Of a stretch of 64,000 nt of DNA, positions 1 through 64,000 are shown one piece after another. The first letter of the stretch is position 1. Each line of letters starts with the position of its first letter. The notes beneath the pieces are model-generated. The model searched no databases. It was not told the DNA's origin and saw only the letters and a program-made list of their open reading frames with translations. This stretch comes from Longimonas halophila (lineage in GTDB: Bacteria; Bacteroidota; Rhodothermia; Rhodothermales; Salinibacteraceae). The stretch covers positions 1 through 64,000 of the forward strand of contig NZ_PDEP01000014.1 in the NCBI RefSeq assembly GCF_002554705.1, written 5' to 3'. Position numbers and translations under genes: made by a program.

Positions 1-2
1 AA

Positions 3-152
3 AAGGCGCACGAGCGCCGCGCGAAGAGCCTGTTCCGGTACGGGTTAGATGGGTTGCAACAGATACTGACGACCCCCGAGCGGCAAGACGCCGCCCTCTT
101 CCGCTGTTTGAGCCTGCTTCAACGACCGACGGCTCATCTGCCCTATGGATAA
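3..152 (+). pseudogene. C-terminal fragment of an IS4/IS701-type transposase
   Basis: The frame open from the window edge to a TAA at 150-152 encodes about 49 residues, including the stretch ERRAKSLFRYGLD. This resembles the C-terminal end of DDE transposases of the IS4/IS701 type, where a basic patch is followed by a 'SLFRYGLD' segment. Only the tail is visible, so I cannot tell whether the upstream gene is intact or a remnant. The following 150 bp up to the riboflavin synthase gene contain a short direct repeat (CCTATGG at about 142 and 155) but no terminal inverted repeat that I can recognise. Confidence 0.5.
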
Positions 153-308
153 TATCCTATGGGTAGGCAATCATTCGCGTTTGAAGAGACACTCAACTTT
201 TGTCATGTACCATGGTGGGCGTCACATCATCGTTGAACCGCCGCTGATCTCTCGATGGCGACAGGCGTAGCATGGGTCCACATTGTTTCGCATCCCCCCA
301 AACGCGTT

Positions 309-935
309 ATGTTTACCGGTATTATCAGAGATGTAGGCCGCATCGAACAGATCGACGACCTGGGCGGTGGGCTCCGCTTCACCATTGCCAGCACGTTTGC
401 CCCCGACCTTGCCGTGGATGAAAGCATTTCCGTAAACGGGGCCTGCCAAACGGTCGTGCAGGCCGATGCCGAAACCTTCGCGGTAGACTCGATTGAGGAA
501 ACGCTGCGCAAAACGACGTTCAGCACCCTGTCGGTGGGCGCCCCCGTCAACCTGGAACGTCCGCTGCAGGCCGGGGGACGCCTCGACGGGCATTTCGTGC
601 AAGGCCATGTCGACGCTACCGGCACCATCGAGCAGGTCGAGCGCGAGGGCACCGACTGGCTCTACACGGTGTCGTTTCCGGAGCAGTACCAGCGCTACCT
701 GATTCCGGTGGGCTCCATCACCATTGACGGCATCAGCCTCACGGTGGCGCGCATCGGCACAGGCACGCTCACCGTAGCCATCATCCCACACACGTACGAG
801 CACACCATTGTCTCGGATGCCTGGGTTGAGGGCGCCCCCGTGAACCTGGAATTCGACATGCTCGGCAAGTATGTTGTGGGATTCATGGAGTCCAACGAGT
901 CGGCCCCCAGCACACCGCCAAGCGTGGATCTGTAG
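309..935 (+). CDS. ribE: Riboflavin synthase alpha chain
   Basis: This 208-residue protein converts two molecules of 6,7-dimethyl-8-ribityllumazine into riboflavin and a pyrimidine, the last step of riboflavin synthesis in the cytosol. It starts with MFTGIIRDVGRI, the hallmark N-terminus of the family. It shows the duplicated lumazine-binding barrel: NGACQTV near residue 43 and GHFVQGHVD near 92-100 in the first half, VGSITIDGISLTV near 140 and the IPHTYEHT stretch near 158 in the second. An in-frame upstream ATG at 255 exists, but 309 fits the family start exactly. No FMN riboswitch motif lies upstream and no other rib gene is adjacent, so the gene appears to stand alone. Confidence 0.95.
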   Translation: MFTGIIRDVGRIEQIDDLGGGLRFTIASTFAPDLAVDESISVNGACQTVVQADAETFAVDSIEETLRKTTFSTLSVGAPVNLERPLQAGGRLDGHFVQGHVDATGTIEQVEREGTDWLYTVSFPEQYQRYLIPVGSITIDGISLTVARIGTGTLTVAIIPHTYEHTIVSDAWVEGAPVNLEFDMLGKYVVGFMESNESAPSTPPSVDL

Positions 936-1046
936 CACGCAGGCCCCGTTAAGATTCTGTGGGGAGGCAATGCACAGGGCCTCCTACCTCTTTTCATCGC
1001 AGCCCCTGCACTCGGTCCTTCCCGCATCAGGCGTTCCACCCGCCCC

Positions 1047-1718
1047 ATGCCCCGTCGTTCGCCCCGCTTCGTCCCCCCTCCTGAGGATCCGTACCGCGTG
1101 CTGGGCGTGCCGCGCGATGCCGATCTGCCCACGATCAAGCAGGCGTTTCGCGAGCGGGCCCTGGAGTGCCATCCCGACCGGGCTGCGGCAGGCGAAGAAG
1201 ATGCAGCTACCGACGAATTTGTTCGCGTGCGCGCTGCCTTCGACGTACTGAGCGATCCCGAGTTGCGCCACCGCTACGACACCGAGCGCCGTTCGCAGAG
1301 CCCGCACCGCTCATCAACTTCTACGCGCCCCCGACAGACCAAGCGGCGCCCTAAGCGCGGCGCATCGCGTGCCGACGCCCGAACGCGCCGCTCGGCTCAC
1401 CGCCGCAAAGGCGGGCGCTTTGCCACCGCCTGGCGTACCGGCGACACACCCAACGTGTGGGTCGGCCCCATGTCCAATCGCGTACGCGGGCTCTCGCAGC
1501 GCCATGACCGGCTGCACCAGCACCACCGGCGGGTGGTGCCAATCAGTGCCGTGGCAGGCGCCGCTCTCTTTGTTGCACAACCCAGCATTATCCACACCAG
1601 CATTCCCCTGGTCGGGCTGCTGCTATGCATCGTTATTAGTGCCGCGTGTGGGTTTGCGCTGAGCATGATTCTGGGCGTTGCCCACATGCTCGTGGCGGAC
1701 TACCACTCCACCGGATAA
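1047..1718 (+). CDS. Membrane-anchored J-domain protein
   Basis: The 223-residue protein begins with a J-domain (about residues 12-78) containing DPYRVLGV, the HPD tripeptide (CHPDR near 39) needed to stimulate Hsp70 ATPase, and a terminal helix ending in RHRYDTERR. A basic, low-complexity linker rich in Arg, Ser and Thr follows (about 80-125). The C-terminus has two hydrophobic segments (about 165-185 and 190-212) likely to be membrane helices. It is therefore not DnaJ itself, because the G/F region, zinc domain and client-binding domains are absent. It probably recruits DnaK to the inner membrane, but the client cannot be read from the sequence. Confidence 0.8.
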   Translation: MPRRSPRFVPPPEDPYRVLGVPRDADLPTIKQAFRERALECHPDRAAAGEEDAATDEFVRVRAAFDVLSDPELRHRYDTERRSQSPHRSSTSTRPRQTKRRPKRGASRADARTRRSAHRRKGGRFATAWRTGDTPNVWVGPMSNRVRGLSQRHDRLHQHHRRVVPISAVAGAALFVAQPSIIHTSIPLVGLLLCIVISAACGFALSMILGVAHMLVADYHSTG

Positions 1719-1938
1719 CGCTAACATGTGCTTCTTTGCACACCACTTTCCTACATAGCAGTCGCTCTGCACGCTTTTCACGGGGGTTTTGTGAGATGCA
1801 GACGTGCATAGGCCCCGCCGTCCGATCTTTTTGCGGTGCTGCGCATTTCTACCTCTTGCCATTACGTCACCGCCTGCTCTATCATCGTGTGTTCGTGCGG
1901 CGGGACATCGTCTTGATCCACCCAGGCATCTGTCATCT
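1719..1938. other. Intergenic leader upstream of trigger factor
   Basis: These 220 bp separate the J-protein and tig. An open frame continues upstream of the chosen tig start to 1804, but it has no resemblance to trigger factor. I see no clear hairpin or recognisable RNA element. The tig start is not preceded by a Shine-Dalgarno sequence. Confidence 0.35.
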
Positions 1939-3354
1939 ATGGAAACGACACTCACCGAGGTATCACCCGTCGAATACGAGCTGGAGGTTACCGCCTCTGC
2001 CGACGAACTCAAGGACCGCGTAAAGGCTGCCGTGCGCAAGCAGCGGTCGCAGATGGATATTAAGGGCTTTCGCAAGGGCAAGGTACCTGCGCAGATGGTC
2101 AAGAAAATGAGCGGCCCGGCGCTCAGCATGCGTATCGCCGAACAGGTGACGCAAGACGCGTTTGAGGAGGCCTTGAACGAGCGCGACGACATCGAGATGA
2201 TGGGCCGCCCCCAGATCTCGGAGATCGACTACGAAGTCGACAGCGATCTGCGCACGGTGCTGCGCTTTGGCGTCCGCCCCGACGTGGAGCTGGCCGACCT
2301 CTCCAATGAAGAGGTACGCATGCTGGTGCATGAGGTCTCGGACGATGATGTGGAAGAGGAGATCGAGAACATCCGCGAGCAAGAGGCCGATCTGGTGCCC
2401 GTTGACGAACCCGCTGGCGACGGCGACTACGTGAGCGTAGACCTGCAGCGCATTGACACGGCAACCGATACGCCCATCATTGGGGAGGGCGATGAAGACG
2501 TCACGTTCTTCCTCGATGATGAGCGCTTGCGCGAAGAGCTGCGCGATGCCATCATGGGCACCGAAGCGGGCGATACGGTCCGTGCCACGCTTCCCCCGCC
2601 GCCCCACAGCGATGAGGGCGAGGCGCGCACCTTCGACATCACCGTAAACGACGTGAAGCGCCGCGACCTGCCGCCTTTCGACGAGGAGCTGGTGCGCCGC
2701 TTCACCGACGGCAATATGGATGACCCGGAGGCCTTCCGGGACGAACTACGCAGCCGCATTGCGCAGTCGTACGAGCAGCAGTCGCGCGAGATGGTGCAGG
2801 GCGAGATCGTAGACCGCATGCTGGAGCTGCACACTGTGCCGGTGCCGCCTTCGGTTGTGGAGTCGTTCCTCGACTCGTTCGAGGAAGAGCTGGCCGAAGA
2901 GGAGTACGACGGCGACCTGCCCGACGACTTCGACCACACGCACTTCCGCGAGCAGAACCGGGGCGATGCTGAGCGCCAGGCCCGCTGGATGATCATCCGT
3001 GACAAGGTGATTGAAGATGCCGACATTGAGGTCACCGACGACGACCTGCGCGACTTCTTCAGCGATCAGATGCAGGGCCAAGAGGACATCAGCGTCGAAC
3101 AGATTCGCGGGTTCTACCAATCCATGCCCCGCATGATGGAGCAGGTAGACCAGCAGGTTCTGAGCCGCAAGGTCTACGACGAACTGATCGACCGCTTCGA
3201 CGTGCGCGAACTCGACCTGGAGACGTTCCGCCAGGAGATTCAGGCCGAACACGCCGCCGCGCACGGCCACGAGCATCACGACCATGACCATGATCACGAC
3301 CACGATCATGGCCCCGCCGAAGAAGACGACGCCCCGTCGTCCATTATTACGTAA
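1939..3354 (+). CDS. tig: Trigger factor with a histidine/aspartate-rich tail
   Basis: Trigger factor is the ribosome-bound chaperone and peptidyl-prolyl isomerase that meets nascent chains at the exit tunnel. The start METTLTEVSP gives 471 residues, longer than the usual 430-450. The N-terminal ribosome-binding signature GFRKGKVP lies near residues 43-50. An FKBP-like domain follows (AGDGDYVSVDL near 155), and then the helical C-terminal chaperone arms. The last 35 residues are unusual: a His/Asp repeat (HEHHDHDHDHDHDH) then an acidic end. Such a tail could bind Ni, Zn or Co, as in SlyD, but this is inference. clpP follows about 195 bp downstream, the common tig-clpP order. Confidence 0.95.
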   Translation: METTLTEVSPVEYELEVTASADELKDRVKAAVRKQRSQMDIKGFRKGKVPAQMVKKMSGPALSMRIAEQVTQDAFEEALNERDDIEMMGRPQISEIDYEVDSDLRTVLRFGVRPDVELADLSNEEVRMLVHEVSDDDVEEEIENIREQEADLVPVDEPAGDGDYVSVDLQRIDTATDTPIIGEGDEDVTFFLDDERLREELRDAIMGTEAGDTVRATLPPPPHSDEGEARTFDITVNDVKRRDLPPFDEELVRRFTDGNMDDPEAFRDELRSRIAQSYEQQSREMVQGEIVDRMLELHTVPVPPSVVESFLDSFEEELAEEEYDGDLPDDFDHTHFREQNRGDAERQARWMIIRDKVIEDADIEVTDDDLRDFFSDQMQGQEDISVEQIRGFYQSMPRMMEQVDQQVLSRKVYDELIDRFDVRELDLETFRQEIQAEHAAAHGHEHHDHDHDHDHDHGPAEEDDAPSSIIT

Positions 3355-3365
3355 CGCGTTGCCCA

Positions 3366-3459
3366 ACGATACCGCTGGCAGTGTACCACACGCACAGGCG
3401 GTATCGTAACGAAGTGGCATGAAAGCCGGGGCGAGCCTGCACACGCGGGTTCGCCCCGG
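3366..3459 (+). other. Two hairpins between tig and clpP
   Basis: Two inverted repeats sit in tandem. The first has 10-bp perfect arms (ACGATACCGC at 3366-3375 and its complement at 3398-3407). The second has 9-bp perfect arms (CCGGGGCGA at 3426-3434 with TCGCCCCGG at 3451-3459). Neither has a U-tract, so these are more likely attenuating or mRNA-stabilising structures than simple intrinsic terminators. Confidence 0.5.
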
Positions 3460-3549
3460 TGTATGCAGGAACTATCGAAAAGACGCACAGGTTGGCGTGT
3501 GCCCATCCGTCTTTCCCATCACTCCGCCTCCTTAACTCTGGCCCCCCCT

Positions 3550-4308
3550 ATGGTTGACGACTTTATCAAGTTCAGCAAAAGCCTCACCTCGCTGCCTTCG
3601 AGCATCTACTCCGGCGGTATGGGCGATCAGCCCATGTCGGGTCTGGTGCCAATGGTCGTGGAGCAGACCACCCGTGGCGAGCGCGCCTACGACATCTTCA
3701 GCCGCCTGCTGAAAGAGCGCATCGTATTTATTGGTACGCCGATCAACGATCAGGTAGCCAACCTTACGGTGGCGCAGCTGCTTTACCTGGCCAGCGACGA
3801 CTCCGACCGCGACATCAACCTGTACATCAACTCGCCGGGTGGTGTCATCTACAGCGGCCTGGGTGTGTACGACACCATGCAGTATGTGGATGCGCCCGTG
3901 GCCACCATCTGCGTGGGCCTGGCCGCATCCATGGGCTCGGTGCTGCTGGCCGCTGGAGAGGAGGGCCGCCGCGCCTGCCTGCCCAACTCCCGCGTCATGA
4001 TTCACCAGCCGCTGGGCGGTGCCGAAGGCCAGGCCTCCGACATTGAAATCCAGGCCCGCGAAATCCTCTGGCTCAAGCAGCGCCTCTTCGAAATTCTGGC
4101 CGACCACACGGGCCAAGACTTCGACAAGGTACAGAACGACTCCGACCGTAACTACTGGATGAGCGCCGAAGAAGCCGCAGACTACGGCGTCGTTGACAAT
4201 GTGCTGAAGCAGGACAAGCTCAACGAGATCAAAAAGCAGAGCGAGGGAGCCGACACGCCTACGCTTGACGACGACGCCTCGGACGACAACACCGAAGACG
4301 ACGCGTAA
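3550..4308 (+). CDS. clpP: ATP-dependent Clp protease proteolytic subunit
   Basis: ClpP forms the tetradecameric serine peptidase barrel that works with ClpX or ClpA. The catalytic serine lies in [14 protein letters not shown] and the histidine in [10 protein letters not shown], with the aspartate in the segment after QNDSDRNYW. Starting at [11 protein letters not shown] the protein is 252 residues, about 50 more than E. coli ClpP. The extra length is an N-terminal leader before the conserved VPMVVEQT processing/axial-loop region and an acidic C-terminal tail. The start at 3550 was preferred over in-frame 3463 because the upstream extension has no family similarity. A strong terminator follows. 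Confidence 0.95.
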
Positions 4309-4352
4309 GCGCTGCGCCGTTCTTTGCGTTGATGCTTATTGCTTTACCTACG

Positions 4353-4388
4353 GCACCGCCTCGCTCTGAATGAGGCGGTGCTTTTTTT
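4353..4388 (+). terminator. Intrinsic terminator after clpP
   Basis: A perfect 10-bp stem (GCACCGCCTC at 4353-4362 and GAGGCGGTGC at 4372-4381) with a 9-nt loop is followed directly by a run of seven T. It closes the tig-clpP unit. Confidence 0.9.
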
Positions 4389-4459
4389 GTTTGAGAAGCC
4401 GACTCCACCATCGCGTCGGCCTGTCATATCCCCCCTGAAAAACAGGAGCAACGATTCAA

Positions 4460-5230
4460 CTACGGCGTGTGGATCGTAAGGCGCGCGCCAACTGAAACAA
4501 ACGCGGTGTTAAATTCTGTTTCGACGCCAATGCGCGTAATGAACGCAATGTGCGCTGTACTTACCACTTGCTCATCGGCGGATGTCGCCTCGTGCAGGGC
4601 CGGCGTGCGCACGTAAAGGCGTCCGCCCGCGCTGCGCTGCTTGAACGAGGTGCCCTCGTCAACGAGGTACTCGCCCAGGCGCTGCTGGGTCTGCCGCCAG
4701 TAGGCCCCCAGACCCACGCCCCACCCGTTGTGTACGCGCGGGTGCAGCAGGCGACGCTGCACAATGATCTCCGAGTTCCGTGTGAACGCAGGGGCATGCA
4801 ACCCCGTCACGAAATACGGTCCGGCGACGCGCAGCGTGGCATTCATATCGCCGCCAATGCCGCCGAATCCCAGCGCAAACCGATCGCTCAGATCCACCGA
4901 CACACCGGGCGCCATGCTCCACAGCCCCAGCGGATTGATCTCGGTAGGCGCGCCCTCGCGCGAGGGGTCGTCCACGAACCGCTCCACCAGGCGCTGCTCG
5001 TACGCTTCGGTAATCAGGTAGTAGCTGTTGGCAAACGTAATTGTGTCGATGACATCAGCCAGCCGCACCGATCCAGGGGGACCGGGCGGGGTCTCGTCGC
5101 GATCTACGGGCGCGGTGCGCATCATCAGATGCTCACTGCTGGGCTCCGACAGCGCGCATCCGCCTGCAAGTCCGGCCAAGATGATAAGCGCAATCGTCAG
5201 GTACGGAGGCGTTCGCTCTTTCAGAATCAT
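4460..5230 (-). CDS. Lipoprotein of unknown function
   Basis: The 256-residue product begins with a lipoprotein signal peptide: a hydrophobic core (about 11-24) ending in LAGGC with Cys25 as the lipidated residue. The mature part is a beta-strand-like sequence with segments such as MAPGVSVDLSDRFALGFGGIGG and repeated short aromatic/glycine strands, suggesting an envelope beta-sheet protein. I do not recognise a named family. It is convergent with clpP and divergent from the next small gene. Confidence 0.65.
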   Translation of the reverse strand: MILKERTPPYLTIALIILAGLAGGCALSEPSSEHLMMRTAPVDRDETPPGPPGSVRLADVIDTITFANSYYLITEAYEQRLVERFVDDPSREGAPTEINPLGLWSMAPGVSVDLSDRFALGFGGIGGDMNATLRVAGPYFVTGLHAPAFTRNSEIIVQRRLLHPRVHNGWGVGLGAYWRQTQQRLGEYLVDEGTSFKQRSAGGRLYVRTPALHEATSADEQVVSTAHIAFITRIGVETEFNTAFVSVGARLTIHTP

Positions 5231-5320
5231 AATACGAACGGATGCGGATGATGAGACGTACTAAGAAATGTACACGTCAATATACCCGCCGTCTGCTTCG
5301 CCCGCAACCCCCAGTTCCGT

Positions 5321-5545
5321 ATGGCCAAGCTTATCACCGTTGCCCAGTTCAACGTGCCGCACGAGGCGCATTTTGCGCGGATGCAGCTCGAAGCGGCTGA
5401 GATTCCGTGCCGCGTCATCCACGAAGATATGACCGGCCTTACCATGTTCTTCTCGTCGCGCGCAGGCGGCGTCAAGGTGCAGGTACCGGCCGGGTTTGAG
5501 GACGAAGCCCGCACCCTCCTTGCCGATGTGAACCGCGACGCGTAG
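5321..5545 (+). CDS. DUF2007-family small protein
   Basis: The 74-residue protein MAKLITVAQFNVPHEAHFARMQLEAAEI fits the small DUF2007 (PII-like 'signal transducing protein') pattern: a beta-alpha-beta start, then GIPCRVI-like and GGVKVQVP segments, and a terminal helix with DEARTLLADV. Members have a ferredoxin-like fold, but their biochemical role is not established. It stands alone ahead of an MFS transporter. Confidence 0.7.
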   Translation: MAKLITVAQFNVPHEAHFARMQLEAAEIPCRVIHEDMTGLTMFFSSRAGGVKVQVPAGFEDEARTLLADVNRDA

Positions 5546-5664
5546 CGCCTGCAGCAGCTTGATGCCTGCGCGAAAACAACCGCAGCACTGCTTTGGCCGG
5601 AAACTTGCGCGGGTCGTGCCCCGCTATGGAAACGGTGTCTGTTTCCTGATGCTCTTGCCCTGGC

Positions 5665-6951
5665 ATGCCCAACCGCGTCCCCACTCCGCTCATGCAACGC
5701 CTGCCCGGCTTCTACGGGTGGACCGTCCTGGCTGCAGCCACCCTGGGCATGGCGGCCACGCTGCCCGGACAAACAGCGGGCGTGTCGCTTTTCATTGACG
5801 CGTTTGTGGAGGACCTTGCGCTCTCGCGCACCGCGGTGTCGTGGATGTACACCGTAGCCACGGTCGTGGGCTCGCTGGCGCTGCCATGGATCGGGCGGCA
5901 GATGGACCGCATTGGGCCGCGCCGCATGGTGCTATTCGTAGGCGGTGCCTTTGCACTGGCCTGTCTGGGCATGAGCCAGGTGCGCGGATGGATCACGCTC
6001 TTCATTGGGTTTCTGCTCCTGCGCGGACTGGGCCAGGGCGCGCTCGGGCTCATCAACAATCATGTGGTGAACCTCTGGTTCGAGCGGCGGCGCGGCATGG
6101 CCGTAGGCGTGCTGGGACTGGGCATGGCCGGGGCCACGGCGATCTTTCCGCCGCTCATTGAGCAGATGTTGCAGGCCTACGGATGGGCGCAGTCGTACGT
6201 CATCATTGGCGCGCTGCTGGCCGTAGGCGTAGTGCCGCTGCTGGTGCTGCTGTACCGCGCCGAGCCCGAGCGCTTCGGCCTCACGCCCGACACCGCCCTC
6301 CCGTCGCTGGGCACCGCCTCGGCCTCCCCCAACGACCCGGTACGCGGACTTACCCTGCCGCAGGCACGCCGCACCCGCACCTTCTGGCTCTTCATTGCAG
6401 GCGGCGTATGTGCGGGCGGACTCGGCACCGGACTGCTCTTTCATCACTTCGCGATTCTTGCCGAGGCCGGCGCCGAACGCACCCTGGCGGCGCAGTTCTT
6501 CGTTCCGTACGGCGTGCTCACCGCAGTCTTTACGCTGCTCATGGGAACGCTCATCGACCGCGTGTCCCCGCGCTACCTGATGGGGATTCTCATGGCTACA
6601 TATGCCGCCCTCATGGTCAGCGCTCCGTTCGCCGCTACGCCCGTTTGGGTGTGGGCCTACGGACTCCTCTTCGGCGCCGCGCAGGGCACGCAGAATGCCT
6701 TGCTGGGCAGCGCGTTTGCCTACTACTTCGGACGCGCCCACCACGGCAGCGTACGCGGATTTGCCGCCACCATCTTCGTGGCCGGTACCGCATTGGGTCC
6801 GGTGCTGCTGGCGCTGGGACCGGATTGGCTGGGCTCGTTCACGCCGGTTTTGTGGGCCAGTGCACCGCTTGCGGTGGCGGTTGGCCTCGTGTCGTGGTGG
6901 GCCGAATGGCATCGGTGGGATGCGGAAGATCTGGTTACGTCAATCGCATAA
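5665..6951 (+). CDS. MFS transporter
   Basis: A 428-residue integral membrane protein with about 12 hydrophobic segments. Major-facilitator features include the loop-2 motif GRQMDRIGPRRM near residue 75 and a second related loop (GTLIDRVSPRYLMG near 295). The N-terminal GFYGWTVLAAATLGM stretch is typical of the OFA/monocarboxylate-like MFS branch. The substrate cannot be deduced. The neighbours, a DUF2007 protein and a small membrane protein, give no pathway clue. Confidence 0.85.
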   Translation: MPNRVPTPLMQRLPGFYGWTVLAAATLGMAATLPGQTAGVSLFIDAFVEDLALSRTAVSWMYTVATVVGSLALPWIGRQMDRIGPRRMVLFVGGAFALACLGMSQVRGWITLFIGFLLLRGLGQGALGLINNHVVNLWFERRRGMAVGVLGLGMAGATAIFPPLIEQMLQAYGWAQSYVIIGALLAVGVVPLLVLLYRAEPERFGLTPDTALPSLGTASASPNDPVRGLTLPQARRTRTFWLFIAGGVCAGGLGTGLLFHHFAILAEAGAERTLAAQFFVPYGVLTAVFTLLMGTLIDRVSPRYLMGILMATYAALMVSAPFAATPVWVWAYGLLFGAAQGTQNALLGSAFAYYFGRAHHGSVRGFAATIFVAGTALGPVLLALGPDWLGSFTPVLWASAPLAVAVGLVSWWAEWHRWDAEDLVTSIA

Positions 6952-7045
6952 TCACGGCACTTGCGCGTGTCGGCACCTCCACGTGTAAGGTGCGTTTCGT
7001 AGAATACGGTCGTATCACTGTATGCTCTCCCTACTCCCTACCGCT

Positions 7046-7525
7046 ATGCAAGCTTTTATGGATTCGGTGATTCGCACCCTGGGGCTTGAAGAGATCGACC
7101 GCCAGATTGCGGGCTGGATGGACCGCTACGGGCGCTGGCTCTTGCGCATCTCCATTGCCATCGTGTTCATCTGGTTTGGCGGGCTGAAGGTCATCGGCAT
7201 CAGTCCTGCTGAGGAACTGGTCAAGAACACCGTCTATTTCATGCCCGCTGAACTCTTCTACCCTGTTCTGGCCTGGTGGGAGGTGCTGATCGGCGTTACC
7301 CTTCTAATTCGACCACTCAACCGCGTTGCCATCCTGTTGCTCTTCCTGCAGATGCCGGGTACCATGCTGCCGCTGTTTATTCTGCCCGAGGTGTGCTTTA
7401 CCGCCTTTCCGTTTGGCCTTACGATCGAAGGGCAGTACATCATCAAAAACCTGGTGCTCATCAGCGCCGGACTGGTGGTGGGCGGCAGCGTCCGTGAGCA
7501 GAGCAGCACGGCCAAGCGACTGTAG
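7046..7525 (+). CDS. Small four-helix membrane protein, DoxX/DUF417-like
   Basis: About 159 residues starting at MQAFMDSV; earlier (7022) and later (7058) in-frame ATGs are possible. An amphipathic N-terminal part is followed by RISIAIVFIWFGGLKVIG and three further hydrophobic segments. The sequence IWFGGLKVIGISPAEELVKN resembles DUF417/YkgB and DoxX-type proteins, which are inner-membrane four-helix proteins often linked to oxidative or chlorine stress. The function here is not known. Confidence 0.65.
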   Translation: MQAFMDSVIRTLGLEEIDRQIAGWMDRYGRWLLRISIAIVFIWFGGLKVIGISPAEELVKNTVYFMPAELFYPVLAWWEVLIGVTLLIRPLNRVAILLLFLQMPGTMLPLFILPEVCFTAFPFGLTIEGQYIIKNLVLISAGLVVGGSVREQSSTAKRL

Positions 7526-7564
7526 GTATACAGTCTGGGGAGGCCTCACAACGTGCTGACGTGC

Positions 7565-8371
7565 TCAATCCGCCTCAAGCGTGGCACGCAGCTTGCGGAG
7601 ATAGGCAGGCGTGTCGAGCAGGCGCGGTCCGTACCATGAAAACAGCTGTCCATCTACAACGTGCACCGGCGTATCGGGGCAGGCCGTGCGAAGGTCCTCT
7701 GTGAAGGCGTCTTTCTGATGGAACGGGAACGGCTCGGTGCTGCACAGAATCACATCAAGATTGGCAGCGGCCAGGTCGTCGAGGGTAATCTCGGGGTAGC
7801 GCGTGGCATCGGCCCAGGGCGCGGTGAAGCCGCCGTAGCGCATCACGTCATGGATAAACGTGTCGCCACCCACGGTCATATGCGGATCGCGCCAGATGAG
7901 ATAGGCGGCGCGCAGCGAAGACCACGCGGGCAGCGCCGCGAAGCGCTCGGCAATCGTTGTAGCCATCTGCCGGGCCTCCTTGTCCCGATCCACAAGCTGC
8001 CCCACGCGGCGAATCATGGCCGTAGCTTCGTCTACCGTCGATACGTCCGTAACGTACACCGGGGCGTGATCGCTCAGGGCCTGGACATCGGCCCTGGTGT
8101 TTTCCTCCTGATTGGCGAGGATGAGGTCGGGCTGCAGGTCGGCAACGCATTCGGTATCCACCTGCTTGGTACCGCCCACGATGGTCTTGGCTTCCCGCCA
8201 CCCGTCTGGGCGCTCGCAGAAGCGCGTAAGGCCTACGACTTCGTCATCGAGCCCGAGCCCGTGCAGCAGATCGGTCAGGCTCGGTACCAGCGAGATGATG
8301 CGGGTGGGTGGCTCCGAAAGGACAATGCGGCGACCCAGGGCGTCGGTGATGTCAACGAAGGGCGCGGGCAT
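7565..8371 (-). CDS. BtuF-like cobalamin/metal-chelate binding protein without a signal peptide
   Basis: The 268-residue protein is a class III periplasmic-binding-protein fold (helical backbone metal receptor). It has the DALGRRIVL start, the IISLVPSLTDLLHGLGL segment typical of BtuF-type proteins, and LQPDLILANQEEN. It begins directly with the domain. An in-frame TAG lies 12 nt before the ATG, so no longer secreted form is possible from this frame. It would therefore be cytosolic unless exported by a partner. No permease or ATPase gene is adjacent. Ligand assignment to B12 is inferred from similarity only. Confidence 0.75.
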   Translation of the reverse strand: MPAPFVDITDALGRRIVLSEPPTRIISLVPSLTDLLHGLGLDDEVVGLTRFCERPDGWREAKTIVGGTKQVDTECVADLQPDLILANQEENTRADVQALSDHAPVYVTDVSTVDEATAMIRRVGQLVDRDKEARQMATTIAERFAALPAWSSLRAAYLIWRDPHMTVGGDTFIHDVMRYGGFTAPWADATRYPEITLDDLAAANLDVILCSTEPFPFHQKDAFTEDLRTACPDTPVHVVDGQLFSWYGPRLLDTPAYLRKLRATLEAD

Positions 8372-8383
8372 AGCGGCATAGAT

Positions 8384-8674
8384 CTACTGAAAGAATGTGG
8401 CTCCAAACAGTACGATCCCAGTTACGGCGCTGATGATAGCGATGGTGTTGAGCGTAGGCAAGGGCCGCTGCAGCGAGTGCTGGATGGGATTGCGCACCCC
8501 CATGAGTACACCGGCCAGGCCCAGAAAGGCGTCGGAGGCCGCTCCCAGTGCGTTGCCTTCTACATAGCTGCCGTAACTCATGTAGATGAGAAAGAGGCCG
8601 AATCCAATCAGCAGCAGGTCAACGATCGAGATCGGCGTATCGTCGCGGACGGCGTCGTTGGAGGTATCAGTCAT
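8384..8674 (-). CDS. Small two-helix membrane protein
   Basis: A 96-residue protein with two or three hydrophobic segments: ISIVDLLLIGFGLFLIYMSY near 15-34, a middle segment with GLAGVLMGVRNP, and a C-terminal segment near 75-94. The gene lies 12 bp upstream of the BtuF-like gene and 22 bp downstream of mpl, so the three are likely co-transcribed. I do not recognise the family. Confidence 0.6.
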   Translation of the reverse strand: MTDTSNDAVRDDTPISIVDLLLIGFGLFLIYMSYGSYVEGNALGAASDAFLGLAGVLMGVRNPIQHSLQRPLPTLNTIAIISAVTGIVLFGATFFQ

Positions 8675-8695
8675 AGGGTGGCGGGGGATGCGCAG

Positions 8696-10171
8696 TTAGG
8701 AGGATGCAGCGAGGGTATCGAGCAGACGCGTGGACAGTTCGCCAAAGGCGCCGTTGCTCATCGTCACCACCACATCGCCGGGCTGGGCGAGCTGTTGCAC
8801 ACGGCGCAGCGTGTCATCGGGGTCGTCGGCCACGGTGGCGTGCACGCCGCGCTCGCGGATGGTGGCGGCTACGGCGTGGACGTCGAGGCGGTCGTCGGCG
8901 CGGTCGTTGTGGCGAAAAGGTGGGGTGCTGAGCACAACCTGATCGGCGGCGTCGAAGGCTTCGGCATAGGCTGTGGCGAAGCGCGCGCGGCGGCTGGTGT
9001 TAGAGCGCGGCTCAAAGGCAACGATCAAGCGGCGCTCTGGGTAGGCCGTGCGCAGCCCGCGCAGCGTAGTTTGCACCGCCGTGGGATGATGCGCGAAGTC
9101 GTCGATTACGGTAATGTCGTTCACCACACCACGCACCTCCTGACGACGCGCCACTCCTTCGAATGTCTCGAATCCGCGAGCGACCTGCGCACTGTTGCAC
9201 CCCTCGCTAAACGCAATGAGCGCCACCGCCAGCGCATTCTGCAGGTTATGGCGTCCGTGCAGGGGGAGCGTGTAGGAGCCGCGTTCCAGTCCGCCCATGG
9301 TGATGGTAAAGCGCTGTCCTTCGGGCCCGGCCTCGTGGTCGGCGACGGTCACGTCGTTGCTGGGGTCGAGCCCGTAGGTGCGCACCCGTCCGTCGGTGTG
9401 GGCGCCCAGGCGCGCCACAGCAGGGTCGTCGCCACAGAGCACGAGCAGTCCATCGCGCGCGCCGAGCGTGCCCACGAAGGCTTCGAACGCCTCGCGGTAG
9501 GTATCTTCGTCAGCGAATACATCGGCGTGGTCGAACTCCAGCGATGTTACGATGGCCTTGTCGGGCCGGTAGTGCATAAACTTGGGCCGGTCGTCGAAAT
9601 AGGCGCTGTTGTATTCATCGCCCTCAATGACAAACGGCTGGTCGGTGCCCAGGTGTGCACTCTGTCCGGTGCTCTGCAGCACGCCACCAATCAGATAGCC
9701 GGGGTCGGCTTCGGCGGCACGCAAGGTGTGGGTAAGCAACGAGGTGGTCGTGGTTTTGCCGTGCGTGCCCGTCACGACGATGGAGCGGCGGTTCTCAGTT
9801 AGAAACGTATGGCCGAGGGCTTCCGGAAACGACTGCTGCACCAGGCCATGTTCGCGAGCGTACGCGGCTTCAGGATGGGTGGGCGTGCAGGCATTTCCTA
9901 CAACGGTGAGGTCAGGCGCGGGGTCGAGGTGCGCTGCGTCGTATCCCTCAAGCACCTCAATGCCCCGGTTCTTCAGCTGTGTGCTCATAGGAGGATACGC
10001 CGCTTCGTCGCTGCCCCGCACGTCGTATCCAGCCTCGTCGAAGAGCTGCGCCAGCGAGCCCATGCCCGTACCGCAGATGCCAATCAGGTAGACATCGTTG
10101 ACGGCGTCGGGTGCGGGTACATCGGGACGATTGAACGAGCGCAGATGGGCATCAGGCGGCATGGAGTGCAC
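8696..10171 (-). CDS. mpl: UDP-N-acetylmuramate:L-alanyl-gamma-D-glutamyl-meso-diaminopimelate ligase
   Basis: This 491-residue cytosolic Mur ligase attaches recycled murein tripeptide to UDP-MurNAc, bypassing MurC-MurE. It shows the N-terminal Rossmann IGICGTGMGSLAQLFDEAGYDVRGSD (about 30-55), the ATP-binding VTGTHGKTTTTSLL (about 131-144), the ligase EGDEYNSAYFDDRPKF signature and SLEFDHADVF. The 'EGDEYN' and 'GTGMGSLA' details point to Mpl rather than MurC. The last ligase domain carries IDDFAHHPTAV. Its presence implies active cell-wall recycling. Confidence 0.9.
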   Translation of the reverse strand: MHSMPPDAHLRSFNRPDVPAPDAVNDVYLIGICGTGMGSLAQLFDEAGYDVRGSDEAAYPPMSTQLKNRGIEVLEGYDAAHLDPAPDLTVVGNACTPTHPEAAYAREHGLVQQSFPEALGHTFLTENRRSIVVTGTHGKTTTTSLLTHTLRAAEADPGYLIGGVLQSTGQSAHLGTDQPFVIEGDEYNSAYFDDRPKFMHYRPDKAIVTSLEFDHADVFADEDTYREAFEAFVGTLGARDGLLVLCGDDPAVARLGAHTDGRVRTYGLDPSNDVTVADHEAGPEGQRFTITMGGLERGSYTLPLHGRHNLQNALAVALIAFSEGCNSAQVARGFETFEGVARRQEVRGVVNDITVIDDFAHHPTAVQTTLRGLRTAYPERRLIVAFEPRSNTSRRARFATAYAEAFDAADQVVLSTPPFRHNDRADDRLDVHAVAATIRERGVHATVADDPDDTLRRVQQLAQPGDVVVTMSNGAFGELSTRLLDTLAASS

Positions 10172-10212
10172 AGGTAGCAGACAGAGTACAGGCGAACTGG
10201 CTACGTACGTCG

Positions 10213-11370
10213 TTACTCGGCAGAAGACGACGAAGACACATCGGGCGGGGCCACCGTCGGCGATGTTTCCGAGGACGACGACCCATCGGCAGAAGCAATG
10301 ACATCGGCCTCAGCAGCAGCGTCTTCTGAGAGCATGCCGAGCTTTTTGGCGCGGCGGAACCACTGCTGCCGGGCGAGTGCCTGCATATCCTCGACCGAGT
10401 CAGCCTCGTCAACGATCTCCATGCCCAGCAGCGTTTCGACGACATCTTCCATGGTCACGATCCCGGCCACGCCACCGTACTCATCCACCACGAGTGCGAT
10501 GTGCTCCAGGCGGTCGAGCAGGCGCTCCAGCAGGTCGGGCAGCGGCAGGGTCGGCTGCACCACGAGCATCTCGCGGGCAAGCTCCGAGAGCGGGACTTCA
10601 AGTTCTTCCTGAGCAGCGCGCAGCAGCAGCTCATCTTTGAGCACGTAGCCGGTCACATCGTCACGATTCTCGCCATACACCGGAATGCGCGAGAAGCGAA
10701 AGGCATCGTGCTCGTTGACGACATCGCCGATGGTTTCCGTTTCGGGCAGATCAAAGATGACGGTGCGCGGCGTCATGACGTCTTTCACGCGCAGCGAGTT
10801 GAAGCGGAACAGATTGCGCAGGATGTGCGATTCTTTTTCCTCAAAGACGCCTTCCTCCTCGCCCAACTCAGCCATGGCCGTAAACTCTTCGCGGCTAAAG
10901 GAGCTCTGCTCTTCGCCGTTGGACAGCAGATACGAAAGGCCCTGCGACAGCTTCACGAACGGCCACATGGCCAGAATAGTAGGGCGCAAGATGCGCACCA
11001 CCGCCGGCGCCAGGCTGCGCCAGTAGCCCGCACCCAGCGTCTTGGGGATGATCTCCGAAAACACCAGAATCATGAGTGTAAGCACCGCCGAAATGACACC
11101 CACATAGGCATCACCAAACACGACGGTAGCCTGTGCGCCTGCCCCAGCAGCTCCCACCGTGTGCGCCACCGTATTCAGACTCAAGATGGCTGCCAGCGGA
11201 CGGTCAATGTCTTCTTTGTAGCTCTTGAGCTGCTCACCGAGAGCGGCACTGCCATCACGCTCCAGCGCAGCCACATACGACGGTGTGATGCTCAGCAGCA
11301 CCGCCTCCATGATCGAGCATAAAAATGAGACTCCAATGGCCAGCGTAACATATAAGAGTAATAGACCCAT
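10213..11370 (-). CDS. CNNM/CorC-type membrane protein with a CBS pair
   Basis: 385 residues: an N-terminal DUF21 transmembrane domain (four hydrophobic segments within about 1-140, including FLCSIMEAVLLS), then two CBS domains (KDVMTPRTVIF near 200 through VDEYGGVAGIVTMEDVVE near 310). This is the CNNM/HlyC/CorC family, thought to move Mg2+ or Na+ and regulated by nucleotides bound to the CBS pair. The usual C-terminal CorC_HlyC domain appears to be missing. After the CBS pair there are only about 65 residues ending in a Ser/Ala/Asp-rich tail. Confidence 0.85.
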   Translation of the reverse strand: MGLLLLYVTLAIGVSFLCSIMEAVLLSITPSYVAALERDGSAALGEQLKSYKEDIDRPLAAILSLNTVAHTVGAAGAGAQATVVFGDAYVGVISAVLTLMILVFSEIIPKTLGAGYWRSLAPAVVRILRPTILAMWPFVKLSQGLSYLLSNGEEQSSFSREEFTAMAELGEEEGVFEEKESHILRNLFRFNSLRVKDVMTPRTVIFDLPETETIGDVVNEHDAFRFSRIPVYGENRDDVTGYVLKDELLLRAAQEELEVPLSELAREMLVVQPTLPLPDLLERLLDRLEHIALVVDEYGGVAGIVTMEDVVETLLGMEIVDEADSVEDMQALARQQWFRRAKKLGMLSEDAAAEADVIASADGSSSSETSPTVAPPDVSSSSSAE

Positions 11371-11537
11371 GCAACGAGCGCGGCTTGGCAGACGCTGAAC
11401 GCATGTGCATTATAGCAGCACGCGCTTGCATCCACAAGCAACGACACACGGTTGTGAAGGAGGTAACGAGGGGTGAATAGCAAGAATGCGCTGCCGTCGA
11501 TGCAGTTTCTACAGGTTGGTGGATACAACGCCTGTTC

Positions 11538-12305
11538 TCACGAGGCCGCAACGTCTCGCAACTGAGCGAGCACCGTGCGGCAGCGATCAGGAATGCTTTC
11601 GTCAAAGTGGTGGCGCAGGTACGCATCGACCAGTTCTTGCACGGTACGATGTACCTCGGGCTCCATGTGCATGCGTCGGACTGCGCTGAGGCGGGCCCGT
11701 GCGATGACGGCGTAGGCACGGAGCGCCGTGCGCGAGGCCTTGCGTGCAGTGCTGGGGCGTGCGTCGATGGGATACACACCGCCGTCAGCCAACGAGAGCC
11801 ACCCGACCTCGTCAATGGCCTCAACGCGGTCGCGTCGTATGGCCGGGGCCACCCCCAGCGCCTCGGCCAATCGTAGCTGAAAAAACGGCCACAGGACGCG
11901 GGGGCGCTCCTCCTCGGCGTCCAACCGGTGCAGCACGGCCACAAGTAGTTCAAAGATAGAAGGTTGCGGATTTTCATCGCTGAGCAGCGCATCAGTAAGC
12001 TCAACCATGCGCAGCCCCAGTGTAATTTTCAGCAGGTCGTCGCTCAGTGTGCGGTAGGTGGACACGTGGCTGCTTTCGCTTAGCATCTGCAGACTGCGTG
12101 TCGGTTTGTAGTAGAACACCACCTGCGTGTGGGCCATGGGCTGCAAGGTGGCTCCGAACTTGCTTTTTGTTCGGCGCGCGCCCTTGGCCAGTACGGCTAT
12201 CTTGCCACGCTCACGCGTGAGCAGCGTCACAATGCGGCTGCTTTCGCTGTAGTCAAGCCCCCGCAAGACCACTGCCTCGGTGCGAACAATATCGCGCTGC
12301 GCCAT
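11538..12305 (-). CDS. recO: DNA repair protein RecO
   Basis: A 255-residue RecO with the N-terminal OB-fold (MAQRDIVRTEAVVLRGLDYSESSRIVTLLTRERGK) and the conserved AKGARR motif. A helical C-terminal region follows. It loads RecA on SSB-coated single-stranded DNA together with RecR. The cysteine pattern of a zinc-binding RecO is not obvious. The gene is single and upstream of the CNNM gene on the same strand. Confidence 0.88.
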   Translation of the reverse strand: MAQRDIVRTEAVVLRGLDYSESSRIVTLLTRERGKIAVLAKGARRTKSKFGATLQPMAHTQVVFYYKPTRSLQMLSESSHVSTYRTLSDDLLKITLGLRMVELTDALLSDENPQPSIFELLVAVLHRLDAEEERPRVLWPFFQLRLAEALGVAPAIRRDRVEAIDEVGWLSLADGGVYPIDARPSTARKASRTALRAYAVIARARLSAVRRMHMEPEVHRTVQELVDAYLRHHFDESIPDRCRTVLAQLRDVAAS

Positions 12306-12411
12306 AGCCGACGATAGTCAGTACAAACGGAAAAACGAGTGCAACGTTACGATTTGGGGCCGATTGGGGTCTGCTTTCCCCATGTAGCGTATCCGCAATA
12401 GCCTTTGTCTT

Positions 12412-12837
12412 ATGCGCTGGCTCTACCGATGGCAACGCCATGTCGCCCTGACCTCGCTCGAAACTGCTGTGCTGCTCGGACTCGTTAGCCTGCTGATGCT
12501 GGGGGTCGGGGTTCAGCACTGGCAGATGCACCAGATTCCGCCCCTCTCTGAGCAACTACACACCGGCCCCGAGGCCCTGCCCGATTCGCTGCTCAACGCA
12601 GCCCAGACCGCGTCTCCGATTGCGGCCCCTAATGCACCCATCAACGTGAATACCGCCAACGCTGAGACGCTGCAGGACCTCTCGGGCATTGGCCCCGCCC
12701 TTTCGCAACGCATCATCGACTACCGAACGGCCCACGGCCCGTTTCAGTCGGTTGATGGGCTGCGGGCAGTGTCTGGCATTGGCCCCAAAACAGTGGAGGA
12801 CATCGCAGATCGCGTCGTGCTATCCGATGGCGAGTAG
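12412..12837 (+). CDS. ComEA-like helix-hairpin-helix protein
   Basis: 141 residues. An N-terminal membrane anchor (about 15-38) is followed by a short linker and a helix-hairpin-helix domain that matches the ComEA family: INVNTANAETLQDLSGIGPALSQRIIDYR and then GLRAVSGIGPKTVEDIADRV. ComEA-type proteins bind double-stranded DNA at the outer face of the inner membrane during natural transformation. No com genes are adjacent, so a transformation role is only suggested. Confidence 0.8.
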   Translation: MRWLYRWQRHVALTSLETAVLLGLVSLLMLGVGVQHWQMHQIPPLSEQLHTGPEALPDSLLNAAQTASPIAAPNAPINVNTANAETLQDLSGIGPALSQRIIDYRTAHGPFQSVDGLRAVSGIGPKTVEDIADRVVLSDGE

Positions 12838-12885
12838 CGCGCCGTGGTATCCCCCCAGTGTGTCGATTTATTCTGCAATCTGGTG

Positions 12886-13251
12886 CTACAGCTCGGAGCG
12901 GGCCGGCTTGTCTTCAGAGGCCGACTCCTCGTCTCGTTCTTCCTCCTCTTGCTCTTCGATCCGCCGGGCCACCGCTTCGGGCGTCCACTGCTTGCTGACT
13001 TCCTGCTCCCGATCCAGAAATCGCCAGATGGGGACAAGCAGGGCCGCTGCCAGTGAAAAGAAGATCAGCAGCGTGGGGATTGTAATAAGCCAGAACTGGG
13101 CATCCATAATAGCAACGGCATGCAAGATGAGGCAGGCAACGAGCACCAGTGTCCGTTCGTAGTAACGCCAGAGCTGGCGCGGCGTTCGACCGGCTGCATA
13201 GTACGACGAGCATAGCCCCCAAAGCACGCCCCGAACATGCCGTGCGAACAT
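12886..13251 (-). CDS. Small membrane protein with an acidic C-terminus
   Basis: 121 residues with a central hydrophobic pair (about 35-80: TLVLVACLILHAVAIM and WLITIPTLLIFFSLAAALLV) followed by a strongly charged tail (EEQEEEERDEESASEDK). It is not assignable to a family. The opposite-strand frames here are short and lack a credible protein, so this frame is preferred. It is divergent from the response-regulator gene. Confidence 0.5.
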   Translation of the reverse strand: MFARHVRGVLWGLCSSYYAAGRTPRQLWRYYERTLVLVACLILHAVAIMDAQFWLITIPTLLIFFSLAAALLVPIWRFLDREQEVSKQWTPEAVARRIEEQEEEERDEESASEDKPARSEL

Positions 13252-13372
13252 GCGCTCGTGCTATTGATTGATACATTCGGTTGCGCGCTCTGGCCCTCGT
13301 GCTCCCATGCTTCTTGGATGCCCATATGGCCCGCGCTTCCCCAACCATGTCGTACCCTAACGTTTCAGCCCC

Positions 13373-14080
13373 ATGCTTGACTCGTCTCCCCCCTCGGCCA
13401 CGCGCCTCCTCATTGTTGAAGACGACCCGGAAGTAGGCACCGGCCTCGAAGAGTTTTTTACGCTCAAGGGATACCACGTCTCTCGCGTAGACGACGGCAA
13501 ACAGGGCCTGCAAGAGATCACTTCGCTGCCGCCCTACGACCTGGTCATCCTGGACGTGATGCTCCCGCACAAGAGCGGGTTTGAGATCCTGCGCGAAGCG
13601 CGCCAGTCTGGCGTTGACTCGCCCGTCATCATGCTCACCGTAAAGGCCAGCGAAGACGATAAGCTACGCGGCTTTAAACTCGGAGCCGACGACTACGTGA
13701 CCAAGCCGTTCGACGCCGAAGAGCTTGCTGCCCGCGTGCAGGCTGTGCTCGAACGCAGCCACCAGGACGGGGAGGCCGACGATAGCTTCAGCTTCGGGGA
13801 TGTTGAAGTCGAGTTTTCCAGCGAAACCGCCCAGCGCAATGGCGAGACAATTGAGTTTACAACGCTGGAGTTTGACATCCTGGAGTACTTCATCGAGCAC
13901 CGCGGACGGACCGTGAGCCGCAAGCAGCTCCTGCGGGATGTGTGGGGCATCAGTGGCGACATCACCACGCGCACAATCGACCGGCACGTGGCGTCACTCC
14001 GCAAAAAGATCGAGCCTGATCCCACCGATCCCACCTACATCGAGACGGTGTACGGCATCGGGTATAAGTTCTCGGTGTAG
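13373..14080 (+). CDS. OmpR/PhoB-family response regulator
   Basis: 235 residues. The receiver has EDD at 16-18, phospho-acceptor Asp61 in DLVILDVMLPHKSG, the Thr of MLTVKA and the Lys of VTKPFDAEEL. The C-terminal winged helix has FTTLEFDILEYF, SRKQLLRDVWG and TRTIDRHVASLRKKIE ending in YIETVYGIGYKF. It is a normal, phosphorylation-competent transcription factor. No histidine kinase gene is adjacent, so its partner is encoded elsewhere. Confidence 0.92.
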   Translation: MLDSSPPSATRLLIVEDDPEVGTGLEEFFTLKGYHVSRVDDGKQGLQEITSLPPYDLVILDVMLPHKSGFEILREARQSGVDSPVIMLTVKASEDDKLRGFKLGADDYVTKPFDAEELAARVQAVLERSHQDGEADDSFSFGDVEVEFSSETAQRNGETIEFTTLEFDILEYFIEHRGRTVSRKQLLRDVWGISGDITTRTIDRHVASLRKKIEPDPTDPTYIETVYGIGYKFSV

Positions 14081-14102
14081 TGTACAACCGCCGGAAACAA
14101 CA

Positions 14103-14130
14103 GTAGGGACACGGCGCGCCGTGTCCCTAC
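14103..14130. repeat. REP-like perfect palindrome
   Basis: A 28-bp perfect palindrome with arms GTAGGGACACGGCG and its complement, between the convergent response regulator and lipoprotein genes. Its outer sequence GTAGGGA...TCCCTAC is shared with the hairpin at 62990-63018 inside the RAYT gene. It may also act as a bidirectional transcription barrier. Confidence 0.75.
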
Positions 14131-14151
14131 GGACCGACACACGAACGCTTG

Positions 14152-14919
14152 CTACCGCCCCATGCCAAAGACGCCGCCCCGGATCATCCAACTGAACTGG
14201 TTGCCGGGACGATCGGGAAATTCGCCAGGCGTGGCGGCGAAGTCGCCCTCAATCGTTAGCGGCGTTTCCAGCGGAGTAATGGTGGCGGGCGGCGGCTCGG
14301 GCATTTCACTCGGGCGTACACTCGTCGGCGGGTTGTTACCCAGCGAGTCAACAAACGCCTCAATGTCTGCAATGGCTACGCTGATCTCGGTTGCTGACTC
14401 CACTGTAAACGTCCCGACAACCCCGTCTTCGCTGGCCTGCTCTACGGTGAGCGTGCCATCTGTTGGCGTGTACGAGTGAATCGAGTCGGCCGTTGTTCGC
14501 GTGTAGCTGGTCGTAAGCCGATCGTCAAAGAAGAAGCCCGGTTGGCGGCAGTCCGACGGATCCTCGCATGGCAGGTCGAAGCCGAGGTCGTACGAGCCCT
14601 CTCCAAGCGGCTCCTCACCGATGTGGGTAAACGAAAGCGAGTGAGACGCGCCGGTGTCGTCCTCCCCAAATAGTTGGACGGCGGTCAGGGTGTAGCCGGT
14701 ATCGCCAATCGGGAGGAAGAACGCCGCTTCGTCGGAGAAGGCGTCGTTGCCGCCGAGCGCAGCGTTGCCCTCAATCGCTGTGTTCAGCGGCGCGCCGATT
14801 TCCATCTCAGCGTAGGGATCGGGCATCTCCTCGCCCGATTCGACCGAGTCGCAACCGGTGATGGCAAGTGCTGCCATAAATAAAACGAGAGCACAGCGTG
14901 TTGGAGTAAGATATCGCAT
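14152..14919 (-). CDS. Lipoprotein of unknown function
   Basis: 255 residues with a lipoprotein signal (hydrophobic core 10-21, lipobox ITGC with Cys23), then a short acidic linker (VESGEEMPDPYAE). The mature domain has SLSFTHIGEEPLGEGSYDLGF and GFFFDDRLTTSYTR strands, which look like a secreted beta-sandwich. It contains a PCEDPSDC pair of cysteines that may form a disulfide. No family is recognised. The next two genes upstream on the same strand are also lipoproteins. Confidence 0.65.
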   Translation of the reverse strand: MRYLTPTRCALVLFMAALAITGCDSVESGEEMPDPYAEMEIGAPLNTAIEGNAALGGNDAFSDEAAFFLPIGDTGYTLTAVQLFGEDDTGASHSLSFTHIGEEPLGEGSYDLGFDLPCEDPSDCRQPGFFFDDRLTTSYTRTTADSIHSYTPTDGTLTVEQASEDGVVGTFTVESATEISVAIADIEAFVDSLGNNPPTSVRPSEMPEPPPATITPLETPLTIEGDFAATPGEFPDRPGNQFSWMIRGGVFGMGR

Positions 14920-15080
14920 GGCAAGTTATTGGCTGGTTGTCTGTCGAGATATGTATATGCTCATCCGTCATAGCTCAGACTGATCTACGACAGATAAAGC
15001 AGAATTCTTTACGTTCATTGCATACTTTAGGAAGCACCTATTTGTTTTTCAAGAAGGCATTGCTCGCACTTTCCCATTCA

Positions 15081-15114
15081 CACACCATCGTAACACCTGC
15101 TGCAACGCCGCGCC
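15081..15114. repeat. 34-bp direct repeat, left copy
   Basis: The sequence beginning CACACCATCGTAACACC and ending in CAACGCCGCGCC is identical over 34 bp to 18221-18254. It lies two bases from the stop codon of the BNR-repeat lipoprotein gene (TAA complement at 15117-15119). Confidence 0.9.
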
Positions 15115-15116
15115 TT

Positions 15117-16433
15117 TTATTCCACTGTTCCTCGGCTGTAGTAGATACCTTCTGGATCACGGTCAATCATACGAAGAGACACATGAACATCTCCGGTTTC
15201 GTCTGTGGTTAATCCGATATGTTGTGATGCCCCATCGGCGTCGAGCAAGTTTTCAGTGGAAGTCCACGTTTCACCACTTCCACGGAGATAGAAAGCGGGG
15301 AAGGAGGTGGTGCTGAATCCACTTTTCTGGAAGACGAGATTTGCGGCACCAGTTCCATCAATGGCAACAGAGGAAAAGGTAAGAAACCCATCGATGGAAA
15401 AAGAGGGGGTAAGATTTTTAGCCTCCGTCCATTCCGTACCGCCGTTCGGCGAACAGCTCCCGAATATCGCATCAGCACTCAAGTCTCCGTTCAGGCTCTT
15501 AGCCCAGACAATGTACAATTGGTCGTTGGTGCCGTAGCGGATAAAAGGGGTTTGTGCAGGCTCGCTGTATCCTGAACGGTCTACCAGCACGCCCTCCGAC
15601 CATGTTTGCCCGTTATCTTCAGAATGTGTCACAAACACGCTATTCCGATCTCGCTCTTCTCGGGTCGTATCAGGGGCCAGGTAGGTGACAGAAAGAACCC
15701 CTGTTTCGCTAAACGCGATATCAGGACCAAATCCGCCTCCCTGCCCTCCAATTGGTGTTTTACCACCCGTCCACCCCGATGTATTCCGAACAAAGTGCCG
15801 GATTTGAGGAGGCGTTTCTTCATTTTCCTGGGAGGTTAGCACGATATGAGGGTGTCCCTCATCATCAAAAGCAAAACTGCGTGGTGCAGCAAAGAAGTCA
15901 TCGCTGCGCGAAGCGAACACTTCTTCGGCAGGCTGCCAGGTCTGGCCGCCATCGGTGCTCTGGGTGTAGTACACAGCATCTGGTACAACGTCGGGGCGCG
16001 GAGTGGCATCCTGCAGTCGTTCTCCCCACATGAGATGAAGCGTACCATCGGGTCCTGCTGCAAGCGTGGGATTCATGGAAGGCGTATCGCTCTGTGACAG
16101 GTTAACCGGCTCTGTCCATCCTGACGCCGTACGTCGTACGACATACACGTCTTGTATTGTCACGAACGTTCCAGTCGTATCTACCTGATGAAATGCGATG
16201 ACCGGTTCGCCATCGTGGATGGCTACATCAGCATGAGTGGCAATACCGTCCACATCGACAGGCACCTGCTCCGGGGTTTCCCACGTCACGGACGAGGATA
16301 GCGCGTCGCCCTCACAAGCAACCGGATCAGGCTCTGGGGGCTCTGTGGTCGTATCACATCCGATGAGTAAAACCACCAGTGCCAGCTTTATCGCTACGCG
16401 CCCGACCAGATATGAAATAGATTGCGGAGTCAT
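15117..16433 (-). CDS. BNR/Asp-box repeat lipoprotein (sialidase-like fold)
   Basis: 438 residues with lipobox LLIGC (Cys26) and an acidic Pro/Glu linker. The mature part is an Asp-box beta-propeller. STDGGQTWQP (near 150) and SEDNGQTWSE (near 280) match the S-x-D-x-G-x-x-W box well, and a third, SPNGGTEW (near 340), is partial. Sialidases have this fold, but the Arg triad and other catalytic residues are not evident, so I would not call it a sialidase. The protein is probably outer-membrane-anchored and ligand-binding. It lies in an AT-richer segment bounded by the 34-bp repeat. Confidence 0.75.
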   Translation of the reverse strand: MTPQSISYLVGRVAIKLALVVLLIGCDTTTEPPEPDPVACEGDALSSSVTWETPEQVPVDVDGIATHADVAIHDGEPVIAFHQVDTTGTFVTIQDVYVVRRTASGWTEPVNLSQSDTPSMNPTLAAGPDGTLHLMWGERLQDATPRPDVVPDAVYYTQSTDGGQTWQPAEEVFASRSDDFFAAPRSFAFDDEGHPHIVLTSQENEETPPQIRHFVRNTSGWTGGKTPIGGQGGGFGPDIAFSETGVLSVTYLAPDTTREERDRNSVFVTHSEDNGQTWSEGVLVDRSGYSEPAQTPFIRYGTNDQLYIVWAKSLNGDLSADAIFGSCSPNGGTEWTEAKNLTPSFSIDGFLTFSSVAIDGTGAANLVFQKSGFSTTSFPAFYLRGSGETWTSTENLLDADGASQHIGLTTDETGDVHVSLRMIDRDPEGIYYSRGTVE

Positions 16434-16464
16434 GGCGTTCAGTTGTTATATGAATGTATGCAAG

Positions 16465-16517
16465 AAAATGATAAACAAATGGCCGGGGACTTGGCGAGAG
16501 AATGCCATGTCCCCGGC
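16465..16517 (-). terminator. Terminator of the lipoprotein gene at 16530
   Basis: On the minus strand a stem with 9-bp perfect arms (GCCGGGGAC at 16482-16490 with GTCCCCGGC at 16509-16517), extended by a TGGC/GCCA pair inside, is followed by a T-rich stretch. It sits just downstream of the 16530-17330 gene. Confidence 0.75.
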
Positions 16518-16529
16518 TAACTTGCACCG

Positions 16530-17330
16530 CTAAAACGACCACGTGTATTCCCAAGCGCCAGACCAGTCTTGAATTCTTACGTACCCATTTGGGTAATCCG
16601 CGCTCTCGTCGTATACGAGATGGTTCCCTCTCTGACTATACCACGTATTTGTTTGGTAATTGAGAGTAGCAGAAACTCCTGCAAAGCGGCCGTCGAAACT
16701 GTAATCGTAGCCTATGTATGCAGGGAAAAAGTCAACATAGGACGATCCAATTACGTCCAAGTAAGAGACATTTTTGGTGGTTCTGGTATTGGACCCCATC
16801 CATACGCGTGAAAGAAAAGAGTTAGGATCGACATACGATCCTAAGTATGCTGTCCAACCGCCCGAAGTTGGAGCACTGGAGTGCTCAACAGCAGGCACCG
16901 TGTTATCTGGATCTACCTGGGCGTCAAAATCCACCGTGCTGGCATCAACCGCTTGGTCTCGAATGTCCTGTGACGGTTCAGCTTCAGTTCCTACACTTTG
17001 ATCCTGAAGCTGTATGTCTGGGCGTGTAGAAGGGACTTTGTATCCATCAGGAGCTCGTGACTGGACCTGATTTGTAATGTCTTCGGGGACAGCGTACTGA
17101 TCTGTCGAGTACACACCTGACTCCAGATCAAGCGGAAGCCCAAAGGCATTCAGGCGCTTGTCCTGCATATCATCGGTAGACTCAACAGAGCGTTCTGGAG
17201 CCGGGATCTGGTCATTCCCTTCCTCTACCTCAACGGGAGCTTCTTGATCACATCCAGTTAGTCCCCCAAGCACCAGGGTACATGCAATCACCAATGCGAA
17301 TGAACGTCGTATCGATTGGATAATCATCAC
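16530..17330 (-). CDS. Lipoprotein with an aromatic beta-rich C-terminal domain
   Basis: About 266 residues (MMIIQ or MIIQ start). The signal peptide ends at LGGLTGC with Cys27. A long polar, Asp/Glu/Gln-rich linker (about 30-155) leads to a compact C-terminal domain of roughly 110 residues rich in Tyr, Trp and Gly (YLGSYVDPNSFLSRVWMG, FFPAYIGYDYSFDG, IQDWSGAWEYTW). I do not recognise it. The codon use is visibly more AT-rich than that of housekeeping genes in the window. Two 22-bp-spaced repeats lie 80-120 bp upstream. Confidence 0.65.
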   Translation of the reverse strand: MMIIQSIRRSFALVIACTLVLGGLTGCDQEAPVEVEEGNDQIPAPERSVESTDDMQDKRLNAFGLPLDLESGVYSTDQYAVPEDITNQVQSRAPDGYKVPSTRPDIQLQDQSVGTEAEPSQDIRDQAVDASTVDFDAQVDPDNTVPAVEHSSAPTSGGWTAYLGSYVDPNSFLSRVWMGSNTRTTKNVSYLDVIGSSYVDFFPAYIGYDYSFDGRFAGVSATLNYQTNTWYSQRGNHLVYDESADYPNGYVRIQDWSGAWEYTWSF

Positions 17331-17411
17331 TTTTCAAGGTATCCGACGAGAAGTATCTGACTATAATGCATTGTTCATTACCAGCTTCATGGCTTCTTGT
17401 TATCTATCGAT

Positions 17412-17447
17412 CGATACAATTTTTATGTGACGACCGATACATTTTTA
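17412..17447. promoter_or_regulatory. Tandem operator-like repeats
   Basis: CGATACAATTTTTA at 17412-17425 and CGATACATTTTTA at 17435-17447 are near-identical and in phase by about two DNA turns (TTTTTA ends 22 bp apart). They lie between the LuxR-type regulator and the start of the lipoprotein gene it may control. Confidence 0.4.
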
Positions 17448-18107
17448 CTATCCGCCTGTCTTCTGCAAGCGCAGCCAGGTCGGCACGTCGTGGTCATATC
17501 CCCATACAATGAGCTTGAGCCGAGAAGACATATCCAGCTTCTGAAGGATGTGGTGTACATGGTTTTTGACTGTGCCCGTGCTCACGTGCAGCGCCTCAGC
17601 AATCTCAGGATTGGCCTGCCCCCGCATGACAGCAGCCAGCACCTCGCATTCGCGGGGCGTCAGTTGACGTAACTGGTGATGCACTGAGGTCTGCCCAGGC
17701 AGTAGTTGCCTCGATAGGTGCGGGCTGATCCATCCGTCTTGACCAGCCGCTGCACCGCGCAGGGCTTCGAGCACGAATGCGGGTGCATCGGATGTCATCA
17801 GACACCCTGCGGCACCAGCATCGAACATCGAGTCGGCCATCCACGGCTGGAGAATTTGGCTCAGCACCACGACACGCGTCTTCAGATCGCTCGACGCAAT
17901 TGATCTTACGATCGTGGTGGTTGGCGGCTTTTCAAATGAGGCTCCAATGACCGCGACATCCGGTGATGCCTTGCGTACGTCCTGCAGAGCTGTCTTTCCG
18001 CAATCAGTAGCATCGACCGTCTGAAAGTCGGCCACGTGGTCGAGCCATGTGTGGAGCACTGTCCCCACGAGTAGGTGGGGAACGGCAATGAGAATGCGAA
18101 TGGGCAT
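17448..18107 (-). CDS. LuxR-type regulator with a degenerate receiver domain
   Basis: 219 residues from MPIRILIAVPHLLVG. The C-terminal LuxR helix-turn-helix is intact: LTPRECEVLAAVMRG, NPEIAEALHVSTGTVKNHVHHIL. The N-terminal domain aligns with NarL-type receivers, but the phosphorylation pocket is lost. The acidic pair is Val9-Pro10, the phospho-acceptor position is Gly55 (PDVAVIGASF) and the switch Lys is Thr (GCLMTSD). It should therefore act without phosphorylation, perhaps through ligand or protein binding. The chosen start is where receiver similarity begins; the upstream in-frame extension overlaps the 34-bp repeat and looks non-coding. Confidence 0.75.
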   Translation of the reverse strand: MPIRILIAVPHLLVGTVLHTWLDHVADFQTVDATDCGKTALQDVRKASPDVAVIGASFEKPPTTTIVRSIASSDLKTRVVVLSQILQPWMADSMFDAGAAGCLMTSDAPAFVLEALRGAAAGQDGWISPHLSRQLLPGQTSVHHQLRQLTPRECEVLAAVMRGQANPEIAEALHVSTGTVKNHVHHILQKLDMSSRLKLIVWGYDHDVPTWLRLQKTGG

Positions 18108-18220
18108 TGGATCGTTGCCAAAACGGGAAACGCACGAACTGGATGGGCTTTGCTGTGCATTCACATGGTAATACGCCGTGTTCGAGCACGCAACCGTTGG
18201 TTGTAACAGATTGCTACGAG

Positions 18221-18254
18221 CACACCATCGTAACACCTGCTGCAACGCCGCGCC
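18221..18254. repeat. 34-bp direct repeat, right copy
   Basis: Identical to 15081-15114 in the same orientation, 3,140 bp apart. It lies between the LuxR-type gene and rlmD, about 80 bp upstream of the rlmD start. Flanking bases differ, so the identity is limited to 34 bp. Confidence 0.9.
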
Positions 18255-18332
18255 CGGAGCATGCGTACAGGGCGTCTGCATCGGGTGCACGTTTCGCATC
18301 TGTTTTCTTGCTCAATAGCACGCTTTCAGCCT

Positions 18333-19736
18333 ATGGCTTCGGTATCGCACGGCGATCTTCTGACCCTCGACATTGAAAAGTTTGCCGACAAGGGCGCTTC
18401 GCTGGCCCGCGTTGACGGCTACGTGATCTTTGTGGAGGATGCGGTGCCAGGCGACCGGGTGAAGGCGTACGTCTACCAGGCCAAGTCCAGCTTCGCCAAG
18501 GCCAAGCTCGACACGCTCATCGAGCCCAGCATCCTGCGCACCGAGCCCCGATGCCGCTACGCCGACACCTGTGGCGGATGCGCGCGCCAGCATGTGACAT
18601 ACGAGGCGCAGTTGGAGGCCAAGCAGCAGTCCGTGCAGGAAGCCTTTGCGCATCACAGCGATTTTTCGGATGTCGAGGTGCCGCCCGTTATCGGGATGGA
18701 GGAGCCGTTCTACTACCGCAACAAAATGGACTTCGACTTCAGCGCCGACCGCTGGCTCACCCGCGATGAAATCGACTCCGGGCAGGACTTCGACACCGAC
18801 TTTGCGCTGGGGATGCACGCGCCCGGTCACTTCGACAAGGTCCTCGACCTGCACGAATGCCACCTGCAATCGGACATGAGCGCGCGCCTCGTGAATGGCG
18901 TCCGCGACTTTGTGAAGGAGCAGGGCTGGGCGCCGTGGGACATCCGGAAGCAGAAGGGCTACCTGCGGCATCTCGTGATTCGCGAGGGTAAGCGCACGGG
19001 CGATCTCATGGTGAACCTCGTGACCTACGGGCGCAATGCCGAGCGCCGCGATGCCTTTGCCGACTTCTTGCAGCGCGAATTTCCGGAGGTTACGACGTTT
19101 GTGGATACGGACCACACCGGCAAATCCCATAACGTAGAGGGCGATACGCAGACCGTCTTCGGCCCCGGCACCATCGACGACATCATCGGCGACTATCGCT
19201 TCACGATCAGTCCGCAGTCGTTCTTCCAGACGAACACGCAGCAGGCCGAGCGCCTCTACCAGATTGCGCACGACTTTGCTGATCTGCAGCCCACCGACAC
19301 CGTGTACGACCTGTACTGCGGCGCAGGAACCATCTCGCTCTTCCTGTCGGATGCCGTGGATCAGGTCGTCGGCGTGGAGCTCATCGAGGAGGCCGTGGAA
19401 GATGCCCGCGCCAACGCCGCCCAGAACGACGTATCCAACTGCACCTTCGAGGCAGGCGACCTGAAGACGGTCTTCACGGACGACTTCGTGGATACGCATG
19501 GCACGCCTGATGTCCTCATTGTGGATCCGCCGCGCAACGGCATGCACAAGAAGGTGACCGCCCAAATCAAAGCGCTGCGTCCCGAGCGCTTCGTGTACGT
19601 AAGCTGCAACCCACAGACGCAGGTGCGCGACCTCGACCGCCTGCGCGATGTGTACCAGATTGAGGCGGTGCAGCCCGTCGATATGTTTCCGCATACGCCG
19701 CATATTGAGAACGTGGTATCACTGCGAGCGATCTGA
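18333..19736 (+). CDS. rlmD: 23S rRNA (uracil-C5)-methyltransferase, RlmD/TrmA family
   Basis: 467 residues from MASVSHGDLL. An N-terminal TRAM domain (about 5-65) is followed by an iron-sulfur cluster site with Cys74, Cys80 and Cys83 (CRYADTCGGC). The SAM-binding core has YDLYCGAGTISLFL and the GVELIEEAVEDA segment. DPPRNGMHKK and the catalytic cysteine in VSCNPQTQVRDL are present. It methylates a uracil in 23S rRNA (U1939 in E. coli for RlmD). The exact target within the RlmC/RlmD/TrmA set is not certain. Confidence 0.85.
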   Translation: MASVSHGDLLTLDIEKFADKGASLARVDGYVIFVEDAVPGDRVKAYVYQAKSSFAKAKLDTLIEPSILRTEPRCRYADTCGGCARQHVTYEAQLEAKQQSVQEAFAHHSDFSDVEVPPVIGMEEPFYYRNKMDFDFSADRWLTRDEIDSGQDFDTDFALGMHAPGHFDKVLDLHECHLQSDMSARLVNGVRDFVKEQGWAPWDIRKQKGYLRHLVIREGKRTGDLMVNLVTYGRNAERRDAFADFLQREFPEVTTFVDTDHTGKSHNVEGDTQTVFGPGTIDDIIGDYRFTISPQSFFQTNTQQAERLYQIAHDFADLQPTDTVYDLYCGAGTISLFLSDAVDQVVGVELIEEAVEDARANAAQNDVSNCTFEAGDLKTVFTDDFVDTHGTPDVLIVDPPRNGMHKKVTAQIKALRPERFVYVSCNPQTQVRDLDRLRDVYQIEAVQPVDMFPHTPHIENVVSLRAI

Positions 19737-19781
19737 TTTTGGACGTTCGATTGGGGATTTGCGATTGGGGATTTTGGATTG
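19736..19781. repeat. AAATCCAAAATCGC-type repeat array, left (inverted) copy
   Basis: Beginning at the rlmD stop codon, the top strand reads as a T/G-rich array (ATTTTGGACGTTCG, then two GATTGGGGATTT-type units). Its complement resembles the A/C-rich arrays at 20333-20467. It therefore forms an inverted partner on the other side of the S23 gene. Confidence 0.6.
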
Positions 19782-19814
19782 CTCTGTTGTGTGGGGTTCT
19801 CTTTACTCGGAGGC

Positions 19815-20168
19815 TTACTGATTCTTGCGAAGCGTTTTGATGGAGGCAACAGTCATCGCCACGATTTCGTCGCCCTCTTGCATCAGGTCGGTTATTCGGT
19901 GCTCTGGGACCAGCCCTGAATCGATAAGAAGCTCCATCCAATACAGGCACTCATCGGCCTCTTCTTCGACGATGGCGAGCTTTGCAATGACATCGGCACG
20001 TGACTTCCCTCTGCACGCCGCGCGATAGTTTGCACCAACCGACGTGCCCGAACGTAGCAGTTGACGCCCGATGACGGACGCGAGTCGCCCTCGCGGAAGT
20101 GACTCTGTTAGCCGAATGATGCGAAGCGCGTACTGCTTGGTACGGTCCTTAAATGCTTGCTCAGTCAT
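19815..20168 (-). CDS. Four-helix-bundle protein of the S23 / 23S rRNA intervening-sequence family
   Basis: 117 residues from MTEQAFKDRTKQYALRII. The pattern is typical of the S23 family: RIIRLTESLP, QLLRSGTSVGANYRAACRGKS, KLAIVEEEADECLYWMELL and a final helix with EIVAMTVASIKTL. The family was first noticed inside 23S rRNA intervening sequences and includes distant relatives of the diversity-generating-retroelement protein Avd. The function of stand-alone members is not known. Here the gene is enclosed by inverted arrays of short repeats, a context consistent with a mobile passenger. Confidence 0.8.
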   Translation of the reverse strand: MTEQAFKDRTKQYALRIIRLTESLPRGRLASVIGRQLLRSGTSVGANYRAACRGKSRADVIAKLAIVEEEADECLYWMELLIDSGLVPEHRITDLMQEGDEIVAMTVASIKTLRKNQ

Positions 20169-20332
20169 CCTTGAATGGGAATCCGAGAGCTGAAAATCCT
20201 GCGCCTGTAGCCGTTGCAACGCCGGCTTGTCTGTATAGACCGCGCAGCAGCCCAAGCGTAACGTGCAATTTTACAGACTACCATTCGCCATCGAGATCCC
20301 CCCATCCTCAAGCGATTCCCTCCAATGGAACC

Positions 20333-20364
20333 CAATCGAAAATCGCAAATCCAAAATCGCAAAT
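20333..20364. repeat. 32-bp repeat, copy A
   Basis: CAATCGAAAATCGCAAAT followed by a second AAATCGC-containing half. It matches copy B at 20436-20467 in 31 of 32 positions. It is internally a tandem of AAATC(C/G)AAAATCGC units and is the inverted counterpart of the array at 19736-19781. Confidence 0.75.
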
Positions 20365-20427
20365 TCAAAACCGCCGATTAACGGAATAGCCCCACCGCCA
20401 TCCTCCATCTTCCCCCCACCACTCTCC

Positions 20428-21468
20428 ATGCCCCCCAATCCAAAATCGCAAATCCAAAATCGCAAATCGAAGACGGCGTTCGTAACCGGGGGCACCGGCT
20501 TTGTGGGCAGCCATCTGGTCGAGGCGCTGCTGGAGCGCGGGTATGGAGAGGTGCGGTGTCTGGTACGCGACCGGCAAAAGTGGTTGGGGCCGCTCGATAT
20601 TACGCCGGTGCGGGGCGATCTGACCGATGTGGAGGCGCTCTGGAAAGGGCTGCAGGGCGTCGATGAGGTGTACCATGTCGCCGGCATCACACGGGCGCAG
20701 GACTGGGATACGTTCTATCAAGCCAACGTCCGCGGCACGCTCAACCTGCTCGGGGCCGTTAAGCAGGTGGCCTCCGATGTGGACCGCGTGCTCATCACCA
20801 GCAGTCTGGCGGCTGTGGGACGCGGCGCCGATGGCGTAGCTACGGAGACCGACCCGCTACAGCCAGTGAGCCGCTACGGACGCAGCAAGGCCGAGATGGA
20901 AGAGGCGCTCCGCAGCACGCACCAGATGCCAACGTCGTACTGGGACGAGCTGCCCATCACCGTGGTGCGTCCGCCTGCGGTGTATGGCCCGCGCGACCGC
21001 GACATCCTCACGTTCTTTCAGGCGGTGAACAGCCACGTGTGCCCTGTGGTAGGCGGCGGCAGCGATCCGGCGGTGAGCCTGGTGCACGTACGCGACCTGG
21101 CTCAGGGCATGATTCAGTGCGCTACGACGCCTCAAGCATTGCACGAGGTCTTCTTTCTGGGCAGCACGCGCCCATACGCCTGGAACGAGGTCAAAAAAGC
21201 CTCCACCGCAGCGCTCGACACATGGGCGGTTACCCTGCCGGTGCCCACGTTCATGGTTGGTGCCGTAGGCGCCGCATCCGAACTATGGGGCAAAATCTCC
21301 GGGTCGTATCCGGCCTTAAACCGCGAAAAGGCCCGCGAAATCCGCCACGCTGCCACCATGTGCAGCAGCGAGAAAGCGAGGCGCATGGTCGGATACGAAC
21401 CTGCCATCGCACTCGACGAAGGGGTTGCCGAAACCATCGCCTGGTATCGCGAACAGGAATGGCTGTAG
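20428..21468 (+). CDS. NAD-dependent epimerase/dehydratase
   Basis: 346 residues from an ATG at 20428. It is an extended SDR: TAFVTGGTGFVGSHLVEALLERG gives the TGxxGxxG nucleotide-binding motif. DLTDVEALWKGLQGVDEVYHVAG, a catalytic Ser region (ITSSLAAVG) and Tyr/Lys in SRYGRSKAE complete the active site, followed by the substrate domain. It resembles dihydroflavonol-4-reductase/3-beta-HSD-like epimerases. The exact start is uncertain: the first 15 or so residues (PKSQIQNRKSK) are encoded by repeat copy B, and an open frame continues up to 20263 through copy A. The native N-terminus was probably replaced or extended by the repeat insertion. Confidence 0.8.
   Translation: MPPNPKSQIQNRKSKTAFVTGGTGFVGSHLVEALLERGYGEVRCLVRDRQKWLGPLDITPVRGDLTDVEALWKGLQGVDEVYHVAGITRAQDWDTFYQANVRGTLNLLGAVKQVASDVDRVLITSSLAAVGRGADGVATETDPLQPVSRYGRSKAEMEEALRSTHQMPTSYWDELPITVVRPPAVYGPRDRDILTFFQAVNSHVCPVVGGGSDPAVSLVHVRDLAQGMIQCATTPQALHEVFFLGSTRPYAWNEVKKASTAALDTWAVTLPVPTFMVGAVGAASELWGKISGSYPALNREKAREIRHAATMCSSEKARRMVGYEPAIALDEGVAETIAWYREQEWL
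20436..20467. repeat. 32-bp repeat, copy B, inside the epimerase 5' end
   Basis: Second copy of the 32-bp repeat, 103 bp from copy A. It is translated as part of the epimerase reading frame and gives the low-complexity peptide NPKSQIQNRKSK just before the Rossmann motif. Confidence 0.75.
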
Positions 21469-21594
21469 AGGGATGCAGAGGGGCTCCCTCCGCCCGAGAT
21501 CGTGTAAAGGCTGTTACAGGCGCCTCGGCCCGGAACGGAGGCCATGCAGCTACAGTGAAGCTACCATATCCGTTTTAAACCTGTTCTTGCCGCC

Positions 21595-22404
21595 GTGCCC
21601 GTGCCCGACGTGTCTGATACGCCTCCGCCCAGCGACTTTTCATCTGCAGATCCTGATGCGCTTCGCGAATCCACCACCACGCGCGCCGAAGTGGCGTTCC
21701 TGATGCTCGCTGGGGTCTTCATCGGCGCGCTGGTCATGACCAACGCCATTGCCGGGAAGTTCTTCGTCTTGTTTGGCCAAGAGCTTTCAGCGGGCATTAT
21801 TGCGTATCCGGTCACGTTCTTGGTGACGGATCTCATCTCGGAGCTCTATGGCCGCAAGCGTGCGAGCACGGTGGTCGGCGTGGGGTTTGTTGTGAGCGTG
21901 TTTGTGACGCTCGTGGTGTGGATTGCGGCGCAGGCTCCGGTCTACGACGCCTCGCCCGTATCGCAAGAGGCGTTCGACATGGTCTTCGGGCTGATGCCGG
22001 GCATTGTGCTGGGCTCGATGATCGCGTACCTTACCGCGCAGTACATTGACGTGCAGATTTACGAAGGACTGCGCACGCTCACCAGCGGCAAGTACATGTG
22101 GATCCGCAACAACGGCTCTACCTTCTTTAGCCAACTGGTGGATACGACGATGGTCGTGACCATTGCGCTGGTCTGGTGGCCGCAGATCGATGGCAATCCG
22201 CAGACCGAAGCGCTGGCGTGGTCGACCTGGCAAGGCATTGTGTTTGGGCAGTACGTGTTCAAGCTTGGTATTGCTGCGCTTGACACACCGGTGCTCTATG
22301 CTTGCGTATACGCGCTTCGCCGCTGGATTGCGAACGACCCAAATGCCACACTGTCTGTATCTTCCGCAAAGCGCACGCCCGAGCAGTCCGCCGTACACAC
22401 GTAG
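21595..22404 (+). CDS. yhhQ: Queuosine-precursor transporter (VUT/YhhQ family)
   Basis: 269 residues from a GTG start. Six or so hydrophobic segments begin with LMLAGVFIGALVMTNAIAGKFF. The family signature ITYPVTFL(V)TDLISELYGRKRA is present as AYPVTFLVTDLISELYGRKRAS (near residues 65-85). COG1738/YhhQ proteins import 7-cyano-7-deazaguanine or related queuosine precursors. QueG, the last queuosine enzyme, is encoded in the same window, supporting the role. Confidence 0.85.
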   Translation: MPVPDVSDTPPPSDFSSADPDALRESTTTRAEVAFLMLAGVFIGALVMTNAIAGKFFVLFGQELSAGIIAYPVTFLVTDLISELYGRKRASTVVGVGFVVSVFVTLVVWIAAQAPVYDASPVSQEAFDMVFGLMPGIVLGSMIAYLTAQYIDVQIYEGLRTLTSGKYMWIRNNGSTFFSQLVDTTMVVTIALVWWPQIDGNPQTEALAWSTWQGIVFGQYVFKLGIAALDTPVLYACVYALRRWIANDPNATLSVSSAKRTPEQSAVHT

Positions 22405-22429
22405 CTGCTACGCGCGCGATGGCTGGCGG

Positions 22430-24085
22430 CTACTGCACACGCTCCAGCCGGTTATTGCGATACCGGTGGATGAACAATCCCTGGTTGATGTTGCCCTGAC
22501 TAAAGTCAATGCGGATGCCCAGCCCCTCGTATAGCGCAGCTCTCCGCAGCATATCGGGACGGATACGCGTTGACGACGCGTCCAATCCGTTCAGCAGATA
22601 GTCGGTCACGTCGTGCCCGGTATAGGCCAAGCGACGAATGATGGGCGTATCCGCATCGGGTGAGGTGCCGGTAAGAATCTCGTAGTTGCGCACGAAGTCT
22701 TGCACCTCAGGCCGCGTGGTGTTTACGTAAAAGTCGTTCGTGTACGTGGCGGTGAACTTGCTGGCCTCGTTCTCGATGCCCAGATTGTGCCACTCAGCAT
22801 TGCCCAGCGCCCGTATCCCCAAACGCATGCGCTCCAGCCCCACCAGCGCCTCCTGAATGCGTCCGCCCGCATTGCGTCCGGTAAACGGTAAGTATATAGC
22901 CTCGGCGGCGGTCATCATCGAGTCGGTGATGGTGCTGTCGGACCGTATGGCGGTGGGCAGACTTGCCCACGCACGGGGCGTTTCGACCTCGTATGTAAAG
23001 GGGATGTTCATGCCGATAGAGCGCGCCTCTTCGCGAAAGCCATTGGCCATGCGCTGGCTCAGATCGCGTCCACGCTCATAAACGATGGCCGTAGACCCGA
23101 TGAGCAGACTCTCAGCGGCATAGCGCGCCATCGCCCGGCCTCGCATTTCAATCGACGGGTTCGCCTGAAAGACGTACCTACGCCCTGCTGATACGCTCGC
23201 CTCTGTGGCCAGTGGCGCAACGAACACCACCCCGGCCTCCTCAGCCGCCGCTCCAGCAATTTGGGCCTGCCGACTGTAAAACGGCCCCACGATGACATCA
23301 ACTTGATCCATGCGCACCAGCGAGTCGACCGCCGCACGTAGTGATTGCTCGGTACCAGACTCGCCGGTATGAAACTGGCGCACATGCATCTTCGCCGCCC
23401 GACGTGGCCGTCCAACTTGCTCGGTAACCGCTTGCAGCGAATCGACTACGATGGTGTCGCGCGGCGTGGTGAACACGGCAGAGCCGTCGTTCTCCGCCCG
23501 TTCGTCATCGAACAAGTCGGAAGTATCGTGGACGGTCACATCGTCGGCCTGGTTGCTCAGTTCAGGCGGCAGCACATAGCGGCGCTGCACACCGTTGTGG
23601 CGGTCTACCGCCAGGCGCACGCCGTTGAAGAAGGCCTGCGAGCGGGCGGCCTCTTCGCCCTCCAGGTTGAGCATCAGACCAATGCGGAGCGTATCCGGGG
23701 CCGATTGGCCGTCTTGCAGCCCGTCACGCGCATAGCTGATGATCTGGTTGGCCTGCCCTCGATACGTGGTGTCGGGGTAACGGTCGAGTAGCGTTTCCAG
23801 AATGGAGATGGCATCGTCGTAACGCCCGGCGCGGTAGAGCGCCCGCCCGCCCATGAGCAGCGCTGCTGTCGTCTTTTGATGCAGCGGATACTCGACGGTG
23901 GCCCGAAAGCGCCGGTAGGCTTCGGTGTAATCTCCGTCCTCAAAGGCGGCCAGCCCCTCTTCAAAGAGCAGTTCGGCGTCCTCATTTTCAGGAATCTCGT
24001 CGTTTTGCTGCGCCATGGCTCCAGGCGCCAGGCCCACCAGCAGCACAAGCAGAATAGGAATCCAACGCCACATAATCGGTCTCAT
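22430..24085 (-). CDS. TPR plus periplasmic-binding-protein-like envelope protein
   Basis: 551 residues with a Sec signal peptide (MRPIMWRWIPILLVLL to the AMAQQ cleavage). The N-terminal part (about 30-130) contains TPR-like repeats (AELLFEEGLAAFEDGDYTEA, GRALYRAGRYDDAISILETL). The rest is a type I periplasmic-binding fold (RIGLMLNLEGEEAARSQAFFNGVRLAVDRHNG, VDVIVGPFYSRQAQIAGAAAEEAGVVFVAP, GSTAIVYERGRDLSQRMANGF). This resembles ABC branched-chain-amino-acid receptors and the LpoA-type TPR/PBP arrangement that activates penicillin-binding proteins. No transporter gene is adjacent. An LpoA-like role is a hypothesis. Confidence 0.75.
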   Translation of the reverse strand: MRPIMWRWIPILLVLLVGLAPGAMAQQNDEIPENEDAELLFEEGLAAFEDGDYTEAYRRFRATVEYPLHQKTTAALLMGGRALYRAGRYDDAISILETLLDRYPDTTYRGQANQIISYARDGLQDGQSAPDTLRIGLMLNLEGEEAARSQAFFNGVRLAVDRHNGVQRRYVLPPELSNQADDVTVHDTSDLFDDERAENDGSAVFTTPRDTIVVDSLQAVTEQVGRPRRAAKMHVRQFHTGESGTEQSLRAAVDSLVRMDQVDVIVGPFYSRQAQIAGAAAEEAGVVFVAPLATEASVSAGRRYVFQANPSIEMRGRAMARYAAESLLIGSTAIVYERGRDLSQRMANGFREEARSIGMNIPFTYEVETPRAWASLPTAIRSDSTITDSMMTAAEAIYLPFTGRNAGGRIQEALVGLERMRLGIRALGNAEWHNLGIENEASKFTATYTNDFYVNTTRPEVQDFVRNYEILTGTSPDADTPIIRRLAYTGHDVTDYLLNGLDASSTRIRPDMLRRAALYEGLGIRIDFSQGNINQGLFIHRYRNNRLERVQ

Positions 24086-24154
24086 CTCGATGATCAGCAG
24101 TGCGATAGGAGCAACAGGCGTTGGGAACGCGCCCTACAAGGGATACGCCAGGCG

Positions 24155-25735
24155 CTACTCCCACTCGATGGTTCCCGGCGGTTTCGAAGTGATGTCGTAC
24201 GTGGCCCGGTTGATGCCGCGCACCTCATTGACGATACGGTTGGCCGTGTGCCCGAGCATATCGTGGGGCAGATGCGCCCAGTCGGCGGTCATGCCGTCCA
24301 CGCTCGTCACCGCGCGCAGAGCGCATACATGCTCGTAGGTGCGTTCGTCGCCCATTACGCCCACCGTTTGCACGGGGAGCAGCACCGCAAGCGCCTGCCA
24401 CACCTCGTCGTACAGATCATGAGCGCGTAGTTCCTCAATAAAAATGGCATCGGCCGCACGCACGGTAGCCAGGCGCTCGCGGGTCACTTCGCCCATAATG
24501 CGAATGGCCAGCCCCGGTCCCGGAAACGGATGCCGGTTTACAATCGACGACGGCACGTTCAGCAGCTCGCCAATGGCGCGCACTTCGTCTTTGAACAGCT
24601 CGCGGAACGGCTCCAGCAGCTCAAATCCAAGCTCTTCAGGCAGCCCGCCCACGTTGTGGTGCGTCTTGATGGTGACTGACGGCCCCTTGAACGACACGCT
24701 CTCAATCACATCCGGGTACAGCGTACCCTGTGCTAAGAACGCAGGACGCGTGCCCAGGTCCTGGGCCAGCGCATCGGTTTCGGCGGTAAATACGTCGATG
24801 AAGGTGTTGCCGATGCGCGTGCGCTTCTCTTCGGGATCGTCGACGCCTTCAAGCGCATCCAGAAAGCGGTCGCTGGCGTCTACCGCACGCAGGTCCATGT
24901 TAAAGTGGCCGCGAAAGGTATCTTGCACCTGCATCCACTCACCCTTACGCAGCAGTCCGTTGTTGACAAAGATGCAGTGGAGCTGGTCGCCAATGGCTTT
25001 GTGCAGCAGCGCGGCGGCCACCGAAGAATCGACACCGCCCGAGAGGCCCAAAATGACGTGCTGATCGCCTACCTGCTCACGGAGTGCCTCTACCTGCGTC
25101 TCCACAAACGACGCGGGCGACCACGCCCCTTCGCATCCGCAAATACGCAGCGCAAAGTTTTCGAGCAGCTGCGCGCCGTAGTCCGTATGCACCACCTCGG
25201 GATGAAACTGCACGCCAAAGTGCGGCCTGTCGGTGTGGCGCACGGCTGCGATCGGGGCATTTTCGGTGCGCGCCAGCACAGTGTAGCCATCGGGGAGCGC
25301 GGTGAGGTGGTCGCCGTGGCTCATCCACACGGTTGAGCCGTCGGGGATGCCTTCGAGCAGGGCGTCGGTACGGGTCTCGTTGGGGATGCGCAGGGTGGCA
25401 CGCCCAAACTCGCGGCGTTCGGCACCTTCTACGGCTCCGCCTGCGATGTGAGCCATCGACTGCAACCCGTAGCAGATGCCCAGTACGGGCACCGGGCTGC
25501 CATCATCGCGGGTCAGGCGCAAGAGCTCCGGGTCGAGCTCCGGCGCATAGTCGTCGTAGACCGAGCACGGCCCGCCCGACAGGATGACGCCATCGGGGTT
25601 AAGGGCAGCAAGCTCATCTGTGGGACGTGTACACGGGTGGATTTCGGAGTAGACCCCGGCCTCGCGGATGCGGCGCGCAATGAGCTGGGTATACTGCGAC
25701 CCGTAATCGACGATCAGAATGCGCTCTTCGGTCAT
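24155..25735 (-). CDS. guaA: GMP synthase (glutamine-hydrolysing)
   Basis: 526 residues from [25 protein letters not shown]. The N-terminal class I glutaminase has its nucleophile Cys in [10 protein letters not shown] and the His-Glu pair in FHPEV. The ATP-pyrophosphatase domain has the PP-loop [15 protein letters not shown]. The C-terminal dimerisation domain has [13 protein letters not shown] and ends in KPPGTIEWE. It converts XMP to GMP. A further 12-base extension to 25747 is possible (MSCR) but gives no family match. Confidence 0.97.
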
Positions 25736-25781
25736 TCGGCAAGACATCTATGGGAAAAAGGAATTGCAAGAACCGGTCGGA

Positions 25782-26159
25782 TTACGCCACCTGGGCGTAT
25801 TCCTCGGCATCCAGCAAGTCGTCGAGTTCGCTTTCGTCTTCAAGTTCGATGACGACCATCCAGCCGTCGCCATACGGATCTTCGTTGACCTGTTCAGGAG
25901 CGCCTTCGAGACTGTCATTCACCTCAGTGATGGTGCCCGACATGGGCATAAACAGCTCGGACACCGTTTTCACGGCTTCCACGGTGCCGTACACGTCGCC
26001 CGCAGAGAGCTCGGTGCCTTCGGGGTCCAGTTCAACGAACACAATGTCGCCCAACTCGCCCTCGGCAAAGTCGGTGATGCCGACGGTGGCGGTGCCGTCG
26101 TCGTTGAGGCGCAGCCATTCGTGGTCTTCAGTGTAGTACAGGTCGCTGGGGTAACTCAT
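25782..26159 (-). CDS. gcvH: Glycine cleavage system H protein
   Basis: 125 residues from MSYPSDLYYTEDHEWL, the standard H-protein start. The lipoyl-attachment lysine is Lys64 in GTVEAVKTVSE. The C-terminal helix ends in DLLDAEEYAQV. It carries the aminomethyl group between the P, T and L proteins of glycine cleavage, and H proteins are also lipoate relays. The gcvT, gcvP and lpd genes are not adjacent. An in-frame ATG upstream at 26198 gives an unlikely extension. Confidence 0.95.
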   Translation of the reverse strand: MSYPSDLYYTEDHEWLRLNDDGTATVGITDFAEGELGDIVFVELDPEGTELSAGDVYGTVEAVKTVSELFMPMSGTITEVNDSLEGAPEQVNEDPYGDGWMVVIELEDESELDDLLDAEEYAQVA

Positions 26160-26251
26160 AGCGGAGGCATGGGTTAGAGGGAAACGAAGCATCGGCACAG
26201 ATTCGCATGCGTCGATGCCAGAAGATGGTGAATGTACGTGATTGGAGCACG

Positions 26252-27595
26252 CTATGCGTTCGGGTCGAACGTAAACGTCTCCATAAACTGGGTATCGAAC
26301 GTGCCCGCCTTGAAGTCTTCGTTCTCCAGCAGTTGCTGATGGAACGGAATCGTGGTTTTTACGCCTTCGATCACAAACTCATCGAGGGCCCGCTTCATGC
26401 GCTTGATGGCGCGCTCGCGCGTGTCGGCATGCACAATGAGCTTGGCGATCATCGAGTCGTAGTGCGGCGGGATACGATAACCGGTGTAGGCGTGCGTATC
26501 GACGCGCACACCCAGTCCGCCCGGCTGGTGGAACGCCGTAATCGTGCCGGGCGAGGGACTGAACTTACGCGCCGGGTCTTCCGCGTTGATTCGGCACTCG
26601 ATGGAATGCCCCCGCAGCGGACTCTCGGTGCGGGTCACCGTCTCGCCCATGGCCACCTGAATCTGGTGTTCGATGATGTCGCAGTCGGTGACTTCTTCGG
26701 TGACGGGGTGCTCGACCTGGATGCGCGTGTTCATCTCCATGAAGTAGAAGTTCTTCTCGGCATCCACCAGAAACTCGATGGTGCCGGCCCCGGCGTAGTT
26801 GAGTGCGGCAGCGCCCTGGGTGGCCGCTTCGCCCATGCGGGCACGCAGTTCGTCGTCTACGATGGGAGACGGGGCTTCTTCGAGCAGCTTCTGGTGGCGG
26901 CGCTGGATGGAGCATTCGCGCTCGCCGTAATGCATCACATTGCCCTTGCCATCGCCCAGCAGTTGAATCTCGATGTGGCGCGGGTTCATGACGCACTTTT
27001 CGAGATACATATCGGGATTACCAAAAGCAGCGTCGGCCTCGGAGCGAGCGCCTTCGTAGCGCTGCTCAAAGTTCTCCGGCTCACGCACCAAACGCATACC
27101 GCGTCCGCCGCCCCCCGCACTGGCTTTCACCATCACCGGATAGCCAATTTCGTCGGCCAGGCGTTTGCCTTCTTCCATGGACGGCAGGATGCCGTCGGAG
27201 CCCGGCACCACAGGCACACCCGCCTCAGCCATGGTCTTCTTCGCCTGGCTTTTCTCGCCCATCAGGCGGATGGTTTCGGCTCGCGGCCCGATGAACGTGA
27301 TGTCGTGGTCGGAGCAGATCTGGCTGAACTCGGCGTTTTCGGAGAGGAAGCCGTAACCGGGGTGAATGGCATCGGCACCGGTGACTTCGGCAGCGGCGAT
27401 GATGCGATCGGGCCGCAGGTAGCTCTCCCCTGACGAGGGCGGGCCGATGCATACAGCTTCATCGGCAAAGCGGACGTGGAGCGAGTCGGCATCGGCGGTA
27501 GAGTATACCGCGACCGTGCGCAGCCCCATTTCGTGGCAGGTGCGAATGATGCGAAGGGCAATTTCGCCGCGGTTGGCGATCAGTACTTTCTTCAA
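26252..27595 (-). CDS. accC: Biotin carboxylase of acetyl-CoA carboxylase
   Basis: 447 residues. The ATP-grasp biotin carboxylase begins with [23 protein letters not shown]. It has the glycine-rich loop [12 protein letters not shown], the catalytic-base region with [32 protein letters not shown], and the RINAEDP motif. It carboxylates biotin on AccB, the first half-reaction of fatty-acid synthesis. It lies directly downstream of accB. Confidence 0.97.
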
Positions 27596-27717
27596 AACAG
27601 GCAGGCAGCATCAGATGAGCAGGCAGGCGATCGGCAGGACACGCCCAGCGCATCCCCAAAACAAGGATAGCAACCGAGCGCAGACGCGTGGCGTGGCAGC
27701 CGTATGGCGAGATGCGT

Positions 27718-28290
27718 TTAACTTTGATCCACAATAAAGAGCGGCTGGTCAAACTCGACCGGTTCGGCATCTTCCACCAGAATTTCTTTGATAACGCCCG
27801 GTGTTTCGCACTCAATTTCGTTCATCAGTTTCATGGCCTCAATGATGCAGAGCACATCGCCTTCACCCACGCGGTCGCCTTCAGCAATGAACGGATCGGA
27901 GTCGGGCGAGGGGGCGCGGTAGAACGTGCCCACGATGGGCGCCTTCACGAGAATCTCGTTGGCCCCGAGTTCGCCATCGTCGTCCTCTGCATCAGTGTCG
28001 GGCGCGGGGGCACTGTCCGAGGTGGAAGGGCTTGCAGCGGGCGCGCTGGTTTCCGGCGCAGGGGCGGGCTGTTGCGGTTGTGGAGCCTGCGGCTGCTGGG
28101 GTTGCGGCGCGTATTGCGGCTGCTGAGGCATGCCATAGCCATGCATGGGCGGGCTATACGACGGCTGCATCATCACCGTAGGGCCGTTCTGGCGAATGGT
28201 GATTTTGAAGTCGTCTTCTTCCACTTCCACTTCCGCCACACCGCTCTCGGCGACCATCTGCAGAAGCTCTTGAATCTTGGACAGTTTCAT
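27718..28290 (-). CDS. accB: Biotin carboxyl carrier protein of acetyl-CoA carboxylase
   Basis: 190 residues from [16 protein letters not shown]. The N-terminal helix is followed by a long flexible Pro/Gln/Ala linker (about 36-105) and a C-terminal biotinyl domain. The biotin lysine is Lys154 in [12 protein letters not shown]. An upstream in-frame ATG at 28350 adds 20 unrelated residues. The order efp-accB-accC is common in bacteria and supports co-transcription. Confidence 0.95.
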
Positions 28291-28360
28291 ACGTTCGGGG
28301 GCTGGGTGAGACAAACGATGCGAACAGAGCGTGGGGCCCTGCTGGGACACGTTGCTGGGG

Positions 28361-28930
28361 TTAGGCCGATTCGACCCGGGTTTCGTACTCGCCGGTCTGG
28401 GTATTCACGCGTACGGTATCGCCCTCGTTAATGAAGAGCGGCACATCGACAGTGGCACCACTTTCGAGCGTGGCCGGCTTCGAGCCGCCTTGCGCGGTGT
28501 TGCCTTTTACACCCGGCGTCGTTTCGACGACCTCCAAATCCATTTTCTGCGGGATGTCGGTGCGCAGCGGCTCTTCGGTATCCGTTCGGAATAGGATGTC
28601 GACCTCGGCTCCTTCCTTCAGGTACTCGCGCCCGTCAATCCGCTCGGGCGGAATCGAAAATTGCTCGTACGTCGTGGTGTTCATGAAGTGCAGGCCCAGG
28701 TCGTCCTCGTACAAGAACTGGTGGGACCGCTTCTCTACGCGCACTTCCTCTACCTTCTCGCCCGCGCGGAACGTGTTGTCGAGTTCGCGCCCGTCGCGCA
28801 CGTTCTTGAGCGTGGTGCGCACAAACGCACCGCCTTTACCGGGCTTTACGTGCAGAAAGTCGACGATCTGCCACAGGTCATCCTTCCAGATGAACGTAAG
28901 GCCGTTTCGGAAATCACTGGTACTGGTCAT
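28361..28930 (-). CDS. efp: Translation elongation factor P
   Basis: 189 residues with three beta-barrel domains. The modification-site loop is [12 protein letters not shown], with Lys32 at the tip. The central domain has [19 protein letters not shown]-like sequence and the C-terminal signature [25 protein letters not shown] is clear. EF-P relieves stalling at polyproline stretches, and the Pro-rich linker of AccB next door is a plausible client. The Lys at the tip suggests lysyl-type or no modification rather than the Arg-type. Confidence 0.96.
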
Positions 28931-29163
28931 CGAAAGGTTTCACGTTGCCGTTCTTGAATAGCGAGCCGAACGCGTCCAGATGTTCGGTAGGCCCTGTATC
29001 TACAAAGCCCGTCTCCGGTTCGTTCGTAGCGCGTGCCGTAACGCGTGGCCGCAATATAGCGCAGCGGGCCCCTTTGTGTCAACGTGCTGCGTATGAGCAT
29101 CAGACGTATATGGGTGACGCGTGGTTAATTTGTTGCAGAAATGGGAGGCTCAGGGGTGTTCTG

Positions 29164-29928
29164 TTACCGGAAAGGCCGCTCAATAGAGAGCGCCTGGGGT
29201 AGATCGCGCACACCCACCGGGCCTTGATAGTACAGCAAGGGCTCGCCGTACGTAGCGCCAATGCGATACCCGTAGGTGCGCGCTCGGGCTTCCACCCACT
29301 TGAAGAAGGTCGGATTCGAAATGTACGTCTCGGGCTCATCAGGGTCGGGCTCGTAGTCGGGATTGTAGAACTGCGACTCGAACGCCTGCAGCGCCTCAAT
29401 GCGCTGTGCCCACACGTCCGACACGTCGAGTACGAACGTCGGCTCGAAGGGCACTGCCTGCATGTAGTGCAGAATGTGATGCGGACGCCACGGCTCTTGC
29501 ACCTCGCCGTTGGCATTAGTCGTCTCAATTTTGCGTAGTCCGCTGTAGTAGAGCGCATCTTTTGCAAGCTCAGATGCCGCACAGTGGTCAGGGTGACGGC
29601 ACTCAGGCGCGTTGATGAGCACAATGTCGGGGCGGTACCGGCGAATCCGCTCGATAAGACGGCGGCGCGTAGCAGGCGTGTTCTCGATGTTGCCATCGGG
29701 CAGTTTCAGATTGTCGCGGTCGGCAAGTCCCATAATGTGAGACGCCGCCTTGGCCTCCTCCTGCCGCTGCTCCGGCGTACCCCGCGACCCCAACTCACCA
29801 CGAGTAAAATCTACCACAGCAGTGGTATAACCTTGCTGCGCCAGGGTACAAATGGTGCCCCCAGCACAAAGCTCCACGTCGTCGGGATGGGCAGCAAGTG
29901 CTAAGACATCAACGGTTTTATCTTTCAT
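29164..29928 (-). CDS. bshB1: Bacillithiol biosynthesis deacetylase BshB1
   Basis: 254 residues of the LmbE-like zinc deacetylase family. The zinc-binding site AAHPDDVELCAGGT lies near residue 14 and the second histidine site RHPDHCAASELAKDAL near 113. DIVLINAPECRHPDH and the KIET segment fit BshB1 closely. It deacetylates GlcNAc-malate to GlcN-malate in bacillithiol synthesis. This thiol is known from Firmicutes, Deinococcus and Bacteroidota-related bacteria, so the gene also supports the taxonomic inference. Confidence 0.88.
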   Translation of the reverse strand: MKDKTVDVLALAAHPDDVELCAGGTICTLAQQGYTTAVVDFTRGELGSRGTPEQRQEEAKAASHIMGLADRDNLKLPDGNIENTPATRRRLIERIRRYRPDIVLINAPECRHPDHCAASELAKDALYYSGLRKIETTNANGEVQEPWRPHHILHYMQAVPFEPTFVLDVSDVWAQRIEALQAFESQFYNPDYEPDPDEPETYISNPTFFKWVEARARTYGYRIGATYGEPLLYYQGPVGVRDLPQALSIERPFR

Positions 29929-30106
29929 GGGGGACGGCGTGGGTATGTGGCATGGTTTTAGGTTGTGTAATGGGGTGCGTAGCGCAGTGCTTCAGTGAGC
30001 ACTGGTTGTGTACATCCGTATGTTCGTTTGCTGTACGAACGCTTCGCCACTGCGCGTACGTTTTGTACAAGTCACTTACTCAATTGCCTTAGCTTATTTT
30101 TGCACT

Positions 30107-30361
30107 ATGAATACCAGCCCAAACGATTCCTCTTCTCCTGACGGCAACCGTGAGTTTGGAATGCCCTTCCGCCCGTCAGACACTTCGGAGACGCCCATGT
30201 CGGAGAGCACCTGGGCGGTTGGCATGCGCTTGTACTGCCAGGCCTGGGATGCGTACCGCGAAGCAGGCATGCCCTTCGGCTCCTCCGACGAGGCTATGAT
30301 CATCTGGTACACCTTCCGCACCGACGAAGACTTCGACCTGCGTACCGTTTGCCCAAATTAG
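30107..30361 (+). CDS. Small hypothetical protein with an internal repeat
   Basis: 84 residues from MNTSPNDSSSPDG. There is a visible internal duplication: EFGMPFRPSD near residue 16 and EAGMPFGSSD near residue 52, each followed by an acidic/polar stretch. The C-terminal half has a short aromatic cluster (AMIIWYTFRTDEDFD). There is no signal peptide. I do not recognise the family. Confidence 0.45.
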   Translation: MNTSPNDSSSPDGNREFGMPFRPSDTSETPMSESTWAVGMRLYCQAWDAYREAGMPFGSSDEAMIIWYTFRTDEDFDLRTVCPN

Positions 30362-30552
30362 CCCGCATTGGGAATCTCGGCGCGAGCTGTGCGCCATCGG
30401 GTAGCGGACCCCGCATCATTGGTCTCGATCGCTGCCGCCTCCGATAGTTACCAAGGGATACGAACCGCAATGATCGTTGCAGGGCCTCTGCCGCATCCTG
30501 GCATTGGCCCTGCTGTTGTTGACGGGAGCTACGACTCGGGCCGTGCGGGAGC

Positions 30553-33162
30553 TCAGTTCACCACAAAGTTGATGATACGCCCCGGCACGTAGATTTCGCG
30601 ACGTACATTACCCTCGTCCAGGTAGCGCGCTACGTTGTCATCGGTGCGGGCGGTGCTGAGGGCCTCTTCCTCGGGCGCGTCGGGCGCCACCTCGATGGTG
30701 CCGCGCACGGTGCCGTTCACCTGCACCGCCACTTCGACCACCTCGCGCTTCAGATGATCTTCGTTGAACGCAGGCCAGTCGGCGCGGGCAATGCTTTCGT
30801 CGTGGCCCAGGCGCGCCCACAGCTCTTCGGCAATGTGCGGCGCAAACGGGCTAAGCAACTTCACGAACGGCTCGGCAATGGATTGCGGCACGGCCTCCCA
30901 CTTGTTCGCAGCGTTCACAAACTCCATCATCTTGGCAATGGCCGTGTTGAAGCTGAGCGCCTCAACGTCATCAGTCACCTTCTGGATCGTCTCGTGCAGC
31001 ACGCGGAGCTGCTCGCGGCTTGGGTCCTTGTCTACAACCTGCGCCTCCCCCTGTGTGTCAATGATGAGGCGCCACACGCGGCCCAGAAAGCGGTACACGC
31101 CATCCACATCGGAGGTGCTCCACGGCTTCACCTGCTCCAGCGGCCCCATAAACATCTCGTAGAGGCGCAGCGCGTCGGCGCCGTACTCGTCGATCACGTC
31201 GTCGGGGTTTACGACGTTGCCACGGCTTTTGCTCATCTTGTGCGAGCGGGCATCCACGCGGACCTCCGGGTGCGCCATTAGCACAAAATGGTCATCGTCT
31301 TTCTGAATGTCTTCCTGCTCCACAGGTTGGGGGGTCACGTCAGCCCCGGTGCGGGTATCGGTGCCCTCGTCTACGTGCTCGGCAGAGACATATGCGCCGT
31401 CGGCGTCTACATACGCGGTATATTCGGTTTCGCCCAAGATGAGCCCCTGGTGCACCAGCGTCTGAAACGGCTCCTGTGTTGACACCACTCCGGCATCGTA
31501 CAGCACCTTGTGCCAGAAGCGGGCATAAAGCAGGTGCAGCACCGCGTGCTCGGCCCCGCCCACGTACAGATCAACCGGCATCCAGTAGGCTTCCTTCTCG
31601 GGGTCAACCAGCTGCTCGTCGTTGTGCGGATCGATGAACCGCAGGAAGTACCAGCACGAGCCGGCCCACTGCGGCATGGTGTTGGTTTCGCGCCGGGCGG
31701 GTTGGCCGGTGGCCGGATCCGTCGTTTCAACCCAGTCGTTGAGGGCGCCGAGCGGACTTAAAGCGGCGTCTTGCTCCAGAATCTCGTTGTAGGAGTCGAT
31801 GGCGGGCAGCTCCACCGGCAGATCGTTCGCAGGCACCGGCTTGGCCTCGCCATCCACATGGATGATGGGGAACGGCTCGCCCCAGTAGCGCTGCCGGCTA
31901 AAGAGCCAGTCGCGCAGCTTGTAGTTGATGGTCGCTGCGCCGTGGCCGTGCTCCTCCAGCCAATCGGTGATGCGGTCCTTCGCCGCTTCCACGTCGAGTC
32001 CGTTCAAGAAGCCGCTGTTGATGGCCGGTCCATCGCCGGTGTACGCATCGCCGTCGAAGTCCTCGGGCGGCTGCACCGTACGAATGATGGGCAGATCGTA
32101 CTTCTCGGCAAAGGCCCAGTCGCGGTCGTCCTGTCCGGGCACCGCCATAATCGCGCCGGTGCCATACGAGGCCAGCACGTAGTCGGCCACCCAGATTGGA
32201 ATCTCCTTTCCATTCACCGGATTGATCGCGTATCCCCCGGTAGGCACACCTGTCTTTTCTTTCTGAAGCTCGGTGCGCTCCAGTTCGCTTTTTTTCTGAG
32301 CCTGCTGGCGGTACTCGGCCACGGCGTCGGCGTGCTCCTCGGTCGTAATCTCATCCACCAGTGGGTGCTCGGGCGCCAGCACCATGTAGGTAGCCCCAAA
32401 GAGCGTATCGGGACGCGTAGTAAAGACCTCCAGCTCGTCGTTGTGATTGGCAAGGGGGAAGCGGACGGTAGCACCTTCGGAGCGGCCAATCCAGTTGCGC
32501 TGCATCTGCTTGGTGCTGTCGGGCCAGTCGAGGTCGTCAAGCCCCTCCAGCAGCCGCTCGGCGTAGTCCGTAATCTTGAGAATCCACTGACGCATGGGCA
32601 CGCGCTCACAGGGGTATCCGCCCCGCTCGCTTTTGCCGTCGATGACCTCCTCGTTGGCAAGCACCGTACCCAGCTCTTCGCACCACCACACGGGCACCTC
32701 GGCCTGATAGGCAAGGCCGCGCTCATGCAGTTTCAGGAAGATCCACTGCGTCCACTTGTAGTAATCGGGGTCGGTCGTGTTAATTTCGCGCTCCCAGTCG
32801 TACGAGAAGCCGAGGCGCTTCAACTGACTCCGAAAGTTGGCGATGTTGCGCTCCGTCGTATCGCGCGGGTGCGTGCCGGTTTTGACGGCATACTGCTCCG
32901 CCGGCAGCCCAAACGCATCCCACCCCATCGGGTGCAGCACGTTTACGCCCTGCATGCGCTTGTAGCGTGCCACAATATCGGTCGCCGTATAGCCTTCAGG
33001 ATGCCCCACATGGAGCCCAGCCCCGCTGGGGTACGGAAACATGTCGAGCACATAGCATTTTTCGGCGTCAGGATCGACGTCTTCGGGCGTGCGGAAGGTC
33101 TGATGCTCCGCCCAGTAGCGCTGCCACTTGGGCTCGATTTCGTCGAAGGGATATGCAGGCAT
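30553..33162 (-). CDS. leuS: Leucyl-tRNA synthetase
   Basis: 869 residues from [17 protein letters not shown]. Class I motifs: HVGH at 51-54 (HIGH-equivalent) and [14 protein letters not shown]. The CP1 editing domain contains [22 protein letters not shown]. The C-terminal anticodon and tRNA-binding domains end in GRIINFVVN. The open frame continues upstream into the deoB gene to 33657, but that portion is antisense noise; the Met at 33162 gives the standard LeuRS start. deoB lies 110 bp upstream on the same strand. Confidence 0.97.
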
Positions 33163-33271
33163 AGAACGCGAAAACAGGTGGATTCGTCGGCAAAAACAAC
33201 ACGACAGCCCAACGACTGCCGTGTCCGGAAGGTTCGTCCATGGTGCAGGCCCGTTTAGGCAGATGTGGGGG

Positions 33272-34438
33272 CTAAAACACCGTGCCGTGGGTCTGGAACG
33301 GCACGTCAAAGTAGTTCGCCACGGTGGCGGCGTGGTCGGCAAAGGTGGAGCGGAGCCCGAGTGCGCGGCCGTGGGCCTCGGGACGCACCACCAGCAGCGG
33401 CACAAACTCGCGGCTGTGATCGGTGCTCGGCGTGGTAGGGTCATTGCCATGGTCGGCGGTAATGACGAGCACGCCGTCGTTGGGAAGGGCGTTGAGCAGA
33501 TCGGGGAGTGCCGCGTCGAACGCCTCAAGCGCCTGCGCAAAGCCTTTGGGGTCGTTGCGATGCCCGTAGTCCTGGTCAAAGTCGACCAGATTGGTCCAGA
33601 TGAACGTGGGCGGCGCATTCTCCTGACACGCCTGTAGAGCTGCTTTAGTAGCTGCAATACCTTCCGCGTTGGAGGAGGTCTTCGTCATCGTGTCGAAGCC
33701 CGTCCGCGCAAACAAGTCGGCGACTTTGCCAATCGACACGGTGCGTACATCGTGCTCCTGCAGCACGTCTTGCAGCGGCGGCGTATCGGGGCGAGACGCG
33801 AAGTCTTTGCGTTCCTCCGAAATGCGCGTGTAGTTGCCCGGTGTGCCCACGAACGGGCGCGCAATGACGCGGCCCACACCATGCGTGCCGGTGCAGACCT
33901 TTGTACGGGCCACCTTGCAGAGGCGGTAGAGCTCCTCCAGTGGAATCACATCTTTATGTGCGGCAATCTGGAAGACGCTGTCGGCAGAGGTGTACACGAT
34001 GGGCGCACCCGTCTTCTCATGCTCAGGCCCCAACTCCTCGATGATGACCGTGCCCGACTCCGGACGGTTGCCGAGCACGCCGCCCACGCCGCCATGCCGC
34101 TTGAACGCGTCGATGACCTCGGGCGGAAAGCCGTCGGGATACGTCGGAAAGGGCTGCTCCAGGTGCAGGCCTGCAATTTCCCAGTGACCGGTAGTGCTGT
34201 CCTTGCCTGCGGAGATCTCCTGCATCCGACCGTAGTCGGCAGCGGGCTGCGCCACGCGGGGCACGCCGGCAAGGTCGGCCACATGGCCCAGTCCGAGCGC
34301 CGTTAGATGAGGCAGGTCGGGCTGTTCGGCGGCGCAGACGTGGCCCAGGGTGTGGCTGCCCCGGTCGCCGTAGTCATCAGCATCGGGCTGAGCGCCTATG
34401 CCCACACCGTCGAGTACAATCGTTGCAAAACAGGCCAT
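33272..34438 (-). CDS. deoB: Phosphopentomutase
   Basis: 388 residues of the alkaline-phosphatase superfamily. Metal-binding and catalytic elements are clear: the N-terminal [18 protein letters not shown], the phospho-threonine site KDSTTGHWE, the [15 protein letters not shown] segment and the C-terminal [20 protein letters not shown]. It interconverts ribose-5-phosphate and ribose-1-phosphate in nucleoside salvage, in the cytosol with Mn2+. Other deo genes are not adjacent. Confidence 0.95.
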
Positions 34439-34604
34439 ACAGATTACGGTCAGATCATTTAGTGGAGAGCGAAACCACCCGCATGCTCAGGCGGCATCGT
34501 TCGGATGCGCAGCCCCGCGCATTGTTCGGACGATCTGGTTTTGTGATGCCACATCGTGCACCTTCTGTGAATACGACCTGTTGCATCCCCGAAAATAACG
34601 CGCC

Positions 34605-34644
34605 GCGTTATAAACTGGAACCTGTGACGCGATGCGTTATAAAC
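34605..34644 (+). promoter_or_regulatory. Twin GCGTTATAAAC boxes upstream of the phasin-like gene
   Basis: The 11-mer GCGTTATAAAC occurs at 34605-34615 and again at 34634-34644, 29 bp apart, each preceded by a CG-rich tract. The second is about 70 bp from the start codon. They could be a duplicated promoter element or operator. Confidence 0.35.
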
Positions 34645-34699
34645 AGCAATGAGCATTCTGGTTTTGCTCTATTGCATCTATGCACACAACAACCTCTTC

Positions 34700-34707
34700 G
34701 AGGTGAT
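34700..34707 (+). promoter_or_regulatory. Unusually strong Shine-Dalgarno sequence
   Basis: GAGGTGAT, complementary to the 3' end of 16S rRNA (anti-SD 5'-ATCACCTC), lies 5 nt before the ATG at 34713. Most other genes in this window have no such sequence, so this decides the start and suggests high expression. Confidence 0.65.
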
Positions 34708-34712
34708 TGATT

Positions 34713-35402
34713 ATGGCTACCGACGAAAAAGAACGCTCTGCATCCGCTAAAAAACCCATTGACTTTAGCAAGCTACCCGACGAGCTTGTGGAACGCGGCC
34801 GCGACGTGTGGTTGGCCGGACTGGGCGCGCTCTCGCGCGTTGAAGAAGAAGGCGATCGTGTCTTTCAGGATCTGGTGAAGCGCGGCAAGTCGTACGAAAA
34901 GAAGCGCCGCAAGCAGTTCGACGAAACCACGAGCGAAATCAACAGCGAGATTAACAAGCAGCAGGAGTCGATCTCAGACGAGTTCAACCGTCGTTTCGAC
35001 GACGTGTCGCGCCGCGTATCCGACGCTGCCCAGACCGTTGAGAAAACGGTGACGTCGACGCTGAACGACACGCTGGGCCGCCTGGGTGTGCCCACCCGTG
35101 AGGAGGTACAGGGGCTCTCCAGCAAGGTGGGACAGCTTTCCGAAAAGCTCGACGCGCTCTCGGCCATGCTCGACCAGCAGGCCGCTGGGACTACGCCGGT
35201 CTTCCACGTGACCTATCACGACGACGAGTGGGCGCTCTTGCAGGAAGGGGCCGAGGCTCCGCTGCAGTCGTTCGATACGAAGAAGGAAGCGGTTGACGCT
35301 GCCCGCGATGCCGCCAAGGCACATGCCCCCAGCCGCCTGGTCATCCAGAAGCAAGACGGCGCGATCCAAGAAACGATCAGCTACGACGAAGACGACGCAT
35401 AA
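34713..35402 (+). CDS. Phasin-like protein fused to a DUF2188 domain
   Basis: 229 residues. The N-terminal 150 residues look like a PhaI/PhaF-type polyhydroxyalkanoate granule protein: ERGRDVWLAGLGALSRVEEEGDRVF, then a long amphipathic coiled coil (SEINSEINKQQESISDEFN, RRVSDAAQTVEKT) and RLGVPTREEVQGLSSKVGQLSEKLDAL. The last 65 residues (YHDDEWALLQEGAEAPLQSFDTKKEAVDAARDAAK... DGAIQETISYDED) match the small DUF2188 domain. No PHA synthase gene is seen. It could coat granules or act as a stress-related structural protein. Confidence 0.75.
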   Translation: MATDEKERSASAKKPIDFSKLPDELVERGRDVWLAGLGALSRVEEEGDRVFQDLVKRGKSYEKKRRKQFDETTSEINSEINKQQESISDEFNRRFDDVSRRVSDAAQTVEKTVTSTLNDTLGRLGVPTREEVQGLSSKVGQLSEKLDALSAMLDQQAAGTTPVFHVTYHDDEWALLQEGAEAPLQSFDTKKEAVDAARDAAKAHAPSRLVIQKQDGAIQETISYDEDDA

Positions 35403-35452
35403 ATGCAGCTCCATGCGTCCACGAGCGCCGGAGTTGTCTTTCCATTAGGCTC

Positions 35453-35492
35453 ACCGCCTGTCCTGCACATAGCCGGGGCAGGCGGTTTTCTT
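35453..35492 (+). terminator. Terminator after the phasin-like gene
   Basis: A stem of about 11 bp with one mismatch (ACCGCCTGTCC at 35453-35463 against GGGCAGGCGGT at about 35476-35486) is followed by a T-rich tail TTTTCTTT. Confidence 0.75.
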
Positions 35493-35621
35493 TGAGGTAG
35501 CGGTAGTGCTAAATGATGAAGGAAATGAGCCGGTAGCTGTAGACTGGAAACGCCGCCCGGCCTGAACGTCTCCGGCGGCGCGATATGCGTATCTCTCGGG
35601 ATACGCACGGCGGCGGTCGTC

Positions 35622-35665
35622 TTCAAACGTAAAGCGCCGCGGCTCCCAGCAGGCAGCCACGGCGC
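35622..35665 (-). terminator. Terminator-like hairpin after the S41 protease gene
   Basis: On the minus strand, GCGCCGTGGCT (complement of 35655-35665) pairs with AGCCGCGGCGC (complement of 35634-35644) with one mismatch, followed by TTTACGTTT. It lies about 30 bp downstream of the protease stop. A second palindrome (TGCGTATC/GATACGCA, 35585-35606) lies beyond it. Confidence 0.6.
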
Positions 35666-35694
35666 AGCGTATGTTCTTAGACCGATACAGGAAG

Positions 35695-37359
35695 CTATTC
35701 ACGCCCAGCGGCGTGATAGGCTGCCAGTTCTTCGGCGTTGCCCCAGAGCGAGAGCGCCTCACGATACACCGGGTCTGTTTCATTTAACGTAGGCCGGGCC
35801 GCCCGCAGTCCATACAGCTGGCGTGCCAGGTACGCTTTCAAGCGCAGTTGTATCTCATCTTCGCTACGCGCTTTCTCAGCTTCTGAAAACACGCCTTCTC
35901 CGGGCTCCACCTCCTCGTCGTTGGTCGTGTAGGAAACGCCCTGCTCTTTTGTGAAGTCCCAGAACGCGGTAACGAGCGAGTCGGGCGTGGCGAATTCATT
36001 CAAGAATGCCTGCGAGTCGTCGCCCCAGGTAGAGCGCATCTGCTGCTCATTACGCATGAACCAGTCACGCGTAAAGGCGAAGTCCATGTTGATGGCCGAA
36101 ACGAAGTTCGTGAGGCTGGTCGTGTCGGGCTGTACAACGACATCGGGCATAATGCCGCCCCCACCGAACACGGTGCGTCCGTGGGTGGTGTTGTACATGA
36201 GCGAATCGGGAATGCTCTCTTTGTACTCTTCCGGGTGGAACGTCGCATTCTGCTGATCTTCCATCATCCGCTCAACATACTGCTCCTGATCGCCCTGTTC
36301 ATACGGTGTCTGGATAAGGCGTCCCGCAGGTGTGTAGTAGCGCCCCACCGTCATCTGCAAGAGGCTGCCATCGTCCAGTTCAAACTGCTTCTGGATGAGC
36401 GCTTTTCCAAAGGTTCGCTGGCCCACAACGAGGGCGCGATCATGGTCTTGTAGCGCTCCTGACACAATCTCGCTGGCGGAAGCCGAACCTTGATTGACCA
36501 GCACAATAATGGGATTATCTTCGAGACTACCGCCTCCTTCGGACTGGAAGCGCGAGTTCATCGTGCGCTCGCGGCCTCGCGTTTCCACGATGGTCAGCCC
36601 CTCGTCGAGCATTTCGTCGGCAATATCAACCGCTGAGCGCATCACGCCTCCGGGATTTCCGCGCAGGTCCAAGATCAGCCGCTCCATGCCTTCGTCTTTC
36701 AGCACGCCCACCTCTTCCATGAACTCCTCGTGGGTGGTCATTGCGAAGCGGTCGATCTTAACGTAGCCGGTGCGGTCGTTTACCATGTACGATGTATTGA
36801 TAGATCGCATCGGGATCTCATCGCGCTCGATGGCAAACTCATACCGTTGATCGGCCAGTGGGCGATACACGGTAATATTAACGGTCGTGCCTACTTCGCC
36901 TTTCAAACGGTCCTGGATACCGTTGGTACCAATGCCCACCGCCGACTCGTCTTCGATCTCTACGATACGGTCGCCCCCCATAATGCCAAGGCGTTCGCTC
37001 GGTCCATCGGCAATGGGCGAGATGACGCGCGCGGTGTCTTCCACCATTTCGAACATTACCCCGATGCCGCCAAACGAGCCCCGGTAGGTGTCCTGGACAC
37101 CTTGCACCTCTTCAGCCGGAATATAGCTCGAGTGCGGATCAAGTGCCTCCAGCATGCCCTCGATTCCTTCTTCGGCTAAGTCTTGCGACTCAACCGGATC
37201 CACGTACTGTCGAGTGATGATTACAAACGAGCGCTCCAGCTTCTGAAGCTGCTCGTAGACGCTTTCGTCTGAGGTAAAGGAGTTAACCTGTACGCCGAGC
37301 ACAATACCCAGCAGAACCAGGCCAATTGCGGGGAGCACATAGTGTGTTATACGTCTCAT
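35695..37359 (-). CDS. C-terminal processing peptidase, S41 family
   Basis: 554 residues with an N-terminal signal anchor (about 8-25), a PDZ domain (YRGSFGGIGVMFEMVEDTARV near 95 through GDRIVEIEDES), and the S41 peptidase core: YVKIDRFAMTTHEEF, LILDLRGNPGGVM, and the catalytic Ser of VNQGSASASEIV with the Lys of GQRTFGKALIQK. Such proteases act in the periplasm and cleave C-termini of envelope proteins. The length is normal for Bacteroidota S41 proteases with a C-terminal helical extension. Confidence 0.92.
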   Translation of the reverse strand: MRRITHYVLPAIGLVLLGIVLGVQVNSFTSDESVYEQLQKLERSFVIITRQYVDPVESQDLAEEGIEGMLEALDPHSSYIPAEEVQGVQDTYRGSFGGIGVMFEMVEDTARVISPIADGPSERLGIMGGDRIVEIEDESAVGIGTNGIQDRLKGEVGTTVNITVYRPLADQRYEFAIERDEIPMRSINTSYMVNDRTGYVKIDRFAMTTHEEFMEEVGVLKDEGMERLILDLRGNPGGVMRSAVDIADEMLDEGLTIVETRGRERTMNSRFQSEGGGSLEDNPIIVLVNQGSASASEIVSGALQDHDRALVVGQRTFGKALIQKQFELDDGSLLQMTVGRYYTPAGRLIQTPYEQGDQEQYVERMMEDQQNATFHPEEYKESIPDSLMYNTTHGRTVFGGGGIMPDVVVQPDTTSLTNFVSAINMDFAFTRDWFMRNEQQMRSTWGDDSQAFLNEFATPDSLVTAFWDFTKEQGVSYTTNDEEVEPGEGVFSEAEKARSEDEIQLRLKAYLARQLYGLRAARPTLNETDPVYREALSLWGNAEELAAYHAAGRE

Positions 37360-37844
37360 AAAGGGGCGGCCTTACGGCATAAACGGAATCGATACGCGCT
37401 GTGCATACGTCCTTCGTTGAAGGGCTCCTGCCAAAGGAGCTTACTTAGAACCTGTTTTGATTTCTTAATTTGGGCTACGAGCGGCTCCGCTGGGCTGCAA
37501 CGAGTCCCCGATTTCGGCCCGTAGCCCCAGCTACGAACCTCTATCGTGGTCCTCGTTTCGCTCCAGCGGCGCTCGCTCTCGCCTTCAAACCAAAACCCAA
37601 ACAGGCTCTTACTGCCATCGCCTGAGCTAAGCCTGGGCGGCAGCAATTTACAGAAGCTGTATGCACGTTCATGTTGTAAGATGCACGCCCGTGGTTGTTG
37701 CGCTCCTGATGCAGTTTGTGCAAACGTGGACGACCCTGTTACGGTGTGCCTGAACCAAACAACCGGCTGTGGCGGTGCAATAGCTTCCCGCATACTCCTT
37801 CAATTTGCGGGGCACTTTCTTCCATCCAGCGACGGCTGCTTCCC
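37360..37844. other. 485-bp gene-free stretch containing a MITE
   Basis: The stretch between the protease start and the 192-residue hypothetical gene holds no credible gene. Its middle part is the MITE at 37448-37608. Outside it I see nothing distinctive. Confidence 0.5.
37448..37608. mobile_element. 161-bp MITE with GA(A/G)CCTGTTT terminal inverted repeats
   Basis: The left end GAACCTGTTTTGATTT and the complement of the right end GAGCCTGTTTGGGTTT match at 13 of 16 positions. A TTA triplet flanks both sides (37445-37447 and 37609-37611), as expected for a 3-bp target duplication. The inside is itself partly palindromic (GAGCGGCTCCGCTGG against a CCAGCGGCGCTCGCTC partner). There is no transposase gene. 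The end sequence and TNA-type duplication resemble IS5-family elements, which would supply transposase in trans. Confidence 0.6.
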
Positions 37845-38423
37845 ATGCCTAAGCATGTTTCGGATTATTACTACATTTTCGACGGACGCAGCGGGCGCCC
37901 GGTCATCGTAGACCGCTCCAGCGGCATTCGGGCACGCGAGGCCCCTTCCGATGTACAGCCCGGCTGCATGCCAGTCGCTGAACATGTGCTGCACCAACAG
38001 GGTCCAGTCCCCATTCGAGCATTTGCCTGCTGGTGTGCGCAGCAGACCTGGGCGCCTAACCCACCGCCGGAGACATGCCAGCCGCTGTGGCACGCCGCGC
38101 GAGGCGTAGCAACGGGAGCCCCGCTCCAAACACTTCGCGACGCACGCTCGCAGTCGAACGAAGCGGCTGTACTCGCTGCCGCTGTCGGCATGCCGCGCCG
38201 CCGTCCTCGTGCCGCGCAACTCCTGGCCGCGCGCAGTTGCACTGAACCCGATGTGCTGGCTGCCGCTCACGATGCGATGCATATGAGCACACGCTGGGCC
38301 GAGTTTACCCATGACGCCTCCGATGCGGCCATCTGTGCCATGCACAAGCGGCATCTCAACGCGCTCCTCGATGCCCTCAACGGCACTGCCCCATTCCAGC
38401 AGCCCGCATTTTTGCACGCATAG
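37845..38423 (+). CDS. Hypothetical protein, possibly zinc-free cysteine-rich
   Basis: 192 residues from MPKHVSDYYYIFDGRSGRPVIVD. A short N-terminal beta region is followed by a helical, alanine-rich C-terminal part (NEAAVLAAAVGMP, AAQLLAARSCTEPDVLAAAHDAM, AAICAMHKRHLNALLDALNG). No signal peptide or known motif is seen. It ends 49 bp before the DUF2520 gene and may form a unit with it. Confidence 0.45.
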   Translation: MPKHVSDYYYIFDGRSGRPVIVDRSSGIRAREAPSDVQPGCMPVAEHVLHQQGPVPIRAFACWCAQQTWAPNPPPETCQPLWHAARGVATGAPLQTLRDARSQSNEAAVLAAAVGMPRRRPRAAQLLAARSCTEPDVLAAAHDAMHMSTRWAEFTHDASDAAICAMHKRHLNALLDALNGTAPFQQPAFLHA

Positions 38424-38472
38424 CGCCATCTTGCATGCGTCGCTCATCTTCTCCCGTAGGCTCCTTGCTGTC

Positions 38473-39426
38473 ATGTCGACTCTTGTTCGCAAGCCCACTG
38501 CCATTGTCGGCGCCGGCGCAGTCGGAACCGCCTTTGCTCGCGCGCTGGCTGCACACCGTATTCCCCTTACCGCCATTGTAAGTCGCACACAGGCGGATGC
38601 CAAGGCCCTTGCCGACCGCGTACAAGCGCCTCAGGCCAGCACAGATGTTGCTGATGTGCCCGCTCGCACCACGCGGGTGCTCTTCTGTGTCCCCGATGAC
38701 GCGCTCTCCAGCGTCGCCCACACGCTTGCCGAGACGCCCCATCGCACTGCGCCGTGGATTGCCTTTCATCCCTCAGGAGCGCACCCAGCGGAGGTGCTTG
38801 CGCCTTTGCGTGCCTGCGGAGCCCGGTTGCTAAGCGCACATCCGCTGCAAACGATCCCCCCTGGCACACCGCCGTCTGCATTTCAAGGGATTCAAATGAC
38901 TATCGAAGGGGATGCTGAAGCGCTAACCTACGGCGAGGCGCTGGCCCGCTTGCTTGGCGCCCTCCCGCAGCGTCTTGCTTCCGCTGACAAGCCGCTGTAT
39001 CACCTGGCTGCGGTGCTCGCTTCGAACGGACTCGTGGCTCTGCTCACTACGGCACAGCACGTATGGCAGGCTGCAGGGCTTGACCCTGATGATGCATTTG
39101 CTGCGCTCGCGCCCCTGATCGACACCACCTGGGCCAACGTGCAACGCAATGGCCCTGCTGCACTCACTGGCCCCGCCGCCCGGGGCGACGATGCCACGAT
39201 CGATACACACCTTCGAGCCCTGCGCCAAACCTGCACGTCCGAATCCCTTTCTCCGCTTCTGGACGATGCATCGGCCGAGGCGCTGTACGCTGCGCTCACT
39301 GAGACCATGCTGCGTATCCAACAGAGCCAAGACCGCCTTTCAGATGACGCTGCTGCACGCGTTCGAGCCCGTCTGCGCTCGGCACGCACACCAGATCTCT
39401 CTGGGAACGATACCGCCTCCACTTGA
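38473..39426 (+). CDS. DUF2520 Rossmann-fold protein
   Basis: 317 residues from MSTLVRKPTAIVGAGAVGTAFARALAAH. The N-terminal Rossmann fold has GAGAVGTAFA (dinucleotide binding). VLFCVPDDALSSVAHTLAE and HPSGAHPAEVLAPL follow, then the helical C-terminal DUF2520 domain (LYHLAAVLASNGLVALLTTAQHVWQAAGL). Relatives look like ketopantoate reductase or F420-dependent NADP reductase, but their substrate is not known. The Met at 38473 fits the fold start. Confidence 0.85.
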   Translation: MSTLVRKPTAIVGAGAVGTAFARALAAHRIPLTAIVSRTQADAKALADRVQAPQASTDVADVPARTTRVLFCVPDDALSSVAHTLAETPHRTAPWIAFHPSGAHPAEVLAPLRACGARLLSAHPLQTIPPGTPPSAFQGIQMTIEGDAEALTYGEALARLLGALPQRLASADKPLYHLAAVLASNGLVALLTTAQHVWQAAGLDPDDAFAALAPLIDTTWANVQRNGPAALTGPAARGDDATIDTHLRALRQTCTSESLSPLLDDASAEALYAALTETMLRIQQSQDRLSDDAAARVRARLRSARTPDLSGNDTAST

Positions 39427-39697
39427 CATCGTGCAGATCGCTTCCGATACTTGACAATGGATGTGCGGCCTCCCCATGCCCGCTGGTCCTTCCCACCAAC
39501 GCCCTGCCCGCCACACTTGCGGATCTCTTCTCCGCTGTGCGCATTGGCACAAGCTGACACAAGGTCGGGGCCTGCAATCTGGGCACTCTTTTTGCGTGCC
39601 TCCTTTGTTTTGCATCCAAAATACAGCATGCGCCCCACGCGCTGCCGTTGGCCCCGATGTGGCCTTTCGTGTTTGTAGCACAACCCCAATACGTTAT

Positions 39698-40264
39698 ATG
39701 AATACTGCCGCGCGCACGCCCCGCGAGCGCATTCAGCAAAAGTCTCTTTTGCATTCCGCTGTCCATACTGAGGCTGCCCTTACGACCCCCACCGACCCGA
39801 CCACTGCGCTCTCAGCACTCCGGCAGATTCTTGCAGGACCTAACTCTGGCGCCGCGTTTCAGTCGGTCGTGATCGCAACGGTACGCATTGTGGAGCGCGC
39901 CATGTGCCGCGAACACTGCGTAGCGCAAGCCGCGCTCTCGCTTGGTCAGCAGGAGAAGCTAAGCGGCATGGTCGAAACTATTGAGGAAGCCGCGCTACTG
40001 CTGCGCGATCAGCTCAGTGCGCAAGGCAATAGCCTGACGCACCTCTGCGGCGAGCGGCCCGCTCGTTCAAACGAGGCCGAGCCCTGGCCCGACGCGCTCT
40101 TTAGCGCCGTGCAGGTACTCGACGAAAGCGTCAGTCAGCTGGTGTCGCTCTCAAATGCCCAGCCCAAGGGCAGCTCCTCGCGGGCGCTTAGCGACTGCAC
40201 CGCGCAGCTGCTGCGCAGCCATCACAACACGCTGCTGCTGGAAGCCGAAGAATGGATGGCATAA
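39698..40264 (+). CDS. Hypothetical helical protein
   Basis: 188 residues from MNTAARTPRERIQQKSLLH. Predominantly alpha-helical, with MVETIEEAALLLRDQLSAQ and LSDCTAQLLRSHHNTLLLEAEEWM. Four cysteines are scattered. No known domain is recognised. It precedes lysS by about 125 bp on the same strand. Confidence 0.5.
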   Translation: MNTAARTPRERIQQKSLLHSAVHTEAALTTPTDPTTALSALRQILAGPNSGAAFQSVVIATVRIVERAMCREHCVAQAALSLGQQEKLSGMVETIEEAALLLRDQLSAQGNSLTHLCGERPARSNEAEPWPDALFSAVQVLDESVSQLVSLSNAQPKGSSSRALSDCTAQLLRSHHNTLLLEAEEWMA

Positions 40265-40390
40265 CGAACGACGCCCCGCACATCCCGTTGTACCCGACCG
40301 TACCCAGCGCCTCCGTGCCCCGGAGGCGTTGCTGTTTTTGTCTGTCCGACGTTTTCACGTGTAGTCTTCCCCGTTTCCTCTGTGCCCGCC

Positions 40391-41953
40391 ATGGATTCCT
40401 CCACCTCCAATGCCACCCCACGCTCCGAACGTGAACGCACCGACCACGAGCGCTCTGAGCAAGAGCAGCGTCGCCGCGATGAACGCAAGGCGCTCGAAGA
40501 GCGTGGCATCGACCCGTACCCCTACGAGTGGCCCACCAATGCCCACGCGGCTGAACTCGTCGATACGTTCGACGACGACACGCACGACCCGGAAGAGGGC
40601 GAGCGGCTGGAGGCGTCGATTGCCGGACGCATCACCAACATTCGCGTGATGGGAGGCTCGGCGTTTTTCGATGTGCAGGACGAATCGGGCACCATCCAGG
40701 CGTACATTCGCAAGAACGAGGTCGGCGAGGACTTCTACAACGAGGTCTTTACCGAACTCCTCGACATCGGTGATATCGTGGGCCTGCAGGGCTACGTCTT
40801 TCGCACCCACATGGGCGAGGTCACGCTGCGCGTGCAGGAGATTAAACTGCTCTCGAAGGCGCTGCGTCCGCTTCCTGTCGTTAAGGAAACCGACGAAGGC
40901 GAGACCTACAACGAAGTCACCGACAAGGGCTTTCGCTACCGCCAGCGCTATGTAGACCTGACGGTCAACCCCGACGTGCGCAATGTCTTTCGACAGCGCG
41001 CCACGCTCATCCGCACCGTTCGCAATTTTCTGGATACGCAGGGCTACCTCGAAGTGGAAACGCCCGTGCTGCAACCGGTGTACGGCGGCGCCACCGCGCG
41101 CCCCTTCACCACGCACCACAATGCGCTCGACATGGAGCTCTATCTACGCATCGCGGATGAGCTCTATCTGAAGCGGCTCCTGGTTGGTGGATTCGAAGGC
41201 GTCTACGAGATCAGCAAGGACTTCCGGAACGAGGGGCTGAGTCGCTTCCACAACCCCGAGTTCACCATGATGGAGCTCTACGTGGCGTACAAAGATTATC
41301 GTTGGATGATGGACTTCACCGAGCAGCTGGTGGAGGCCGTGACGCTGGCGCTGCACGACAGCACCGACGTTACCATCGGCGAGCATACCGTCTCGTTCGA
41401 GCGCCCGTGGAACCGCGTTACGTTTCTCGGCGCCATCGAAGATGAAACCGGATACGACCTGCACGGCGCCACTCACAAGGAGCTGCTGGAGGTCACGGAG
41501 GCGCTCGACATTGACGTGGACCCGGACCTGGGCGCGGGTAAGCTCTACGACAAAATCTTCGGTGCCGCGGTCGAGCCTACGCTCATCGAACCCACGTTCG
41601 TGATGGACCACCCGATTGAGCTGAGTCCGCTCGCGAAGAAGCATCGCGAAACCGACGGACTCGTGGAGCGCTTTGAGGGGTTTGTGGCCGGACGCGAAAT
41701 CTGCAATGCCTTCAGCGAACTGAACGACCCCGAGGACCAGCGCGAGCGCTTCGAAGAGCAGGTGCGCCTCCTTGACGCGGGCGACGACGAGGCCACGCCC
41801 GTTGACGAGGATTACCTGCGTGCCCTTGAATACGGCATGCCGCCCGCTGCCGGACTCGGCATTGGCATCGACCGCCTCACCATGATGATGACCAATCAGG
41901 ACTCCATCCGCGACGTCATCCTCTTTCCCCTGATGCGCCCCGAACGCCAGTAA
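40391..41953 (+). CDS. lysS: Lysyl-tRNA synthetase, class II
   Basis: 520 residues. A charged N-terminal stretch (SERERTDHERSEQEQ) precedes the OB-fold anticodon domain (SIAGRITNIRVMGGSAFFDVQDESG). Class II motifs: motif 1 (FLDTQGYLEVETPVLQP), motif 2 (FRNEGLSRFHNPEFTMMELYVAY) and motif 3 (GLGIGIDRLTMMMTNQDSIRDVILFP). Two further residues upstream to 40382 are possible. An 80-base-class terminator follows at 42055. Confidence 0.97.
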   Translation: MDSSTSNATPRSERERTDHERSEQEQRRRDERKALEERGIDPYPYEWPTNAHAAELVDTFDDDTHDPEEGERLEASIAGRITNIRVMGGSAFFDVQDESGTIQAYIRKNEVGEDFYNEVFTELLDIGDIVGLQGYVFRTHMGEVTLRVQEIKLLSKALRPLPVVKETDEGETYNEVTDKGFRYRQRYVDLTVNPDVRNVFRQRATLIRTVRNFLDTQGYLEVETPVLQPVYGGATARPFTTHHNALDMELYLRIADELYLKRLLVGGFEGVYEISKDFRNEGLSRFHNPEFTMMELYVAYKDYRWMMDFTEQLVEAVTLALHDSTDVTIGEHTVSFERPWNRVTFLGAIEDETGYDLHGATHKELLEVTEALDIDVDPDLGAGKLYDKIFGAAVEPTLIEPTFVMDHPIELSPLAKKHRETDGLVERFEGFVAGREICNAFSELNDPEDQRERFEEQVRLLDAGDDEATPVDEDYLRALEYGMPPAAGLGIGIDRLTMMMTNQDSIRDVILFPLMRPERQ

Positions 41954-42054
41954 GGACGTCCTCTTGAGAGGCGCCCTGATACCGACCACCGGCGGTAGAG
42001 AACGGTTCACACCGACGTTGTCAACCTTCTCATTCCCGCCGACGATACACACCT

Positions 42055-42090
42055 GAGGTCCAACGGTCCGCCGTTGGACCTCGTTTTTTT
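42055..42090 (+). terminator. Terminator after lysS
   Basis: A perfect 12-bp stem (GAGGTCCAACGG at 42055-42066 with its complement at 42071-42082), a 4-nt loop, then a run of seven T. Very strong. Confidence 0.95.
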
Positions 42091-42174
42091 GCTACCGCGC
42101 AACGTTGCTGCAAGGAATTGCAGACGGTCGCTGCCCCAGAAACCTGGGGCGCCGTCGGTCATGTCAAAGATCCT

Positions 42175-43512
42175 ATGGCTTACAGATCCCACAAGCACGA
42201 CATCAACGTTGAGGACCGCGCCGGGTACCTTGAACTGCTGCGCACGAACGTCAACTACCGGCGGCTCTGGTTCGGAAGCAGCCTCTCGCTCCTGGGCGAT
42301 TGGTTCAATCTGATTGCGCTCTACACCCTTGTCTCTACGCTCACCGGCTCACCACTCGCCATTGGCGTGATTTTTCTGGCGAAGATGCTGCCGTGGGCCC
42401 TGGCCGCACCGGTTGCCGGGCTCATCGTAGACCGCTACAACCGTCGCCGCCTCATGATCGGGGCCGATCTCATCCGGTCGGTGATTGTGCTGGGCTTTCT
42501 GTTGATTCACGAGGCTGCGCATGTGCCGCTTATCTACGTGCTCATTGCAGCGCAGGTCGTCGTCGGGTCAGTCTACGTGCCGGCGAAGAGCGCCTCCATC
42601 CCCAACATTACATCACCGCGTGAGCTGCTGACGGCGAATGCCCTCTCCTCGGCCACCTGGTCCACCATGCTGGCAGTGGGCGCTGCGCTGGGGGGATTCG
42701 TAGTGGAGTTCGCCGGTATCGAGGCGGTGTTCATCCTCGACTGCCTGACCTATCTGTGGTCGGCCTGGTTTGTGTACCGCACCGTCATTCCTCAGAACAC
42801 CGAAGACGCCGACGATCCGCTGCTGCGCACCGCCGCACGCAAGATCTGGGACGGCTGGGCGCACTTGCGATCGCACCCTCGGGTGGCGCGCATTGCTACA
42901 GCCAAAGCCACCTGGGCACTGGCCGGGGGCGGACTCGTCTACATGCTCACGCTCATTGGCGAGCAGGTGTCGCCGGGGGCCATCGCGGCGGGCATTGGCG
43001 TGCTGTTTATGGCGCGCGGCATTGGCACCGGCATTGGGCCGATTATTGCACGCGGGCTCTTCACCAACCAATCGAACTGGCCCGTCGTGCTGGGCAGCGC
43101 CATTGCGGTGAGCGGCGTGGCCTATTTTGCAGTGGGGCTGGTGCCATGGGCCCCCGAAGGGCTCGCCCTGTTTACGGTCATTGCGCTGGTGATTATGGCG
43201 CACGCCTCCAGTGGCGGCAACTGGGTGCTGGCTACGGTGCTCTTGCAGAAGCGCACCGACGACGCCTATCGCGGACGCGTCTTTGCCACCGAGTGGCTCC
43301 TGGTGATGATTGCCGAAAGCCTCTCTATCGGCATCGCCAGCGTGATCCTGGAACTGGGCTGGCTCGACTTGGCAGGTGCCGTGCGGGTCTTTGCTGGCGC
43401 ACAGGTTGCTTTTGGACTGATCTGGCTCCTTGTCGTCGTGCCCAAAGAGTGGCGGTCCGACGCTGAAGAGCAGCAGGCCAATAGGATGGCAACACCCCAC
43501 GAAGACACGTAG
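42175..43512 (+). CDS. MFS transporter, MFS_3 / EntS-like
   Basis: 445 residues from MAYRSHKHDINVEDRAG. About 12 hydrophobic segments. Family features: NVNYRRLWFGSSLSLLGDWFNLIAL at the start of helix 1, VAGLIVDRYNRRRLMIGADLIRS (loop-2 motif near 85), and PAKSASIPNITSPRELLTANAL after helix 5. This is the type of MFS to which EntS-like exporters belong. The substrate is not known. It is the gene between the lysS terminator and the TPP riboswitch. Confidence 0.85.
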   Translation: MAYRSHKHDINVEDRAGYLELLRTNVNYRRLWFGSSLSLLGDWFNLIALYTLVSTLTGSPLAIGVIFLAKMLPWALAAPVAGLIVDRYNRRRLMIGADLIRSVIVLGFLLIHEAAHVPLIYVLIAAQVVVGSVYVPAKSASIPNITSPRELLTANALSSATWSTMLAVGAALGGFVVEFAGIEAVFILDCLTYLWSAWFVYRTVIPQNTEDADDPLLRTAARKIWDGWAHLRSHPRVARIATAKATWALAGGGLVYMLTLIGEQVSPGAIAAGIGVLFMARGIGTGIGPIIARGLFTNQSNWPVVLGSAIAVSGVAYFAVGLVPWAPEGLALFTVIALVIMAHASSGGNWVLATVLLQKRTDDAYRGRVFATEWLLVMIAESLSIGIASVILELGWLDLAGAVRVFAGAQVAFGLIWLLVVVPKEWRSDAEEQQANRMATPHEDT

Positions 43513-43625
43513 AATCGTTGCGGTTGCATGGGCGCTGTGGTACGTTAGGCATTGTTTAGGAGATGCATCTGTCTGTCGTGCAACGGATGGACCGTCGCAT
43601 CCCCCAAATTCATCTTTTCGATCGC

Positions 43626-43718
43626 GAAGCTGGGGGTGCCCCCGCGCAGGAATGTGCCTGGGGCTGAGAGATACACCCTTCGAACCTGATCCGGCTCATA
43701 CCGGCGAAGGAAAGCTTC
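43626..43718 (+). ncRNA. TPP (THI-element) riboswitch
   Basis: The conserved core is present in order: GGGGTGCCC near 43633, GGGCTGAGAGATACACCC near 43661-43678, GAACCTGATCCGGCTCATACCGGCG (given here in parts: GAACCTGATC at about 43682-43691 and ATACCGGCG at about 43698-43706) and AAGGAAAGC. A closing P1 stem pairs GAAGCT (43626-43631) with AGCTTC (43713-43718). It lies 73 bp upstream of an SDR gene, the only gene it can control. Downstream GGGGC/GCCCC-type sequences could form the expression platform. Confidence 0.93.
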
Positions 43719-43790
43719 CCGCTGTTCCCCGTGTAAGTTTGCCTTAGGGGCACCGCTGGCTTCGCATTTCTTCCAGCAATCCCCCTGCTT

Positions 43791-44561
43791 ATGTCTGCTC
43801 CTCCTCTCTCTGACCAGGTCGTGCTCATTACCGGTGCCAGTCGCGGACTCGGTGCCGCCCTGGCCCGTGCGTTCGGACGCGAAGGCGCCCGCGTGGTCGT
43901 GAATTACTATCAGAGCACAGACGCCGCCCACGAGGTGGCCGCCTCAATTGGCGACCGCGCGCTTCCCTATCAGGCCGACGTGCGCAATCGCGAGGCCGTG
44001 CAGTCCATGGTCGACGCCGCCGCCGATCACTTTGGCGCGCCCGTAACCACCGTCATTAGCAATGCGCTGATCGACTTTCAGTTTGATGCCGAGGCGCGCG
44101 CCACTGCCGACACGGTGTCGTGGAGCAACTATCAGACGCAGCTCGAAGGCAGCGTGCAAGCCGCGCTGCATCTGGTACAGGCGTGCCGCCCGGCCATGAA
44201 AGAGGCTGGATTCGGGCGCTTCGTGGCAATTGGCTCTAATCTGGTGCAGAACCCCGTCGTGCCGTATCACGACTACACCACGAGCAAGGCCGCGCTGCTC
44301 GGCTTTCTGCGCAACATGGCGCAGGAACTCGGGCCCGAAGGCATCACCGTAAACATGGTTTCGGGCGGACTCCTCGACCGCACCGACGCCAGCGACGCCA
44401 CCTCTGACGAGGTGTTCGACCTCATACGCAATTCCACGCCGCTGCGCTCGGTGACCACGCCGGAAGAAATGGCCGATGCGGTGCTCTTTTTTGCCTCGCC
44501 GTGGGCGCGTGCCATCACCGGCCAGAACCTGATTGTGGACGGCGGCCTCGTCATGCAATAG
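43791..44561 (+). CDS. Short-chain dehydrogenase under TPP riboswitch control
   Basis: 256 residues, classical SDR. The NAD(P) motif is TGASRGLGAALARAFG (15-30). Catalytic residues are Ser in VAIGSNLVQ, Tyr-x-x-x-Lys in HDYTTSKAALLGF, and Asn in the NAxxx region (SNALIDF). It looks like FabG (3-oxoacyl-ACP reductase) by sequence. The riboswitch in front ties it to thiamine. A TPP-regulated oxidoreductase called OarX has, as I recall, been described in comparative thiamine genomics, and this could be its equivalent. The start has no Shine-Dalgarno sequence. Confidence 0.85.
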   Translation: MSAPPLSDQVVLITGASRGLGAALARAFGREGARVVVNYYQSTDAAHEVAASIGDRALPYQADVRNREAVQSMVDAAADHFGAPVTTVISNALIDFQFDAEARATADTVSWSNYQTQLEGSVQAALHLVQACRPAMKEAGFGRFVAIGSNLVQNPVVPYHDYTTSKAALLGFLRNMAQELGPEGITVNMVSGGLLDRTDASDATSDEVFDLIRNSTPLRSVTTPEEMADAVLFFASPWARAITGQNLIVDGGLVMQ

Positions 44562-44595
44562 CTTTATGTTACGGGCGGATGTACGGCCTTTTGCC

Positions 44596-45567
44596 TCATG
44601 CATCATCCGTCACGTTCTTGAGGGCGGTGCGCACGTTGCGCTGGAAGCCCTCGTACGTGGCGCGGGTGACGGGACTGCCGGAGAAGCGCTCGCGAAACTC
44701 TTCAAGTTCGAGCTCCACCCAGTCGCGCAGATCGGTGTCCGACATGCCGTCGCGCGGCTGGTAGCGGGGCTCGGTGGTAGGCTCCTTGAACTTATTCCAT
44801 GGGCACACATCCTGACAGATGTCACAGCCGAAGATCCAGTTCTGCATGTCGCTTGAGATCGCCCCTGGCACGTCATCGCCGCCGTGCTCGATCGTCAGGT
44901 ACGAGATGCAGCGCGTGGCGTCGACCGCGTACGGCTGGTAGATGGCATCGGTCGGGCAGGCATCCACGCAACGGGTGCACGAGCCGCAGAAGTCCTCGAC
45001 CGGATGATCGGCGGGCAGCGGCACATCTACAATAATCTCACCGATGAAGAAGAACGAGCCCATGTCGCGGTTGAGCAAGTTGGAGTGCTTGCCCTGCCAG
45101 CCGAGTCCACTGCGCGCAGCCCATGCCTTGTCGAGCACAGGCGCCGAATCGACGAAGGCGCGCCCGTGCACCGACTGCCCCACATGTTCTTCGAGCCAGT
45201 GTAAAAGCAGGTAGAGACGCTCCTTGAGTACATCGTGGTAGTCGTCGCCCCAGGCATAGCGGCTAATTTTGCCGGTGGTGGCGGCTTCGTCGTGTTGCGT
45301 GTCGGGCTGGTAGTAGTTGTGTAGCACCGAGATCACGCTTTCGGCGCCGGGCACCAGTCGCGTGGGATCGATGCGCTTGTCGAAGTGGCGCTCCATCCAG
45401 TGCATGGTGCCGTGGCGGCCTTCGAGGAGCCACTGTTCGAGGCGTCGGGCTTCTTCATCGAGCGGCTCCGCGGTGGAAATGCCACAGGCGTCGAATCCCA
45501 GCCGAGCGGCTTCTGCCTTCAGGGCCCGAGCGGTGCGTTGCTGGGCGTGGCGTCCGAACTGCGGCAT
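44596..45567 (-). CDS. queG: Epoxyqueuosine reductase
   Basis: 323 residues from MPQFGRHAQQRTARALK (45576 adds three more). The cobalamin-binding N-terminal half has GFDACGISTAEPLDEE and HNYYQPD. Two [4Fe-4S] motifs follow: CGSCTRCVDACPTDAI and CDICQDVCPWNKF, each with CxxCxxCxxxCP spacing. It reduces epoxyqueuosine to queuosine in tRNA and needs cobalamin. The YhhQ-type transporter elsewhere in the window would supply the queuosine precursor. Confidence 0.95.
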   Translation of the reverse strand: MPQFGRHAQQRTARALKAEAARLGFDACGISTAEPLDEEARRLEQWLLEGRHGTMHWMERHFDKRIDPTRLVPGAESVISVLHNYYQPDTQHDEAATTGKISRYAWGDDYHDVLKERLYLLLHWLEEHVGQSVHGRAFVDSAPVLDKAWAARSGLGWQGKHSNLLNRDMGSFFFIGEIIVDVPLPADHPVEDFCGSCTRCVDACPTDAIYQPYAVDATRCISYLTIEHGGDDVPGAISSDMQNWIFGCDICQDVCPWNKFKEPTTEPRYQPRDGMSDTDLRDWVELELEEFRERFSGSPVTRATYEGFQRNVRTALKNVTDDA

Positions 45568-45684
45568 AAGATTCAACGCTTAAGTCGGCTGGCTTGCGAG
45601 CAGGCATAGGCTTCCCCAGTTGGATGTGGATACGGCACACCCGAGGTTGAGTTTACAGCGTGCTATTTATGGACCCGGCAGCGG

Positions 45685-46671
45685 CTACTCGCCGGACGCT
45701 CGCCTCTGCAAAGATGAATCTACGCGTTGCCCTTGAACGAATCCCGATTTCGGCGTTTTCCCCGCCCTACGAGCCAGTTCTACGTGATGGGTGGCCTGGA
45801 GTCGCTCTGCGGCAACCCCAGCCGCCCGGTATGCTGCAACAACAGCAGCGGCTCGGTCAGCAGCCAGTGCATTGGCGTTGCGTTCATCGGCTGTGGCGTA
45901 CCCCAAAACGCGAATAGGAAGCGGAGCGCAGTCGCGGAACAGCGAGACATTCTCGCGGAGTGCTTCGCTGGCCGCATCAGGCAGCACGCTGGCATTTCGG
46001 GCAAAATAGACCACATTTCCAGCTACCGGTGGCGCACAGAAGTCGGGGAGGTCCGGCTCTACCTCAATCTGCACGGTGCGCGCATCTGTGCCAGTAGCGT
46101 GCTCCACCCGCACCCGAACCGCATACGTGCCGTGGGCCTCGTATCGATGGGTGGGTGCTGCCTCTTCCGACTGCGCGCCGTCGCCAAACGTCCAGCGATA
46201 CCGTGTGGGGGCAGCGCCATCAACACGGGTTTCATAGTGCACACGCTCTCCGACTCGTGCGGGATTGGGCTGCACCTGCACGGTTGCAATTTGTGGAGCC
46301 CGGGGCAGATTTCCCACACGCAGCATCCAGGTTCGCATGTCATGACCTCTTTCGTTTTCCACCCGAAACCGAACGGTGTGTGATCCCTCGGTGGTAAATA
46401 CGTGGCGCACGCGCAGGCCCCGATCTTCGTATCCATTGCCAAAATCCCACAGTAAGCGCACCGGCTCCGTAGCCTCATCGTTGATGCGTGCTGTAAAGAC
46501 CGCCGCTGTATCTTGCCCGATGTGCTCTGGACCGTGTAGCGCCACGATCTCGGGAGGCACGGGCCGCATGCAGCCTACGCCCACAGCAACAGCCCAACTC
46601 AGAACGACAGCCTGTACCACAGCTGTAGCCCATCGGATACGCCATAGAGGTCGTTTGATAGATGTGGTCAT
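45685..46671 (-). CDS. PKD-repeat lipoprotein with an OmpA-like C-terminus
   Basis: 328 residues. The signal ends at VGVGC (Cys34) and the protein is probably lipidated. Two PKD domains follow (LLWDFGNGYEDRG near 70 and YRWTFGDGAQSEEA near 165). The C-terminal OmpA-like domain (NVVYFARNASVLPD through LAADRAAAVVAAYRAAGV) is closely similar to that of the 46971 gene. The peptidoglycan-binding GHTD motif is replaced by GYAT, lacking the DAP-contacting Asp. The two genes are adjacent paralogues with a terminator between them. Confidence 0.8.
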   Translation of the reverse strand: MTTSIKRPLWRIRWATAVVQAVVLSWAVAVGVGCMRPVPPEIVALHGPEHIGQDTAAVFTARINDEATEPVRLLWDFGNGYEDRGLRVRHVFTTEGSHTVRFRVENERGHDMRTWMLRVGNLPRAPQIATVQVQPNPARVGERVHYETRVDGAAPTRYRWTFGDGAQSEEAAPTHRYEAHGTYAVRVRVEHATGTDARTVQIEVEPDLPDFCAPPVAGNVVYFARNASVLPDAASEALRENVSLFRDCAPLPIRVLGYATADERNANALAADRAAAVVAAYRAAGVAAERLQATHHVELARRAGKTPKSGFVQGQRVDSSLQRRASGE

Positions 46672-46864
46672 CTGTACTTTTACAAATTCCTCTGAGGCAA
46701 AGAGATGTCGGCACCGTTGGGCGTTGACACGTTTCGCGAACGCATAGTTGCGCGCACATAATCGTACCTGCTTGCGAGCACATACGCCATATGGGTCTGG
46801 AGCAAGGCATAGGGCAGGATTAGCCCTGACTTTAGAGATGTCTTAGAGATGTCACATATAGAAA

Positions 46865-46904
46865 CAAAAAAAGCGAGCCTACCCTCATCTGAGGGCAGGC
46901 TCGC
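46865..46904 (-). terminator. Terminator after the OmpA/PKD gene
   Basis: On the minus strand, a 14-base stem with one mismatch (46891-46904 pairing with 46873-46886) and a 4-nt loop is followed by a run of seven T (46866-46872). Confidence 0.93.
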
Positions 46905-46970
46905 AGTCAGGTTATACGGTGCGCATCAAAGCGTACTGATGCGCGCCGTTACGAAGTCAGGATCGAAGCG

Positions 46971-48464
46971 TTAGCGCTGCGGGATGGAATCCACGCGACG
47001 CTGCTGCTCGGTACCGGCCTTCTTCGAGGTGGTGTCGTCCTCGATAGCACCGCGTCCTTGCGCTTCGATGCGATCGCTCGGCACGTCGTTTTCTTCGTAG
47101 AAGTCCGCGACAGCCTGTGCACGATCTTGCGACAGCTCATCCGGGTTGCGTTCGCCGGCGGCAGCAAAGCCTTCGACGCGAACCGTGAGGTTCGAGCACT
47201 CAGCCAGGATTTCTGCATTTTCTTGCAGGGCGCTGCGCGCTTCATCCGTAAGCGTGCTGGAGTTCACTCCAAAGAACGCCGGATTCAGCTCGCTGACCGT
47301 TTCGCAGATCGGCGGCAGGTCGGGATCGACTTGCAGCGTGAGGGAACGGGAATCGTCGCCTACGTCGTTGGACGCATCAAGCGTAACAGTGTAGGAACCG
47401 GGCTCCTCAAAGGTATGCGTTGCGGTATCACCCGAGCCGGTGTTGCCATCGCCGAAGTCCCAGTTGTACGTGATCGGCGTATCGCCACGCACGTTGCTGG
47501 TAAAGGTGACTTCTTGCCCCGCAGTCGCCGGGCTGGGGTTGGCATTGATGGTTGCAATCTGTGCCGGGACAGGCGGATCGGTGACCTCAACAGTAAGCGT
47601 TTCGGACACTTCTCCGGCCGAGTTGCTGGCCGTGAACGTCACTTCATACTGGCCGCTCTGGCTGAAGCCGTGCGTCGTGAGCAAGCCCGAGCCTGTGCTG
47701 CCATCGCCAAAGTTCCACTGATAGGAAACGGGCGACGTTACCTCGTCTTCGTTGACGGTTGCAGAGAACGTGCCCGATTCGCCGGTGTCGAGCTCAGCTG
47801 GTCCATCGATCGAGAAAATGACCGGAGCCGTGGTGGCCGGTTCGAACGTGTACTGGAAGCCAAGCGTGGGCATTACCGTGAGGGCATCCATCGAGTATTC
47901 GCCCTGATCAACGCCGTCAATGGCTTCCCCATCAAGAACGAGGTGGCTACGCGCTTCGATGAAGAGCGAGGCGTGGCGGCTAACTACCGCGTCAAACCCA
48001 CCCGCGAACGAAGGCCCAAAGGCGGTACTTTCGCCTCCAAACGACGCATGCACCCCAAAGTCCGCATATGGCGAGATGATCCAGCTCTGCGCGCCAAGAC
48101 CCAAGCGTCCTGTCAGGTACGTGGTTGTGATGCCAGCGCTCGGAGCGCCCGCGCCACGTGGAGGACCTCCCGCAAACTGGTAGTCGCCGTATTGGAGTCC
48201 GAGCCCTATTCCGAAGTTAGGATTGAACTTGTACCCGAACTCGCCGGAGAGACTATACGGGAAGCTCTCGTCGAACTTGTCAGAGTCAAAAATATCACTA
48301 AACTCGTTGACCGGGCTGTACTCGCCCGCGTAGTCGGCAATACCAACGCCCGCCCTGAAGTAGAACGTGTCGCCGGCGCGCTTCGTCTGCGCGTCAGCAG
48401 TGGTCGCTGTGAAGGCAAACGCCAGGATGAACGATAAGAGGGATAAGGATAATGTTCGGGTCAT
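46971..48464 (-). CDS. Outer-membrane beta-barrel, two PKD domains and an OmpA-like domain
   Basis: 497 residues with a Sec signal (FAFTATTADAQ). The N-terminal part (about 30-205) is an eight-strand-like barrel (GDTFYFRAGVGIADYAGEY, SGEFGYKFNPNFGIGLGLQYG) ending in LGFQYTFEP. Two PKD domains follow (YQWNFGDGSTGSGLL near 255 and YNWDFGDGNTGSGDT near 345). The C-terminal OmpA-like domain has SELNPAFFGVNSSTLTDEAR and LSQDRAQAVADFYEE, with RVEGFAAAGERN where GHTD-type sequence is expected. The protein probably links the outer membrane to partners, though classical diaminopimelate binding looks lost. Confidence 0.85.
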   Translation of the reverse strand: MTRTLSLSLLSFILAFAFTATTADAQTKRAGDTFYFRAGVGIADYAGEYSPVNEFSDIFDSDKFDESFPYSLSGEFGYKFNPNFGIGLGLQYGDYQFAGGPPRGAGAPSAGITTTYLTGRLGLGAQSWIISPYADFGVHASFGGESTAFGPSFAGGFDAVVSRHASLFIEARSHLVLDGEAIDGVDQGEYSMDALTVMPTLGFQYTFEPATTAPVIFSIDGPAELDTGESGTFSATVNEDEVTSPVSYQWNFGDGSTGSGLLTTHGFSQSGQYEVTFTASNSAGEVSETLTVEVTDPPVPAQIATINANPSPATAGQEVTFTSNVRGDTPITYNWDFGDGNTGSGDTATHTFEEPGSYTVTLDASNDVGDDSRSLTLQVDPDLPPICETVSELNPAFFGVNSSTLTDEARSALQENAEILAECSNLTVRVEGFAAAGERNPDELSQDRAQAVADFYEENDVPSDRIEAQGRGAIEDDTTSKKAGTEQQRRVDSIPQR

Positions 48465-48993
48465 AGCTTTAAAAGCTTTTAAGAAGCAGTGTCGGACAGG
48501 TTGGTCGTTACGCTAATCCATATGCACGAAAGCAATTACGCACGTCGGTATTTGTAATACCAATGACAAAACTGCCCATACGGATCTATTAAACATGCTA
48601 AACGCACAGCGTGCATCGCTCGCTAAACAGAATGTATGAGGGAGCGCGCACCAACGCAACTATGGTCAGTGAGGAGACGGATGCATGTGGCATGTGGCAC
48701 GTATGCAATCTTTTTCGCACGCAACCTTTTCCAGTACGGCTAAACGAGTACGTGCAAGCCTCTGCGAACTGATGTCTGACGCAAAAAAGAGGACAGGCGC
48801 ATGGAATACGAGAAACCGTACAAAATGCCACCGTGCAGGGTATAACGTACAGCCGTACATGTGCCGGTGTTGTTCAGTATTCACACTGATGCGGTAAGGA
48901 GCAAGGGCACACCGTCATGAATGTATGAAGATGCGCTCGAAAAACAAAGAGGAGGCCCCATTTTTCCGATGTTAATCCCAAATTCGCCCGCCG
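48465..48993. other. 529-bp gene-free stretch
   Basis: Between the OmpA/PKD gene and rpsT, AT-richer than its surroundings. Short open frames here have no protein character. I see one small perfect hairpin (GGTATT/AATACC, 48547-48561) and nothing else worth naming. The promoter of the OmpA/PKD gene should lie at the left end. Confidence 0.45.
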
Positions 48994-49245
48994 CTACAAG
49001 CTGTTGACGTACTTCTCAAGTTTACTCTTTTTATTTGCGGCTTTGTTTTTGTGAATAAGGTTCTTGGAGGCCAATCGGTCAAGGCCGCGTTTCACGTCCG
49101 GCAGCAGCTCTGCCGCCACTTCGGGGTCTTCTGTATTCTTCAACTGCTGAACAAGCGTACGCACTTTACGCTTCTGCGCGCGATTCCGCGTGCGTTTCTT
49201 TTTATCTTGACGGAGGCGTTTCTTCGCAGATTTATTCTGTGGCAT
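48994..49245 (-). CDS. rpsT: 30S ribosomal protein S20
   Basis: 83 residues, extremely basic at the N-terminus (MPQNKSAKKRLRQDKKKRTRN) with the typical two-helix S20 body and the KNLIHKNKAANKKSKLEKYV ending. It binds 16S rRNA at the bottom of the 30S body. It is a monocistronic gene, as S20 usually is. No Shine-Dalgarno sequence is visible. Confidence 0.96.
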   Translation of the reverse strand: MPQNKSAKKRLRQDKKKRTRNRAQKRKVRTLVQQLKNTEDPEVAAELLPDVKRGLDRLASKNLIHKNKAANKKSKLEKYVNSL

Positions 49246-49500
49246 GATAAACGTAGCCCGTTAGTTCACGTAAGACAAAATGAAGGGTCATTGAGTGCAT
49301 AGCACTCAAACCTATGTACGCACCACCGGTACCCCCAGAGGATGTTTCCCCTACATTCATCAATTAGATGTCAACCCTGTGCTACTTGCCGCATCGCCCC
49401 GAACTGGTGGCGGCATAGCCCCCTGCAGCAGCGCGTAGCCCTCTGCGTGCTCTCCATTGGCTTTCTTGTTTTTGTAGCTCCTTTGTAGCTCTTTTGCCGT

Positions 49501-50397
49501 ATGTGGACATTCCTCTCTGACCTGGTTCGGCCTTCTGATGCCTCCTACACGGTACTGCTCATTGAGGAAGATTCCGCTCGTGAGCCGCGCCGCTACCAGG
49601 TTACACCTCGGCATGTGTTCTGGCTGTGTAGCGCTACGCTTCTTGCTGTATCGTTATTCACTGCCAGCCTCGTGGCGTTCACACCTGTGCGACAGCTTAT
49701 TCCCGGATACGGGACCGAAACGATGGAGCGCAACGCCCAGCTAAACGCCGTACGTGTGACTGCTCTCCAAGACACACTGAATGTACAGCGCCAGTACATT
49801 GAACGGCTGCAACAATTGCTTACTGGCCGCGCCGATGCGACATCTCCCTCAAACGAATCCTCTGAAAACGAGCGCCCCTCTCCCTCCTCATCTTCACGCC
49901 CTGACTCGGAAGACACTGGTTGGACACTGCACCAGCAGCCTGCTCTTACGATCACCCAGTTTGGCGGATCTGATTCGTCGAGCAGGGCCCCCGCTGGTTC
50001 GGTCGCCGACTTGCCGGCCCTTCCCGCTCCCGTCCCTCCTCCTGTCGAAACGGGCTACCCGACCCGTGGATTTGAACCACGCGACGAGCACTACGCCGTC
50101 GATATTGCTGTACAGGAGGGTACGTTCGTACGTACGGTGGGCGATGGATATGTTGTGCTCGCCGATTGGACCCAGGAAGGTGGCTACACAGTTGCGATCC
50201 AACATGGCGATGGCTATCTCTCTGTCTACAAACACAACGAGCGCATCATGAAACGCATAGGCGACTATGTACGTGCGCAAGAAGTCATTGCCGTTACCGG
50301 AAACTCGGGCGAAATTACAACAGGCCCGCACCTGCACTTTGAACTCTGGCACCATGGGTTGGCGCAAGATCCGCGCACTCTGGTGGCTGGTTGGTAG
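49501..50397 (+). CDS. M23-family peptidoglycan endopeptidase
   Basis: 298 residues with one N-terminal transmembrane segment (about 41-60), a short coiled coil (QDTLNVQRQYIERLQQLL), a Ser/Pro-rich linker (about 110-175) and a C-terminal LytM/M23 domain. Zinc ligands are visible: His-x-x-x-Asp in HYAVDIAV and the HLHFE pair, with the GNSGEITTGPHLHFELW signature. It faces the periplasm and cleaves crosslinks. A bactofilin gene follows, a pairing seen in several bacteria. Confidence 0.9.
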   Translation: MWTFLSDLVRPSDASYTVLLIEEDSAREPRRYQVTPRHVFWLCSATLLAVSLFTASLVAFTPVRQLIPGYGTETMERNAQLNAVRVTALQDTLNVQRQYIERLQQLLTGRADATSPSNESSENERPSPSSSSRPDSEDTGWTLHQQPALTITQFGGSDSSSRAPAGSVADLPALPAPVPPPVETGYPTRGFEPRDEHYAVDIAVQEGTFVRTVGDGYVVLADWTQEGGYTVAIQHGDGYLSVYKHNERIMKRIGDYVRAQEVIAVTGNSGEITTGPHLHFELWHHGLAQDPRTLVAGW

Positions 50398-50501
50398 TGC
50401 GAACACTCTTATACTCCAGACCACCCTCCGACTGTCTTCGATGCCTGGCTGCGCTTCAACGCAAGCAGCCTGGCGTCTCTACCTATTAACCATCGTGCCC
50501 T

Positions 50502-51014
50502 ATGGGGATCTTTAGCTCTAACGAATCGACCGACCGAACCATGGCTAAAAATAAGCGGACAATGTCTGACCAGATTAACTTGGTAGGCGAGGGAACGACC
50601 TTCGAGGGTACGTTACGCACAGAAAATGACGTTCGAGCCAGCGGGCGCATTGTAGGTACAATGCACGTAGACGGACGAGCCATCATTGCCAAAAGCGGCG
50701 GAGTAGAAGGCGAAATTATTGCGACCAACGCTGATATTGCAGGACGCGTAGAGGGCGAAATTCGCGTAGCAGAGCGCCTCGTACTTAAGAGCACTGCCCG
50801 CATCGACGGCGACATCCGCACCAAACAATTAGTCGTCGAGGAGGGTGCCCGCTTCACAGGCGAATGCATGATGGGCGACGATGCTGTCAACACGGATCGC
50901 TCAAGTACCGCCTCAGATTCAGATGCTCCGGCAAAAACGAAGAAAGAGACGTCCCAAAAAGGAAAGCCGACGACATCGGCTTCCTCTTCTGCTGACACCG
51001 CGTCATCGCAGTAG
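50502..51014 (+). CDS. Bactofilin
   Basis: 170 residues. The central beta-helix domain has the hexad-like strand repeats typical of bactofilins (INLVGEGTTFEGTLRTEND, RIVGTMHVDGRAIIAKSGGVEGEI, GRVEGEIRVAERLVLKSTARIDGDIRT). Flexible polar tails lie at both ends. Bactofilins polymerise into cytoskeletal filaments and often recruit the neighbouring M23 peptidase to defined sites. That link is inferred from adjacency. Confidence 0.88.
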   Translation: MGIFSSNESTDRTMAKNKRTMSDQINLVGEGTTFEGTLRTENDVRASGRIVGTMHVDGRAIIAKSGGVEGEIIATNADIAGRVEGEIRVAERLVLKSTARIDGDIRTKQLVVEEGARFTGECMMGDDAVNTDRSSTASDSDAPAKTKKETSQKGKPTTSASSSADTASSQ

Positions 51015-51104
51015 CATTCGTCGCAGCTAACCCTTGTGTGTACGATCTGTCCCTTTTGCTTCCCACTGTAGACTTCTCACACTGACTTAGCCGCATGACT
51101 CGCT

Positions 51105-51389
51105 GTGTCTGATCCTGATGCTCCCTCAAATGGCACACCGCCTGAAAACACCTCGTCGTCTCCAGAGCATCCCTGGCGTGAGGCATGGCACGACATGGCG
51201 CCTCACATTGATCTGGGCTGGCGACTGGCAAGTGCCGTCACGGCTCCCCCGCTGCTTGGATGGGGAATAGACCATGCACTCGCTACTGCACCGTGGGGCC
51301 TGCTTGCAGGGGCAATCGTTGGACTTGTGGGTGCGGTCTACATCCTCGTTACGCTGTATCACTCCTCTCTTCCTCCTACCGGACAATAA
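51105..51389 (+). CDS. AtpZ/AtpI-type small membrane protein
   Basis: 94 residues from a GTG (an ATG 9 bases upstream is out of frame). Two hydrophobic segments (IDLGWRLASAVTAPPLLGWGID and WGLLAGAIVGLVGAVYILVTL) after a polar N-terminus fit the AtpZ family associated with F0F1-ATPase operons, thought to form an assembly or Mg2+-related partner. Confidence 0.65.
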   Translation: MSDPDAPSNGTPPENTSSSPEHPWREAWHDMAPHIDLGWRLASAVTAPPLLGWGIDHALATAPWGLLAGAIVGLVGAVYILVTLYHSSLPPTGQ

Positions 51390-51625
51390 CAGGTTGCCCC
51401 TGAACAAATAGGGGGAAGATCAGCGCACAAATTGAGGTTAAATCAGCACCACCCATGCATTCATTTATTATTCACCGCTATTCACAAGTCTTCCACTGCA
51501 GGCTGCGTTACGTTCACAGGTGTGTTGCGCAGGTGCTTGCCGCATACACCTGTCATGCCACGGGCTGCTTGCATTGATTGCAAGCACAACGCCCCGATAA
51601 CGCAGTCCCCGATTACCTCGATTGC

Positions 51626-51922
51626 ATGGTTTCCTCGTGGTGGTTTGGCGCTCTGCTTGGCAGTGCTATCGTAGTTGTAAGCAGCGCCGTTCGCGGAATG
51701 AGTCATCGGCTCGCGTTGCGGGCGGACTCGCTTCCCGACGCGATGCAGGCAACTGTGCGAGGCATTATGCTCCGCGCTTTGATCGTAGCTCTGGGGCTCA
51801 TCCTCACTCTGCTCTGGCTGCCTGTGCATACGCTTGCTTTTACAAGTGCGCTGCTCGGTGCCCTCTTGCTTAGCATGGGTGTAGAGTTGACTACGGTATG
51901 GCAACGTATTGAGGAGGTCTAA
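51626..51922 (+). CDS. AtpI-like small membrane protein
   Basis: 98 residues from MVSSWWFGALLGSAIVVVSSAV. Three or four hydrophobic segments. It is placed directly before atpB, where the ATP synthase 'I' subunit is usually encoded, but sequence similarity is weak. The role would be c-ring assembly; the call rests mainly on position. Confidence 0.55.
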   Translation: MVSSWWFGALLGSAIVVVSSAVRGMSHRLALRADSLPDAMQATVRGIMLRALIVALGLILTLLWLPVHTLAFTSALLGALLLSMGVELTTVWQRIEEV

Positions 51923-51985
51923 TCCAACTTTGCCCCTCCGCTCCCCTTTTCGCCACACTTTTGACATTGACCAGGTACCGTTTCG

Positions 51986-53200
51986 GTGAATCGACCTGTT
52001 TGCTCCTCTCGCTGTCGCTCCTTCTGGGCCGCACTCGTCTTGATGGTCGTCCTCTTGGCTCCGCTAATGGTGCCTGCGGCCCAAGCATCTAAAGCATCTG
52101 CAGAAGCGGCAACGGCCCGTACCGCCGCCGCGGCCGACGATCTTACGCTCGACTACGTTGTAAACCGGGCCATCATCGGTCACGCTGCTGACGGATACTA
52201 CCTCGATTTCAGTCCGTTTGGAAGCATTGAGCTTCCTCGCATCTTGCTGGTTCGCAATCCCCAGGGCAACCTCGGCCTGGATGCAGCATCCAGCACAAAA
52301 AGTCTTCTGAAGTCAGGTAATTACGGCATCTATCCTGAAGGAAAAGACGATCTGGTGACGCCCGGCGCTGAACTGGACGATCTCATTGCCGAAAAGAAAC
52401 ACCTCTACGGCACGGTAGCCCCCGCTGGCCAGGGCGAGATCGTGGTTGATCTCTCCATTACCCGGCACTTTATGTTTGGTCTGCTGGCGATGGGTATTGT
52501 GGCTGTCGTGTTTATTACATTAGCCAACCGGTACAAGCGTGGCATAGGACGCAGTGAGGCCCCTCGTGGGGTGCTGCAAAACATGATGGAGGTCATCATT
52601 GTCTTCTTGCGTGATGAGGTGGCCAAACCCAACATCGGACCGAAGTACAAGCAATTCCTTCCCTTTCTCTTAAGCGCCTTCTTCTTCATCCTTGTCGCTA
52701 ATATTCTGGGGCTGATTCCCTTTTCTGGGTCGGCGACTGGTAACATCGCTGTGACGGGCCTGCTGGCCTTCTCCACATTCATTATCGGCCAGGTCAATGC
52801 AACCGCCGATTACTGGAAGCACTTGCTTCTTGGCCCGCCGGACGCCCCGTGGCCCATCCGAGTCATCCTGATTCCTATTGAGATCATGGGGGCCATCACG
52901 CGGCATGTGGCGCTCGCAATTCGTCTTTTTGCCAACATGATGGGCGGCGCGCTCATCATCTTCAGCTTGATTGGCGTTGTCTTCGTAATGAATGTGCTCT
53001 TCACCACCGGTGCTGCAGCATGGGGTGCTGGCATCATTAGCACAGGATTCACGGTGTTTGTCTTGCTGCTCAAGTTGCTTGTTGCCTTCATTCAGGCGTA
53101 CGTCTTCACCATCTTGTCGGCGCTTTTCATCGGTATGGCCGTTGAGGAGCACGACCACGCTCACGATGAGGGGGCCTCGGCCACCGCATCGGCACACTGA
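51986..53200 (+). CDS. atpB: ATP synthase F0 subunit a
   Basis: 404 residues from a GTG, much longer than the 270 of E. coli. The extra part is an N-terminal signal peptide (LVLMVVLLAPLMVPAAQA) and a periplasmic domain of about 120 residues, a known trait of the Bacteroidota. The membrane part is standard, with the essential Arg in HVALAIRLFANMMGGAL near residue 310. The C-terminus has a short His/Asp tail (EEHDHAHDEGAS). It forms the proton half-channels next to the c-ring. Confidence 0.95.
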   Translation: MNRPVCSSRCRSFWAALVLMVVLLAPLMVPAAQASKASAEAATARTAAAADDLTLDYVVNRAIIGHAADGYYLDFSPFGSIELPRILLVRNPQGNLGLDAASSTKSLLKSGNYGIYPEGKDDLVTPGAELDDLIAEKKHLYGTVAPAGQGEIVVDLSITRHFMFGLLAMGIVAVVFITLANRYKRGIGRSEAPRGVLQNMMEVIIVFLRDEVAKPNIGPKYKQFLPFLLSAFFFILVANILGLIPFSGSATGNIAVTGLLAFSTFIIGQVNATADYWKHLLLGPPDAPWPIRVILIPIEIMGAITRHVALAIRLFANMMGGALIIFSLIGVVFVMNVLFTTGAAAWGAGIISTGFTVFVLLLKLLVAFIQAYVFTILSALFIGMAVEEHDHAHDEGASATASAH

Positions 53201-53234
53201 GCTCATGCGCCCACTCCTGGGCCCAACCAGCTCA

Positions 53235-53261
53235 CTGACAGCGCGGCTTGCGCTATGTCAG
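53235..53261 (+). other. Hairpin between atpB and atpE
   Basis: CTGACA (53235-53240) pairs with TGTCAG (53256-53261), with GCGC/GCGC inside and a GGCTT loop. It lies 75 bp before the atpE start and lacks a U-tract. Confidence 0.5.
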
Positions 53262-53335
53262 GCGGGGCATCAACGGCCTCGCAATTTTTGTAACTAATCG
53301 CTTGTTTTCCTTACGCCAACACGTTACATACTACC

Positions 53336-53566
53336 ATGGACCCTGCTGCTCTTGCATACCTCGCCGCCGGCATTGGTGCCGGTCTTGCTACCATCGGTGC
53401 CGGCTACGGCATCGGCCGCCTCTCTGACTCCGCAATGGACGGTGCGGCGCGCCAGCCCGAAGCTGCTGGCGACATCCGCGGCCTCATGATTGTTTCCGCG
53501 GGTCTGATTGAGGGGGTTGCCCTCTTTGCTGTGGTGATCTGCCTGCTTCTGGTCTTCCTCGCCTAA
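53336..53566 (+). CDS. atpE: ATP synthase F0 subunit c
   Basis: 76 residues forming a two-helix hairpin. The first helix has the glycine motif GIGAGLATIGAGYGIG and the polar loop ARQPEAAGDIRG. The second helix carries the ion-binding Glu59 (GLIEGVALFAVV). The residue after Glu is Gly, not the Ser/Thr of Na+-binding rings, so proton coupling is expected. It forms the rotor ring in the membrane. Confidence 0.96.
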   Translation: MDPAALAYLAAGIGAGLATIGAGYGIGRLSDSAMDGAARQPEAAGDIRGLMIVSAGLIEGVALFAVVICLLLVFLA

Positions 53567-53879
53567 GCAGCACACCCCGCAAGCCTGCGTGTGCAGGGCC
53601 CTTCGCTTCGCGTGTGTCTGCTACCTTGTTGCGCGGCACATGGCCCGAAGCGGCCCTGCACGATGTGGCTGCCTGTTTGCTATGGAACCAGCCTCGGTTT
53701 ATGCGCTGCACGGCATTTCCTGCCGCGTATTCTTGCGCACGAGGATAGGCCATTGCCCCTGCACCACTGCTCCTTGCATCGATTATTATCTTAGAAGCTT
53801 AGCATCAGCAGCTCTTTACAGATAGCTGCTGCTCTTGCTTGGCTTCGCCCTGTTATCGCTAAGCCCTATCGTTTGTGCT
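53567..53879 (+). other. Long stem-loop in the atpE-atpF intergenic region
   Basis: This 313-bp gap has no credible gene. At 53591-53661 it forms a long stem: GTGCAGGGCC (53591-53600) with GGCCCTGCAC (53652-53661), extended inward by CTTCG/CGAAG with a one-base bulge, and a 40-nt loop. A short GCACAC/GTGTGC pairing lies just before. It probably stabilises the atpE end of the message or attenuates downstream genes. Confidence 0.6.
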
Positions 53880-54389
53880 ATGGCCTTTTACCTTGCTCAA
53901 AGCCTCATTGAGCCCTCTGCCGGCCTCTTTTTCTGGAAGGCGCTCGCGTTTGTCATCTTCCTGTTCTTGTTGTACCGGTTCGGGTGGGGCCCAATCACCG
54001 AAGCCCTCGAAGAACGCGAATCGCGCATCGAAGACTCAATGACGCGCGCCGAGCAGGCGCTGGAGGAGGCCAAGGCCATGCAGGCCGAAAACGAGAAAAA
54101 GCGCCGCGAAGCCGAGCGGGAAGCCCAGCGCATTCTTCGAGAAGCCCGCGAAGCCGCCGAAGAGCTCCGTGAAGAGGAACTCGACAAGACGCGCGATAAG
54201 ATTTCCCGGATGCGCGACCAAGCGCAAGCCGAGATCCAGCGCGAAAAGCAAGGCGCCCTCGATGAACTACGCGACGAAGTGGCCGATCTCGCCATCGAAG
54301 CCGCACGGAAAGTCGTGCAGGCGGACCTGGATGCGGACCGCCACCGCGAACTGGTCAACAACTTCATTGACGACCTTCCTACCAATTAA
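53880..54389 (+). CDS. atpF: ATP synthase F0 subunit b
   Basis: 169 residues from MAFYLAQSLIEPSAGLFFW. One N-terminal membrane helix (FFWKALAFVIFLFLLYRFGW) is followed by a long highly charged coiled coil (ALEERESRIEDSMTRAEQALEEAKA through RDKISRMRDQAQAEIQREKQ) and a C-terminal delta-binding part. It forms the peripheral stalk. A longer frame to 53835 is open but not family-like. Confidence 0.92.
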   Translation: MAFYLAQSLIEPSAGLFFWKALAFVIFLFLLYRFGWGPITEALEERESRIEDSMTRAEQALEEAKAMQAENEKKRREAEREAQRILREAREAAEELREEELDKTRDKISRMRDQAQAEIQREKQGALDELRDEVADLAIEAARKVVQADLDADRHRELVNNFIDDLPTN

Positions 54390-54458
54390 TGCATCCAGCT
54401 TTCCAGGTCGTCTCGGCCTGCTGAATTCGCTGGATCCGCTTGCCTTCCCCCTCTTGTT

Positions 54459-55013
54459 ATGAGTCAACACACGGTCGCCACGCGCTACGCCTCGGCCCTG
54501 GCCGAGGAGGCGCACGATTCGGATGCAATGTCCATCATCGACGACGACGTGGATTTGCTCCGCACCACGCTTGCCGACAACGACGAACTGGCGCGTGTCT
54601 TCACCAGCCCGGTGCTCTCTGCCGAGCAGAAGGGGCGCGTCGTATCGGCGCTGCTCCCCGAGCACGTGAGCGAGCTGATGATGCGTTTCCTCAAACTGCT
54701 CATTGAGAAACAGCGCGCTTCGCTTGTGACTGAGATTCTGGCAGCGTACCGCTCGCTGCGTGATGAACAGGAGGGCATCGTTGAAGTAAATGTACGCTCC
54801 TCCCACGAGCTGGACGACGATGAGCATGCTTCACTCGTCGATGCGCTCGAATCGCTCACCGGGGCCTCAGTTCGCCTCAGCATCAGCGTGGACGAATCGC
54901 TCCTGGGCGGCCTGGTTATTCAGGTGGGCGACCGCGTCTACGACGGCAGCGTACATCATAAGCTGGAAGCGCTGCGTTCCCGCTTCCATGCCCCGCGTCC
55001 CGCAACAGCTTAA
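54459..55013 (+). CDS. atpH: ATP synthase F1 subunit delta
   Basis: 184 residues. MSQHTVATRYASALAEEAHDS is the typical N-terminal helix start, with the C-terminal signature of the OSCP/delta family (GASVRLSISVDESLLGGLVIQVGDRVYDGSVHHKLEALR). It links F1 to the b stalk. It follows atpF by about 70 bp. Confidence 0.95.
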   Translation: MSQHTVATRYASALAEEAHDSDAMSIIDDDVDLLRTTLADNDELARVFTSPVLSAEQKGRVVSALLPEHVSELMMRFLKLLIEKQRASLVTEILAAYRSLRDEQEGIVEVNVRSSHELDDDEHASLVDALESLTGASVRLSISVDESLLGGLVIQVGDRVYDGSVHHKLEALRSRFHAPRPATA

Positions 55014-55107
55014 CCGCGCATCCGGCCCCAACACATGCTGCGCCACGCACTCTGCGCACGGCGCGCCCTCACACCTGTACCATTTACTCCGCTAACACCA
55101 CTCCGCT

Positions 55108-56742
55108 ATGTCTACTGCTATTCGACCAGACGAAGTAACGTCTGTCCTCAAGCGCGAACTGGGGGGCTTCGACGCCGATGCCGATGTCTACGAGGTAGGC
55201 ACGGTGCTCCAGGCCGGCGACGGTATCGCCACGCTCTACGGCCTCTCGAACGTTCAAGCTGGCGAGCTCATCACGTTTCCCGATTCGGGCGTGCGTGGCA
55301 TGGTGCTCAACCTTGAAGAAGATAGCGTCGGCGCGGTCATCTTTGGCGACGTAAACGCAGTCAGCGAAGGCGACCAGGCGCGCCGCACCGGCAACATCGC
55401 CTCGGTGCCTGTCAACGAGAACATGCTGGGCCGCGTGGTTGACCCGCTGGGGCGCCCGCTCGACGGCAAAGGCCCCATCGAGGGCGACACCATCGACATG
55501 CCACTGGAGCGCAAGGCACCCGGCGTCATCTACCGCGAGCCTGTAACCGAACCGCTGCAAACCGGGCTCAAGGCCATCGACTCGATGGTACCGATTGGGC
55601 GTGGACAGCGCGAACTCGTGATTGGTGACCGCCAAACCGGAAAGACAGCGGTCATTGTCGATACAATCATCAATCAGAAGCAGACGCAGGATACCGACAA
55701 GCCGGTCTACTGCATCTACGTGGCGGTAGGGCAGAAGGACTCGACCGTAGCCCAGGTGCAGCGCGCCCTGGAGCGCAACGACGCGATGGAGTACACGGTC
55801 ATCGTGAACGCCTCGGCGTCCATGCCCACGCCGCTGCAGTACATTGCGCCGTTTGCGGGCGCGTGCATCGGCGAGTTCTTCCGGGATACCGGGCGCCATG
55901 CCCTCGTCGCCTACGACGACCTCTCGAAGCAGGCCGTTGCCTACCGCGAACTCTCGCTCTTGCTGCGCCGCCCACCCGGACGCGAAGCCTACCCGGGCGA
56001 TGTGTTTTACCTGCACAGCCGCCTGCTGGAGCGCGGAGCCAAAATCATTAGCAACCAGGAAGTGGCTTCCGACATGAACAACCTGCCTGAGGGGCTGAAA
56101 GACCGCGTCAAAGGCGGCGGCTCACTCACGGCGCTTCCCGTTATCGAAACGCAGGCTGGTGACGTATCTGCCTACATTCCGACCAACGTCATTTCGATTA
56201 CCGACGGGCAGATCTACCTTGAAACCGACCTCTTTAACTCAGGTGTGCGCCCGGCTATCGATGTGGGGACGTCGGTAAGTCGTGTGGGGGGAAACGCGCA
56301 GATCAAGGCGATGAAGAGCGTGGCCGGTACGCTACGCATCGACCTGTCGCAGTACCGCGAGCTGGAGGCATTTGCCAAGTTTGGCTCCGACCTCGATGCC
56401 TCCACGCAGCGCCAGCTGAACCGTGGCGAGCGCATGGTCGAGATCCTGAAACAGAACGAATTCTCGCCCCTGCCTGCTGAAGAGCAAGTCGTCATCATCT
56501 ACGCCGCTACCGAAGGCCTGCTCGACAAAGTCCCCGTCGAAGACATTCAGGACTTTGAGGACGCGCTGCTTGAAACCATGCGCACGCAGCACGAATCCGT
56601 TCTTGATACCATTCGCGAAAGCGGGAAAATGAGCGACGACGCCGAGTCCGAAATCCGCGACGTGGTGTCTGATGTGGCGTCTACCTTCATTGTAGTCGAC
56701 GACGAAGACGAAGAAGACGACGAGATGCTGGAGGCGCTCTAA
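55108..56742 (+). CDS. atpA: ATP synthase F1 subunit alpha
   Basis: 544 residues. Walker A GDRQTGKT at 173-180, [13 protein letters not shown] and [13 protein letters not shown] in the N-terminal part, [31 protein letters not shown] near 270, and [10 protein letters not shown] near 390. The C-terminal tail is unusually acidic and extended ([15 protein letters not shown]), consistent with halophilic adaptation. It is the non-catalytic nucleotide subunit of the F1 hexamer. Confidence 0.97.
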
Positions 56743-56802
56743 CGCCGCCTGTGCCTGCCGCGCTGCACTGTATCCGCCCCGTTTGCCCCACCCCTGCCAT
56801 CT

Positions 56803-57714
56803 ATGGCCAACCTCCGCGACATCCGCAATCGGATCGACTCGATTGAGAACACCAAGCAAGTAACGCGCGCCATGAAAATGGTGGCTGCCGCGAAGCTCCG
56901 CCGGGCCCAGGAGCGCATTTTTGAAGCGCGCCCCTACGCCTACAAGCTGCGTGAGCTGATTGGGCACCTCACCGACAAGCTGGAAGACGTGGGCCATCCC
57001 CTCTTCCAGCAGCCGGATACAGACGGTGTGCTGCTCATCATCGTTACAGCCGACCGTGGACTGGCGGGAGCGTTCAACAGCAACGTCATCAAAACGGCAG
57101 AAGCTGAAATCGAGGCCAAGTATACGGCAGAGCGCAAGCAGGGCAACCTGTATCTGCTCTGCGTGGGACGCAAGGGCCACGAGCACTTTGCACGCCGCGA
57201 CTACCAACTGGTAGGCGACTTCCGCAACGTGTTCGACGGCCTCAACTTCAGTCTCGCCAAGAAAGTGGTAGAGGCGGCCCATGAGGGCTTCGACCGAGCC
57301 ATCTGGGGCCATGTGGACATGGTCTACAACGAGTTCAAAAACACGATTTCGCAGAACCGCATTGTGGAGCCGCTTCTCCCACTACCCAAGGAGCAGTTCC
57401 TTACACCGGTAATGGAGGAGGAAGACCTCCCCGAGATCGACGACACCCTCGAAGTGGATTACATCTTTGAGCCCGGCGCTGAGCAGATCATGAACGCGCT
57501 GGTGCCGCGCTTCCTTAACTACCAGATGTGGCGGGCGCTGCTGGAGTCCAACGCTGCCGAGCAAGGGGCCCGCATGGTCGCAATGGATAACGCCACCAGC
57601 AATGCCGAGGAGCTGCGCGACGAACTGCAACTGAAGTACAACCGCGCCCGGCAGAATGCCATTACGATGGAGATCCTCGACATCTCAAGCGGAGCCGAAG
57701 CGCTCGAATCGTAG
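56803..57714 (+). CDS. atpG: ATP synthase F1 subunit gamma
   Basis: 303 residues. It starts MANLRDIRNRIDSIENTKQVTRAMKMVAAAKLRRAQ, has TADRGLAGAFNSNVIK near 85 and ends ARQNAITMEILDISSGAEAL. It is the rotating central stalk. It is the last gene of the cluster: the beta and epsilon genes (atpD, atpC) are not here, so they are encoded elsewhere, as is usual for this phylum. Confidence 0.97.
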   Translation: MANLRDIRNRIDSIENTKQVTRAMKMVAAAKLRRAQERIFEARPYAYKLRELIGHLTDKLEDVGHPLFQQPDTDGVLLIIVTADRGLAGAFNSNVIKTAEAEIEAKYTAERKQGNLYLLCVGRKGHEHFARRDYQLVGDFRNVFDGLNFSLAKKVVEAAHEGFDRAIWGHVDMVYNEFKNTISQNRIVEPLLPLPKEQFLTPVMEEEDLPEIDDTLEVDYIFEPGAEQIMNALVPRFLNYQMWRALLESNAAEQGARMVAMDNATSNAEELRDELQLKYNRARQNAITMEILDISSGAEALES

Positions 57715-57835
57715 AGCAAATCGCACATTGTTGATACGAATTACGCAGTCTTGCGCTCCAGCACCCGGAACCCATTGTTGCCTGTGTATCGTACGCAACA
57801 AACGACAAACGCACATCATACACAACGTACGTTTT

Positions 57836-57925
57836 GGAGAGGTGGCCGAGTGGCTGAAGGCGCTCCCCTGCTAAGGGAGTAAACGGTTTATAGCCGTTTC
57901 GAGGGTTCGAATCCCTCCCTCTCCG
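57836..57925 (+). tRNA. tRNA-Ser (anticodon GCU)
   Basis: A 90-nt class II tRNA. The acceptor stem GGAGAGG pairs with CCTCTCC (57918-57924). The D-arm GGCCGAGTGGCTGAAGGC, the anticodon stem CTCCC...GGGAG around GCT, a long variable arm (AAACGG/CCGTTT) and the T-arm GAGGGTTCGAATCCCTC are all visible. CCA is not encoded (GCA follows). A terminator follows. Confidence 0.97.
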
Positions 57926-57932
57926 CAACGGA

Positions 57933-57965
57933 GCCGGTCTCGGGGATTCCCGAGGCTGGCTTTTT
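57933..57965 (+). terminator. Terminator after tRNA-Ser
   Basis: A 12-bp stem with two wobble/mismatch positions (GCCGGTCTCGGG at 57933-57944 with CCCGAGGCTGGC at 57949-57960) and a 4-nt loop, followed by five T. Confidence 0.9.
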
Positions 57966-58000
57966 GCATCTCCACCTACCCTCCGACCCCGTGCCCCGCT

Positions 58001-59497
58001 ATGGCTGGCGCCGCGCCGCATCCGACCTCATCCCACCGCCCTGTTGTGGCTATTGCAGGGGCTACCGGATTCGTAGGGACTGCGCTCCGCACCACGCTGA
58101 CCAGCAGCTATCACGTGCGCGCGCTCACACGGTCTCCGGCACGCGAGCAGTCCAACACCCGCCGCGATTCGCCCGTGGAGTGGCGCCACTGCGACTTGTT
58201 CGATCCGTATGACGTTCAGCAAGCGTTGGAGGGCGTTGACTACGTGCTCTACCTGGTGCACTCGCTGCACGCCTCCGCCCGCCTCACGCAAGCGCGTGCC
58301 CCCGACCTGGACCTGCTCCTGGCGGACAACGTAGCGCGTGCTGCCGAAGCGCAAAACGTGAAGCAGATCATCACGCTGGGCGGCCTCGTGCCCGATATGG
58401 ACGACCTGCCTCAACGCCTGCGCAGCCGCCGCGAGGTCGAGACCGCCTTGGCCTCCTGCCAGACCCCGCTTACTGCGCTGCGCGCCGGGCTCATCGTAGG
58501 GCGAGGCGGTACCTGGCTCAGCATGCTTATCAATCTGGTGCGGCGCGTGCCTATTATGGTTCTCCCGGCATGGACGCAGGCCAAAACCCAGCCGATTGTG
58601 CGCGCCGACATTGTACGTGCCATTGAGCATGTGCTGGGCAATGAGCAGCACTACAGCGCCACGTACGACCTGGGCGGCCCCGACGTGATGTCGTACCGAG
58701 AGATGCTGAAGCGTACCGCCCATGTGCTGGGCCTGTCGCGGCCCATGGGCACCGTGCCCGTCACCTCGCCGCGCCTCTCTAAGCTGTGGGTCTGGCTCTT
58801 CAGCGGCGCGCCGTGGGCGCTTGTCAGTCCGTTTGTGGACAGCCTGCGCTACCAGGTCGCAGTCGATTCGAACCCGCTGCAAGAGACGCTGCGCCCCGGC
58901 ATGCAGTCGTTTGAGCAGGGCCTCCGCTCAGCGATCGACGAACACGGGCGCCCGTATCCCAATCCGCGGTCGGCGCTCCGTTCAGAAGACGAAGCCATCA
59001 TGCGCGAGCAGAGCGTAGTACGCTCGGTGCAGCGACTGCCGCTGCCCCCCGGCTACACAGCGCGTGATGTGGCCAACCAGTACATGCGCTGGCTCCCTCG
59101 CATTGGCGGCCCCCTCCTGCAGTGCACGGTGGCCAAGCAGCGCGTGTGCCGTATCGAACTGAAACCGCTCGGCATTACCCTGCTGGAGCTAAGCTACGCG
59201 CCCGACCGCAGTCCCACCGGACGCCAGCTCTTCTACGTGACGGGCGGCCTCTTGGCGCGCATGCCCGATGGCGCGCCTCATGCAGGACGCCTGGAGTTTC
59301 GCCGCACTGCCGACGGCACGCACATCCTGGCGGCCATTCACGACTTTTCGCCCATGCTGCCCTGGAAGCTGTACAACGCCACGCAGGCGGTGGCGCACCT
59401 GCTCGTTATGAACGGATTCGGGCGCCACCTGCAGCACCTGGCCGATCGGCGCTCGAATGCGCAGTCTGCACCGTCGCCCACGCCCTCGCGTCTGTAA
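58001..59497 (+). CDS. NAD(P)-binding epimerase-like protein with DUF2867 domain
   Basis: 498 residues. The N-terminal Rossmann domain has VAIAGATGFVGTALRTTL (TGxxGxxG) and resembles YbjT/NmrA-like atypical SDRs (LRAGLIVGRGGTWLSML, YDLGGPDVMSYREMLKRTAH). The C-terminal region (about 360-480) fits the DUF2867 domain, including KLYNATQAVAHLLVMNGFGRHL. Such two-domain proteins are often annotated as ubiquinone-biosynthesis-like or NDUFA9-related; the reaction is not established. It is 47 bp ahead of a helicase gene. Confidence 0.8.
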   Translation: MAGAAPHPTSSHRPVVAIAGATGFVGTALRTTLTSSYHVRALTRSPAREQSNTRRDSPVEWRHCDLFDPYDVQQALEGVDYVLYLVHSLHASARLTQARAPDLDLLLADNVARAAEAQNVKQIITLGGLVPDMDDLPQRLRSRREVETALASCQTPLTALRAGLIVGRGGTWLSMLINLVRRVPIMVLPAWTQAKTQPIVRADIVRAIEHVLGNEQHYSATYDLGGPDVMSYREMLKRTAHVLGLSRPMGTVPVTSPRLSKLWVWLFSGAPWALVSPFVDSLRYQVAVDSNPLQETLRPGMQSFEQGLRSAIDEHGRPYPNPRSALRSEDEAIMREQSVVRSVQRLPLPPGYTARDVANQYMRWLPRIGGPLLQCTVAKQRVCRIELKPLGITLLELSYAPDRSPTGRQLFYVTGGLLARMPDGAPHAGRLEFRRTADGTHILAAIHDFSPMLPWKLYNATQAVAHLLVMNGFGRHLQHLADRRSNAQSAPSPTPSRL

Positions 59498-59544
59498 CTT
59501 GCCCGCTCTACACGTTTCTCACGATCGATCAACAGCCCCCCTCC

Positions 59545-60792
59545 ATGACCCTCACCGACGACCAGCAAGCCGCGTACGATGCCGTCTACGACTGCCTGGC
59601 CAGCGGCGAACGCTTCACCGGACTCCGTGGCTATGCCGGCACGGGTAAAACCGTCATTGTGGGCCAGCTCGTCGAGCAGCTCGACAATGAAGACTGCTCC
59701 GTGTACGTCTGCGCCCCAACCCACAAGGCCGTGCAAGTGCTTCGTAATCACCTCAGTGTGGGGGTGCCTACGCAGACGCTCCATGCATTTCTGGGCTTGC
59801 GCCTGCAGCCCGATGGCAAAGGCGACTACGAACTCGTACCCGACAACAAGGAGCGCGATATGGAGGCCAGCATCGTCGTGGTTGACGAAGCCTCGATGGT
59901 GGGGCGCGATGAGTGGCAGTACATTCAGGCCACGCCCGACCGCGTGCAGTGGCTCTTCGTGGGCGATCCGGCGCAGCTTCCCCCCGTCAATGAAGAGGAA
60001 TCGCCTGCGCTGCAGGTGTCTGGTCCTACACTCGAACAGGTACACCGCCAGGCCAAGGGCAACCCCGTGCTGGAGCTGGCCACCAAGGTGCGCAACCACA
60101 ACTGGCACGGCTTCCGCAGCAAGTACGACGACGGACAGGGCGTGGCCATCACCCACAACGACGATCAGTTCTTTGGGAGCCTGGTGCGCGCCTTCACGAG
60201 CGAGACGTTTCGCACGAATCCCGAACACGCGCGCATCCTGGCGTACCGCAACAAAACCGTACGCGCCTACAACCGCCGCGTGCGGGCCGAGCGCTACGGC
60301 GAGCAGGCCGCCCGCTTCGAGATTGGCGAGTGGATTGTGGCCCGCGAAACGTGGTTTCACGACCAGCGCCCCCTTATCAAAAACAGCGAAGAAGTGCGCG
60401 TCGAAGCCATCACCGAGGAGCGCATTGAGGGCGATGACATGAGCACCTGGAAGGTGTGGACGCTCAAGGTGCGGGGCGTCCACGACGACTTTCGCCGCGA
60501 CATTGCGGTGCTGCACGACGATGAACACGAGCGCTACCGCGACGCACTCGACCGCCGTCGCGACGCGGCCAAAGACGACCACAAGAAATGGGATCGCTAC
60601 TACAGCCTGCGCGAACAGTTCGCCAAGGTCGATTACGCCTACGCCTCCACCGTACACAAAGCGCAAGGCTCTACCTTCGACACCGTTTTTGTGGACTACC
60701 GCGACCTTCAGGTCTGCCGGGGCCCCGAGCAGCACGCCCTGCTCTACGTCGCCGTAACGCGGCCCTCGCGCCGTCTCGCTATGCTCGTGTGA
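59545..60792 (+). CDS. Dda/RecD-like SF1B DNA helicase
   Basis: 415 residues from MTLTDDQQAAYDAVYDCL. Motifs: I (GYAGTGKTVIVGQL near 30), Ia region (CAPTHKAVQVLRN), II (VVVDEASMVGRDEW), III (FVGDPAQLPPVNEE), V (STVHKAQGSTFDTVFVDY) and VI (YVAVTRPSRRLAML). The size and the SH3/tower-type insertion between III and V (EVRVEAITEERIEGDDM) match the small T4 Dda helicase rather than long RecD2. The C-terminal nuclease domain of RecB-type proteins is absent. It likely acts in replication restart or repair. Confidence 0.85.
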   Translation: MTLTDDQQAAYDAVYDCLASGERFTGLRGYAGTGKTVIVGQLVEQLDNEDCSVYVCAPTHKAVQVLRNHLSVGVPTQTLHAFLGLRLQPDGKGDYELVPDNKERDMEASIVVVDEASMVGRDEWQYIQATPDRVQWLFVGDPAQLPPVNEEESPALQVSGPTLEQVHRQAKGNPVLELATKVRNHNWHGFRSKYDDGQGVAITHNDDQFFGSLVRAFTSETFRTNPEHARILAYRNKTVRAYNRRVRAERYGEQAARFEIGEWIVARETWFHDQRPLIKNSEEVRVEAITEERIEGDDMSTWKVWTLKVRGVHDDFRRDIAVLHDDEHERYRDALDRRRDAAKDDHKKWDRYYSLREQFAKVDYAYASTVHKAQGSTFDTVFVDYRDLQVCRGPEQHALLYVAVTRPSRRLAMLV

Positions 60793-60855
60793 GCACGTAG
60801 TTTCGCCTCTAAAGATTGATTGCACAGGGGGATACAGAGCGTCGGAGCTGCGCCA

Positions 60856-61632
60856 TCACGTCGTCTCAGGCGTTGAAGCTTCTGCATCCACCTGAACCGG
60901 ATCGACACCACGCCAGGTTGCAATCTGCTCCACTATTTGGCGCCGTACGTGTGCGCGGAAGGCGTTGACATCGGTCAGGCCCTCGGCCACCGGATCGACC
61001 GGGGGGAGTACCTTTACGCGCATGGTCTGCGGGCTGGTGCGAAAGACGAGGCTGTGCTTGGGGAGCGCGTCTTGCGTGCCGTCAATGGCGATGGGCACAA
61101 CCGACACGCCTTCGTTGATTGCGAGCCGGAAGGCGCCGCTGGCAAACGAGTGCACGCGTCCGTCGCGCGAGCGGGTGCCTTCGGGGCATAGCATTACGCT
61201 GCATTGGTGGCGGAGGTAGTGGCGGGCTTTGTCGATGACGGCGCTTCGGCTTTCGGAGTCGCGCCGGTCTACGCAGATATCGCCCGACATGCGCAAGAGC
61301 CAGCCCGCTACGGGCAGATCGAACAGCGCTTTCTTGGCAACCCACTTCATCTCCCACGGCAGCCGCGACACCACCGGCGGGTCGGCCTGAGACAGGTGGT
61401 TGCTTACCACCACGTACGGATGGCGCGGGATGGGCAGTTCGCCTTGCGTTTCAACGTTCCAGAACGGATTCAGATAGGTCATGAGCCGCCCCAAGATGCG
61501 AAGGGCATAGCCACTTCGGTGGAGCGCCGGGTCGCGGTCGGTCAGGCGCACCACCGCCATGACCGGCAGCCACGCACACAGAAGCAGCGCCGTGGACGTC
61601 CACACCCAGGCCGAGAGAAGATAGTCGCGCAT
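60856..61632 (-). CDS. plsC: 1-acyl-sn-glycerol-3-phosphate acyltransferase
   Basis: 258 residues with an N-terminal membrane anchor (about 8-28). The HX4D motif is present as SNHLSQADPPVV near 80, and the glycerol-3-phosphate contact is PEGTRSRDG near 150. FASGAFRLAINEGVSVVPIAI follows. It acylates lysophosphatidic acid at the inner membrane to make phosphatidic acid. It is single and shares the minus strand with the SDR gene upstream. Confidence 0.9.
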   Translation of the reverse strand: MRDYLLSAWVWTSTALLLCAWLPVMAVVRLTDRDPALHRSGYALRILGRLMTYLNPFWNVETQGELPIPRHPYVVVSNHLSQADPPVVSRLPWEMKWVAKKALFDLPVAGWLLRMSGDICVDRRDSESRSAVIDKARHYLRHQCSVMLCPEGTRSRDGRVHSFASGAFRLAINEGVSVVPIAIDGTQDALPKHSLVFRTSPQTMRVKVLPPVDPVAEGLTDVNAFRAHVRRQIVEQIATWRGVDPVQVDAEASTPETT

Positions 61633-61753
61633 GGTGCATCACCAAACCAAATACAGAGCACACCCCAAGGCAGCGGGGGGCCGGTGGCGTGTGCAGCGAA
61701 CGATGCCTTGTGTACGGCATGCGTCCGGCCTTCGTTCGGGAACAGAGTAGATG

Positions 61754-62545
61754 CTACAAATTTGAAGCGCCGGAGCCGCCATCAATCGGGATGGCCGCGC
61801 CGTTGATATAGCCCGACAGCGGCGACGACAAAAACGCAACGGTGTGGCCCAGCTCCATCGGATCGCCAATGCGCTGCAGCGGATTGCCCGCGCCCCAGTC
61901 CGCCAGGCCCTCCTCGTGGCTATCGTAGTCGCCGCGCTCCATGGCCTGCTCAATGAGCTCGCGAATGCGGGCGGTTTCGTGCGCGCCCGGCAGCACCGCG
62001 TTGGCGCGGACCTCGGGCGCCAGTTCCTTCGAGAGCGTCTTTTCGAGTCCGATAACCGACATGCGAACCGAATTGGAGAGCACCAGCGCATCGATCGCTT
62101 CCTTCACGCTGCGCGATGTGATCGTGACGATGGTGCCGCCGCCGTCGGCCTTCAGATGTGGCGCGCACTGCCGCACCAGCCGCACCACGCTCATCACGAG
62201 CAGGTCGTAGGCCTCGTACCAGTCGGCGTCATCCGTATCTAAAAACGCCCCGCTCGGCGGACCGCCCGCGCTGGTTACGAGATGATCCAGCCGTCCAAAG
62301 GTGTCAAGTGTCGCATCCACCAGCCCTTCGAGGGCCTCCGCATCGGTCAAGTCCGCCGGATGCGCGAGCACCTCGCCCTGCGCTTCGGCTTCGATCTCGT
62401 TGCGGGCGGCTTCCAGCTTCGCCGCATCGCGCCCATTGATGACCACGTTCACGCCCTCACGCGCCAGCGCCATGGCCGACGCCTTGCCGAGTCCGCTACT
62501 GGAGGCCGTGATAAGCGCCGTATTGCCTGCGATGCCAAGATCCAT
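61754..62545 (-). CDS. SDR-family protein without canonical catalytic Tyr and Lys
   Basis: 263 residues with the usual Rossmann start (NTALITASSSGLGKASAMALAREG) and LDHLVTSAGGPPSG. The active-site segment reads ITSRSVKEAIDALVLSNSVRM: counting 13 residues from the catalytic Ser, the Tyr position is Ser and the Lys four residues later is Arg. Relatives with the 'LSNxxR' form exist in many bacteria and are commonly annotated as 3-oxoacyl-ACP reductases, but their chemistry is uncertain. It may be a binding protein or use a different acid/base. Confidence 0.8.
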   Translation of the reverse strand: MDLGIAGNTALITASSSGLGKASAMALAREGVNVVINGRDAAKLEAARNEIEAEAQGEVLAHPADLTDAEALEGLVDATLDTFGRLDHLVTSAGGPPSGAFLDTDDADWYEAYDLLVMSVVRLVRQCAPHLKADGGGTIVTITSRSVKEAIDALVLSNSVRMSVIGLEKTLSKELAPEVRANAVLPGAHETARIRELIEQAMERGDYDSHEEGLADWGAGNPLQRIGDPMELGHTVAFLSSPLSGYINGAAIPIDGGSGASNL

Positions 62546-62709
62546 GCGTCGTTTGAACGTTGTTCAGGGGGATGCGAAACGGTGCTGTTGATGCATAAAA
62601 AGAACGCATCTTCGCCGTTCGGATGCAAACCGATTGGCGAGAATCTGGCGTTACGAATAGACGGGGGCGTGTGTCATGCAAGAAACCCACAGCAGTTCTT
62701 CCCGCAGCC

Positions 62710-63306
62710 ATGTCCTACAACCCTGATATCCACGCCCGCCAGTCGATGCGCCATCCCGAGTGGGATTACACCCACCCCGGGGTGTATTTCATCACGATCT
62801 GCACGCATGAACGGCAGCATCTATTCGGATATATCGACACCGGTCACATGCATATGAACACGTGTGGGCGTCTTGTATCCGACGAATGGCACCGCACCGA
62901 ACAGGTTCGCGCAAACGTGACGTTGGATGCGTTCGTCGTGATGCCAAATCACATACACGGGATTATTTGGATTCGTCCGGATACGGCAAGTAGGGATTCA
63001 TCGGCGATGAATCCCTACGGGGACACATTTCCCCATCCTGGCAACACTGGTAACACGCCAACGCCCGACCACAACCGCGCGTACGGGCGGACCGTTGCCA
63101 ATTCGATATCCACAATGATGCGGCAATTTAAATCGATCGCGACCAAACGGATCAACCGCCACCGCAATACGCCGGGGGCTGCGGTGTGGCAAGGCAATTT
63201 CTACGACCGTATCATTCGCAACCGCCAGGCCCTACGCCACATCCGCCGGTACATTCACAACAACCCGGCTCGGTGGACGCAGGATCGGTTCCATTCGCAT
63301 CGCTGA
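62710..63306 (+). CDS. REP-associated tyrosine transposase (RAYT, Y1 family)
   Basis: 198 residues from MSYNPDIHARQSMRHPEWDY. Y1_Tnp/HUH features: YFITICTHERQHLFGYI, the HUH metal site MPNHIHGIIWI near 78, and the C-terminal segment with the candidate catalytic Tyr (NRQALRHIRRYIHNNPARW). These enzymes mobilise REP palindromes. A GTAGGGATTCATC-type perfect hairpin lies within its own coding sequence (62990-63018), encoding SRDSSAMNPY in the variable loop, and its ends match the REP-like palindrome at 14103-14130. Confidence 0.87.
   Translation: MSYNPDIHARQSMRHPEWDYTHPGVYFITICTHERQHLFGYIDTGHMHMNTCGRLVSDEWHRTEQVRANVTLDAFVVMPNHIHGIIWIRPDTASRDSSAMNPYGDTFPHPGNTGNTPTPDHNRAYGRTVANSISTMMRQFKSIATKRINRHRNTPGAAVWQGNFYDRIIRNRQALRHIRRYIHNNPARWTQDRFHSHR
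62990..63018. repeat. REP-like hairpin inside the transposase gene
   Basis: Perfect 13-bp arms (GTAGGGATTCATC at 62990-63002 and GATGAATCCCTAC at 63006-63018) around a 3-nt loop. The reading frame stays open across it. Confidence 0.85.
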
Positions 63307-63323
63307 CTACCTCACACAACAAC

Positions 63324-63356
63324 ACGCCCGGCCTCCCATGCAGGGCGACCGGGCGT
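63324..63356. repeat. Inverted repeat between RAYT and nrdJ
   Basis: ACGCCCGG (63324-63331) and CCGGGCGT (63349-63356) form an 8-bp stem with a 17-nt loop between convergent genes. A further copy of GACCGGGCGTA follows at about 63373. It may serve as a bidirectional terminator, though no U-tract is present. Confidence 0.45.
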
Positions 63357-63386
63357 AATTGGTTTCAGCGATGACCGGGCGTAGCA

Positions 63387-64000
63387 TTACCCACACCCCG
63401 TGGTCGTCCCGCACGCCGGGCAGATGTAGCAGGCGCCGCTGCGGACGGTAATGGTGCCGCAGTTGGCGCAGGGCGGCGAGTCCTCCTGGTTCTTGTAGGT
63501 GGTTTTCGCCGTCTGCTGCATGGCGGCCTGCTGCTCCGGGGCATCCGCCGTGGCATCCATGAACGCGTCAATGGTCTGCCCCACCAGCGACTCGTCGTCG
63601 CCAATCTCGGGTGCTTGCTTTGAAGCAGGTGCCTCGGCCGAACCAGCCGAAGGCGATCCAGTCGAGGGCTGCATCGTGCCGAAGTCGAGCTCGGCCTGGG
63701 CGGTGTTCGATGTCGCTTCGCCGCTGCCGGAGGCATGCTCCCCAGCGGCCGCGTTAGGGTCCACGGTACCCTCCGCCGCACCGGACGGCTGCGCTTCCGT
63801 ATCCAAAAACTTGATGGACAGATATCGGAAGATGTAGTCCATCATCGACTTGGCGATGGGGATCTGCTTGTTGTTCGTGAAGCCGCTCGGCTCAAACCGC
63901 ATGTGGCTGAACTTGCGGCACAGATCCTCCAGTGGCACGCCGTATTGCAGCGCAATGGACACGCTGGTGGCAAAGGCGTCCATCATGCCGGCAAGGGTCG
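63387..64000 (-). CDS. nrdJ: B12-dependent ribonucleotide reductase, C-terminal part
   Basis: The frame stays open to the window edge, so this is the 3' end of a larger gene (about 204 residues visible). TLAGMMDAFATSVSIALQYGVPLEDLCRKFSHMRFEPSGFT is characteristic of NrdJ, followed by IPIAKSMMDYIFRYLSIKFL. A low-complexity Ala/Ser/Glu linker leads to the C-terminal four-plus cysteine zinc-ribbon tail (CANCGTITVRSGACYICPACG). It reduces ribonucleotides using adenosylcobalamin without needing oxygen-specific cofactors. Confidence 0.93.
   Translation of the reverse strand, partial: TLAGMMDAFATSVSIALQYGVPLEDLCRKFSHMRFEPSGFTNNKQIPIAKSMMDYIFRYLSIKFLDTEAQPSGAAEGTVDPNAAAGEHASGSGEATSNTAQAELDFGTMQPSTGSPSAGSAEAPASKQAPEIGDDESLVGQTIDAFMDATADAPEQQAAMQQTAKTTYKNQEDSPPCANCGTITVRSGACYICPACGTTTGCG

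Follow-up and report, generated by a model that had tools for sequence, protein, structure and literature searches.

A three-gene lipoprotein islet between perfect 34-bp direct repeats upstream of rlmD in Longimonas halophila, probably gained recently and without an integrase of its own

CIMEs and similar integrase-less remnants of ICEs and IMEs carry cargo between attL- and attR-like repeats and have no integration genes. The microcin H47 island of E. coli, which is bounded by direct repeats, has no recombinase of its own, and it excised independently of every host recombination function tested, among them the 16 site-specific recombinases of E. coli K12 (PMC3191183, PMC5426353). Direct repeats also flank many strain-specific blocks of Haloquadratum walsbyi, with one copy at the corresponding site of the other strain (PMC3119063). 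Among bacterial regulators, aspartate-less receivers form a described class (PMC4395418). We report here a locus of Longimonas halophila that can be compared with these.

The window, that is the whole stretch of DNA analysed, comprises 64,000 nucleotides (assembly GCF_002554705.1, contig NZ_PDEP01000014.1, positions 1 to 64,000 of the forward strand). A previous sequence-only reading had noticed two identical 34-bp sequences of the same orientation, 3,140 bp apart, enclosing two lipoprotein genes and a LuxR-type regulator on one strand, the left copy ending two bases from a stop codon. This description proved exact. The 34-mer CACACCATCGTAACACCTGCTGCAACGCCGCGCC is present at 15081-15114 and 18221-18254 on the same strand, the copies being 100% identical and 3140 bp apart start-to-start, and the left copy ends two bases short of the reverse-strand stop codon of the BNR gene. 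The features of the locus are as follows.

14152..14919, minus strand: host lipoprotein gene on the left side, present in the congeneric genome G001 too (G001 left-flank match over window 13373-15114; host-like codon use)
15081..15114, plus strand: DR-L, left copy of the 34-bp direct repeat (exact match; its upstream flank runs on into the left flank of G001)
15115..18220, no strand: inserted block of 3106 bp, missing from G001 (gap of 3106 bp versus -34 bp in G001:C29; GC 0.524)
15117..16433, minus strand: BNR-repeat lipoprotein, 438 aa, lipobox LIGC (Pfam BNR_2 1e-10, BNR_4 5.7e-7)
16482..16517, minus strand: hairpin GCCGGGGAC...GTCCCCGGC in the gap separating the lipoprotein genes, of terminator-like or dispersed type (pattern scan)
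16530..17330, minus strand: orphan lipoprotein, 266 aa, lipobox LTGC (no Pfam or NCBIfam match; no plasmid match)
17448..18107, minus strand: LuxR/NarL-type regulator, 219 aa, with an aspartate-less receiver domain (GerE 4e-18; Response_reg 2.9e-5, below cut-off; alignment)
18221..18254, plus strand: DR-R, right copy of the 34-bp direct repeat (exact match; 78 bp before the rlmD ATG at 18333; downstream flank 93% identical to G001)
18333..19736, plus strand: rlmD, 23S rRNA uracil-1939 methyltransferase, host gene adjoining the insertion (TIGR00479 9e-109)

Chance cannot explain the pair of 34-mers, as about 7e-8 exact 34-bp pairs are expected genome-wide by an iid estimate. The L. halophila genome (G000, 3.73 Mb in 35 contigs) contained these two copies and no others when up to 3 mismatches were allowed, and the reversed 34-mer, used as a control pattern, gave 0 matches. 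The edges of the repeat are sharp, because the sequences outside the two 34-mers are unrelated between the ends (60-bp flanks 0.28 and 0.25 identical). Within the family, the one further copy was the empty site of G001 described below, and upstream of rlmD in other genera the 34-mer was not conserved, the best ungapped matches reaching 15-18 of 34 positions. A structure check found no hairpin and a weak dyad at most, and no inverted repeat pairs the two ends of the block.

The single same-genus genome compared, G001, contains one perfect 34-mer (C29:8662-8695). Window positions 13373-15114 align with G001 6956-8695 at 84% identity and positions 18221-19717 with G001 8662-10158 at 93% identity. 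The left and right matches overlap by exactly the 34-mer, with nothing between the flanks, so that the inter-flank gap of 3106 bp in L. halophila corresponds to -34 bp in G001:C29. The one-copy, cassette-free allele that the sequence-only reading had advised looking for in related genomes therefore exists, with both flanks contiguous. Neither outcome that the same reading had named as refuting was encountered: the 34-mer is not a common genome-wide repeat lacking an empty site, and the three genes are not kept in conserved order among relatives, no other searched genome of the order containing the block. In several other genera of the family (e.g. L056, L057, L058 and L059), the upstream response-regulator gene and rlmD lie near each other without such a block.

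Several other features were noticed around the locus. Nucleotide identity to G001 changes at window 15114/18221 from about 84% on the left to about 93% on the right, the rlmD side. Behind rlmD, window 19718-20392 does not align to G001, which has 522 bp there, and an ORF within it (19815-20255) encodes a protein of the 23S rRNA-intervening-sequence type (PF05635). A palindromic dispersed repeat, GGGACACGGCGCGCCGTGTCCC, lies at window 14106-14127 and belongs to a REP-like family of the genus, of which 1.3 Mb (G000) and 1.5 Mb (G001) yielded 5 and 7 exact copies, respectively.

The composition of the block agreed with the suggestion that it was AT-rich and horizontally acquired. GC content is 0.524 in the insert and 0.606 in the rest of the window. 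With GC3 values of 0.46 and 0.50, the two lipoprotein genes fall under every one of the 32 reference genes in the window (mean 0.725, sd 0.061), and the same holds for codon adaptation; the regulator gene is also low in GC3 (0.64), yet nearer host values. The insert DNA had no relative in 113 other genomes of the order, the best result being one 24-bp match. The orphan lipoprotein was found in its own genome alone among 114 genomes of the order, and the BNR lipoprotein had no match at E<=1e-15 in 112 other genomes. A phage or plasmid origin was examined and rejected: the 34-mer is absent from viral contigs, the lipoproteins are unmatched in viral contigs and plasmids, and no DNA match was found in phages. 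Taken together, the congeneric empty allele, the absence elsewhere in the order and the foreign composition and codon use support an acquired module. The simplest reading is a recent gain of the block in the L. halophila lineage, and the outgroup pattern likewise favours gain as the presumed direction.

The three ORFs identified between the repeats are all on the minus strand and none is a recombinase, in line with the integrase-free interior described previously. The BNR-repeat protein and the orphan both start with a lipoprotein signal (LIGC and LTGC, respectively). The former is a probable outer-surface beta-propeller; a sequence search retrieved no PDB relative. When the orphan was scanned against the genome contigs, one short weak match, limited to its first 43 residues, was obtained, and its single-sequence structure model was uninformative (mean pLDDT 36.9). 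No RNA families were found. A shorter relative of the hairpin at 16482-16517 occurs 13 times in 1.5 Mb of G001 and twice in 1.3 Mb of G000, including the islet copy.

In the regulator, alignment with ordinary homologues (LADDH ... LLDMEMP ... TKD) gave IAVPH ... VIGASFE ... MTSD, the acidic pair being replaced by VP and the phospho-Asp site by G, with the Lys missing. By this alignment the protein is of the aspartate-less receiver (ALR) type, a receiver-like domain joined to a GerE DNA-binding domain. Such a regulator, not controllable by the usual phosphorylation, would control the two cell-surface lipoproteins. Another member of the family carries a comparable cluster (L044, G010:C163), in which a LuxR-type gene with a degenerate receiver is 34-35% identical to the islet regulator. 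Behind it, on that strand, lie genes for an unrelated lipoprotein and an esterase-like secreted protein, the stretch being AT-richer than its surroundings. The layout is similar to that of the islet, but the cargo is different and non-homologous. This one parallel suggests that regulator-plus-lipoprotein modules of such a kind may travel in the family.

We also surveyed indels of at least 300 bp over about 480 kb aligned between G000 and G001. Of 35 such events, the rlmD islet showed its exact 34-bp repeat, a second showed an exact repeat of 20 bp and a third a borderline one of 18 bp, so that gain between repeats is a minority mode in this comparison and not the rule. The 20-bp repeat TACGAAGCGAGCCAGTCGTA (G000:C3:207496/210313) lies within a 34-column stretch with 29 matches, and its left copy is the 3' end of a rhomboid-like gene. 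It bounds a 2.8-kb insert (G000:C3:207496-210332, L142:7496-10332) whose products are a lipoprotein-like protein of 608 aa and another protein of 211 aa, without Pfam match, and the corresponding site in G001 (C17 near 34310) is empty; this is a second convincing repeat-bounded insertion. The 18-bp repeat (G000:C3:49063/51730) has 2 mismatches and is borderline, at p 0.02 per test in about 24 tests. Four other candidates were discarded: G000:C1:340982/342979 lies in a dispersed repeat family, the left flank of G000:C1:53440/54285 is unmatched in G001, C1:615.9 kb looks like a CRISPR-type array, and C2:190 kb falls within long similar, paralogous-looking sequence. A dispersed element of about 190 bp was also seen at G000:C1:51751-51940 (L066:11751-11940), with about 40 matches in G001.

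On balance, we favour reading 15081-18254 as an islet of recent gain that lies between repeats, lacks an integrase, was joined at a short shared stretch and is probably excisable. On the evidence of a one-copy empty allele, the lack of relatives in the order and the foreign composition, the 3106-bp block came into the intergenic DNA before rlmD in a single piece, with a 34-bp host sequence now at both of its edges. Most likely a circular form would have integrated Campbell-fashion through the 34-bp sequence, either with a recombinase supplied in trans or through host recombination across the short repeat, and exit by the reverse reaction would restore a one-copy site as in G001. The analysis revealed no circle, excision product or donor molecule. 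Candidate routes are a tyrosine recombinase in trans, RecA-independent recombination and break repair duplicating 34 bp. No recombinase, transposase, attC site or tRNA target was found in or at the block; the site is intergenic and the only tRNA of the window lies at 57836. Three tyrosine recombinases are encoded elsewhere in the genome (G000 C1, C2 and C13), one of which is an integron integrase (G000:C2:147903-148892; L204:1450-2439, minus strand; TIGR02249, 449 bits versus a cut-off of 265), and no evidence linking any of the three to the 34-mer was found. In G001:C4 near 45585, about 594 bp are missing inside the integron integrase gene, and this copy appears broken. The 34-mer, having a weak dyad and no hairpin, does not resemble the core site of a recombinase. 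The anatomy fits the earlier idea of the ends of an integrated element, but its site-specificity is unsupported, no recombinase lying inside. The repeats of the two convincing insertions differ in length (34 versus 20 bp), which homology or repair could produce too. A more speculative proposal, which we regard as doubtful, is that this lineage has an undescribed means of integration. It would place small blocks of cargo, in many cases surface or lipoprotein genes, while doubling about 20-34 bp of host target by means of an enzyme whose gene lies elsewhere, and both the rlmD islet and the G000:C3:207-kb insert would be products of it.

The main rival to the acquired, excisable islet is break repair with duplication, in which a staggered break in the rlmD leader, or a fork there that resumed 34 nt upstream, caught a foreign fragment and fill-in doubled the 34 bp without any mobile element. 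We judge it unlikely, if worth serious consideration. The block indeed lacks a recombinase and terminal inverted repeats, repeat lengths vary by case (34, 20 and about 18 with 2 mismatches) and most of the large indels, 35 events being compared, have no repeat at all. However, a 34-nt stagger is long, and a random fragment would rarely comprise three complete genes with their upstream region and end 2 bp past the last stop codon, as this tidy, self-contained block does. Unlikely too, and ranking behind break repair, is the deletion from G001, by recombination between the 34-bp repeats, of a block ancestral in the genus. Precedents speak for it, since 10 of 11 polarised repeat-bounded indels of Haloquadratum were deletions (PMC3119063) and RecA-independent deletion between perfect 46-bp repeats was demonstrated in E. 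coli (PMC5426353); against it, the block and its lipoproteins are missing from all other family and order genomes searched, and the composition is un-ameliorated. Moreover, a 34-bp repeat cannot pre-exist by chance, so that even with a loss from G001 an earlier, duplicating insertion is still needed.

The remaining explanations carry far less weight. A misassembly that fused the contig with a distinct molecule carrying the 34-mer too (34 = k+1 for k = 33) is improbable even for a draft of 35 contigs with 92.4% completeness: this molecule would need a sequence known only from the rlmD leader of this genus, the block has no replication gene, and L044, from within the family, has a related cluster of regulator and lipoprotein. 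The suggestion that the repeats are paired regulatory sites, operators of the regulator, loses ground on comparison with G001, which has the 34-mer yet no regulator. The right copy does lie between the divergent regulator and rlmD genes, but the left one lies behind the last gene of the block and before none of them, and the 34-mer has neither dyad nor hairpin, which makes this reading very improbable. Least credible of all is the idea that the integron integrase of the genome inserted the block as a gene cassette at a secondary site. The enzyme is present, but a simple pattern scan of the block and of the sampled 1.3 Mb detected no attC-like site, 2 bp separate the last stop codon from the repeat, the three genes have their own upstream regions and the 34-mer is unstructured; the cassette was rejected on the missing attC. 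An IS or transposon was rejected as well, no transposase and no inverted repeat pairing the block ends being found.

Returning to the favoured reading of a gained islet, it offers a clean before/after picture, at base resolution, of a surface-protein module gained with its own regulator and without visible mobility genes. Should excision be real, the locus would serve as a simple natural model in which to test mobility without an integrase, and RecA-independent recombination, outside E. coli and the haloarchaea; if the lineage-specific process duplicating about 20-34 bp were true, a new integration enzyme would await discovery. As a kind of structure, the islet belongs with the H47 and Haloquadratum cases. 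Like the H47 island, it is small, bounded by direct repeats, devoid of a recombinase gene and matched by a natural one-copy empty site, and H47 does excise via short repeats. The H47 island is larger (13 kb versus 3.1 kb) with unrelated cargo, its repeats are about 146 bp long and 77% identical, with a longest perfect stretch of 20 bp, whereas the islet has a perfect 34 bp, and its excision was tested experimentally. The H. walsbyi indels (PMC3119063) share the pattern of a strain-specific block flanked by direct repeats where the counterpart has one copy, but their repeats are mostly of 4-20 bp and they are mostly inferred deletions, whereas for the 34-bp islet the wider phylogeny favours gain. 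The arrangement of cargo between attL- and attR-like repeats without integration genes is that of CIMEs, although the target is neither a tRNA nor the 3' end of a gene, and neither the own genome, the family nor the viral contigs disclosed an ICE or IME sharing the att site. The LuxR-type protein resembles ALR regulators (PMC4395418) in having neither the phosphorylatable Asp nor the acidic pair, and differs in its location on a lineage-specific islet beside lipoprotein genes. Beyond the H47 and Haloquadratum precedents, the islet contributes a repeat that is both long and perfect, a small surface module with its regulator, and a distribution among outgroups that speaks for gain.
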